The notes beneath the pieces were generated by a model. That model did no database searches and was not told the origin of the DNA. It worked only from the letters and a program-made list of their open reading frames with translations. 51,003 nt of DNA, from NCBI GenBank assembly GCA_902514605.1, contig CABXRL010000003.1, positions 1 to 51,003 on the forward strand, given 5' to 3'. Positions 1 through 51,003 of the stretch are shown here, piece after piece. This DNA comes from an uncultured Pelagibacteraceae bacterium (GTDB lineage Bacteria; Pseudomonadota; Alphaproteobacteria; Pelagibacterales; Pelagibacteraceae). A program made the translations under genes and the position numbers. Positions within the stretch are counted from its first letter, which is position 1, and every line of letters starts with the position of its first letter.

Positions 1-2
1 GT

Positions 3-98
3 GCTACAAAAGACACAAGAATCGCAATGGCAAATTTAGCCATAGATAATATTGATGAATTTTTTAAAACAGGAAACTGTAAAAATAAAGTTAATTAA
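3..98 (+). CDS. C-terminal fragment of a probable D-isomer 2-hydroxyacid dehydrogenase (5' truncated by window)
   Basis: Frame 3 reads ATKDTRIAMANLAIDNIDEFFKTGNCKNKVN*; resembles the C-terminal 'A.DNI..F..G' end of 2-hydroxyacid dehydrogenases. Confidence 0.55.
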   Translation, partial: ATKDTRIAMANLAIDNIDEFFKTGNCKNKVN

Positions 99-219
99 TT
101 CTACCTAGGATTGTATAAAATTCAACTTCTGCGGCATCTATCCCTTTTTTTTAAAAGACTCTAATCTTTTTCTGTGTTTAAATTATTCAGTTAATTAACT
201 ATTAGAGGAGAAATAAATA

Positions 220-1377
220 ATGACGAAAGAAAATAAATCATTGAGGATTAAAACATCTTCAAGACGTAAGTTCTTTAAGACTGCAGCGAAAGCAGGTGCC
301 GTTGCTGCCGCTACAGTTGCAATGCCTAACATTGCAAGATCTGATGGTCATGTAACATTAAAGATGCAGGCAGCTTGGCCTTCAGGCGCAAACATCTTTT
401 TTGAAATGGCTGGAGATTATTGCAACATGGTTAAAGAAATGTCTGGAGGTTCGCTTAAGATCGATCTTCAACCAGTTGGTGCAGTTGTAAAAACTTCAGA
501 AATAGGAGCTGCTGTTAGTGATGGTAACCTAGATATGGGTCACTGGGTAACAGCTTACTGGTATGGTAAAAATCCAGCTGCTTCACTTTTTGGAACTGGT
601 CCTTCATATGGAATGTCATCTCAAGAAGTAATGGGATGGATGGAGTATGGTGGAGGAAGAAAATTATATGACGAAACTCTTGCGAAAGTAGGATTTGATT
701 ATATTGGTTTTTTCCATATGCCTATGCCAGCACAGCCTTTTGGTTGGTTCAAAAAGAATGTAACAAAAGTATCTGATGTAAAAGGTATGAAGTACAGAAC
801 AGTTGGTCTAGCCACTAACGTTTTAACTGCAATGGGAATGGTCGTAAGACAATTACCAGGCGGTGAAATTCAACCAGCAATGAAAACTGGTTTGATTGAT
901 GCTGCGGAATTTAACAACCCAACATCAGACTCACAGTTTGGAATGCAGGATGTATCTAAACACTATCACTTAGGTAGTTTCCACCAGTCTCAAGAAATGT
1001 TTGAGATACCGGTGAACAAGAAAAGATACAACAGCCTTTCACCTGCTCATCAAGCTATCTTGAAGAATGCTGCTTATGCTGCAAACTCGGATAACTATTT
1101 TAAAGCTTTGGTGAGATATTCAGCTGACTTAGCTAAGTTAATGAATACACACAAGGTTAATGTATACCAAACTTCCGATGCTATTTTAGCTGAACAGTTA
1201 AAAGGTTGGGATAAAATTGTTGCAGAATTTTCTGGTAAAGATCCTTTCTTTAAGAAAATTATTGCATCTCAAAAAGCATACGCTAAGAGAACAATGAAGT
1301 ATCTGTTGATGAATCAACCGAACTACAAATTAGCTTATGAAAATGAGTTTGGTCCAATCGGAAAAGTTAAAATTTAA
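220..1377 (+). CDS. TRAP transporter substrate-binding protein (DctP family), Tat-like signal SRRKFFK
   Basis: 385 aa ORF, RBS agaggag upstream, twin-arginine signal, followed by DctQ/DctM genes. Confidence 0.9.
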   Translation: MTKENKSLRIKTSSRRKFFKTAAKAGAVAAATVAMPNIARSDGHVTLKMQAAWPSGANIFFEMAGDYCNMVKEMSGGSLKIDLQPVGAVVKTSEIGAAVSDGNLDMGHWVTAYWYGKNPAASLFGTGPSYGMSSQEVMGWMEYGGGRKLYDETLAKVGFDYIGFFHMPMPAQPFGWFKKNVTKVSDVKGMKYRTVGLATNVLTAMGMVVRQLPGGEIQPAMKTGLIDAAEFNNPTSDSQFGMQDVSKHYHLGSFHQSQEMFEIPVNKKRYNSLSPAHQAILKNAAYAANSDNYFKALVRYSADLAKLMNTHKVNVYQTSDAILAEQLKGWDKIVAEFSGKDPFFKKIIASQKAYAKRTMKYLLMNQPNYKLAYENEFGPIGKVKI

Positions 1378-1400
1378 TTAACTTTAAAAGATTTAAATTA

Positions 1401-1429
1401 AAGGGGGTTTAAAAACCCCCTTTTTTTTT
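1401..1429 (+). terminator. Rho-independent terminator between dctP and dctQ
   Basis: aaGGGGGtttaaaaaCCCCCttttttttt: GC stem followed by a 9-T tract. Confidence 0.9.
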
Positions 1430-1455
1430 ACCTAAATTTATTATACCTTTAAATT

Positions 1456-2031
1456 ATGATGACTTCTTACATTAAATTTGCAGACACTCTTAGCACATCT
1501 ATGGGCAAAGCCTTTGCTTGGTGTATTGTGATTTTAATGGGAGGAACAGTTTATGAAGTAGTAATGGCTTATGTATTTAATAAGCCAACATTATGGAATT
1601 TTGATTTTAGTATGCAGATGTACGGGGCTATATTAATGATGTCTGGTGCTTACTGCCTAGCAACAGAAGCTCACGTCAGGGGAGATGTAATTTATAGATT
1701 ATTTAGCCAAAAAACACAGGCATGGATTGATTTAGTGCTTTACTTTATTTTTTTCTTTCCAGGAGTTATAGCTTTAGCTTTTTATGGTTACGAGTATGCC
1801 GCCCAAGCTTGGAAAATAAAAGAAACTAGTTGGAGTAGTCCTGCCCAAATTCAAATTTATATGGTTAAATCAATGATACCAGCTGCAGGAATTATGCTAA
1901 TCATCCAAGGAATAGGAGAAGTGTTTAGATCGATAATTTGTATACAAACAGGACACTGGCCTGCAAGGATGGTTGTAGCTGAAGAAACTGAAAAAATATT
2001 AATGAGAACTTCTCAAGAGGAAAAAAATTAA
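1456..2031 (+). CDS. TRAP transporter small permease (DctQ family)
   Basis: 191 aa, multi-TM, between DctP and DctM genes. Confidence 0.85.
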   Translation: MMTSYIKFADTLSTSMGKAFAWCIVILMGGTVYEVVMAYVFNKPTLWNFDFSMQMYGAILMMSGAYCLATEAHVRGDVIYRLFSQKTQAWIDLVLYFIFFFPGVIALAFYGYEYAAQAWKIKETSWSSPAQIQIYMVKSMIPAAGIMLIIQGIGEVFRSIICIQTGHWPARMVVAEETEKILMRTSQEEKN

Positions 2032-3393
2032 ATGTTATTTGGTCTAACAAATCCTGAAGTAGCTATTTTAATGATGGGTGTTTTCCTTTTTTCTGTTTTA
2101 TTAGGATTTCCAATAGCTTTCACTTTGATGGCAATGGGAATAGGTTTTGGTTATTATGCTTATTATGATCCAGTTTTAATGGATCACATTTTTGATAATA
2201 GGATATTTTCTCTATTTGTTAAAAATACTTATACCGTAATGGATAACAATGTACTCACCGCAGTACCACTTTTTTTATTTATGGGATATTTAGTGGAAAG
2301 AGCAGGAATTGTTGCAAAATTGTTTTTTGCGATAAGATTAGCCGCACATAGATTGCCAGCATCAATGGCTGTAGCAGCTCTTATTACATGTACCTTATTT
2401 TCAACAGCTACAGGAATTATTGGAGCAGTAGTAACTTTGATGGGACTATTGGCTTGGCCAGCGATGGTTAAAGCAGGATATGACAAAAAATTTGCATCTG
2501 GAATAATTTGCAGTGGTGGTTGTTTAGGAATTTTAATTCCGCCAAGTATTATGTTGATTGTTTATTCTGTAATTGCACAATTGTCTCCTTTAAGACTATT
2601 TGCTGCAGCAATTTTTCCAGGATTAATGTTAGCTGGTTTGTATATTGCTTATGCAGTTACAAGGGCATGGCTTAATCCTTCAATTGCCCCAAGACCAGCA
2701 GCTGAAGATATCCCACCTAGAGCAGAGATTTTAAAAGAGGTGTTGGTTTCTTTTGTACCTTTATTTGGTCTGATAATGCTTGTCCTTGGAACAATTTTAG
2801 CGGGAATAGCTACACCAGCTGAAGCTGCAGCAGCAGGAGCTTTTGGCGCTTTAATTTTATCATGGTTTTATAAAACTCTTAAATGGCAAAATTTTAAGGA
2901 GTCTGTTTTTCTTACAGCAAAAACCACTGCAATGATTATGTGGTTATTTATTGGATCGTGGACTTTTTCTTCAGTTTTTTCTTATTTAGGAGGACATGAA
3001 GTATTTGAACATTTCTTTACATCAATAAATATAACGACTTGGCAATTCTTAATTATAACCCAAATTATAATTTTTCTTTTAGGATGGCCTTTAGAATGGA
3101 CAGAAATTCTAATTATATTTGTACCAATATTTTTACCATTGCTAGAAATATTCAATGTTAATCCATATTTTTTTGCAATGCTAATTGCATTAAATTTACA
3201 AACTTCATTTTTAACCCCCCCAATGGCTATGTCAGCTTATTATTTAAAGGGAGTTCAAAAAACTAATGTTGAATTATTAGAAATATTTAAAGGAATCATG
3301 CCATTTTTGGGTATAGTTATATTTGGAATGTTTTTGATGTACATGTTCCCTGGAATTGCTTTATGGCTGCCAGATGTATTGTTTGCAGACTAA
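2032..3393 (+). CDS. TRAP transporter large permease (DctM family)
   Basis: 453 aa, polytopic, GILIPPSI and TPAEAAA motifs typical of DctM. Confidence 0.93.
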   Translation: MLFGLTNPEVAILMMGVFLFSVLLGFPIAFTLMAMGIGFGYYAYYDPVLMDHIFDNRIFSLFVKNTYTVMDNNVLTAVPLFLFMGYLVERAGIVAKLFFAIRLAAHRLPASMAVAALITCTLFSTATGIIGAVVTLMGLLAWPAMVKAGYDKKFASGIICSGGCLGILIPPSIMLIVYSVIAQLSPLRLFAAAIFPGLMLAGLYIAYAVTRAWLNPSIAPRPAAEDIPPRAEILKEVLVSFVPLFGLIMLVLGTILAGIATPAEAAAAGAFGALILSWFYKTLKWQNFKESVFLTAKTTAMIMWLFIGSWTFSSVFSYLGGHEVFEHFFTSINITTWQFLIITQIIIFLLGWPLEWTEILIIFVPIFLPLLEIFNVNPYFFAMLIALNLQTSFLTPPMAMSAYYLKGVQKTNVELLEIFKGIMPFLGIVIFGMFLMYMFPGIALWLPDVLFAD

Positions 3394-3398
3394 AATAA

Positions 3399-4724
3399 AT
3401 GATTGATATATTTTCGTTAAGAGTTGAAGAGCTGGCCTCAAAAATTAAAGAGGGTCACATAAGCTCAATTGAAATTTGCAAAAAATATATCGAAAGAATA
3501 AGTAAATTTGAAAAAGATATTAAGGCATGGGCTCATTTTGATAAAAAAGTTTTATTAGAGAAAGCTGCTGAGGCAGATGAACATAGGAAATCAGGAAAGC
3601 CAGTGGGTCCATTACATGGAATTCCAATAGCTGTAAAAGACATTATTGGAACCTTAGATATGCCAACCGAATGTGGAACCTCAATAAGAAAGGGCAAATC
3701 TTATTCTCAAAATGCAGAGATAGTTGAACTCCTGCATTCTGCTGGTGGTATTGTTATGGGTAAAACAGCTACATCAGAATTGGCATACTTAGGACCACCA
3801 AAAACAACTAATCCCCACGATTATTCGCGTACACCAGGTGGTTCTTCAAGCGGGTCAGCTGCTTCAGTCGCCTCTCTTATGGCACCACTTTCAATCGGAT
3901 CACAAACAGGTGGATCAGTCATTAGACCAGCTTCCTACTGTGGTGTTGTTGGGTATAAACCATCTTATGGTCTTATTTCAAGAAATGGTGTTTTACAAAC
4001 TTCGTACATACTAGATCATATTGGCCTATTTGGCAAAACAGTTGAAGATGTTGCCTTACTAGCCAAAGTTTTAATTAAAAAAGATCACCATGATCAAGCG
4101 ACCGTATATTATTCAGCTGAAAATATTTTAGAGGAAACAAAAAAAGGTCCAGCATATGACCCAAAGTTCATTTTTTATAAATCAGATTACTGGAAGATAA
4201 TTGATAAAAAATCCAGAGAGTCTTTTGAATATTTTATCAAATCGTTTAAAAATATTGAGGTATTCGATACACCATCATATTTTAAAGATATTCATAAATA
4301 TCATCAAATCATTCATGAAACAGATTTAGCTAACAATTTTGCAATGTATTATAAAAAATACAAAAAAAAATTATCAAAATATATGCAAACTGCTATAGCT
4401 AAAGGCAATAATTATTCAGCAAAAGAATACGCCGAGGCAATTGATTTTAGAAAAAGGAGCTATGAGTCTTACCAAGAAGTTTTTGAAGATTACCACGGCA
4501 TATTATCACCTGCTAGCCCTGGTGTTGCACCTAGGGGCTTAAAAAGCACTGGAACAGCTGAATTCAATAAAGTGTGGTCTTATCTCGGAACACCTTGTAT
4601 TTCTCTTCCATTGCTAGAGGGTGAAAACAATTTACCATTAGGAGTTCAGCTTGTAGGAGACCGCTATGATGATCATAGATTTTTAGGGGTTGCTAATTGG
4701 TTGGAAAAGGAATGTAATAATTAA
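3399..4724 (+). CDS. Amidase signature family protein (GatA-like)
   Basis: 441 aa; GIPIAVKDI, GGSSSGSAASVA and GSQTGGSVIRPA amidase-signature motifs. Confidence 0.92.
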   Translation: MIDIFSLRVEELASKIKEGHISSIEICKKYIERISKFEKDIKAWAHFDKKVLLEKAAEADEHRKSGKPVGPLHGIPIAVKDIIGTLDMPTECGTSIRKGKSYSQNAEIVELLHSAGGIVMGKTATSELAYLGPPKTTNPHDYSRTPGGSSSGSAASVASLMAPLSIGSQTGGSVIRPASYCGVVGYKPSYGLISRNGVLQTSYILDHIGLFGKTVEDVALLAKVLIKKDHHDQATVYYSAENILEETKKGPAYDPKFIFYKSDYWKIIDKKSRESFEYFIKSFKNIEVFDTPSYFKDIHKYHQIIHETDLANNFAMYYKKYKKKLSKYMQTAIAKGNNYSAKEYAEAIDFRKRSYESYQEVFEDYHGILSPASPGVAPRGLKSTGTAEFNKVWSYLGTPCISLPLLEGENNLPLGVQLVGDRYDDHRFLGVANWLEKECNN

Positions 4725-4725
4725 A

Positions 4726-4902
4726 ATGCAAAAGTTTACAACATTATTAGGCTCTTTACTTGCTATAGCTTTTTTAGTAGGCCTTGCTTTTACATTAACC
4801 AGATCATCTATGATAGGTTTTTTTGATGTGCTTCCTGTTTATATTTTAATGGGAATAGCAATTTTTATGATGATCTATGAAGCTTTTTTTGACAAGAAAT
4901 AA
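4726..4902 (+). CDS. Small two-TM membrane protein, uncharacterised
   Basis: MQKFTTLLGSLLAIAFLVGLAFTLTRSSMIGFFDVLPVYILMGIAIFMMIYEAFFDKK; internal ATG at 4726 just after the amidase stop preferred over the ORF-track start. Confidence 0.6.
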   Translation: MQKFTTLLGSLLAIAFLVGLAFTLTRSSMIGFFDVLPVYILMGIAIFMMIYEAFFDKK

Positions 4903-4923
4903 GTATTCATAAATTTTGAAAAA

Positions 4924-5829
4924 TTGAGCACAAAAACAAAAAATTTTTTAGCGTTTTCACTTTTGTTTATTCAGCCGATTTTTATGGCATCAAATTTGGT
5001 AGTTGCAAGAGGTGGAGTTGAATATGTTCCACCGATTTCTCTAGCATTTTGGAGATGGACGTTGGTTTTTTTTATTCTTTTGCCATTTACTTACATATCT
5101 TTAAAAAAAAATTTTAGAGTTATAAAGAAAGAACTTAAAAAGCTATTTTTTTTAGGAGCTATGGGTTGTGGAGTATGTGGGGCCTTCCCCTTTTTGGCAG
5201 GACAGACTACAACAGTCACCAATATGGGAATTATATACACCTCCTCGCCAATATTTATAATTTTAATTTCAAGTATTTTTTTTTATGAAAAAATTGATCT
5301 TACAAAGATTGTTGGTCTCATAGCTTGTTTAGCTGGTGTCTTTGCTATCATCATAAAAGGTGATTTTAATTTGTTGATAAATCTAAATTTTACAATTGGT
5401 GATTTATGGATGTTGGCTGCTGCTATTGGATGGGCTCTATATTCTGTTTATTTGTTTTATTGGAAAACAAATCTTGAAATTTTTCAAAGGTTTACTTTGG
5501 TTGCTTTTTTTGGAGCTCTTAGTTTACTGCCTTTTTATATTGGAGAGGAAATTTTTTTTGTAAGAACTGTATTTAGTAATCAATTTTTTTTGTGGGTTTT
5601 TTTTGCGGCTATCTCCCCTGGAATTATTGCTTTTACTCTTTATACAATCACACAAAAAAAGCTTGGTGCCTCTTTAACTGGATTTACATTGTATATTTTC
5701 ACAATTTATGGCGCAATTTATGGTTATTTTTTATTCGATGAAAAACTTGAAATTTATCATTTGATTGGAACTGTTTTAGTATTTATTGGCGTATATTTAG
5801 CAAAGAAAAAAAATGTTAAAAAAATTTAG
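4924..5829 (+). CDS. DMT superfamily transporter (EamA family)
   Basis: 301 aa, about 10 TM, two EamA-like halves; TTG start. Confidence 0.85.
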   Translation: MSTKTKNFLAFSLLFIQPIFMASNLVVARGGVEYVPPISLAFWRWTLVFFILLPFTYISLKKNFRVIKKELKKLFFLGAMGCGVCGAFPFLAGQTTTVTNMGIIYTSSPIFIILISSIFFYEKIDLTKIVGLIACLAGVFAIIIKGDFNLLINLNFTIGDLWMLAAAIGWALYSVYLFYWKTNLEIFQRFTLVAFFGALSLLPFYIGEEIFFVRTVFSNQFFLWVFFAAISPGIIAFTLYTITQKKLGASLTGFTLYIFTIYGAIYGYFLFDEKLEIYHLIGTVLVFIGVYLAKKKNVKKI

Positions 5830-6631
5830 GAAAAATTTGTTGCAATTTATTTTAATTATTTCTTTTATTTATTTTTTGGTTTTAGTATTTTTATATTTTT
5901 ATCAAAGAAACCTGCTCTACCATCCTAATGTTAATAGTTATTCAGGAGATAAAATTTTAGTAGATATAAAAAAGGTTAAAATACTAACATCCGATAATAT
6001 TGAATTAATTGGATGGTTTCATGAAAAAAATCTTAAGGATTTTAAAACATTAATTTACTTTCATGGAAATGCAGGATCTTTAGAAAACAGAATTCATAAA
6101 CTTAATCATTTTGAAGGAATGAATATTAATTTCTTGATAATAGCTTGGAGAGGTTTTAGTGGAAACAAAGGTACTCCATCTGAACAAGGGCTTTATGAAG
6201 ATGGCAAAAGTGCAATTAATTGGTTAATAAAAAAAGGAGTAGAAGAGGAAAATCTTGTTGTATATGGAGAGTCTTTAGGAACAGGTGTGGCTACCCAACT
6301 AGCTCAAAATAATAACTTTGCAGGAATAATTTTAGAAACTCCATTCACATCAATGGTTCATGCTGCAAAAATATTTTATCCCTATGTCCCAGTTAATCTG
6401 ATACTTAAAGACAAGTTTGAAAACTATAAAAAGATTAAAAATATCAATTCACCTATTTTAGTAATGCATGGTGAAGCTGACCAAATAGTTCCATTTTCAA
6501 TGGGTAAAAAAATTTATGAAATAGCAAATGAACCTAAATATTCTTACTTTACTAAATATGACAATCATATGATGGAATATGATGAAAAGTTGGTTTTAGC
6601 TCTCAAATCATTTATTAAAAGTTTAAATTAA
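5813..6631 (+). CDS. Alpha/beta hydrolase (BEM46/YfhR-like)
   Basis: N-terminal TM; YFHGNAGSLENR, GESLGTG nucleophile elbow, HGEADQIVP, late His. Confidence 0.88.
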   Translation: MLKKFRKNLLQFILIISFIYFLVLVFLYFYQRNLLYHPNVNSYSGDKILVDIKKVKILTSDNIELIGWFHEKNLKDFKTLIYFHGNAGSLENRIHKLNHFEGMNINFLIIAWRGFSGNKGTPSEQGLYEDGKSAINWLIKKGVEEENLVVYGESLGTGVATQLAQNNNFAGIILETPFTSMVHAAKIFYPYVPVNLILKDKFENYKKIKNINSPILVMHGEADQIVPFSMGKKIYEIANEPKYSYFTKYDNHMMEYDEKLVLALKSFIKSLN

Positions 6632-6680
6632 GACACATTCCAACCAAATAAAATTCATTATTGTTCGTTAATTTTTTAAC

Positions 6681-7244
6681 ATGAGTAAAATTTTTTTATT
6701 AATCATCTTTATTTTTTCTCTAAATAAAATTGCTGTTGCAAAAGATAATGAATTTTTAGCTGATGATCTTTTTCATATTGATCAAATGAATTCTCATAAT
6801 CAAAATTTTGCTTTATATTTTAAGGGCAGAGAAAAATCAATTTTAGCTAGAGGTGAAAAAAATAATTATATTAATGATTATCCTAAAGATCTTTATATCT
6901 ATGATTATAAAACAAAAACTTCATCACCTTTAATTTCGTATGAATGGTTTCCAGCTCAAGCCAAGTATTTTCTTGAAGAATATGATTTTCCAGTCTTTCC
7001 AGATGACTTTGCTTATTATCTTTTGAAAGACAATAAGACCTTAGTTATGATTAGTGCAGTCAAAAGTTTAAACGCTAATTTTAAATTTGATATTTCTGAG
7101 AAAAAATTGGAGCTTTATCCTACCAATGGAAAATTTGATTTTATCATCTCCTCTTTCGCAAAAAACTGTGGTCATTTTAAATTTGAAGATAATTTTAAAT
7201 GTAGTTTCTATAAACCATTAATTTCAAGCAATCTAATTAATTAG
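6681..7244 (+). CDS. Hypothetical secreted protein
   Basis: 187 aa with N-terminal signal peptide; no family recognised. Confidence 0.55.
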   Translation: MSKIFLLIIFIFSLNKIAVAKDNEFLADDLFHIDQMNSHNQNFALYFKGREKSILARGEKNNYINDYPKDLYIYDYKTKTSSPLISYEWFPAQAKYFLEEYDFPVFPDDFAYYLLKDNKTLVMISAVKSLNANFKFDISEKKLELYPTNGKFDFIISSFAKNCGHFKFEDNFKCSFYKPLISSNLIN

Positions 7245-8154
7245 GTTGTATAAAAGCTTCAGCAAATTGTTCGGCTTTAAATACTTGTAAGTCGTCTTCT
7301 TTTTCTCCCAAACCTAAAGCAATAATTGGAAGTTTATATTTCTTTGCTAATGCTAAAAGTATACCACCTTTTGCTGTTCCGTCTAATTTTGTCATGACGA
7401 TACCTGTAATTGGAATAATTTTATTAAACTCTTCCACTTGATTAATCACATTTTGACCAGAAGTTGCATCTAAAACTAAAATAACATCGTGTGGCGCATT
7501 TGGTTCTATTTTTTTTATTACATTCGCAATCTTTTTGTACTCTTCCATCAAATTTTTTTTGTTCTGAAGTCTTCCAGCTGTATCAACTAAAACTTGATTA
7601 AAATTATTAGTTAAAGCCTCTTCAATTGCCTTATATGCAACGGAGGCCGGATCAGAGCCTTGAGTCGATTTAGTAATTTGAATATCAACTTTTTCAGCCC
7701 AATTTTCTAATTGTTCAATTGCTGCAGCACGAAAAGTATCTGAAGCTGCAAAGATTACTTTGTTGCCATTAGATTTTAAAATTTTACCTATTTTACCAAT
7801 ACTAGTTGTTTTGCCAACACCATTTACTCCAGAAATTAAAGTTACATTGAGTTTTTCTTTTTTTATAAAAAATGAATTATTCTCCAGGGGCTTCATTAAA
7901 GAAATAATATATTCTTTTAAAATAAGATTTATTTCCGTCGTTAAATCTTTATTTGGATCAACCTTTTTTTTTGAAATTATTTCTTTTATTTCAGAGGCAG
8001 CTTCAATTCCAACATCTGATTGAATTAAAAATTCTTCAATCTTATTTAGATTTTCATCATCAATTTCTTTTTTTATGATTATTTCTTTTAAACCAACCGA
8101 AAATGCAGAGGCACTCTTTTGAAAACCTTTTTTAAATTTATCGAATATTCCCAT
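7237..8154 (-). CDS. ftsY: Signal recognition particle receptor FtsY
   Basis: SRP GTPase NG domain: GVNGVGKTTSIGK, DTFRAAAIEQL, DTAGR, TKLDGTAKGG. Confidence 0.96.
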   Translation of the reverse strand: MGIFDKFKKGFQKSASAFSVGLKEIIIKKEIDDENLNKIEEFLIQSDVGIEAASEIKEIISKKKVDPNKDLTTEINLILKEYIISLMKPLENNSFFIKKEKLNVTLISGVNGVGKTTSIGKIGKILKSNGNKVIFAASDTFRAAAIEQLENWAEKVDIQITKSTQGSDPASVAYKAIEEALTNNFNQVLVDTAGRLQNKKNLMEEYKKIANVIKKIEPNAPHDVILVLDATSGQNVINQVEEFNKIIPITGIVMTKLDGTAKGGILLALAKKYKLPIIALGLGEKEDDLQVFKAEQFAEAFIQPN

Positions 8155-8978
8155 TATAATTTTATTGAAATTTCCTCTATATCTGAAACAGGGCCTTTCA
8201 TATGTATAGAGTCTTTCTTATCTATAAAAATTGACAATTTTCCATTTGTAAATTCTATATCGGTATGATCTTCAGTTAGATTATTTAATTTGCCAGCAAA
8301 AGCTGCTGCACATGCTGCAGTACCACAGGCTTTTGTTAACCCAGCACCTCTTTCCCAAACTTTAACTTTGATTAAATTTTTATTAATAACTTTAGCAATT
8401 GTTACATTACATTTTTCAGGAAACATCTTATGATTTTCAATTTCAGGACCTATTTTCGCAACATCAAAGTCATCTATATTATCTACAAAAAAAATAACAT
8501 GGGGATTACCCACATTTATAGCAGTACCACCAGAATGTTCTTTATTGTTTTGATCACTAATTTTAATATTTAAATTTTTTGTATTTAATTCATCCGATAG
8601 TGGGATTTCATTCCACTTAATTTTTGCATTCCCAATTTCTGTTGTAACAAGGTTATTGCCTAATATTTCAGATTTTAGATTTCCAGAAACAGTGTTTAAA
8701 ATTATAGTTTTATTATTTTTCTCTTTTGAAATTAAATCTGCAACACATCTTGTGCCATTGCCACATGCACCAGACTCCCCACCATCAGAGTTATAAAATT
8801 TTAAACTAGCATCAGATGAACTATTTTTTTCTATTAGGATTAATTGATCACATCCAATAAAATTTCTGTCACAAATTTTGATTATTTGTTCTTTTGATAA
8901 TTTAATAATATCTTGTCTATTATCAATGATTACAAAATCATTACCTAATCCATCCATTTTAAAAGCTTTAATGTCCAT
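8154..8978 (-). CDS. dapF: Diaminopimelate epimerase
   Basis: KMDGLGNDFVIID, GACGNGTRC, ACGTAACAAA motifs. Confidence 0.96.
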   Translation of the reverse strand: MDIKAFKMDGLGNDFVIIDNRQDIIKLSKEQIIKICDRNFIGCDQLILIEKNSSSDASLKFYNSDGGESGACGNGTRCVADLISKEKNNKTIILNTVSGNLKSEILGNNLVTTEIGNAKIKWNEIPLSDELNTKNLNIKISDQNNKEHSGGTAINVGNPHVIFFVDNIDDFDVAKIGPEIENHKMFPEKCNVTIAKVINKNLIKVKVWERGAGLTKACGTAACAAAFAGKLNNLTEDHTDIEFTNGKLSIFIDKKDSIHMKGPVSDIEEISIKL

Positions 8979-9020
8979 ATATAGTTATTTAACTTATTTA
9001 TTGACTTTTTGAACCTCTAT

Positions 9021-9026
9021 TATAAT
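9021..9026 (+). promoter_or_regulatory. -10 element TATAAT preceding the ffh leader RNA candidate
   Basis: Consensus TATAAT; TTGACT at 9001 is only 14 nt away, so the -35 is uncertain. Confidence 0.55.
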
Positions 9027-9028
9027 TT

Positions 9029-9128
9029 GTGGCAGTTTCCGCAAAAACATTAAATTTGCGGTGTCTTTGGAAACAAAGAGATCGACACTAGTCAGCGAGG
9101 GTTCGCCCACTAGTGCGATTACTGCTGT
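9029..9128 (+). ncRNA. Structured RNA candidate / 5' leader upstream of ffh (multibranched)
   Basis: Closing stem GTGGCAGT(9029-9036)/ACTGCTGT(9121-9128, G-U pairs included); hairpins CCGCAAA/TTTGCGG, CTTTG-GAAA-CAAAG, CACTAGT/ACTAGTG enclosing GGG-TTCG-CCC. Confidence 0.7.
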
Positions 9129-9139
9129 GTGTAACAAAT

Positions 9140-10498
9140 ATGTTTGAAAATTTGACAAATAAATTTGAAGAAATTTTTTCTTCTTTAAAAAAAGCTCCTT
9201 CACTTGATGAAAATCAAGTTGATGAAGGTTTGAGAGGTATTAGGCAAGCGCTCCTTGAAGCAGATGTATCTTTAGACGTAGCTAAAGAATTTATTGAAAA
9301 AGTTAAGCCAAAAGCTTTAGGACAAGAAATAATTAGATCTACATCACCTGGAGATATGGTGGTTAAGATTGTTTATGATGAATTAGTAAGTTTGCTTGGT
9401 GAAAAGAACAATGATGTAAATCTTAATGCAGTTCCACCAGTGCCGATAATGCTAGTTGGATTACAGGGCTCTGGTAAAACAACTACAACCGCTAAACTTG
9501 CAAGGTATTTAGAGGGTACAAAAAAGAAAAAGGTAATGATGGTTAGTTTGGATATTTATAGACCAGCGGCTCAGGAACAACTAAAATCTTTAGGGGAGCA
9601 AAATAATATATTAACTCTTCCAATAATCGAAGGACAGAAACCTGCAGACATTTGTCAAAGAGCCATAAGCGCAGCTAATTTAAGTGGTGCTGACATTATA
9701 TTATTTGATACCGCAGGCAGAACGCAGATTGATTTACAAATGATGAGTGAAATAAAACAAATTGAAAATACTATAAATCCTGCAGAAACTTTTTTAGTTG
9801 CAGACTCACTTACTGGACAAGTGGCAGCGTCAGTCGCAAAAGAATTTAAAAATACTGTAAATCTCTCAGGAATAATTTTAACAAGAGCAGATGGTGATGC
9901 CAGAGGTGGAGCAGCTGTAAGTATGAAATTTGTTTCTCAAGTTCCTATAAAATTTTTAGGAGTAGGTGAAAAAATTGAAAATCTTGAAGTGTTTCACCCA
10001 GATAGAATTGCGAATAGAATTTTGGGTATGGGAGATATTGTATCTCTTGTGGAAAAAGCAGCTCAAGATCTTGGCGAAGAAAATATTAGAAAGGCTGAAG
10101 AAAATTTAAAAAAAGGACAATTTTCAATGCAAGATTATTTAACCCAATTAAGACAAATGAAAAAAATGGGTGGAATAGAAGGAGTAATGTCTTTTATGCC
10201 AGGTGTATCTAAAGTTAAATCACAAATGGATGCAGCAGGTATAGATGAGAGTGTAATTACAAAAAATGAAGCAATAATTTTATCTATGACAAAAAAAGAA
10301 AGAGAGAACCCAAAAATAATTGATGGTTCTAGAAAAAAAAGAATTGCTAATGGTTCTGGAACTGATCCGGCCACTATCAATAAATTGCTAAAGCAATTTA
10401 AAATGATGTCTGAAATGATGAAAAAAATGTCCAGGGGAAATTTGAAAGGTATGTCTGATAAAGGAATACCACCAGAATTATTTAATCAATTAAAATAA
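9140..10498 (+). CDS. ffh: Signal recognition particle protein Ffh
   Basis: GLQGSGKTTTTAKLA, DIYRPAAQEQL, Met-rich M domain; ATG at 9140 preferred (MFENLTNKFEEIF). Confidence 0.96.
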   Translation: MFENLTNKFEEIFSSLKKAPSLDENQVDEGLRGIRQALLEADVSLDVAKEFIEKVKPKALGQEIIRSTSPGDMVVKIVYDELVSLLGEKNNDVNLNAVPPVPIMLVGLQGSGKTTTTAKLARYLEGTKKKKVMMVSLDIYRPAAQEQLKSLGEQNNILTLPIIEGQKPADICQRAISAANLSGADIILFDTAGRTQIDLQMMSEIKQIENTINPAETFLVADSLTGQVAASVAKEFKNTVNLSGIILTRADGDARGGAAVSMKFVSQVPIKFLGVGEKIENLEVFHPDRIANRILGMGDIVSLVEKAAQDLGEENIRKAEENLKKGQFSMQDYLTQLRQMKKMGGIEGVMSFMPGVSKVKSQMDAAGIDESVITKNEAIILSMTKKERENPKIIDGSRKKRIANGSGTDPATINKLLKQFKMMSEMMKKMSRGNLKGMSDKGIPPELFNQLK

Positions 10499-10512
10499 AT
10501 AAAGGAGAATGA

Positions 10513-10905
10513 ATGCTTAAGTTAAGGTTATCAAGAGGTGGAACTAAAAAGAGACCTGTTTACAAACTTGTTGTAGCAGATAGTCGTTTTGCAAGAGATG
10601 GAAGATTTATTGAAAAAGTAGGTTTTTTTAATCCCTTACTTCCTAAAGAGAAAAAAGAGAGAATTGGACTTGAGGCTGAAAGAATCAAGTATTGGTTAGG
10701 TCAAGGTGCACAACCAACAACAAGAGTAGCAAGAATTTTAGGCGAAAATGAATTAATGCCTATGCCTGCAAATGGAAATAATCCTCAAAAAGCAGTTCCA
10801 AAGAAAGATAGAAAAAAAGAAGGATCTGAAGAAGCTCCAAAAGCAGATGCAGCACCAGCAGCAGAAGCTAAAAAGGAAGAAGCTCCAAAAGCAGAAAAAA
10901 AATAA
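10513..10905 (+). CDS. rpsP: 30S ribosomal protein S16 with Ala/Lys/Glu-rich C-terminal extension
   Basis: MLKLRLSRGGTKKRPVYKLVVADSRFARDGRFIE; RBS aaaggag. Confidence 0.96.
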   Translation: MLKLRLSRGGTKKRPVYKLVVADSRFARDGRFIEKVGFFNPLLPKEKKERIGLEAERIKYWLGQGAQPTTRVARILGENELMPMPANGNNPQKAVPKKDRKKEGSEEAPKADAAPAAEAKKEEAPKAEKK

Positions 10906-10913
10906 TATAAATT

Positions 10914-11606
10914 TTGTATATGTTTCAAGCTCAAGTATTCACTCTTTATCCAGAAGTTTTCCCTGGACCATTGTCTAAAGGTCTTTACGGAAAAGCTTTA
11001 TTTAATAAATTATGGGATTTAAAAGTAATAAATATTAGAGACTCAGCAAATGATAAACACAAAACAGTTGATGATAATCCATATGGTGGTGGAACAGGGA
11101 TGCTAATCAAACCGGATGTTTTAGCTAAATCAATCGATCAAAATATTGAGACGGGAGAGAGAGTTTTTTATCTTTCACCAAAAGGAAAAAAATTTGATCA
11201 AAAACTTGCTCAAGATTTATCAAAAGAAAAATCAGTAGCATTGATATGTGGCCACTTTGAAGGAGTTGATGAAAGAGTATTAAACACAAGAAATATTGAA
11301 GAAATAAGCGTTGGAGATTATATTTTGTCTGGAGGTGAAACTGCTGCATTAGTAGTTCTTGATAGTATTTTACGACTTCTACCTGGTGTTTTAGGCAACG
11401 AAAAATCCTCAATGGACGAAACCTTTGAAAATGGTCTTTTAGAGTATCCGCAATATACAAAACCACAAATTTGGGAGGAAAAATCTGTTCCAGAGGTGTT
11501 ATTATCTGGAGATCACAGTAAAATTAAAGACTGGCGTTTATCTCAATCTGAGGCTATAACACGCGTCCGAAGACCAGATTTGTGGCATAAATATAAGAAA
11601 GACTAA
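10914..11606 (+). CDS. trmD: tRNA (guanine-N1)-methyltransferase
   Basis: [40 protein letters not shown] motifs. Confidence 0.96.
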
Positions 11607-11622
11607 TTTGTTAAGTATTGAA

Positions 11623-12198
11623 ATGAAAACCATTGAAGAGATAAATCGACACAACATCAAAAAAATTTTATCAGAAAAAAAAATCCCTGATTTTTTTCCT
11701 GGGGATGTTGTTAAGGTTGGTGTTAGAATTACAGAAGGTAAAAAAGAGCGTATCCAGTATTTTGAAGGTGTCTGTATTGCTAAAAAAAATAGAGACCTAA
11801 ATTCGTCCTTTACAGTAAGAAAAATTTCTTTCGGAGAAGGTGTTGAGAGAACTTTTCCATTATATGGAACTGTAATTGACTCAATTAAAGTTATCCGGTC
11901 AGGAAAGGTAAGACGGGCTAAACTTTATTATTTAAGAGATAGAACTGGTAAATCCGCAAGAATAGCAGAGAAAATTAGAAAAAAAATCGGTATCGATATC
12001 GATGTAAAACCAGAAAAAGTGAACGAGGAAAATTTAGCTCCAGCAATACAAGAAACCGAAATTGTGTCTAAAACAGAGAATCCTAGCACTCCAGAGGTTA
12101 AAGATAACGGATTGGCTAAAAAAGAACCTCAAAAAGAGGCTTCTATTGGCGAAACTAAAGTTGAAAAAAAACTTGAAAACCCAATAGAAAAAAAATAA
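11623..12198 (+). CDS. rplS: 50S ribosomal protein L19 with charged C-terminal tail
   Basis: [35 protein letters not shown] at 11623 preferred over TTG 11608. Confidence 0.95.
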
Positions 12199-12209
12199 TT
12201 TTTTTTTCA

Positions 12210-13613
12210 ATGCCCAATACTCTTTACGATAAAATTTGGAACGATCACTTGGTTGATCAACAAGATGATGGCACAGCCTTAATATTTGTTGATAGACATT
12301 TAGTTCATGAGGTCACAAGTCCTCAAGCGTTTGAAGGACTAAGAAACTCTAACCGCACAGTAAGACATCCAAAATTAACACTTGCGGTTGCAGACCACAA
12401 CGTTCCAACAACTGATAGATCAAAAGGCATTTCAGATGAAGAGTCTAAAATACAAGTTGATACCTTAGAATCAAATTGCAAAGAATTTGGGATTCAATTA
12501 TTTGGGATGGGAGATAAAAGACAGGGCATCGTACATATAATTGGACCAGAGCAAGGTTTCACTCAACCTGGAACAGTGATTGTTTGTGGTGATAGTCATA
12601 CAGCGACACACGGTGCATTTGGTTCCTTAGCATTTGGAATTGGGACATCAGAGGTAGAACATGTATTAGCAACCCAAACTTTAGTTCAAAAAAAAGCAAA
12701 AAATTTTAGAGTAAATGTTGACGGTAAACTACCGTTAGGAGTTACTTCTAAAGATGTAATTCTTCAAATAATTGGAAAAATTGGTACCGCTGGTGGAACA
12801 GGCTGTGTAATAGAATATGCAGGTGACTTAATTAGATCTTTAAGTGTTGAGCAAAGAATGACTATTTGCAATATGACTATTGAGGGAGGTGCAAGAGCAG
12901 GATTGATAGCACCTGATGAAAAGATATTTAAATATTTAGAGGGCAAACCAATGTCTCCAAAAGGCGAAGCTTGGGATAAAGCTATAGAATATTGGAAAAA
13001 ATTGAGAACAGATGACGGCGCTAAATTTGATAAAGAAATAAATCTTAAAGCAGAAGAAATCTTACCAATGATTACTTGGGGAACATCCCCTCAAGACGTA
13101 ATTACAATAGATGGAAAGGTTCCAAATCCTCTAAATGAAAAAGACGAGGATAGAAAAAATTCTTTAGAGAGATCTTTGAATTATATGGGCTTAAAACCCA
13201 ACATGGCAGCAAAAGATATTAAGATAGACAAAGTATTTATAGGAAGCTGTACCAATGGAAGAATAGAAGATTTAAGAGAAGCTGCAAAAATTTTAAAAGA
13301 TAAAAAGATAGCTGCTCATGTTCATGCTATGGTTGTTCCTGGCTCAGGTTTAGTAAAAGAACAAGCAGAGCAAGAAGGATTGGATAAAATTTTTGTTAAT
13401 TCTGGTTTTGAATGGAGAGAACCAGGATGTTCAATGTGTTTAGCTATGAATGCGGATAAATTAAAACCACAAGAAAGATGTGCATCGACATCAAATAGAA
13501 ATTTTGAAGGCAGACAGGGTAGAGGTGGTAGAACTCATTTAGTAAGTCCAGGTATGGCAGCTGCAGCTGCTATTTCCGGAAACCTTGATGATGTTAGAAA
13601 GTATCAAAATTAA
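12210..13613 (+). CDS. leuC: 3-isopropylmalate dehydratase large subunit
   Basis: Aconitase-family motifs ([37 protein letters not shown]). Confidence 0.97.
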
Positions 13614-13614
13614 A

Positions 13615-14220
13615 ATGCAAAAATTTAATACATTAAAAAGTATTCCTGCTTACTTACCAATTGTCAATATTGATACAGATATGATAATTCCAAAACAATT
13701 TTTAAAAACTATTAAAAGAACTGGTCTTGGCAAAAACTTATTTTTTGAGATGAGATATGATGACAATGGAAATGAAATTAACAACTTTGTTTTAAATAAA
13801 AATCCTTTTAATAAATCGAAAATTTTAATAGCTGGAAAGAACTTTGGGTGTGGTTCTTCAAGAGAACATGCCCCATGGGCATTACTAGATTTTGGGATTA
13901 CTTGTGTTATTAGTTCTAGTTTTGCTGATATTTTTTATAGCAATTGTTTTAAAAATGGAATCTTGCCAATTATTCTTGATGATGAAAAAATCAAAGAGCT
14001 GTCAGAATATGCAAACAGAAAAGAAGAAATTTCAATTGATCTAAGTGAAGAAAAGATTGTTTATGGAAATAGTAAAATTAATTTTGAAATAGACCCATTT
14101 AAAAAAAAATGCTTGTTAGAAGGGTTAGATGACATAGCTTTATCTTTAAAAAAATCAGAAAAGATTAAAACTTTTGAAAATAATTTAAAAATTAGAAAGT
14201 CCTGGATTTTTAATGATTAA
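13615..14220 (+). CDS. leuD: 3-isopropylmalate dehydratase small subunit
   Basis: [38 protein letters not shown] at 13615 preferred. Confidence 0.96.
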
Positions 14221-15319
14221 AGTCAAAAAAAGAAAAATTTTGTTGCTACCAGGTGATGGAATTGGACCTGAAGTTATTGGCGAAGTGAAAAAAATAATTA
14301 ATTGGTTTAACGATAAAAAATCTCTTGATTTTGAAATAGACGAAGATCTTGCTGGAGGTTGTTCTTTTGATAAACATGGCACTCCTATTACAGATGAAGT
14401 ATTTTATAAAGCATTAGAAAGTGCAGTTGTAATGCTAGGAGCAGTTGGAGGACCTAAATGGGACAACGTTGAGTTTTCAAAAAAACCTGAAAGAGCATTA
14501 TTAAAACTTAGAAAAGAGCTGAAGTTATTTGCTAATCTTAGACCCGCAATATGTTTTAAACAATTAGTTGATGCTTCTACTTTAAAACCAGAAATTGTTT
14601 CAGGTTTAGATATAATGATTGTAAGAGAACTTACAGGTGGAATATATTTTGGCGAACCAAGAGGAATTAAGCCAGTCGAAAATGGAGAAAGAAAAGGAAT
14701 TAATACTCATACTTACACTAGCAGTGAAATAATAAGAGTAGCTAAGGTTGCTTTTGATTTAGCAAAGAAAAGATTAAATAAAGTTACGTCGTGTGAAAAA
14801 TCTAATGTAATGGAGGCAGGACAACTTTGGAAAGAAGAGGTTCAAGCTTTACATGAAAAAGAATATAAGGATGTAGAATTAAGTCATATGCTTGCTGATA
14901 ATTGTGCGATGCAATTGTTAAGAAATCCAAAACAATTTGATGTGATTGTTACTGATAATTTATTTGGAGATATGTTATCTGATCAAGCTTCGATGCTGAC
15001 TGGATCTTTAGGACTTTTACCTTCAGCATCATTAGGTGCAAAAAATAAAGATGGTGAAATGAGAGCTATGTATGAACCAATTCATGGATCGGCTCCAGAT
15101 ATAGCAGGAAAAGGGATAGCGAACCCGATTGCTACTATATTAAGTTTTGCAATGGCTTTGAGATATTCCCTGGACCTAGATAAAGAAGCTGGAGCTTTAG
15201 AACAAGCTGTTCAAGATGTGTTAAATGATGGCTTAAGAACAAGGGATATTTTATCGGATAAAATGAAAGAGGTTTCTACCTCTCAAATGGGTGATGCGAT
15301 AATTTCAAAATTGCAATAA
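14213..15319 (+). CDS. leuB: 3-isopropylmalate dehydrogenase
   Basis: [57 protein letters not shown]. Confidence 0.97.
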
Positions 15320-15345
15320 TTCATTAATTATCTTAAACTAATTTA

Positions 15346-17109
15346 ATGCCAAGCTATACTGCACCAGTAGAAGACATGATGTTTCTTTTTGAGAAATTAA
15401 GAGACAATAAAAATTATAATGAACTAGAAAAATATAAAGAAGTCAGTGTAGACCTCGTTAAAGATATTTTAGAGGAAGCAGCTAAAATTAATCAAAATAT
15501 AATTTTACCACTTGCTAAAGTTGGAGACGAAAATCCTGCAGTTTTAGAAAATGGAGTTGTAAGAACCCCTCCTGGGTATAAAGAGGCATATCAGAAATAT
15601 ATTCAAGATGGTTGGACATCGCTATCCTGTGATCCAAAATATGGTGGTCAAGGGATGCCAAAAACTGTTAGCGCGTTTTTTGATGAGATGCTTTCCTCAG
15701 CGAGTTTATCGTTTAAACTTTATAGTGAACTAAGTATTGGTGCGTATAATTGTATTCATCATCATGCTTCAGAAGAAATAAAAAACAAATATCTACCAAA
15801 AATAGTTGAAGGTAAGTGGAGTGGTACGATGTGTTTAACTGAGCCAATTTGTGGAACTGACTTAGGACTTCTGAAAACTAAAGCTGAAAAACAAACTGAT
15901 GGAACATATAAACTTAGTGGTCAAAAAATATTCATTACCTCTGGTGATCAAGATCTTACAGAAAACATTATTCATTTAGTAATTGCTAGAGCTACGGATT
16001 CTCCTGCAGGAACAAAAGGAATAAGTTTATTTTTGGTACCAAAGTTTAAAGTTAATGATGATGGAAGTGTAGGTCCTAGAAATGGAATATCAACAGGATC
16101 GATAGAAAGTAAAATGGGGATCAAAGGCTCTGCAACATGTGTACTTAACTTTGATGGCGCAACTGGTTATATGATTGGAAAAAAAGATAAAGGTTTAAGT
16201 GCTATGTTTACAATGATGAATTTGGAAAGAATTGTTGTTGGTATTCAAGGGTTAGGTATTTCAGAAATTGCTTATCAAAATTCACTAGCTTATGCAAAAG
16301 AGAGAAAACAAGGAAAAACTAATAATACTCAATCATCAAATGGTGCAGATTTTATTATTGAGCATGCCGATATCAGAAAATCATTGTTGAATATGAAATC
16401 AATAATAGAGGGAGAACGGGCTTTATGTTTTTGGTTATCTCAGCAAACTGAGGTTAGCTTAAATCATCCAGATGAAAAAATTCGACAGGAAGCGTCTGAT
16501 TATGTCTCCTTAATGACTCCTGTAGTTAAATCGTTATTTACAGATTTAGGCATGGAAATAACAAATGATGCAATGCAGATTTTCGGAGGATATGGTTATA
16601 CAAAAGATCAGGGAATTGAACAATTATATAGAGATAATAGAATTACACCAATTTATGAAGGCACTAATTCGGTTCAAGCAGCAGATCTAGTCTTTAGAAA
16701 GCTATCAAATAAAAATGGAAATATAATCAAAAATTTTTTAGATTTAATTAAATCTGAGACTAATTCTAACGATGATAGAATTAAGCCATTTATTGTGAAA
16801 TTTGGGTATTATTTAGATATTTTATCTAGATTTAGTGAATGGACCATTGAGAAAGCAAAAACAGACAAAGATGATGTTAGTGCAGGTGCAAATGATTACT
16901 TAAAAACACTTGGTTACGTGTCCGTCGCTTATGCTTGGATTAAAGTTTTGGAGGTAAGCTTTAAAAATTTCGATGAAAATAAAAAATTTTATGAGGATAA
17001 AATAGATACAGCAAAATTTTATTTTGACAAGGTTTTGCCTCGAGCTGAACTGCATCATAAATCTGCTATTTCAGGGAGTTCAAATATAATGAATTTCAAA
17101 TTTAGTTAA
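15346..17109 (+). CDS. dmdC: Acyl-CoA dehydrogenase, probable methylmercaptopropionyl-CoA dehydrogenase DmdC
   Basis: 587 aa ACAD (GTMCLTEPICGTDLG, QIFGGYGYTKDQGIEQLYRDNRITPIYEGT); clustered with dmdB/dmdA. Confidence 0.85.
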   Translation: MPSYTAPVEDMMFLFEKLRDNKNYNELEKYKEVSVDLVKDILEEAAKINQNIILPLAKVGDENPAVLENGVVRTPPGYKEAYQKYIQDGWTSLSCDPKYGGQGMPKTVSAFFDEMLSSASLSFKLYSELSIGAYNCIHHHASEEIKNKYLPKIVEGKWSGTMCLTEPICGTDLGLLKTKAEKQTDGTYKLSGQKIFITSGDQDLTENIIHLVIARATDSPAGTKGISLFLVPKFKVNDDGSVGPRNGISTGSIESKMGIKGSATCVLNFDGATGYMIGKKDKGLSAMFTMMNLERIVVGIQGLGISEIAYQNSLAYAKERKQGKTNNTQSSNGADFIIEHADIRKSLLNMKSIIEGERALCFWLSQQTEVSLNHPDEKIRQEASDYVSLMTPVVKSLFTDLGMEITNDAMQIFGGYGYTKDQGIEQLYRDNRITPIYEGTNSVQAADLVFRKLSNKNGNIIKNFLDLIKSETNSNDDRIKPFIVKFGYYLDILSRFSEWTIEKAKTDKDDVSAGANDYLKTLGYVSVAYAWIKVLEVSFKNFDENKKFYEDKIDTAKFYFDKVLPRAELHHKSAISGSSNIMNFKFS

Positions 17110-17110
17110 A

Positions 17111-18727
17111 ATGAGTCATTACGATACAAATTTAGATAAAAACAAAGCAAATTATGTTCCATTAACCCCTTTGTCTTTCTTAGAGAGAGCTAAGGATATT
17201 TATCCTAATTATGAGGCAATCGTTTATGAGGATCGAAAATATACTTGGAGTGAGGTTTACAAAAGAGCAATTAAATTTGCTAGTGCGTTGGATAAGATTG
17301 GTATAAAAAAAGGTGATACGGTATCATTTTTAGCTTTTAATACACCAGAAATTTTTGAAGCACATTATTCAGTTCCTATGAGTGGCGCTGTATTAAACAC
17401 AATTAATATTAGATTAGACGCCAATACTATTTCATATATCTTAAAGCATAGTGACGCTAAGGTATTAGTTGTAGACAGACAACTTCATCTTGAAGTAAAA
17501 AAAGCTCTTAATCAATTAGACAAAAAGATTATTATAATTGATATCCAGGATAAGTTTGCCGACCAGTCTAAATTAGGAAAAATTGGAGATTTAGAATATG
17601 AAAGTTTTTTAAGCACAGGTGATGATGACTATATTTGGAAAAAGCCAGAAGACGAGTGGCAAGCTATATCTTTAAGTTATACTTCAGGGACTACAGGAAA
17701 TCCTAAGGGGGTGGTGTATCATCATAGAGGATCTTACTTAATGTCAACAGGAAGCGCTGTAGCATGGAATATGCCAAATAGATTAAATTTTTTAACAATA
17801 GTTCCTATGTTCCACTGTAATGGTTGGTGTTACCCTTGGACAGTACCAATGTTAAATGGTAGAACAATATGTCTTAGAAATATTGATATTAAAAAAATTT
17901 TTGAATTAATAGAAAAATATAATGTTACACATTTTGGTGGTGCTCCAATCATATTAAATATGATTACAGGTGCTCCTGAAAGTGATAGAAAAAAATTAAA
18001 ACATAAGGTTCATGTTTTAACTGCTGGTGCTCCACCACCAAGTATTATTTTTAAAAAGATGAAAGAATTAGGTTTTGAGGTTATGCATGTATATGGTTTA
18101 ACAGAGACTTATGGTCATGTTACTCAATGTGCTTGGAATGACGAATGGAGTAAGTTTGATGAGGATAAACAAAACGAAATAAAAGCGAGACAAGGAGTAA
18201 GGTATCCTAATTTAGAAGGTGCAACCATAATGGATCCTGAGACCATGAAAGAAGTTCCAAAAGATGGAAAGACAATTGGAGAAATTATGCTTAGAGGTAA
18301 TGTGGTCATGAAAGGTTATTTTAAAGATAAAGATGCAACTGACAAAGCAATGGCAGGTGGGTGGTTTCATTCAGGTGATTTAGCTGTAATACACCCTGAT
18401 GGATATGTAAAAATACAAGATAGATCAAAGGATATTATTATTTCAGGAGGAGAGAATATATCCTCAATAGAGATAGAAAATACATTATCTAAACATCCAT
18501 CCGTATCTATTGCTGCTGTAGTTGCAAAACCTGATGAAAAATGGGGCGAAGTTCCATGCGCATTTATTGAAATGGTTAAAGATAAGCCTGTTAGCGGCAA
18601 AGATCTGATTGATTTTTGTAAGGAAACTTTAGCAGGTTTTAAAGTTCCAAAAGAGGTGATTTTCTGTGAATTACCAAAAACGTCAACAGGAAAAATTCAA
18701 AAGTTTGAATTAAGAAAAAAATTCTAG
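17111..18727 (+). CDS. dmdB: AMP-dependent acyl-CoA ligase, probable methylmercaptopropionate-CoA ligase DmdB
   Basis: ANL superfamily (SYTSGTTGNPKGVVYHHRG, GWFHSGDLAVIHPDGYVKIQDRSKDIIISGGENISS, KTSTGKIQKFELR); adjacent to dmdA. Confidence 0.85.
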   Translation: MSHYDTNLDKNKANYVPLTPLSFLERAKDIYPNYEAIVYEDRKYTWSEVYKRAIKFASALDKIGIKKGDTVSFLAFNTPEIFEAHYSVPMSGAVLNTINIRLDANTISYILKHSDAKVLVVDRQLHLEVKKALNQLDKKIIIIDIQDKFADQSKLGKIGDLEYESFLSTGDDDYIWKKPEDEWQAISLSYTSGTTGNPKGVVYHHRGSYLMSTGSAVAWNMPNRLNFLTIVPMFHCNGWCYPWTVPMLNGRTICLRNIDIKKIFELIEKYNVTHFGGAPIILNMITGAPESDRKKLKHKVHVLTAGAPPPSIIFKKMKELGFEVMHVYGLTETYGHVTQCAWNDEWSKFDEDKQNEIKARQGVRYPNLEGATIMDPETMKEVPKDGKTIGEIMLRGNVVMKGYFKDKDATDKAMAGGWFHSGDLAVIHPDGYVKIQDRSKDIIISGGENISSIEIENTLSKHPSVSIAAVVAKPDEKWGEVPCAFIEMVKDKPVSGKDLIDFCKETLAGFKVPKEVIFCELPKTSTGKIQKFELRKKF

Positions 18728-18742
18728 CTATCCAGTTGATCT

Positions 18743-18767
18743 TTGACACTCAAAATAAAAGTGTCAA
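18743..18767 (+). promoter_or_regulatory. Perfect 8-bp hairpin/inverted repeat in the dmdB-dmdA intergenic region
   Basis: TTGACACT caaaataaa AGTGTCAA. Confidence 0.5.
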
Positions 18768-18841
18768 TTCCCGATGTGCACTCATGATTATGATTGAAAA
18801 AGCATTTGAAATAAGAGAAAAGAATAAAAAATTTAAAAAAA

Positions 18842-19951
18842 ATGAAAAATTTTCCAATTGTGAAGTCTAGAAGATTGAGAAGCACACCTTATACTGACAG
18901 GATTGAGACCCATGGTGTAAGTAGCTACACAGTCTATAACCATATGCTTTTACCTGCATCATTTAAGTCTCTAGAATCTGACTATCATCATTTGAAAAAG
19001 TTTGTTCAAGTATGGGATGTAGCTGCAGAAAGACAAGTTGAAATTTCAGGTAAAGATTCTGCACAATTAGTTCAATTAATGACATGTAGGGATTTATCTA
19101 AATCAAAAGTAGGGAGATGTTATTATGCACCACTAATTGATGATCAAGGTTTTTTAGTAAATGATCCAATTATAAATAAGTTAGCAGAGGATAGGTGGTG
19201 GTTATCAATTGCTGATTCTGATGTAATTTTTTTTGCAAAAGGACTTGCCGCAGGAAATAAATTTGATGTTGAAATTAAAGAACCAAATGTAAATATATTG
19301 GCTGTTCAAGGTCCTTCCTCAGATGATTTAATGGCAAAATTATTCGGCGATGAAATAAGACAATTAAAATTTTTTAATTTTAAATATTATGAATTTAATG
19401 AAAAAAGATATTTTATTGCTAGATCAGGTTGGTCGAAACAAAGTGGTTTTGAGATTTATGTAGAAGACAATTTAGCTGGTCAAGATTTATACGATTATCT
19501 TTTTGAATATGGATCAGAATTTAATGTAAAAGCAGGGTGTCCTAATTTGATTGAGAGAATAGAATCTGCACTATTGTCTTATGGAAATGATTTTGATAAC
19601 AGAGACAACCCCTATGAAGCAAATTTTGATAAGTTTATAAATTTAGATAATGAAATTAATTTTTTAGGTAAAGAAAAATTAAAAAAAATAAAAAAAGAAG
19701 GTGTATCAAGAAAGTTAATGGGAGTAAAAATTGATCATGATAAAATCGACATGTATTGTGAAAAGACACTTTTTGATGATAATGATAAAATTGTAGGCTA
19801 TGTTCGATCAGCTGCATATTCCCCAACGTTTGATAAAGTTATTGGTATAGCTATGATAAACAAACCTTATTGGGATGGTAAAACTCAATTTAAAATAGAT
19901 ATTAACGAAAAAATATTTGTAGGAACAATTTGCGATTTACCCTTCATTTAG
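18842..19951 (+). CDS. dmdA: Dimethylsulfoniopropionate demethylase DmdA (GcvT-like)
   Basis: 369 aa GcvT-like protein resembling SAR11 DmdA ([35 protein letters not shown]...), linked to dmdB/dmdC. Confidence 0.9.
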
Positions 19952-19970
19952 TATAAAAATAAACGTTAAT

Positions 19971-20978
19971 ATGAATATAGCAATTGTGGGTGCAACAGGA
20001 AATGTTGGCAGGAAAATCTTAGAGGTTCTTGAAAAAAAAGAATTTAAAATAGGGAATCTATATTTAGTCGCCTCATCAAAAAGTTTAGGAATAAAAATTA
20101 AATTTAGGGGTAAAGAACATGAGGTAGTAGATTTAGATAATTTTGATTTTTCAAAAACTAAGATTACTTTTTTTGCAGCCGGTAGAAAAATATCTGAAAA
20201 ATTTGCAAAAAAAGCTTCAAAAAATTCATTTGTCATAGACAATTCAAGTTTTTTTAGAATGGATCCAGAAGTTCCTTTGATAGTTCCACAAGTAAATTCT
20301 AAGGATTTAAACAATATAAAAAAAAACATTATTGCAAATCCTAATTGCTCAACTGCACAATTAGTAATTGCCTTAAAGCCTTTGCATGATTTATTTACAA
20401 TCAAAAGAGTAGTTGTCTCTACTTACCAATCAGTTTCAGGAGGTGGAAAAGCACCTATGGACGAGCTGATTGAACAAACAAAGTTTGCGATAGATGGAGA
20501 AAAAATTGATCCAAAAAACTTTACAAAACAAATTGCTTTTAACGCTATTCCGCATATTGATGTTTTCTCTGACGATGGTTACACAAAAGAAGAATTAAAA
20601 ATGAGTTATGAAACAAAAAAAATTTTAGATGATAAAATTGATCTAACAGCAACATGTGTAAGATTACCAATATCTATTTCGCATTCTGAGTCGGTAAATT
20701 TACAATTCGAAAAGCCATTTACTTTAGCTAAAGTTAGAGAAGCATTAAATAATTTTGAAGGCTGTAAAGTAATAGATGAAAGATTAGATGGAGGTTATAT
20801 AACTCCTTTAGAGGCCGAAGGAAAAGATGAGACATTTATATCAAGAATAAGAGAAGATAAAACAATTGAAAATGGATTAAATCTTTGGATTGTTTCTGAT
20901 AATCTTTTAAGAGGCGCGGCTTTGAATGCAGTAGAAATAGCCGAAAGATTAATTAAGAATGATTTTTATGCAAAATAA
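19971..20978 (+). CDS. asd: Aspartate-semialdehyde dehydrogenase
   Basis: IVGATGNVGRKILEVL, NPNCSTAQLV, SVSGGGKAPMDEL. Confidence 0.95.
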   Translation: MNIAIVGATGNVGRKILEVLEKKEFKIGNLYLVASSKSLGIKIKFRGKEHEVVDLDNFDFSKTKITFFAAGRKISEKFAKKASKNSFVIDNSSFFRMDPEVPLIVPQVNSKDLNNIKKNIIANPNCSTAQLVIALKPLHDLFTIKRVVVSTYQSVSGGGKAPMDELIEQTKFAIDGEKIDPKNFTKQIAFNAIPHIDVFSDDGYTKEELKMSYETKKILDDKIDLTATCVRLPISISHSESVNLQFEKPFTLAKVREALNNFEGCKVIDERLDGGYITPLEAEGKDETFISRIREDKTIENGLNLWIVSDNLLRGAALNAVEIAERLIKNDFYAK

Positions 20979-21351
20979 AGAACCGCTATCTCCCCATATT
21001 CAAATTTATAAATGGCATATTTCTTCACTAGTATCCATCTCTCACAGAATAACAGGAATAATTAATATAGTTGCAATTACTTTTATCTGTCTAATCGCTT
21101 CTCTTCTTATCCTTGGAGAAAATAATTATGAAATGATAAAATTTTTTATGAGTTCCCTTTTAGGTAAATTTGCAATTCTTGGAATTACTTGGTCTTTTTC
21201 TTTTCAAATTTTAAGTGAGATAAGACATTTAATTATGGATTTAGGATATGGATTTGAAATTAAAACAACTAATGTAACTGGTGTAATAGTTATATTCGGT
21301 TCAGTAGTTTTGACTGTATTTTTTTATTTAATTGGAAAATTTTTTTTGTAG
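20968..21351 (+). CDS. sdhC: Succinate dehydrogenase cytochrome b556 subunit
   Basis: SPHIQIYKWHISSLVSISHRITGI, HLIMDLGYG; upstream of sdhD/A/B; start at 20968 preferred. Confidence 0.93.
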   Translation: MQNKEPLSPHIQIYKWHISSLVSISHRITGIINIVAITFICLIASLLILGENNYEMIKFFMSSLLGKFAILGITWSFSFQILSEIRHLIMDLGYGFEIKTTNVTGVIVIFGSVVLTVFFYLIGKFFL

Positions 21352-21352
21352 A

Positions 21353-21676
21353 ATGATCAATGCAACTAGAAAATGGATATTTCTAAAAATCAGTGGAGTA
21401 ATACTGATTCCATTAATGTTGTGGTTTATTATAAATTTTATAAAAATTTATGATCAAGATTATCTCACAATGGTTAGTTTTTTTTCAATACCATTATCTA
21501 AATTTTTATTTAGTATCTTTATCATAAATGCATATTTTTTTTCTTCATTGAGTATTAGTGAGGTTTTTGAGGATTATATAGAGAATGATAAAATCAAAAA
21601 TGTCGCAAATAGACTTTTATATGCATCTGCAGTGGTAATTCCTTTAATTACAATTATATTAATTTTTAGATTATGA
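21353..21676 (+). CDS. sdhD: Succinate dehydrogenase membrane anchor subunit
   Basis: Three-TM small protein between sdhC and sdhA; ATG at 21353. Confidence 0.85.
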
Positions 21677-23448
21677 GTTCATATAAAATAATAGATCATG
21701 AATATGACGTGGTAGTTTTGGGAGCTGGAGGATCTGGTTTAAGAGCTGCTGTTGGCCTTAGTGAAGCAGGATTAAAAACCGCATGTATCTCAAAAGTATT
21801 TCCAACTAGAAGTCACACCTCAGCCGCTCAAGGTGGAATTTCTGCTGCTCTAGGAAATATGGGTGAGGATGATTGGCGTTGGCACATGTATGATACTGTA
21901 AAAGGAGCTGATTGGTTAGGAGATCAAGATAGCATCGAGTATTTATGCAAAGAAGCACCTAAGGCAGTTATTGAATTAGAAAAATATGGTGTTCCTTTTA
22001 GTAGGACTGACGATGGAAAAATTTATCAAAGACCATTTGGTGGTATGACTAAAAATTACGGTAATGGGATTGTCCAAAGAACTTGTGCAGCTGCAGACAG
22101 AACTGGTCATGCAATTTTACATACTTTATATGGTCAAGCTTTAAAACATAAGACAGAATTTTTTATAGAGTATTTTGCATTAGACTTATTAATGAAGGAC
22201 GGCGAGTGTAAAGGTTTAATAGCATGGAACTTAAATGATGGGACTATTCACAGGTTTAGAGCTCACTCTGTAATTATTGCTACAGGTGGTTATGGTAAAG
22301 TTTATTATTCAGCTACATCTGCACATACTTGCACAGGTGATGGAAATGCTATGGTTTTAAGAGCAGGGCTTCCATTACAAGATATGGAATTTGTACAGTT
22401 TCATCCGACTGGAATATATGGCCATGGTACATTAATAACAGAAGGAGCAAGAGGTGAAGGTGGATACCTAACAAATTCTAAAGGTGAAAGATTTATGGAA
22501 AGATATGCACCTAACGCCAAAGATTTAGCATCTAGAGATGTTGTTAGTAGATCAATGTCGATTGAAATCAACGAAGGAAGAGGAGTTGGAAAAGATAAGG
22601 ATCATGTTCATCTTAATTTAAATCATTTAGATAAAGATATTATAGAAAGTAGATTGCCGGGTATAACAGATGCTGCAAGATTATTTGCCAATGTTGACGT
22701 AACCAAAGATCCAATTCCAGTTGTGCCCACTGTTCACTATAACATGGGAGGTATTCCAACCAACTATAAGGGTGAAGTTTTAACAGTAAATGGTTCTGAA
22801 AAAACTGTTCCTGGATTAATGGCTATAGGAGAGGCAGCGTGTGTTTCAGTTCATGGTGCAAATAGACTAGGATCTAACTCTTTAATTGATCTCGTAGTTT
22901 TTGGAAGAGCTGCTGCAAAAAGAGCGGCAGAGCTGGTTAAACCAGGAACCCCACATGAGGAAATCGGAGAGTCAGAGACAGAAAAATGCCTTGATAGATT
23001 TGATAAAATAAGAAATGCAGATGGAGATAAAGGAACTGCAGAATTAAGATTGTCAATGCAAAAAACAATGCAATCTAAATGCGCAGTTTTTAGAACAGAA
23101 AAAACACTTAAAGAAGGAGTTGAAGAAATAAGAAAAACTTATGATGGGCTAGGCTCTTTATCTGTTAAGGATAAATCATTGATATTTAATACTGATCTAG
23201 TTGAAACTTTAGAGTTCGACAATTTGATAAGACAAGCAGTCGCCACAGTCGACTCTGCATACCATAGAAAAGAGAGCAGAGGAGCTCACGCAAGAGAGGA
23301 TTTTCCTAAGAGAGATGACCAAAAATTCATGCAACATACTCTTGCTTGGTGTAATGGTAAAGAAACAAAAATAAGCTATAGAGACGTGCATAAATCAACA
23401 CTAACGAATGAAGTACAGTACTTTCCCCCGCAAGAACGGGTTTATTAA
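21673..23448 (+). CDS. sdhA: Succinate dehydrogenase flavoprotein subunit
   Basis: [37 protein letters not shown]-type C-terminus. Confidence 0.97.
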
Positions 23449-24227
23449 TGGTACAAATAAATTTACCAGAAAACTCCAAAGTAAAAAAAGGTAAATACTT
23501 TAAAGATAAAACAGGTTCAAAAAATTTAAAAAAAGTCAATATTTATAGATGGGATCCTTCCTCAGGTGAAAATCCTAGAATTGATACCTATGAAGTTGAT
23601 ATGGACAATTGCCCATCAAAAGTTTTGGACATCCTTAATAAAATTAAAAATGAGATTGATCCAACCATCGCTTATCGAAGATCATGTGCACATGGAGTGT
23701 GTGGTTCTTGTGCAATGAATATGGGTGGTAAAAATGGCTTAGCCTGTACCACACCTCACTCAGAAATTACGGGAGATATTGATATTTACCCTTTGCCTCA
23801 TTTAAAAGTTAAAAAAGACTTAATAGGTGATTTAGATGGTTTGTATAAGCAATATAAATCCATTGAACCCTGGTTAAAATCAAATTCTAAATCAGAGACA
23901 ACTGAAATTATACAATCTAAAGAAGATAGAAAAAAATTAGATGGTGCTTATGAATGTATTATGTGTGCTTGTTGTTCTACCTCTTGCCCAAGCTATTGGT
24001 GGAATGGTGATAAATACTTAGGCCCAGCGGTTCTTTTACAAGCGTATAGGTGGATTGTAGATAGTAGAGATGAAGAAAGAGAAGAAAGGTTAAAAAAAGT
24101 TGCAGATGAGTTAAAACTTTATAGATGTCATACCATATTGAATTGCACAAGTGCTTGTCCAAAAGGTCTAAATCCAGCAAAAGCAATTGCTGAAATCAAG
24201 AAAATGTTAGCTACAGCTAATGTTTAA
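23448..24227 (+). CDS. sdhB: Succinate dehydrogenase iron-sulfur subunit
   Basis: [43 protein letters not shown]. Confidence 0.97.
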
Positions 24228-24266
24228 ATAGACTAATAAGTATTTTTGTTTTAAAAGATCCTACTC

Positions 24267-26733
<2,467 letters not shown>

Positions 26734-26735
26734 AG

Positions 26736-27896
26736 ATGAATATACACGAACATCAAGCCAAACAAATCTTAAAAAAATATGGTGCAGTAGTTCCAGAAGG
26801 GATATTTGCTTTAAATGTTGAGGAATTGCTTGAGAAAGTAAAATTACTTAAAACTGAAAAATACGTTCTGAAAGCACAAATACATGCTGGTGGAAGAGGA
26901 AAAGCTGGAGGGGTAAAAATTTTAAATACAATTGATGAGTTAGAAGTAGCAGCGAAAGAGCTACTTGGAAAAACACTTATTACTCATCAAACAGGCCCAG
27001 AGGGAAGAGAGGTTAAAAGATTATATGTTGAAGAATCCTCAAACATAGAAAAAGAATTTTATTTATCTTGTCTTGTTGACAGAGCTAGCTCAAAAATTGC
27101 TTTCATATCAAGTGATCAAGGAGGTATGAATATTGAGGAAGTAGCGAGTAAAACACCACAAAAAATTCTAACTACAAAAGTTGAAATTAATGAGGAAATT
27201 TCAAACAATGATTGTGAAAAAATTATAAAAATTTTTAATTTAAATAACGATACAAAAAATCAAGCAATAACTTTAATTAAATCAATTTATAAAATGTTTA
27301 TTAGTACAGATGCTAATATGGTTGAAGTAAATCCTTTGATTTTAACTAAAGAAGAAAAAATAGTTTGCTTAGATGCAAAAGTAAATTTTGACTCTAATGC
27401 CTTGTTTAGACATCCTGAAATTGTTGAACTTAGAGATCTTAATGAAGAAGATCCAACAGAGATTGAGGCAAGCAAACATGACCTTGCTTATATAAAGTTA
27501 GATGGAAGCATAGGCTGTATGGTCAATGGAGCAGGTTTAGCAATGGCAACAATGGATATAATAAAATTATATGGAAATGAGCCAGCTAATTTTCTGGATG
27601 TAGGAGGTGGTGCATCAAAAGAAAAAGTTTCTGCAGCTTTAAAAATTATTCTTTCTGATAAGAATGTTAAAGGGGTTTTAATTAATATTTTTGGTGGGAT
27701 TATGAGGTGTGATGTACTTGCACAAGGGGTAGTAGATGCAGCCAAGGAAATAAACATTAGCGTCCCTTTAGTGGTTAGACTTGCAGGCACAAACTTTAAG
27801 CAAGGTAAAGAAATACTTGATAATTCTGGTTTGAAGTTAATATCAGCAGAAAATTTAGATGATGCTGCCAAAAAAATTGTTGAGGCTATAAAATAA
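26736..27896 (+). CDS. sucC: Succinate-CoA ligase beta subunit
   Basis: MNIHEHQAKQILKKYG, QIHAGGRGKAGGVK, GGIMRCDVLAQGV. Confidence 0.97.
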   Translation: MNIHEHQAKQILKKYGAVVPEGIFALNVEELLEKVKLLKTEKYVLKAQIHAGGRGKAGGVKILNTIDELEVAAKELLGKTLITHQTGPEGREVKRLYVEESSNIEKEFYLSCLVDRASSKIAFISSDQGGMNIEEVASKTPQKILTTKVEINEEISNNDCEKIIKIFNLNNDTKNQAITLIKSIYKMFISTDANMVEVNPLILTKEEKIVCLDAKVNFDSNALFRHPEIVELRDLNEEDPTEIEASKHDLAYIKLDGSIGCMVNGAGLAMATMDIIKLYGNEPANFLDVGGGASKEKVSAALKIILSDKNVKGVLINIFGGIMRCDVLAQGVVDAAKEINISVPLVVRLAGTNFKQGKEILDNSGLKLISAENLDDAAKKIVEAIK

Positions 27897-28772
27897 ATGT
27901 CAGTGTTAGTAAATAAAAATACAAAAGTTATTTGCCAAGGCTTTACAGGAGCTCATGGCACTTTTCACTCAGAGCAAGCGATAAAGTACGGGACAAATCT
28001 TGTAGGTGGAGTAACCCCTAAAAAAGGAGGCCAAAAACATTTAGATAGACCAGTTTTCAACACAGTATTAGAGGCAAAAAATGAGGTAGGTGCAGACGCT
28101 ACTATGATCTATGTTCCTGCAAAATTTGCAGCAGCTGCAATCATTGAAGCAATTGATGCATCTATAGACCTTATAGTTTGTATAACAGAAGGCATTCCAG
28201 TTCAGGATATGCTTAAAGTAAGACAAAGTCTGGCTAGCTCAAATAGTCGTCTTATCGGTCCAAACTGCCCAGGAATAATTACTCCTGATGAATGTAAAAT
28301 TGGAATAATGCCTGGAAATATTCATAAAAGAGGTTCAGTTGGTATCGTTTCTAGATCAGGTACACTAACTTATGAGGCAGTAGCTCAAACTACTGAAAAT
28401 GGCCTTGGTCAATCAACTTGTATTGGTATTGGTGGAGATCCAATCAACGGTACAAATTTTATAGATTGCTTAGATTTATTTTTAAAGGATGAGGAAACAC
28501 AATCTATTTTAATGATTGGAGAAATTGGGGGTACTGCAGAGGAAGAGGCATCAGAATTTGTAAAAAGCCATAAAATTAAAAAACCTATTGTGGGATTTAT
28601 TGCAGGAATAACTGCCCCTCCTGGACGTAGAATGGGGCATGCAGGAGCAATTATTTCTGGTGGAAAAGGTGGAGCTGAAGATAAGATTAAAAAAATGGAA
28701 GAGTCCGGAATAACTGTTGCTAAATCTCCTTCTATAATTGGAAAAACTTTATTAAATAAACTGTCTAATTGA
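27897..28772 (+). CDS. sucD: Succinate-CoA ligase alpha subunit
   Basis: [38 protein letters not shown]. Confidence 0.97.
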
Positions 28773-28806
28773 AAAATTTTTATCTAAGCCTATATTAAAC
28801 CTAACA

Positions 28807-31680
28807 ATGTCATCAACAAAAAATCTAGAATTTAAAAAAACAGCATTTTTAAGTAAATCAAATAGTGCCTTCATAGAAGAAATGTATACAAAGTTTGTTT
28901 CTAATGACCCTAATTTGCCAGACAGTTGGAGAAAATATTTCGAGGAAATTGGAGAAGAATTAGATGTTATTGTTAACGAGTTAAATGGCCCATCATGGAG
29001 TCCTGCTCAAAAAATTTCTATAAAAAAAGATCAAGAACAGAGTAATCAATTTGATAAATCAAGTGGTGAAGACATCACAAATTCTAATGCAAATTCGATT
29101 AAGGCAGTGGCTATGATAAGGTCTTATAGACAAAGAGGACATCTTATTGCAAAGCTAGATCCTTTAGAAATGCTCAAATCAGATTATCTTGAAGAGCTTC
29201 ATCCAGAGTCGTATGGATTTAGTAAAGATGATTATTCAAAAAAAATTTTTTTAGACGGAGTGATTAATAAAAAATATTCAAACATAAAAGAGATTCTTCA
29301 ATTTTTAAGGGGAAAATATTGTGGTTCAATTGGCTATGAGTTCATGCATATTTCCAACCCTACAGAGAGGAAATGGTTTAGGGATAGAGTTGAAAAAACA
29401 GACGATTTTAATTTTACTCAAAATGGGAAAAAAGCAATCCTTAATAAATTAATACAAGCTGAAGGTTTTGAAAAATTCTTACATACAAAATATGTTGGTA
29501 CAAAAAGATTTGGTCTTGATGGGGGTGAGAGCTTAATTCCTGCCCTCGAACAAATAATTAAAATCGGCGGTCAATCAAAAATTAAAGAAGTAAAAATCGG
29601 AATGTCACATAGAGGCAGATTAAATGTATTGGCTAATGTTCTGCAAAAGTCATACAAAAGAATATTTAATGAATTTGCGGGGGAGATTAATTCAGATTCA
29701 GAAGATGACACTGGGGATGTTAAATATCATCTAGGTGCCTCGTCCAATAGAGATTTTGATGGAAATCTAGTTCATGTAAGTTTGACTGATAACCCTTCAC
29801 ATTTAGAAGCAGTAAATCCAGTTGTTCTTGGTCAAACAAGAGCAAAACAATTTTTTCATAAAGATAAGGAGAGAAAAAAAGTAATTCCAATATTAATACA
29901 TGGTGATGCAGCTTTTGCAGGGCAAGGGGTTGTAGCAGAATGTTTCGCTATGTCAGGTTTACCTGGTCATAATACGGGGGGAACAATTCATATAATCATA
30001 AATAATCAAATAGGTTTTACAACAAGCCCAAGATTTGCAAGATCTTCTCCTTATCCCTCGGATGTAGCAAAAATGGTGGAAGCGCCAATCATTCATGTAA
30101 ATGGTGATGACCCTGAGGCAGTAGTTTATGCTGCAAGAATAGCTACGGACTTTAGATTAAAATTTAATAGAGATGTGGTAATAGATTTAATTTGTTACAG
30201 AAGGTTTGGTCATAATGAGGGAGATGAACCCTCTTTTACCCAGCCTCTTATGTATAAGAAAATTCGTTCTCATCCATCCTCAATAAAAGTTTATGGTCAA
30301 AAGCTCGTCAATGAAGGCTCTATTTCAAAAGAATATTTAAACAGTGAAATTAGAAATTTTAAAGATTTATTAGACGATCAATTTAAAAATGCTAAGAACT
30401 ATAAGCAAAAAATCGAATGGTTTGAAGGTACTTGGTCTAGGTACAAACCAGAAAAAGGCAAAGATAAAAGAGGTGTAACTGGTTATGATATTAATAAATT
30501 AAAAGAAATTTCTAGTAAAATTAATACAATCCCTAGTGAAATAAATATTCATAAGACCATCTCAAAAATTTTGGATAATAGGAAGCTGTCTGTTTCTAGT
30601 GAAAAAAAAATTGATTGGTCAACTGCAGAGTCGCTTGCTTTTGGTTCGTTGTTAGAGGAGGGATATCCAGTTAGACTGGTAGGCCAAGATACTGGCAGAG
30701 GAACATTTAGTCAAAGACACTCAGTTTTAAGAAATCAATTAGACAACTCAAGATATGTGCCTCTTAACAACATATCAACTAATCAAAAGAATTTCGAGGT
30801 GGTGGATAGTTTCTTATCAGAATTGGCTGTATTAGGTTTTGAATATGGTTATAGTTTAGTAGAACCAAATACCCTCACATTATGGGAGGCTCAGTTTGGT
30901 GATTTTGCCAATGGTGCCCAGGTTGTTATTGATCAATTTATTGCATCAGGAGAAAGAAAATGGTCTAGAGCATCAGGTTTGGTCATGTTATTACCCCATG
31001 GATATGAAGGCCAAGGGCCAGAACATTCATCGGCTAGATTAGAAAGATTTTTACAATTATGTTCAAATGACAATATGCAAGTAATGAATTGTACTTCGCC
31101 AGCAAATTATTTCCACGCACTAAGGAGACAGATGCATAGAGACTTTAGAAAACCTTTGATAATAATGACACCCAAATCTTTATTACGTCACAAATTTTGT
31201 GTGTCTGATTTGAATGATTTTAGCAAAGAAAATTCTTTTCACAGAGTTTTATGGGATCACGCCATTGATCCTAAAGCAAAAGGATTTATTAAATTAAAAA
31301 AATCAAACGAAATAAAAAAAGTAATTTTGTGCTCAGGTAAAATATATTTTGATTTAATTGAAGCTAGAGAAAAATTTAAAAAGGACGACGTTGTTTTTTA
31401 TAGAATTGAGCAACTTTATCCTTTTCCTGCTAAAGCTCTTGCAAAAGAACTTAAACCTTACATCAAAACTGCCCAGTTTTATTGGTGTCAGGAAGAACCA
31501 AAAAATATGGGAGCTTGGTTTTCAGTCAGAGATTATATCCAATGGACATTAGATAATATTAAGGCTAATAATAATCAAGTTTCTTATATTGGAAGGAGTC
31601 CGGATGCATCACCTGCAACAGGATATATGAAAAGGCATATCTCTCAACAACAAGAAATTATTAAAAATGTTTTTAAATAA
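28807..31680 (+). CDS. sucA: 2-oxoglutarate dehydrogenase E1
   Basis: 957 aa; MSHRGRLNVLANV, YHLGASSNR, GHNEGDEPSFTQP. Confidence 0.97.
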   Translation: MSSTKNLEFKKTAFLSKSNSAFIEEMYTKFVSNDPNLPDSWRKYFEEIGEELDVIVNELNGPSWSPAQKISIKKDQEQSNQFDKSSGEDITNSNANSIKAVAMIRSYRQRGHLIAKLDPLEMLKSDYLEELHPESYGFSKDDYSKKIFLDGVINKKYSNIKEILQFLRGKYCGSIGYEFMHISNPTERKWFRDRVEKTDDFNFTQNGKKAILNKLIQAEGFEKFLHTKYVGTKRFGLDGGESLIPALEQIIKIGGQSKIKEVKIGMSHRGRLNVLANVLQKSYKRIFNEFAGEINSDSEDDTGDVKYHLGASSNRDFDGNLVHVSLTDNPSHLEAVNPVVLGQTRAKQFFHKDKERKKVIPILIHGDAAFAGQGVVAECFAMSGLPGHNTGGTIHIIINNQIGFTTSPRFARSSPYPSDVAKMVEAPIIHVNGDDPEAVVYAARIATDFRLKFNRDVVIDLICYRRFGHNEGDEPSFTQPLMYKKIRSHPSSIKVYGQKLVNEGSISKEYLNSEIRNFKDLLDDQFKNAKNYKQKIEWFEGTWSRYKPEKGKDKRGVTGYDINKLKEISSKINTIPSEINIHKTISKILDNRKLSVSSEKKIDWSTAESLAFGSLLEEGYPVRLVGQDTGRGTFSQRHSVLRNQLDNSRYVPLNNISTNQKNFEVVDSFLSELAVLGFEYGYSLVEPNTLTLWEAQFGDFANGAQVVIDQFIASGERKWSRASGLVMLLPHGYEGQGPEHSSARLERFLQLCSNDNMQVMNCTSPANYFHALRRQMHRDFRKPLIIMTPKSLLRHKFCVSDLNDFSKENSFHRVLWDHAIDPKAKGFIKLKKSNEIKKVILCSGKIYFDLIEAREKFKKDDVVFYRIEQLYPFPAKALAKELKPYIKTAQFYWCQEEPKNMGAWFSVRDYIQWTLDNIKANNNQVSYIGRSPDASPATGYMKRHISQQQEIIKNVFK

Positions 31681-31686
31681 ATAATA

Positions 31687-32961
31687 ATGAGTGAGAAAAT
31701 TTTAGTCCCAGTACTTGGAGAGAGCATTGTAGAAGCTACAGTCTCTAAATGGCTAAAAAATGAGGGTGACTCAGTTGAAGCAGATGAACCAATCGTTGAG
31801 CTGGAAACAGATAAAGTAAACTTAGAAGTCCCTTCTCCTACCTCAGGTATATTAGAAAAAATTCATTCCAAAGATGGATCTGTTGTTGAAGTTGGTGCAA
31901 CATTAGGATCAATATCGACTAATGGTTCGCTCACTATAAAAAATGATAATCAGGAGCCAAAATCATTAAAAACAGAAGTCAAAGATACTGAGATACAGTT
32001 GTCAGAACCAAAAATAATAGAAAAGCCAGAAATACAAATAACAGAAAATGAAAATTTAGATGAACCTCTTATATTAACCAATCAAGTTGAAGAAACTAAG
32101 AAAGATGAAATTTTATCTCCTGCAGTCAGAAAAATGGTAAGTGAGAACAAAATTGATATTAATAAAGTTAAAGGCTCAGGAAAAGATGGTAGAATTTTAA
32201 AAGGTGACTTAATAAACCTGATGGGTGTCAACCCACCTCCTTCCGAAAGAAAAATAAAATACGGTCAAGAAGAGAGAATTAAAATGACTAGGTTAAGACA
32301 AACAATTGCAAAAAGATTAAAACAAGCACAAGAAAATGCTGCTTTACTTACTACATTCAACGAAGTTGATATGACAAGCGTTATGGAGATGAGAAAAGAA
32401 AATCAAGATGATTTTCAAAATCGTTATGGGATAAAATTAGGATTTATGTCTTTTTTTGTAAAAGCATGCGTTGTTGCTCTAAAAAATTTTCCAACAGTAA
32501 ATGCAGAAATTGATGGAGAAGAAATAGTTTATAAAAATTATTACAATATTAGTTTTGCAGTTGGAACGGATAAAGGGTTAGTAGTCCCAGTATTAAGAAA
32601 TGCAGATGAGTTATCATTTGCTGATATAGAAAAAAATATTAAAGGAATTTCAGAAAAGGCTAGAGATGGAAAATTAGCGATAGAAGATCTTCAAGGGGGA
32701 ACATTTACTATAAGCAATGGTGGAGTTTATGGGTCTATGCTTTCAACACCAATATTAAATCTTCCACAGTCAGGAGTTTTAGGTATGCACAATATAGTAG
32801 AAAGACCAATGGTTGTTGATGGAGAAATAAAAATAAGACCAATAATGTATCTAGCTTTATCGTACGATCATAGAATTATTGATGGTAAAGAGTCGGTGTC
32901 ATTTCTAAAAATGATAAAGGAAAATTTAGAAGACCCAAGAAGGTTGTTTTTGGATATTTAG
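31687..32961 (+). CDS. sucB: 2-oxoglutarate dehydrogenase E2 (dihydrolipoyl succinyltransferase)
   Basis: Lipoyl domain [13 protein letters not shown]3-binding domain, catalytic [12 protein letters not shown]. Confidence 0.96.
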
Positions 32962-34362
32962 ATGGCAGAAAAATTTCAAGCAGTAGTTATTGGCGGTGGA
33001 CCTGGTGGATACGTTTGTGCGATTAGACTTTCTCAATTAGGATTAAAAACAGCATGTATAGAATCTAGAGGTTCTTTAGGAGGCACTTGTTTAAATATTG
33101 GATGTATACCATCAAAGAGTTTACTAAATTTATCTGAAGAGTTTCATAAAGTTAAGAGTTTAGCAAATAAAGGAATAGAGGTAGGAGATGTTAAGCTAAA
33201 CCTAGATAAAATGATGAAGAGCAAGGATAAAGCTGTCACCGTTCTAACAAAAGGAGTCGAGTTTTTGTTTAAAAAAAATAAAGTTACTTATTTTAAAGGT
33301 TATGGCAGCTTTAAGTCTAAAAATGAAATTTTAATAAAAGATAATGAAAATAAAGAGACCATTATACAATCTGAAAAAACAATAATAGCGACAGGATCTG
33401 TAGCTTCTTCTTTGCCAGGAATTGAAATTGATGAGCAAAAAATAGTTTCTTCAACAGGCGCATTAAAGCTTGAAAAAGTTCCAAATAAAATGGTTGTTGT
33501 AGGAGGTGGTTATATTGGATTAGAAATGGGATCAGTTTGGTCTAGACTGGGTTCTGAAGTACAAGTGGTAGAGTTTTTAGATCACATCACTCCAGGTATG
33601 GATACAGAAATATCCTCAGAATTTATGAAAATTTTAAAGAAGCAAGGCATAAAATTTAACATGCAAAATAAAGTTGAATTAATCAAAAAAAATAAATCTG
33701 GGTTAGTAGTTTCGACTGTGGACAAAGATGGAAAAAAAAATAACTTTGATTGTGATGTGGTTTTAATCGCTGTTGGCAGAAAAGCAAATACTGAAGGCTT
33801 AAATTTAGAAGCAATAGGAGTTGAATTAGATAATAGAAAAAGAATAAAAACAGATAAATCATTTAAAACGAATTTAGAGAATATATACGCAATCGGAGAT
33901 GTAATCGTGGGACCAATGCTTGCTCACAAAGCTGAAGATGAAGGAATTGCGGTTGCTGAAAATATTGCAGGGCAATCTGGACATGTAAATTATGATACTA
34001 TACCAGGTGTCATATATACTACTCCAGAAGTTGCATCGATTGGAAAAACTGAAGAACAGCTAAAAGACTCAAAAATAAAATATAAAGTAGGAAAATTTTC
34101 ATTTATGGGTAATTCGAGGGCAAAAGCTATAGATGATGCAGAGGGTTTTGTGAAAATTCTAGCTGATGAAATAACAGATAAAGTTCTAGGTGCACATATA
34201 ATAGGTCCACATGCAGGCGAGTTAATTGCAGAAATTGGTATTGCAATGGAATTTGGTGCTAGTGCTGAGGATATCGCCCGTACATGTCACGCTCACCCAA
34301 CTTTTTCAGAAGCAGTAAAAGAAGCAGCCTTATCGGTGGATAAACGAGCAATACACTCTTAA
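32962..34362 (+). CDS. lpd: Dihydrolipoamide dehydrogenase
   Basis: [49 protein letters not shown]. Confidence 0.97.
34336..34362 (+). repeat. Left copy of ~27 bp direct repeat (lpd 3' end)
   Basis: gtggataaacgagcaatacactcttaa; near-copy at 37347-37374. Confidence 0.7.
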
Positions 34363-34429
34363 AATCTATTAAAATCCTATGTCAAAACGCGCTCTTACTA
34401 AAATTAAATAAAACTATAACAACATTTAA

Positions 34430-35428
34430 ATGACATCTTCTAATGACAAATTAAATTATAGAATTTCAGATGCAGCCGATATCAGTGAACCATGGGACAA
34501 GGACAATCAAGCCTGGTGGGACTGGTATGTTAGTCTTGCGAATAATGATGCTAAGGAATATGAAATTATTAACGCTGATCCCTTACCAGATATTGTAATA
34601 CCCAATGATGATGAAGTTATCTCAGAATTAGGTGAGCCCTACCATTTAACTATTGATCAAATTCATTTTTTTAAAAAAAATGGTTTTATAAAACTTAAGA
34701 AGGTTTTTTCACCTGGAGCCGTGCTTAAGCTTAGAACTGAATTAATTAATCTTTTAAAAGAAGAGTTTAAGGTTGATCCAGATAAAGGAGCACATAACCG
34801 TTTCCTTAGTCTTGAAATGATTTGGCCTGACAACGCACTTCTTCGTGCTTACGTATTATCACCTCGTCTAGGGCAAATTTCAGCAGATCTTCTTGATGTA
34901 CCAGCTGTTAGACTTTATCATGACAATGTACTAGCTAAACAAGCCGGTTGTGGTAGAACCCCATGGCATTTCGATGATCATCATTTTCCACTAGATACTA
35001 ATGACGTAGTTACCGCCTGGGTTCCAGCGCAACCAATACCTCTTGAGATGGGACCACTCACTTTTGCGTATCCACTCGACGTCCATGAATTAGTTAATGC
35101 TGTTACTTTTGAAAAGACTGGTACTGGGTATGATCGCGGGGTCTCAGATGTTTTTTCAAAAAATAATGTGAGTGTTAATGAAACTCCATTTGAACTAGGT
35201 GAAGTTAGCTTTCATCATAATTTAAACTTCCATACTGCCTCAAGTAATCGGACTAATCGTAGCCGAGTGGCTCTAGCCAATACTTATTATCGAGATGGAG
35301 CGAGAGTAGTTAATGCTCCCACGATGGTCTCGGGTGACTGGCAGAAATTTATGCCTAATGTCAAACCAGGTGATGTAGCTGCTAGTCCGTTAAATCCAAT
35401 TTGTTGGCCAGTTAAAGATAAATCATGA
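34430..35428 (+). CDS. Phytanoyl-CoA dioxygenase (PhyH)-like Fe(II)/2OG oxygenase
   Basis: 332 aa; WHFDDHHFPLDTNDVVTAWVPAQPI (HxD) and distal FHHNLNFHTASSNRTNRSRVALANTYY. Confidence 0.85.
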   Translation: MTSSNDKLNYRISDAADISEPWDKDNQAWWDWYVSLANNDAKEYEIINADPLPDIVIPNDDEVISELGEPYHLTIDQIHFFKKNGFIKLKKVFSPGAVLKLRTELINLLKEEFKVDPDKGAHNRFLSLEMIWPDNALLRAYVLSPRLGQISADLLDVPAVRLYHDNVLAKQAGCGRTPWHFDDHHFPLDTNDVVTAWVPAQPIPLEMGPLTFAYPLDVHELVNAVTFEKTGTGYDRGVSDVFSKNNVSVNETPFELGEVSFHHNLNFHTASSNRTNRSRVALANTYYRDGARVVNAPTMVSGDWQKFMPNVKPGDVAASPLNPICWPVKDKS

Positions 35429-36345
35429 AAGACGTGAATAATCAAGAAGGACTAAATTCGATCTGGACTGATAGTCTCACTCGTAATCTACGTCCTAATG
35501 GAAATGCGTTAATTGATCACTTAAGAACTGTACATCAAAAACATACTGGGTTTACCGAAGAGTGCGCAATTTCTTGTCGTGATGAAGTTGGGCGTAATAG
35601 TTATGAGTGGTTAGCTGAACTTGTACCTAACAATAGTAGTGTACGAGTATTAGATCTTGCTTGTGGTTCGGGGCCTTTATTAAAAATGTTATTTGATCGC
35701 AATAAAAATTTAAATTTAAAGGGTGTAGACATGTGTCCTGAAGAATTAGCATTAGCTAAGACTCGACTTATAAACAGTGGGACTAATTTTTTTGTGTCAA
35801 AAGCACAAAATTTGTCGGCAATTAGTGATAACTCTATTGATATAGTACTGTGCCATTGGGCTTTAACATTAATGGACCCGATAGCTCCTGTTTTAGATGA
35901 AGTTAGACGAGTTTTAACTTCAGAGGGTCGGTTTGCAGCATTAGTTGATGGACAAATGAATACAGCACCTGGTTATAAAGAGGTACACGATTTAATTTAT
36001 AGTTATGTGCAAGAAGAAATACCTAGTTATGGAAAGATTGATTTAGGCGATCCAAGGATAAGAGGATCCGAGAGCCTTAGCAATCTCATGCATAAGGCTT
36101 TTCCAAAGTCAAATATAACTATCGAATCAAATGTTGTGTCTATGGAGGGACCAGTTAATCAAGTAGCTGAAATTGCTGCAGGATTCTTCTATGCTGCATT
36201 TGTCTTGAGGCCAGATAAAAGAAAATTAATGATAACAAGTCTATCTAATCTTCTTGCTATATCTAAGGACAGCACAGATGGTGAAAGACAAGGACGATTT
36301 TCAATGCCAATTAGTCGTCTTCTAGTTATGCCTGATATAAAATGA
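35425..36345 (+). CDS. Class I SAM-dependent methyltransferase
   Basis: VRVLDLACGSGPLLKMLFDRN motif I; ATGA overlap with the upstream gene. Confidence 0.85.
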   Translation: MKDVNNQEGLNSIWTDSLTRNLRPNGNALIDHLRTVHQKHTGFTEECAISCRDEVGRNSYEWLAELVPNNSSVRVLDLACGSGPLLKMLFDRNKNLNLKGVDMCPEELALAKTRLINSGTNFFVSKAQNLSAISDNSIDIVLCHWALTLMDPIAPVLDEVRRVLTSEGRFAALVDGQMNTAPGYKEVHDLIYSYVQEEIPSYGKIDLGDPRIRGSESLSNLMHKAFPKSNITIESNVVSMEGPVNQVAEIAAGFFYAAFVLRPDKRKLMITSLSNLLAISKDSTDGERQGRFSMPISRLLVMPDIK

Positions 36346-37265
36346 AATCATTTTTACAAGAGGTAAGCCTAGGTTTAAGCAAAAAAAACAAGAAGTTAAG
36401 TTCAAAATGGTTTTATGACTTTCATGGATCAAAACTTTTTGAAAAAATTACAAAGTTGAAAGAATACTACCCAACACGAACTGAAAGAAAAATTTTAAAA
36501 GATAATAAAATTGAAATAGCTGACAAAATAGGCAAAAATGCAGTTTTAATTGAGCCAGGCGCTGGAGACATTAAAAAGATAGGTATTTTCCTTGGTAGCT
36601 TAGATAAGCCAAAAAAATATATACCTTTAGATATTTCTGAAGACTATATAAACAAAATATCTAAAGGTTTTAAAAAGAAATTTCCAAAAGTGAGTATTAC
36701 TCCAAAAGGATACGACTTCTCGATTAATAATAGATTGCCTTTTAAAATTAATTCATCAGAAAATGTAACTATTTTTTTCCCTGGATCAACTATTGGTAAT
36801 TTTGAAAAAAAAGCTGCTATTAAATTTTTAAAAATGCTTAAATCAAAATTTAAAGCAAAAAAAATTATCATCGGTGCCGACTTAGTTAAAGATATTCCGA
36901 CTCTTATTTCTGCTTACAATGATAAAAAAGGGGTTACTGCAAAATTTAACAAAAATATTTTACAAAGAATAAATACTGAACTGGGTGGGAATATAAAGTT
37001 AAATTCCTATAAACATTTAGCGATTTATAATAAATCAAAAAAAAGAATTGAGATGAGGTTAAGGTCTAAAAAAAAAAATTATATTAAAATTAATGGTTCA
37101 AAATATTTAATTAAAAAAAATGAAGAGATTCACACTGAAAATTCTCACAAATATACCATCAAATCCTTCAAAAACTTAGCTAATGAAGCTGGATGGAAAA
37201 TTAAGAAAACCTGGGTTGATGGCAAAAAACTTTTTAGTGTTCATTGTTTAGAGAGAACTCCTTAA
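36342..37265 (+). CDS. EgtD-like L-histidine N-alpha-methyltransferase family protein
   Basis: WFYDFHGSKLFEKITKLKEYYPTRTERKIL, IEPGAGDIKKIG, FFPGSTIGNF, EIHTENSHKYT; ATGA overlap with the upstream gene. Confidence 0.88.
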   Translation: MKSFLQEVSLGLSKKNKKLSSKWFYDFHGSKLFEKITKLKEYYPTRTERKILKDNKIEIADKIGKNAVLIEPGAGDIKKIGIFLGSLDKPKKYIPLDISEDYINKISKGFKKKFPKVSITPKGYDFSINNRLPFKINSSENVTIFFPGSTIGNFEKKAAIKFLKMLKSKFKAKKIIIGADLVKDIPTLISAYNDKKGVTAKFNKNILQRINTELGGNIKLNSYKHLAIYNKSKKRIEMRLRSKKKNYIKINGSKYLIKKNEEIHTENSHKYTIKSFKNLANEAGWKIKKTWVDGKKLFSVHCLERTP

Positions 37266-37346
37266 GTCTATCTGTTACATTTTTGGCATGTAAATAAAGA
37301 AGATTAGTTTGATCAAAAAAGCTTTGAGATACAACGATTATAGACT

Positions 37347-37374
37347 GTTGATAAAAAGAACAATACACTCTTAA
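37347..37374 (+). repeat. Right copy of ~27 bp direct repeat (lpd 3'-end remnant)
   Basis: gttgataaaaagaacaatacactcttaa; in frame reads LLIKRTIHS* versus lpd VDKRAIHS*. Confidence 0.7.
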
Positions 37375-37396
37375 TTTTTTTCCATATTATTTAAAA

Positions 37397-39352
37397 ATGA
37401 AATATCCGATTCTATTACCGAATATATTTAATCATCCTTTTACATATGAGAGCGATTTTGATTTAAAAATCGGTGAATACGTATCAGTACCATTTGGTAA
37501 AAGTAAACTTACTGGAGTGGTATGGGATAAATTAGAAGATAATGAGAAAAAAAAATTTAACTTAAAAAAAGTTTTTAAGAAATTAAAAGTTCAGCCAATT
37601 AAAAAAACAACCATAAACTTTTTGAATTGGTTTTCTGAATATAATATTATTCCAAAAGGTATGGCGTTAAAATTAATGCTGTTAAGCAATGGCGCAATTG
37701 AAGATAATAATAATAAAAATTTTAAACTCTTTAAAAACAGTATAAAAAAAAATTTGATAAAACTCTCTCAAGATCAAAAGAAATCTCTTAAAGAGATGAC
37801 TGTTTCAAACAATAAATTTAGAGTACATGTATTACAAGGAACAACTGGCTCTGGGAAAACTTTCGTTTATTTTGAGACATTGAAATCAATAATAAAGAAG
37901 GATTTTCAGGGTCTAATATTATTACCTGAAATAGGATTAACCAGCCAGTTTGAGCAAAAATTTGCTGAATATTTTGGTTTTCACCCAGCTGTTTGGCACT
38001 CAGGAATTTCTAAAAAGAAAAAAGAGATAATATGGAATGGAATTTCTAATGGTAAAATTCAGGTTATAATTGGAGCAAGATCGTCTTTATTTTTACCATT
38101 TAAAAAACTTGGAATAATTATTGTTGATGAAGAACATGATCAGTCATTTAAACAAGATGAGGGAGTAACTTACAACGCAAGAGATATGGCAATAGCTAGA
38201 GCATCATTTGAAAATATTCCAATAAATCTCATAACTGCAGTTCCGTCTGTTGAAACATATGAAAACATAAAAAAGGGTAAGTATAATTTATCTAGATTAA
38301 ACCAAAGATATAATAATGCTTCTCTACCTAACTATGAAATCATAAACTTAAATACATCTAAACTAGAAAAGCAATCTTGGATATCAAATGAAATTATTCA
38401 AAAAGTAAATTCTCATTTAAAAAAAAAAGATCAAGTTCTATTTTTTCTTAACAGAAGGGGTTTCTCACCTTATGTACTATGCAATAAATGTTATACAAAT
38501 TTTTCATGTCCAAACTGTAGTGTCAATTTAGTTTATCATAAAAATAAAAATAATTTGCTTTGTCATTACTGTGGATATAAATCTATTTTAAAAAGAGACT
38601 GCTCAAAAAATGGAAATTGTGAATTTATTTTCAGTGGTCCTGGTGTTGAAAGAATATCGGATGAAGTAAAAAAAAAATTTCCAGATAAGAAAATTGAAAT
38701 CTTTTCCAGTGACACAATGAACAAGAAAGACTCAATAGATAAATTGAATAGAATTATTAAAAATGAAACTAATATTCTAGTTGGAACCCAATTAATTTCA
38801 AAAGGATTTCATTTTCCGAGCCTAAATTGCATTGTAGTTGTTGACATCGATCTTTCATCTCATGGACATGATTTAAGAGGAGCTGAAAAAAATTTACAAC
38901 TTTATCACCAACTTTCTGGTAGAGCTGGCAGAACAGGAAAACCAGCTACAGTTTATTTTCAAACATATAATCATAATACTAAAATGATTGATGATATTAC
39001 CAATAAAAATCCTGATATTTTTCTGGACAAAGAATTAGAGATTAGAAAAAAAAATAAACTTCCTCCATTCCAAAGATTTATTGCATTGATACTTACAGGT
39101 GAAAACGAGCGCAAATTAGAAACAGAGGCCTTAGGATTTAAAAATTTTATAGAAACCAAAATTGATGGAAGGGTACTAGGTCCAGTAAATGCACCCATAT
39201 TTAGGTTAAAGAGAAAATTTAGAGTTAGATTACTTATAAGAGGTGTCAAATCTATGAAAATACAGAACTCAGTCGCAAAAATTATTCCAAATTATAAGTT
39301 TGCAGCTGGAATAAAACTTTCAGTTGATGTTGACCCTATAAACTTCAATTAA
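37397..39352 (+). CDS. priA: Primosomal protein N' (replication restart helicase)
   Basis: LQGTTGSGKTFVYFE, IIVDEEHDQSFKQDEG, zinc-binding Cys cluster CNKC..CPNC..CHYCG. Confidence 0.94.
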   Translation: MKYPILLPNIFNHPFTYESDFDLKIGEYVSVPFGKSKLTGVVWDKLEDNEKKKFNLKKVFKKLKVQPIKKTTINFLNWFSEYNIIPKGMALKLMLLSNGAIEDNNNKNFKLFKNSIKKNLIKLSQDQKKSLKEMTVSNNKFRVHVLQGTTGSGKTFVYFETLKSIIKKDFQGLILLPEIGLTSQFEQKFAEYFGFHPAVWHSGISKKKKEIIWNGISNGKIQVIIGARSSLFLPFKKLGIIIVDEEHDQSFKQDEGVTYNARDMAIARASFENIPINLITAVPSVETYENIKKGKYNLSRLNQRYNNASLPNYEIINLNTSKLEKQSWISNEIIQKVNSHLKKKDQVLFFLNRRGFSPYVLCNKCYTNFSCPNCSVNLVYHKNKNNLLCHYCGYKSILKRDCSKNGNCEFIFSGPGVERISDEVKKKFPDKKIEIFSSDTMNKKDSIDKLNRIIKNETNILVGTQLISKGFHFPSLNCIVVVDIDLSSHGHDLRGAEKNLQLYHQLSGRAGRTGKPATVYFQTYNHNTKMIDDITNKNPDIFLDKELEIRKKNKLPPFQRFIALILTGENERKLETEALGFKNFIETKIDGRVLGPVNAPIFRLKRKFRVRLLIRGVKSMKIQNSVAKIIPNYKFAAGIKLSVDVDPINFN

Positions 39353-39460
39353 TCCTCAAAAAAAGGTCTTTTTTACAAATCGGTTACTTGAAGACCTAAA
39401 GGTCATATGTTAGTTAATTCCTGTTTTAATTTTAATCTTCAACATAATAGAGGGACTAAG

Positions 39461-40018
39461 TTGAGCAAAAGCACGGGATTTTCAATAACTTCAGCAGAAA
39501 GATATTCGCTTGCGCTTTATGAGCTATCGAAAGAGAGCAGTCTTTTAACCCAAACTGAAGAACAGTGTTCATCAGTCCTGGCTTTAATAAATTCTAGTGA
39601 AGATTTTAGAAACCTAATAAAAGATCCTACAACAAAAAAAGATGATTTATTAAAGGTTATGAGCTTAATTTCAGAAACTTACAAATTTGAAATTTTATTT
39701 AAGAATTTTTTAAACTTTTTAATTCAAAAAAGACGATTATTTTTTTTAGAAAAAATTCTTAATAGTTTTATTGAAATATGCTCAAGAAAAAGAGGAGAAA
39801 TTAAAGCAGAATTAAAATCAGCAAAAGAATTGTCGAATGGTGAAATATCAAAAATTTCAGAAGAACTTACCAAAAATTTTAACTCAAAAATAAAACTAAG
39901 TTACATATATGATAAAAGTTTAATAGGAGGTTTAGTGTTGCAAGTTGGAAGCACTATGGTTGACACTTCAATTAAAAATAAATTACAACAAATTGAAAAT
40001 AGAATGATAGAGGTTTAA
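39461..40018 (+). CDS. atpH: ATP synthase F1 delta subunit
   Basis: AERYSLALYELS, GGLVLQVGSTMVDTSIKNKLQQI; TTG at 39461 after agaggg preferred over ATG 39407. Confidence 0.9.
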   Translation: MSKSTGFSITSAERYSLALYELSKESSLLTQTEEQCSSVLALINSSEDFRNLIKDPTTKKDDLLKVMSLISETYKFEILFKNFLNFLIQKRRLFFLEKILNSFIEICSRKRGEIKAELKSAKELSNGEISKISEELTKNFNSKIKLSYIYDKSLIGGLVLQVGSTMVDTSIKNKLQQIENRMIEV

Positions 40019-41554
40019 ATGGAAATAAATCCTTCAGAAGTTACAAAAATATTAAAAGAACAAATTAAAAATTTTGGAGAAAAGACTGATGTTACTGAAG
40101 TTGGACAAGTATTATCTGTTGGAGACGGTATTGCTAGAATTTATGGACTTGATAATGTTCAAGCTGGAGAGATGGTTGAATTTGCTGATGGTTCAAAAGG
40201 CATGGCCCTCAACTTAGAGAGTGAAAATGTTGGTGTTGTGATTTTTGGTGATGACAGAAATATTAAAGAAGGTGATATTGTAAAAAGAACAAAAAATATT
40301 GTTGATACACCTGTTGGAAAAGAACTTTTAGGTAGAGTAGTAGATGGTTTAGGAAATCCAATTGATGGAAAAGGAGCCTTAAATAAAAGTGTTAAGAAAA
40401 CAAGAGTAGAGGTTAAAGCTCCTGGAATTATTCCTAGGCAATCAGTAAGTGAACCAATGCAAACTGGATTGAAATCTATTGATAGTTTAGTTCCAATAGG
40501 TAGAGGTCAAAGAGAATTAATTATTGGAGATAGACAGACAGGCAAAACTGCTGTGGCTGTTGATGCGATTATAAATCAAAAAAAAATCAATGAGTCAGGT
40601 GATGAGAAACAAAAATTATATTGTATTTACGTTGCAGTCGGACAAAAAAGATCAACAGTAAGACAAATTCAAAAAACATTAGAAGAAGCTGGTGCAATGG
40701 AATACACAACTATTGTTGCTGCTACTGCATCAGACTCAGCACCATTACAGTTTTTAGCACCTTACACTGGTTGTGCTATGGGTGAATATTTCAGAGATAA
40801 CGGGATGCATGCATTAATAATTTATGATGATTTATCTAAACAAGCCGTTGCATATAGACAAATGTCTCTTCTCTTAAGAAGACCTCCGGGAAGGGAAGCT
40901 TACCCAGGAGACGTATTTTACTTACATAGCAGATTATTGGAAAGAGCAGCAAAGTTAAGTGATGAACATGGTGGCGGATCTCTAACAGCACTTCCAATAA
41001 TTGAAACTCAAGGAGGGGATGTTTCAGCATTTATTCCGACAAATGTAATTTCAATTACAGACGGTCAGATATTTTTAGAAACAGAACTTTTTAACCAAGG
41101 TATAAGACCAGCAATAAATGTTGGGTTATCAGTATCAAGAGTTGGATCCTCAGCTCAAACAAAAGCCATGAAAAAAGTATCAGGGTCAATGAAACTTGAA
41201 TTAGCGCAGTACAGAGAAATGGCGGCCTTTGCACAATTTGGATCAGATTTAGATGCTTCAACGCAGCAGCTTCTTAATAGAGGCTCAAAGTTGACAGAGC
41301 TTCTAAAGCAAAAACAATATTCTCCCATGACAGTTGCAGAACAAGTAATATCTGTTTTCTGTGGGGTTAAAGGTTATTTGGATGATATTGATTTAAAAGA
41401 TGTTTCAGAGTTTGAAACTAAAATAATCGATAAGTGTAAATCTGATAAGCCTGAAATAATTGAGTCAATCCAAAGTTCTGGAAAACTTGAGGAAGATAAA
41501 GAAAAACTATTAATTGAACTAATCACCCAACTTAAACAAAACTTTAAATCATAA
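40019..41554 (+). CDS. atpA: ATP synthase F1 alpha subunit
   Basis: [35 protein letters not shown]. Confidence 0.98.
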
Positions 41555-41560
41555 TAAAAA

Positions 41561-43856
<2,296 letters not shown>

Positions 43857-43857
<1 letters not shown>

Positions 43858-44249
43858 TGAGTGAAGAATTTAAAATTGAAATAGTTAATCCAGAAAAGTC
43901 TTTTCTTTCTAAAGAAGATGTCACGGAGGTAATTATTCCTGCATTTGAAGGTGAAATGGGAATACTTAGAGATCATATTCCTATAATTTCTTTTTTAAAA
44001 CCAGGCATATTAACAATTATGACTAAATCTGGAGAGCATAAGTATTATGTTGAAGATGGTATAATTGAATTTAAGAGTAATAATTTATCAGTTTTAACTA
44101 GCTCAATTTTAGATCTAAAAGAGATAGAAAATAATAAGCTGCAAAGCTTACTTAAAGAAGCAGAAGAAGAAGCTAATAAACAAGAAATGAATGATCAATC
44201 AAGGTATTTAGTTGATCAAAAAATTGAAGTTTTGAAATCGCTTAATTAA
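43857..44249 (+). CDS. atpC: ATP synthase F1 epsilon subunit
   Basis: Epsilon N-terminal domain (IPAFEGEMGILRDHIPIIS), after atpD. Confidence 0.93.
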
Positions 44250-44718
44250 TTATTTTTTTAATTTTTTCTTTGAGCTCTTTATAGATATGATGTTTGAAAT
44301 CTACCGCAATATCAGTAATCATATCTAAATCTATCCACTTCCATTCTGAAAATTCCGGCTTATCTGTTTTAATATTTATATCTTTATCACTACCTAAATA
44401 TCTCATTAAAAACCATTTTTGTTTTTGACCTTTGTATCTGCCTTTCCATATTATTCCTAATAAATGATCAGGAAGTTCATAAGTCATAGTTCCATCGATT
44501 TCTTGAATTAATTTTACATTTTTTATGCTAGTTTCTTCCTCAAGTTCTCTATAAGCTGCAGCTAAAAAACTCTCACCTTTATCAACACCACCTTGTGGCA
44601 TTTGCCAATGATATTTTGGATTATCTATTCTTTTTGCCACAAAAACTTTGTTTTTATCGTTTAAAACAACAATACCTACTCCATTTCTTAAAGGTAAATT
44701 TTTAAATTTTTCTTCCAC
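44242..44718 (-). CDS. rppH: NUDIX hydrolase, RppH-like
   Basis: RNGVGIVVLNDKNKVFVAKR, Nudix box GGVDKGESFLAAAYRELEEETSI; GTG start. Confidence 0.88.
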   Translation of the reverse strand: MEEKFKNLPLRNGVGIVVLNDKNKVFVAKRIDNPKYHWQMPQGGVDKGESFLAAAYRELEEETSIKNVKLIQEIDGTMTYELPDHLLGIIWKGRYKGQKQKWFLMRYLGSDKDINIKTDKPEFSEWKWIDLDMITDIAVDFKHHIYKELKEKIKKIIN

Positions 44719-44719
44719 A

Positions 44720-45760
44720 TCAACCGTTGAGTAGTTTGATAGCGTAATTCAATTGGTTATCTGTTTCTGTTTTAATTCTAAATTCTTCAGTTTCCTCTTC
44801 TATTTCAATATCTGGAGACACACCAACTTCCGAGATAGATTTTCCTGAAGGAAGATAATATTTAGCTATTGTTAGCCTTATAGCTCCGTCGTTCTTTAAT
44901 GGTATTATTGATTGCACTGACCCTTTCCCGTAACTATTTTCACCCAACAGTATTGCTCTTTTATGATCTTTCAAAGCACCTGCAACTATTTCGGAAGCAG
45001 AGGCTGACCCATAATTAATTAAAACAATTAATGATTTTCCGTCTGTCAAGTCACCTTTCTTAGCAAACCATTTTCTATTTTCAGAGGCCTTTCTGCTTTT
45101 TGTTGATACTATTTCTCCATTATCTAAAAAAAAGTCAGCAATTTTTATTGCTTGCGAAAGAAGACCACCTGGATTGTTTCTTAGATCTAAAATATATGCT
45201 TTTACGTTTTTATTTTCTTCTAATTCTTTTATTTGCTTTTTAATTTGAGTATCACTATTTTCATTAAAAGAAGTCAGTCTTAGATAGCCAATGTTTTTTT
45301 CCAGCAAGTCCGCTTTTACTGATTGGATCTGAATGATCTCTCTCACAATTTTAAATGTAAGCGCTTTCCTTTCACCCCTTCTTCTTACAGTCAACTCAAT
45401 TGCAGAGCCAATCGGGCCTCGCATTAAATCTACTGCTTCGCTTAAAGATTTTCCTTGAACTTGAATTTCATTTATTTTGACAATATAGTCTCCTGCTTTA
45501 ATACCCGCTTTAGAGGCTGGTGTGTCGTCTATAGGTGATATAACTTTTACAACACCAGATTCCATGCTGACCTCAATACCAAGTCCTCCGAATTTTCCAC
45601 TTGTCTCTGTTTGCATCTCATTAAATATTTCAGGCGACATATAAGCTGAATATGGATCTAGAGATTGAAGTAGACCGTTTATAGCTGAATCCATACTTTC
45701 GGACTGATTAATTTCGTCTACATATTCTTTATTAATTTTTTCAAGAACCTCACCAAACAA
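44720..45760 (-). CDS. ctpA: Carboxyl-terminal processing peptidase (S41, CtpA-like); signal peptide encoded upstream but out of frame with the ATGs (see findings)
   Basis: PDZ domain GIEVSMESGVVKVISPIDDTPASKAGIKAGDYI; catalytic YGSASASEIVAGALKDHKRAILLGENSYGKGSVQ. Confidence 0.92.
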   Translation of the reverse strand: MFGEVLEKINKEYVDEINQSESMDSAINGLLQSLDPYSAYMSPEIFNEMQTETSGKFGGLGIEVSMESGVVKVISPIDDTPASKAGIKAGDYIVKINEIQVQGKSLSEAVDLMRGPIGSAIELTVRRRGERKALTFKIVREIIQIQSVKADLLEKNIGYLRLTSFNENSDTQIKKQIKELEENKNVKAYILDLRNNPGGLLSQAIKIADFFLDNGEIVSTKSRKASENRKWFAKKGDLTDGKSLIVLINYGSASASEIVAGALKDHKRAILLGENSYGKGSVQSIIPLKNDGAIRLTIAKYYLPSGKSISEVGVSPDIEIEEETEEFRIKTETDNQLNYAIKLLNG

Positions 45761-45834
45761 ATCAATTTTTTCATATATATTGTTTTCTGATGAACTTACT
45801 AATGGAAAGGAAAATAAATTTAATAGAAATATTA

Positions 45835-46209
45835 TTAAAAAGAATTTTTTTTTTTCATCATATTATCAATTTCTCTTTTGGAATTAATTCTGCCCACATT
45901 TTTTTCTAGCTCATAAAATTTTCTTTTTTCAGGATGAAAAATATGGATTACCAGGTCAATACCATCTACTAATTTCCATTCACTGCTATCTTTACCTTCA
46001 ATTTTAGAATCTTTAATACCATTATCTTTTAATTTATCTAAGACTTGTTCAGATAAAGATTGAATATGTCTTGATGAGGTACCGCTTGCAATTATCATGT
46101 AATCAGCCATGGAACTTTTATGTTTTAAATCGATGCTGACTATATCCAATGCTTTGTTGATATCTAAGGTTTTTATTATAATTTTTTTAAGATCTGATAT
46201 TTTGTCCAT
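45835..46209 (-). CDS. rsfS: Ribosome silencing factor RsfS
   Basis: Iojap/RsfS motif SMADYMIIASGTSSRHIQSLSEQV, EGKDSSEWKLVDGIDLVIHIF. Confidence 0.93.
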   Translation of the reverse strand: MDKISDLKKIIIKTLDINKALDIVSIDLKHKSSMADYMIIASGTSSRHIQSLSEQVLDKLKDNGIKDSKIEGKDSSEWKLVDGIDLVIHIFHPEKRKFYELEKNVGRINSKREIDNMMKKKNSF

Positions 46210-46226
46210 TAACTACCTGAAGATTA

Positions 46227-46748
46227 TCAAATTTTTCTTAATTGAGAAGATGAAATATTGACTTTATTAAATTTAATAAATTTTAAATTACTGTTGTTTA
46301 TCCTGTTAAAAGTTATGGAATTTAAAGATTTTTTTTTGTAACCATAACGGTCAAACACCAGGATCTTACATTTTTGTAAAATTGATTTCCATTTATACCA
46401 TTTATGAAAATTAATTAAATTATCTGCACCCATTATAAAATAGATATCATTTCTTTTATTTTTATTTAGATAATTAATTAAATTAATAGTTTTATTTGAT
46501 TTAATTTTATCTTCATAAAATCTAACTTTGATAAACTTATTTTTTCCTATAATCTTTTTACAAAATTTAATTCTTTCAAAGAGTTTTGTTGTGCTTTGTT
46601 TTTTAAAAGGGTTTTTTTTTGTGATTGCCCAAATAATATATTTAAGACCAAATCTTTTTTTTGCCTCTTTTGAAATTACTACATGACCTTTGTGAGCAGG
46701 ATTGAAGGACCCACCAAGAATTCCGATTTTTTTTTTCTCTGAATTCAA
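46227..46748 (-). CDS. nadD: Nicotinate-nucleotide adenylyltransferase
   Basis: GILGGSFNPAHKGHV, IMGADNLINFHKWYKW, ISSSQLR; TTG start. Confidence 0.92.
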   Translation of the reverse strand: MNSEKKKIGILGGSFNPAHKGHVVISKEAKKRFGLKYIIWAITKKNPFKKQSTTKLFERIKFCKKIIGKNKFIKVRFYEDKIKSNKTINLINYLNKNKRNDIYFIMGADNLINFHKWYKWKSILQKCKILVFDRYGYKKKSLNSITFNRINNSNLKFIKFNKVNISSSQLRKI

Positions 46749-46749
46749 T

Positions 46750-48000
46750 TTACTCTCTTACTTTTCCTTTGCTAGATACTTGATATTTGTACGAGACTAA
46801 TTGATTTAAACCAACAGGTCCTCGTGGCGGGAGAGTATTTGTTGAAATTCCTACCTCTCCACCAAAACCAAATTCACCTCCATCAGCAAATTGAGTAGAA
46901 GTATTATGCATTGCGATAGAACTTTTAACTTCTTTTAAAAATTTTTTGGCTGTAAAATTATTCTGAGTGATTATCGCGTCAGTATGCATTGTACCATATT
47001 TATTTATATGATTTATGGCCTCATCTAAGTTTTTTACAGACTTTACAGAAACAATTGGTGCAAGATATTCTTTTGACCAATCTTTACTTGTAGCTTTTTG
47101 AACTTTCCCTTTATAAAATTTTTTAATTTTATTGTCTCCAATAATTTTACAACCATTTTTTTCAAGATTTTCAAGAATAGAATTACCCAATTTTTTTAAT
47201 ATTTTTTCATTGAGCAAAATAGTTTCCGTTGCACCACAGATAGACGTATTTCTTAATTTAGAATTATGTATGACTTTTTGGGCAATTTTTGGATTTGCAT
47301 CTTTATCAACATAGGAATGACAAACACCTTCTAAATGACCAATGATTGGTAAAGTAGATTGATTGTGAACTTTTTTTACTAAGCCTTTTCCTCCTCTTGG
47401 AATTATTACATCAATAAATTTATTCATTTTAGTTAATAAAAAATCAACCACGTTTCTTTTTTTTAAATTAATAAACTGAACAAAATTTTGGTCTATTTTG
47501 TTTTTTTTTAAGGACTTTCTAAATAAATTAGAGAGTATATGATTTGAGTAAAAGGCCTCAGAGCCACCTCTCAAAATCACAGAATTTCCAGACTTAAAAC
47601 ATAACGACGCTACATCAGCAGTAACATTTGGTCTACTTTCATATATGACATTTATAACTCCAATAGGGATTGTTACTTTAGAAATTTTTAGACCATTTGG
47701 TCTTTTCCATTTTTCTAAAATTATATTTGTTGGATCTTTTAATTTGATTATATTTTCTATAGATTTAGTAATATTTTTAATTTTCTCGTTATCTAACATT
47801 AGTCTTTTAATTAGATTATCTTTCAATTTTTTTTTATATGCGTTTTTGACGTCCTTATTGTTTTCCTTAAGTATACGTTCTTTATTTTTATTAATTAAAA
47901 TACAGTAATCTTTCAGAACTTTATTTTTCTTTTTTACATCCACTTGGTTTGAAAATGCTTTTTTCGATTTCTTACCAATTCCTATTAATAATTTTTTCAT
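46750..48000 (-). CDS. proA: Glutamate-5-semialdehyde dehydrogenase
   Basis: IPIGVINVIYESRPNVTADVASLCFKSGNSVILRGGSEA, HNTSTQFADGGEFGFGGEVGIST. Confidence 0.96.
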   Translation of the reverse strand: MKKLLIGIGKKSKKAFSNQVDVKKKNKVLKDYCILINKNKERILKENNKDVKNAYKKKLKDNLIKRLMLDNEKIKNITKSIENIIKLKDPTNIILEKWKRPNGLKISKVTIPIGVINVIYESRPNVTADVASLCFKSGNSVILRGGSEAFYSNHILSNLFRKSLKKNKIDQNFVQFINLKKRNVVDFLLTKMNKFIDVIIPRGGKGLVKKVHNQSTLPIIGHLEGVCHSYVDKDANPKIAQKVIHNSKLRNTSICGATETILLNEKILKKLGNSILENLEKNGCKIIGDNKIKKFYKGKVQKATSKDWSKEYLAPIVSVKSVKNLDEAINHINKYGTMHTDAIITQNNFTAKKFLKEVKSSIAMHNTSTQFADGGEFGFGGEVGISTNTLPPRGPVGLNQLVSYKYQVSSKGKVRE

Positions 48001-49106
48001 TATAATTCCACCATATCATCTTTATGAACTACTTCAGACTTTGAGACATAACCAAGTATTTTTTGTATTTCATTTGAATGACACCCCATAATCTTATTAA
48101 TTTCATCTGATGAAAAAGAGCTTAGTGCTCTTGCAAATTCTTTATTTTTATTATCCAAAATCTTAATATGATCACCTTTATCAAATTTTCCAATAACTTT
48201 TTTTATGCCTGCAGCTAATAAACTCTTCCCACTTTTAATTGCTTTTTTTGCACCATCATCAATTAGAAGTTCACCTTTTGGAGAAACTGAGCTAATTATC
48301 CATTTTTTTCTAGCTTGTAATTTTGAAATTTTAGAAACAAACCAAGTGCAGTGACTTTTTTCTTCTATCTGTTTTATCGGATTCAAATACAACCCATTAG
48401 CGATAATCATATTGCATCCAGATAAGTTACAAATCTTAGCTGCTTCAATTTTTGTATCCATTCCACCACTTCCAAGATCGGTTAATCCTTTAGTATTAAT
48501 ATTAAGAATATCTTTATCTAAATTGTTAATTTTCTTAATTAATTTCGCGTCTTTAAATATTTTAGGATTTTTCGTATATAGCCCATCAACATCTGATAAT
48601 AATATTAACATATCTGCATTTGTAATTTGAGCGACTCTTGACGCAAGTCTATCGTTGTCTCCATATTTAATTTCAGAAGTTGCAATAGTGTCGTTTTCGT
48701 TAACTATAGGTAGATAGTCAAGTTTGAATAAGTTTTCAAAAGTTCTTTTGGCATTAATTGATCTTTTTCTTTCCTCGGTGTCTTCAAGGGTAATTAAAAT
48801 TTGAGAAATATTGATTTTACATTTTGAGAATATTTCTGAAAAAAGATACATTAATTCTATCTGTCCTATAGATGCTATAGCTTGACTTTTATCAAGTTTG
48901 AGATTTTTTTTATTATAATTCATTTTTTTACATCCAAGAGCAATAGCTCCTGAACTTACAATAATTACTTTTTTATTTTTTGATCTTAATTTCCCCACAT
49001 CTTTTGCAAAACTGGTAAGCCATTTTTTTCTAACTCTTTTATTTTTATCTACCAATAAGGAAGAACCAATTTTTATAACAATTATTTTAGAGTTTTTAAG
49101 AAGCAT
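48000..49106 (-). CDS. proB: Glutamate 5-kinase with PUA domain
   Basis: VIKIGSSLLV, VSSGAIALG, NENDTIATSEIKYGDNDRLASRVA, C-terminal PUA. Confidence 0.96.
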   Translation of the reverse strand: MLLKNSKIIVIKIGSSLLVDKNKRVRKKWLTSFAKDVGKLRSKNKKVIIVSSGAIALGCKKMNYNKKNLKLDKSQAIASIGQIELMYLFSEIFSKCKINISQILITLEDTEERKRSINAKRTFENLFKLDYLPIVNENDTIATSEIKYGDNDRLASRVAQITNADMLILLSDVDGLYTKNPKIFKDAKLIKKINNLDKDILNINTKGLTDLGSGGMDTKIEAAKICNLSGCNMIIANGLYLNPIKQIEEKSHCTWFVSKISKLQARKKWIISSVSPKGELLIDDGAKKAIKSGKSLLAAGIKKVIGKFDKGDHIKILDNKNKEFARALSSFSSDEINKIMGCHSNEIQKILGYVSKSEVVHKDDMVEL

Positions 49107-50079
49107 AATTAATTAATTTTGCCTTAACTTGTGATATTGATTTTTTTTGAAATGTGGATAGCAGAAAAACTTCAGATGAGGTAATTTTTGAAAATTCTTT
49201 TAGAATCCTTTTAATATTATCTTTATCAACTAAATCAGTTTTATTTAAAATTACTAACTCTTTTTTTTTTAAAAGTTTAGAGCTATATTTTTTTAATTCA
49301 TTTTTGACTTGTTTATAATCTTTTCTAATATCCTTATTGGTAATATCAATCATATGAAGGAGATACTTACATCTTTCTATGTGTTTTAAAAATTGAATAC
49401 CGAGACCAGTTCCTTTGTGTGCACCTTCTATTAAACCTGGAATATCAGCGATAGTTACTTCTTTGTTATCATAATTGGCAACACCTAGGTTAGGGTTTAG
49501 TGTTGTAAATTGATAATTTGCAATTTTTGGGTTTGCATTAGTAATTGCAGCCAATAAACTTGATTTACCTGCATTAGGTAAACCAATTATCCCAATATCA
49601 GCGATTGTCTTCAATTGAAGCCAAATAACAAACTCTTCCCCAGCACTTCCTTTTGTAAATCTTCTTGGTGCTCTATTAGTAGCGCTTTTGAATCTTGTAT
49701 TTCCAAGACCTCCCTTACCACCTTTGGCGGTAACAAACTTTTCTCCAACTTTTACAAAATCATAAATTAAAGTTTTATTATCCTCCTCAAAAACTTGTGT
49801 GCCCAAAGGTACTTCCAGCACTAAATCAACTCCCCTTTTACCTGTTCGGTTTTGACCGGAGCCATTATTCCCTCTTTTGGCCTTATGATGTTGTTGATAT
49901 CTAAAATCGATTAAAGTATTCAGATCTTGTTCAGCTTTTAATATCACTGAGCCGCCATTTCCACCATCGCCGCCATCTGGTCCACCATATTCAATAAATT
50001 TTTCTCTTCTAAAGCTAGCAGAACCATCTCCACCATCTCCAGCTTTAATATAAATTTTTACTTGATCTAAGAATTTCAT
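49096..50079 (-). CDS. obgE: Obg family GTPase
   Basis: Obg glycine-rich fold; GLPNAGKSSLLAAIT, DIPGLIEGAHKGTGLG. Confidence 0.97.
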   Translation of the reverse strand: MKFLDQVKIYIKAGDGGDGSASFRREKFIEYGGPDGGDGGNGGSVILKAEQDLNTLIDFRYQQHHKAKRGNNGSGQNRTGKRGVDLVLEVPLGTQVFEEDNKTLIYDFVKVGEKFVTAKGGKGGLGNTRFKSATNRAPRRFTKGSAGEEFVIWLQLKTIADIGIIGLPNAGKSSLLAAITNANPKIANYQFTTLNPNLGVANYDNKEVTIADIPGLIEGAHKGTGLGIQFLKHIERCKYLLHMIDITNKDIRKDYKQVKNELKKYSSKLLKKKELVILNKTDLVDKDNIKRILKEFSKITSSEVFLLSTFQKKSISQVKAKLINYAS

Positions 50080-50107
50080 AATACAACACTAGTTTTAAGT
50101 TGTACTA

Positions 50108-50362
50108 TTAATTGGGTTTTACTGAAACAAAAGTTCGATCTGATCTTGACTTTTTAAAAACAACTTTACCTTTAATCACTGAAAAAATTGAATGATCTTT
50201 ACCCATGCCAACATTTTTCCCTGGGAATATCTTGGTGCCTCTTTGTCTAACGATTATATTTCCAGGTATAACTGTCTGACCACCATATTTCTTTACACCT
50301 AGTCTTCGGCCAGCACTATCTCGACCATTTCTTGAGGATCCACCTGCTTTTTTTGTAGCCAT
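50108..50362 (-). CDS. rpmA: 50S ribosomal protein L27
   Basis: [29 protein letters not shown]. Confidence 0.98.
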
Positions 50363-50375
50363 AATTCGTTCCTAG

Positions 50376-50774
50376 TTATTTACTTTTCTCTTTTTCTGGC
50401 ACTTCTTTTTTTGAAGGCTTAGAAATTTTTTCAGCTTCAGATAAAATTTTACCATCTTTTGAAAAAATTTTATTTATTTTTATCATGGAATATTCTTGTC
50501 TATGACCATTTTTTCTTCTTGAATTTTGTCTTCTTCTTTTTTTAAAAATCAAGATTGTTCTATTCTTACTATTTTTTAAGACATTGGCTTCAACTTTTGC
50601 ACCTTGAACAATAGGCTCGCCTATCTCTATTAATTTGTTATCGCCGTAAGCTAAAATTTCTTTAAATTCAATTTTTGCATCAGCTTTTACGCCTGGCAAT
50701 TTTTCGATTTTTAAAATCTGACCAGATTTTACCTTGTATTGTTTACCACCCGTTTGTATTACCGCGTAAGACAT
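50376..50774 (-). CDS. rplU: 50S ribosomal protein L21 with charged C-terminal tail
   Basis: MSYAVIQTGGKQYKVKSGQILKIEKL; upstream of rpmA. Confidence 0.96.
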   Translation of the reverse strand: MSYAVIQTGGKQYKVKSGQILKIEKLPGVKADAKIEFKEILAYGDNKLIEIGEPIVQGAKVEANVLKNSKNRTILIFKKRRRQNSRRKNGHRQEYSMIKINKIFSKDGKILSEAEKISKPSKKEVPEKEKSK

Positions 50775-50798
50775 ATTTGAATTAATTTTAATTAACGC

Positions 50799-50826
50799 AA
50801 TATAGTCTCAGTAAGGTTTTAGTCAA
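50799..50826 (-). promoter_or_regulatory. Sigma70-type promoter for rplU-rpmA-obgE...
   Basis: Reverse strand TTGACT (50826-50821), 16 nt spacer, TATATT (50804-50799). Confidence 0.65.
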
Positions 50827-50836
50827 GCTCTATCAA

Positions 50837-51001
50837 TTAAAAATTATCCTTTAAATCTCTCAATTTTGAAAAACTTTTAACATCTTTTGCTTTGAGAAAA
50901 ATGTTACACTTTAATTCGTCTTTTAAAAATGTTGGTATTGTTGGAAGACCATCTTTTAATTTTCTTTCAATTTCTAAGATTTTGTTTTTTAAGTTTAAAT
51001 T
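50837..51001 (-). CDS. 3' end of an unidentified protein (5' truncated by window)
   Basis: Open reverse frame NLNLKNKILEIERKLKDGLPTIPTFLKDELKCNIFLKAKDVKSFSKLRDLKDNF*. Confidence 0.45.
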   Translation of the reverse strand, partial: NLNLKNKILEIERKLKDGLPTIPTFLKDELKCNIFLKAKDVKSFSKLRDLKDNF

Positions 51002-51003
51002 AG

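Follow-up and report, generated by a model that had tools for sequence, protein, structure and literature searches.

In ergothioneine biosynthesis, L-histidine is trimethylated by EgtD to yield hercynine. The gene cassette described here shares this step and, in one SAR11 group, even carries EgtB in the same operon, but most carriers of the cassette lack EgtB. Moreover, the PhyH-type oxygenase (PhyH) and the methyltransferase (MT) encoded next to EgtD are, to our knowledge, part of no known ergothioneine pathway. Other described systems resemble individual components. EctD is a PhyH-family enzyme which hydroxylates a compatible solute and possesses a strictly conserved 17-residue signature around its iron site (PMC3979721). 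It is similar to the cassette oxygenase as a hydroxylase of small solutes with an HxD...H iron site occurring in saline habitats, but its partner genes are different. SnoK and SnoN are by sequence the closest solved structures; however, both are enzymes of nogalamycin synthesis in Streptomyces with a polyketide substrate, the similarity is confined to the barrel, and they lack a DNQAWWDWY segment which is present in the cassette protein. MysH, which functions in the synthesis of mycosporine-like amino acids, is a PhyH-family member acting on a small zwitterionic, amino-acid-type substrate, but the similarity is weak (E=3e-4), and we know of no EgtD partner for this enzyme. Finally, the DMSP synthase DsyGD similarly couples a PF08241 methyltransferase to a second enzyme and serves a marine osmolyte; whereas its DsyD domain belongs to PF04115 (PMC11306096), the partner in the cassette is PhyH. 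A function in DMSP synthesis by DsyG/DsyD was rejected, as the PhyH studied here matches only PF05721 and DsyD represents another family. It had been proposed that no pathway with this combination of three genes has been characterised. Accordingly, none is described in the searched literature, which covers subscription journals thinly, and the same literature yielded nothing relevant on ergothioneine in SAR11 or Pelagibacter, nor on hercynine in marine bacterioplankton.

Organization of the cassette

The cassette is located in a stretch of 51,003 nucleotides from an uncultured Pelagibacteraceae bacterium (the window), whose genome assembly comprises 0.73 Mb at 52% completeness. Its nearest relatives occur in the Pelagibacteraceae (SAR11). 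The original prediction of three open reading frames joined by ATGA overlaps and placed between lpd (32962-34362) and priA (37397-39352) was confirmed in the sequence at all positions (Table 1), as were the family assignments to PhyH (PF05721, E=8e-13), MT (PF08241, E=9e-16) and EgtD (PF10017, E=3e-98).

Table 1. Features of the cassette and positions within the window.
Feature	Position	Strand	Remarks
PhyH-family Fe(II)/2-oxoglutarate oxygenase gene	34430..35428	+	332 aa; PF05721
Class I SAM-dependent methyltransferase gene (MT)	35425..36345	+	306 aa; PF08241
EgtD, L-histidine N-alpha-methyltransferase gene	36342..37265	+	307 aa; TIGR03438, PDB relatives, substrate-site residues
ATGA, PhyH stop/MT start overlap	35425..35428	+	sequence
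ATGA, MT stop/EgtD start overlap	36342..36345	+	sequence
PhyH codons of H180-x-D182, two of three predicted iron ligands	34967..34975	+	invariant in relatives
PhyH codon of H268, the remaining predicted iron ligand	35231..35233	+	invariant; aligned with SnoK
PhyH codon of R279, predicted 2-oxoglutarate arginine	35264-35266	+	invariant; aligned with SnoK
lpd-priA interval holding the cassette	34363..37396	.	about 20-26 bases in several cassette-free relatives

The oxygenase and the methyltransferase

The window PhyH scores 49.6 bits against PF05721 (gathering score 22) and matched none of the NCBIfam models. Its nearest solved relatives are SnoK, SnoN, human PhyH and MysH. Residues H180, D182, H268 and R279 are invariant among 32 PhyH relatives; the H180-x-D182 motif is retained down to 46% identity and aligns with the HxD of SnoK/SnoN. 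The proposed Fe(II)/2-oxoglutarate enzyme thus keeps both its iron triad and the 2-oxoglutarate arginine, and by family score and ligand residues the protein is predicted to be a PhyH-type oxygenase of this class. Outside the barrel, the N-terminal residues N26-Q27-A28-W29-W30-D31-W32-Y33 are likewise invariant in the 32 relatives, and the DNQAWWDWY segment is little changed across true PhyH orthologs and missing in the paralog L182. Within SAR11, PhyH proteins are 78-91% identical to that of the window. A suspected premature stop in PhyH of loci L088 and L089 turned out to be the ordinary C-terminus. Identity with EctD was also rejected: at the position of the EctD signature, FxWHSDFETWHxEDG(M/L)P, the window protein reads TPWHFDDHHFPLDTNDV, and no NCBIfam model matched.

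Structure prediction, which had been suggested as a basis for substrate docking, succeeded for one of the two proteins: MT was modelled with confidence (pLDDT 88), but the model of PhyH, for which alignment diversity was low, was poor (pLDDT 47). The listed NCBIfam matches to MT are all far under cut-off and assign it to no named family. In Foldseek searches, the MT model had neighbours with TM scores of about 0.45-0.6 in many different families, which include O-, N-, C- and S-methyltransferases; the target atom can therefore not be read from the fold. Thus, compared to the named families of small-molecule methyltransferases, MT has neither an NCBIfam match above cut-off nor a single clear structural relative. 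A conserved pair of cysteines, Cys47 and Cys51, hinted at an arsenic-type methyltransferase; this candidate was dropped, as Cys47 is replaced by Ile in L179 and L180 and Cys51 by Ser in L177.

Conservation and linkage of the three genes

Searching 84,980 species genomes with PhyH yielded 157 relatives, of which the best 80, mostly from SAR11 single cells, were analysed. PhyH and MT are neighbours on the same strand at all 80 loci, with MT directly adjoining PhyH in SAR11 and located directly next to it or past one extra gene elsewhere. The two genes overlap at 69 of these best 80 loci, at 44 by exactly 4 bases. EgtD directly follows MT at 47 loci (with a 4-base overlap in 44 of the 47) and lies within about 3 kb at six further loci of non-SAR11-like type, so that altogether 53/80 have EgtD beside PhyH-MT. 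For 22 of the 27 loci lacking a linked EgtD, the gene is present elsewhere in the genome, and hence 75 of the 80 carriers possess EgtD; a genome-wide search did not find it for L051, L056, L079 and L090 (SAR11 drafts) and L098 (Rhodosalinus sediminis). Random adjacency, which would have spoken against the predicted gene set, is contradicted by these numbers, and the cassette is a real, conserved and selected gene set rather than a chance neighbourhood. The idea of a three-gene unit holds in that the functional association is real; however, its core consists of PhyH and MT, whereas EgtD is exchangeable and often encoded elsewhere in the genome.

The association with EgtD is also visible at the genome level. 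Among the window genome and its relatives (101 genomes), EgtD is rare, occurring in nine, and PhyH-MT occurs in four, all of which have EgtD; in each of the remaining five EgtD genomes, EgtB adjoins EgtD as the usual ergothioneine pair. Among 385 alphaproteobacterial species, all six with a true PhyH ortholog possess EgtD (five unlinked), compared to 114/385 overall, and a genome holding only a 31% PhyH paralog lacks it. Hypergeometric odds, computed by hand and ignoring kinship, are about 3e-5 for the 101 genomes and 6e-4 for the 385 species and are indicative only. No additional strong PhyH ortholog was found in a scan of 399 Pseudomonadota genomes; apart from SAR11 and a small number of lineages from marine or saline habitats, the PhyH-MT system is rare.

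Genomic sites and mobility

Six or more locations harbour the cassette in SAR11, as judged from neighbouring genes named by eye. Apart from the lpd-priA arrangement of the window, it is located behind gshA-gshB and two transporters, where EgtB often comes first (EgtB-PhyH-MT-EgtD), after a prpDBC-like set, beside gyrB and at other positions. An arrangement neighbouring the gshA-gshB type and the site between an MFS-gene region and pheT comprise PhyH-MT only. Several relatives without the cassette have lpd and priA closely spaced (Table 1), and in others different cargo separates the two genes. The gap is variable in SAR11 (L209-L220): L213, from the complete genome G012, carries a PF16867 DMSP lyase, and sugar-aminotransferase-like and methyltransferase-like genes were identified by eye as further cargo. 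An amidinotransferase-like gene, also named by eye, lies near the cassette at about 11 SAR11 loci (e.g. L028, L034, L035, L046, L048, L055); it is located downstream of the cassette and probably belongs to the local region.

Between the window and other lpd-priA copies, the divergence at fourfold sites amounts to 0.26-0.44 for the cassette and 0.54-0.66 for the flanking sucB, lpd, priA and atpA. Since the cassette is less diverged than its flanks, the three genes moved together after their surroundings had diverged, indicating that the cassette is horizontally mobile as a unit and younger than its flanks. Omega values of about 0.02-0.27 in nearly all pairs reveal purifying selection on all three genes. 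No carriage of the cassette was found in phage records and viral contigs. Plasmid-borne relatives in Streptomyces, Emticicia and Priestia were discarded as distant paralogs in different gene contexts, and neither MT nor the second methyltransferase MT2, described below, has a relative among the plasmids searched.

Carriers outside SAR11

MT2 is present in all 11 tested carriers outside SAR11 and in none of 16 SAR11 carriers. Several of the non-SAR11 carriers are represented by contigs of MAGs, which might have been binned incorrectly. MT2 belongs to PF13489, is weakly similar to N-terminal proline methyltransferases (L093, L096-L099, L177, L179-L181) and is usually encoded between or beside PhyH and MT. 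A kinship with histamine methyltransferase, suspected by eye, was unsupported by a sequence search of the PDB. Because MT2 is absent from SAR11 carriers, the SAR11 form of the cassette represents a shortened version, perhaps with a simpler product. Sodium:solute symporters or MFS transporters are located near several of the non-SAR11 clusters; in two lineages the symporter of MT2-type clusters lies near cobT/cobS-like genes identified by eye (L179:14006-17001, L191:369-3789). Rhodosalinus sediminis (G131; L098:9016-14931) possesses a PhyH-MT2-MT cluster and no EgtD in its genome. By eye, this cluster is followed by an apparent TRAP-type transporter, which might import a precursor.

EgtD and its product

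The third gene had been regarded as an EgtD acting on histidine, and both its score and its histidine-site residues mark it as a canonical EgtD. The protein scores 349.2 bits against TIGR03438, above the equivalog cut-off of 290.9 bits, its relatives in the PDB are EgtD enzymes from mycobacteria (E=2e-43), and ten out of ten substrate-site residues match those of the mycobacterial enzyme (Y39, F47, Y56, T163, N166, Y206, T213, M252, E282 and S284), for most of which the roles have been described (PMC8593015). It is well supported at the level of family score and site residues that the window EgtD would turn histidine into hercynine. Two of the ten positions, Met252 and Glu282, are known to govern the choice of the amino acid. 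Met252 is changed to Gly in the EgtD of the pheT-site group and to Leu in that of L095, L064 and L074, and therefore the substrate of these enzymes could differ. The pheT-site EgtD (L183:6195-7097, L184:6282-7187, L185, L186) is long-branched and encoded between a gene for a solute-binding protein and ABC genes of the glycine-betaine type (OpuAC, permease).

In a tree of EgtD proteins, the SAR11 partners of PhyH-MT fall in four places, represented by the type linked to PhyH-MT, a long-branched type encoded next to a solute-binding protein and an ABC transporter of the glycine-betaine type, the G016 type adjoining EgtB, and a type near-identical to EgtDs from genomes without PhyH. As the partners are polyphyletic, the shared need is a reaction and not one particular gene. 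On the simplest reading, PhyH-MT appears to require the product of EgtD, whichever EgtD is present, and hence probably hercynine.

An alternative is that PhyH and MT modify ergothioneine. This would be in line with the EgtB-PhyH-MT-EgtD operons at about 20 SAR11 loci, the EgtD-PhyH-MT-EgtB operon of L095, and the EgtB-EgtD pairs elsewhere in the genome in L094 and the L048/L055/L057 group; genomes without EgtB would then have to import ergothioneine, use another sulfur-insertion enzyme, such as EanB, or be incomplete assemblies. However, EgtB occurs above cut-off in only 11/50 carriers. It was found neither in the window genome, which is 52% complete, nor in eleven further genomes of the lpd-priA type, nine of them among the 50 carriers and the other two being G032 and G035 (78% and 86% complete), and draft incompleteness does not easily account for these eleven absences. 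We therefore consider a role restricted to ergothioneine unlikely: with EgtB missing from most carriers, hercynine and not ergothioneine is the common denominator. Where EgtB resides inside the cassette operon, the product might occur in a thiolated form.

Discussion

Based on the sequence comparisons, we consider it fairly probable that the cassette encodes a pathway, mobile by horizontal transfer, for the production of a tailored histidine betaine. In the proposed route, EgtD would use three SAM to trimethylate the alpha-amino group of L-histidine, giving hercynine, which PhyH might then oxidise with Fe(II), O2 and 2-oxoglutarate, in the simplest case by hydroxylation of the carbon beside the imidazole. 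For a member of the PhyH family acting on a compatible solute, EctD provides the precedent. MT may subsequently methylate the new hydroxyl group or one of the nitrogens of the ring. Where EgtB belongs to the operon in SAR11, the tailoring may run beside ergothioneine or on it. Outside SAR11, MT2 probably contributes an extra step, and the sodium:solute or MFS transporters may move the product or a precursor. More specifically, it might be hypothesized, with somewhat less than even confidence, that some SAR11 bacteria produce a histidine betaine not described so far, which is hydroxylated and carries an additional methylation, and that the pathway to it branches from hercynine, dispenses with the sulfur step of ergothioneine synthesis and spreads between lineages as a small cassette.

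It is also conceivable, albeit rather improbable, that PhyH and MT use an unrelated substrate and that EgtD co-occurs for regulatory or ecological reasons only, such as a shared saline or oxidative habitat. The Rhodosalinus cluster without EgtD and the unlinked position of EgtD in many carriers would fit such a scenario, as would the breadth of the MT and PhyH families, which gives no clue to the substrate. This is countered by the genome-level association, which extends from SAR11 to further alphaproteobacteria and involves EgtDs of separate origins, and by the side-by-side placement recurring in different lineages. Alternatively, the cassette EgtD might methylate an amino acid other than histidine, with PhyH and MT tailoring the resulting betaine. 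The exchanges of Met252 in some carriers are compatible with this, but the complete histidine site and the equivalog score of the window EgtD render it very unlikely. A breakdown route, in which PhyH hydroxylates hercynine beside the ring and cleavage yields glycine betaine and an imidazole aldehyde, finds chemical precedent in trimethyllysine, which is 3-hydroxylated and then cleaved by a retro-aldol reaction en route to carnitine (PMC13245600), but is highly improbable, as neither an aldolase nor an aldehyde dehydrogenase is a constant neighbour of the cassette, MT would be left without a role, and the cell would spend three methyl groups beforehand.

Roles as an osmolyte, antioxidant or metal ligand had been suggested for the product; most likely, the tailored histidine betaine would serve as a compatible solute of the betaine type or as a protectant. 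Few bacterial groups in the surface ocean are as abundant as SAR11, whose genomes are very small; a pathway which such genomes retain under selection and which has been transferred time and again should therefore matter to the cell. If true, the new betaine would be among the candidate constituents of the dissolved organic nitrogen in the sea, and its synthesis would explain what EgtD is used for in the absence of EgtB.
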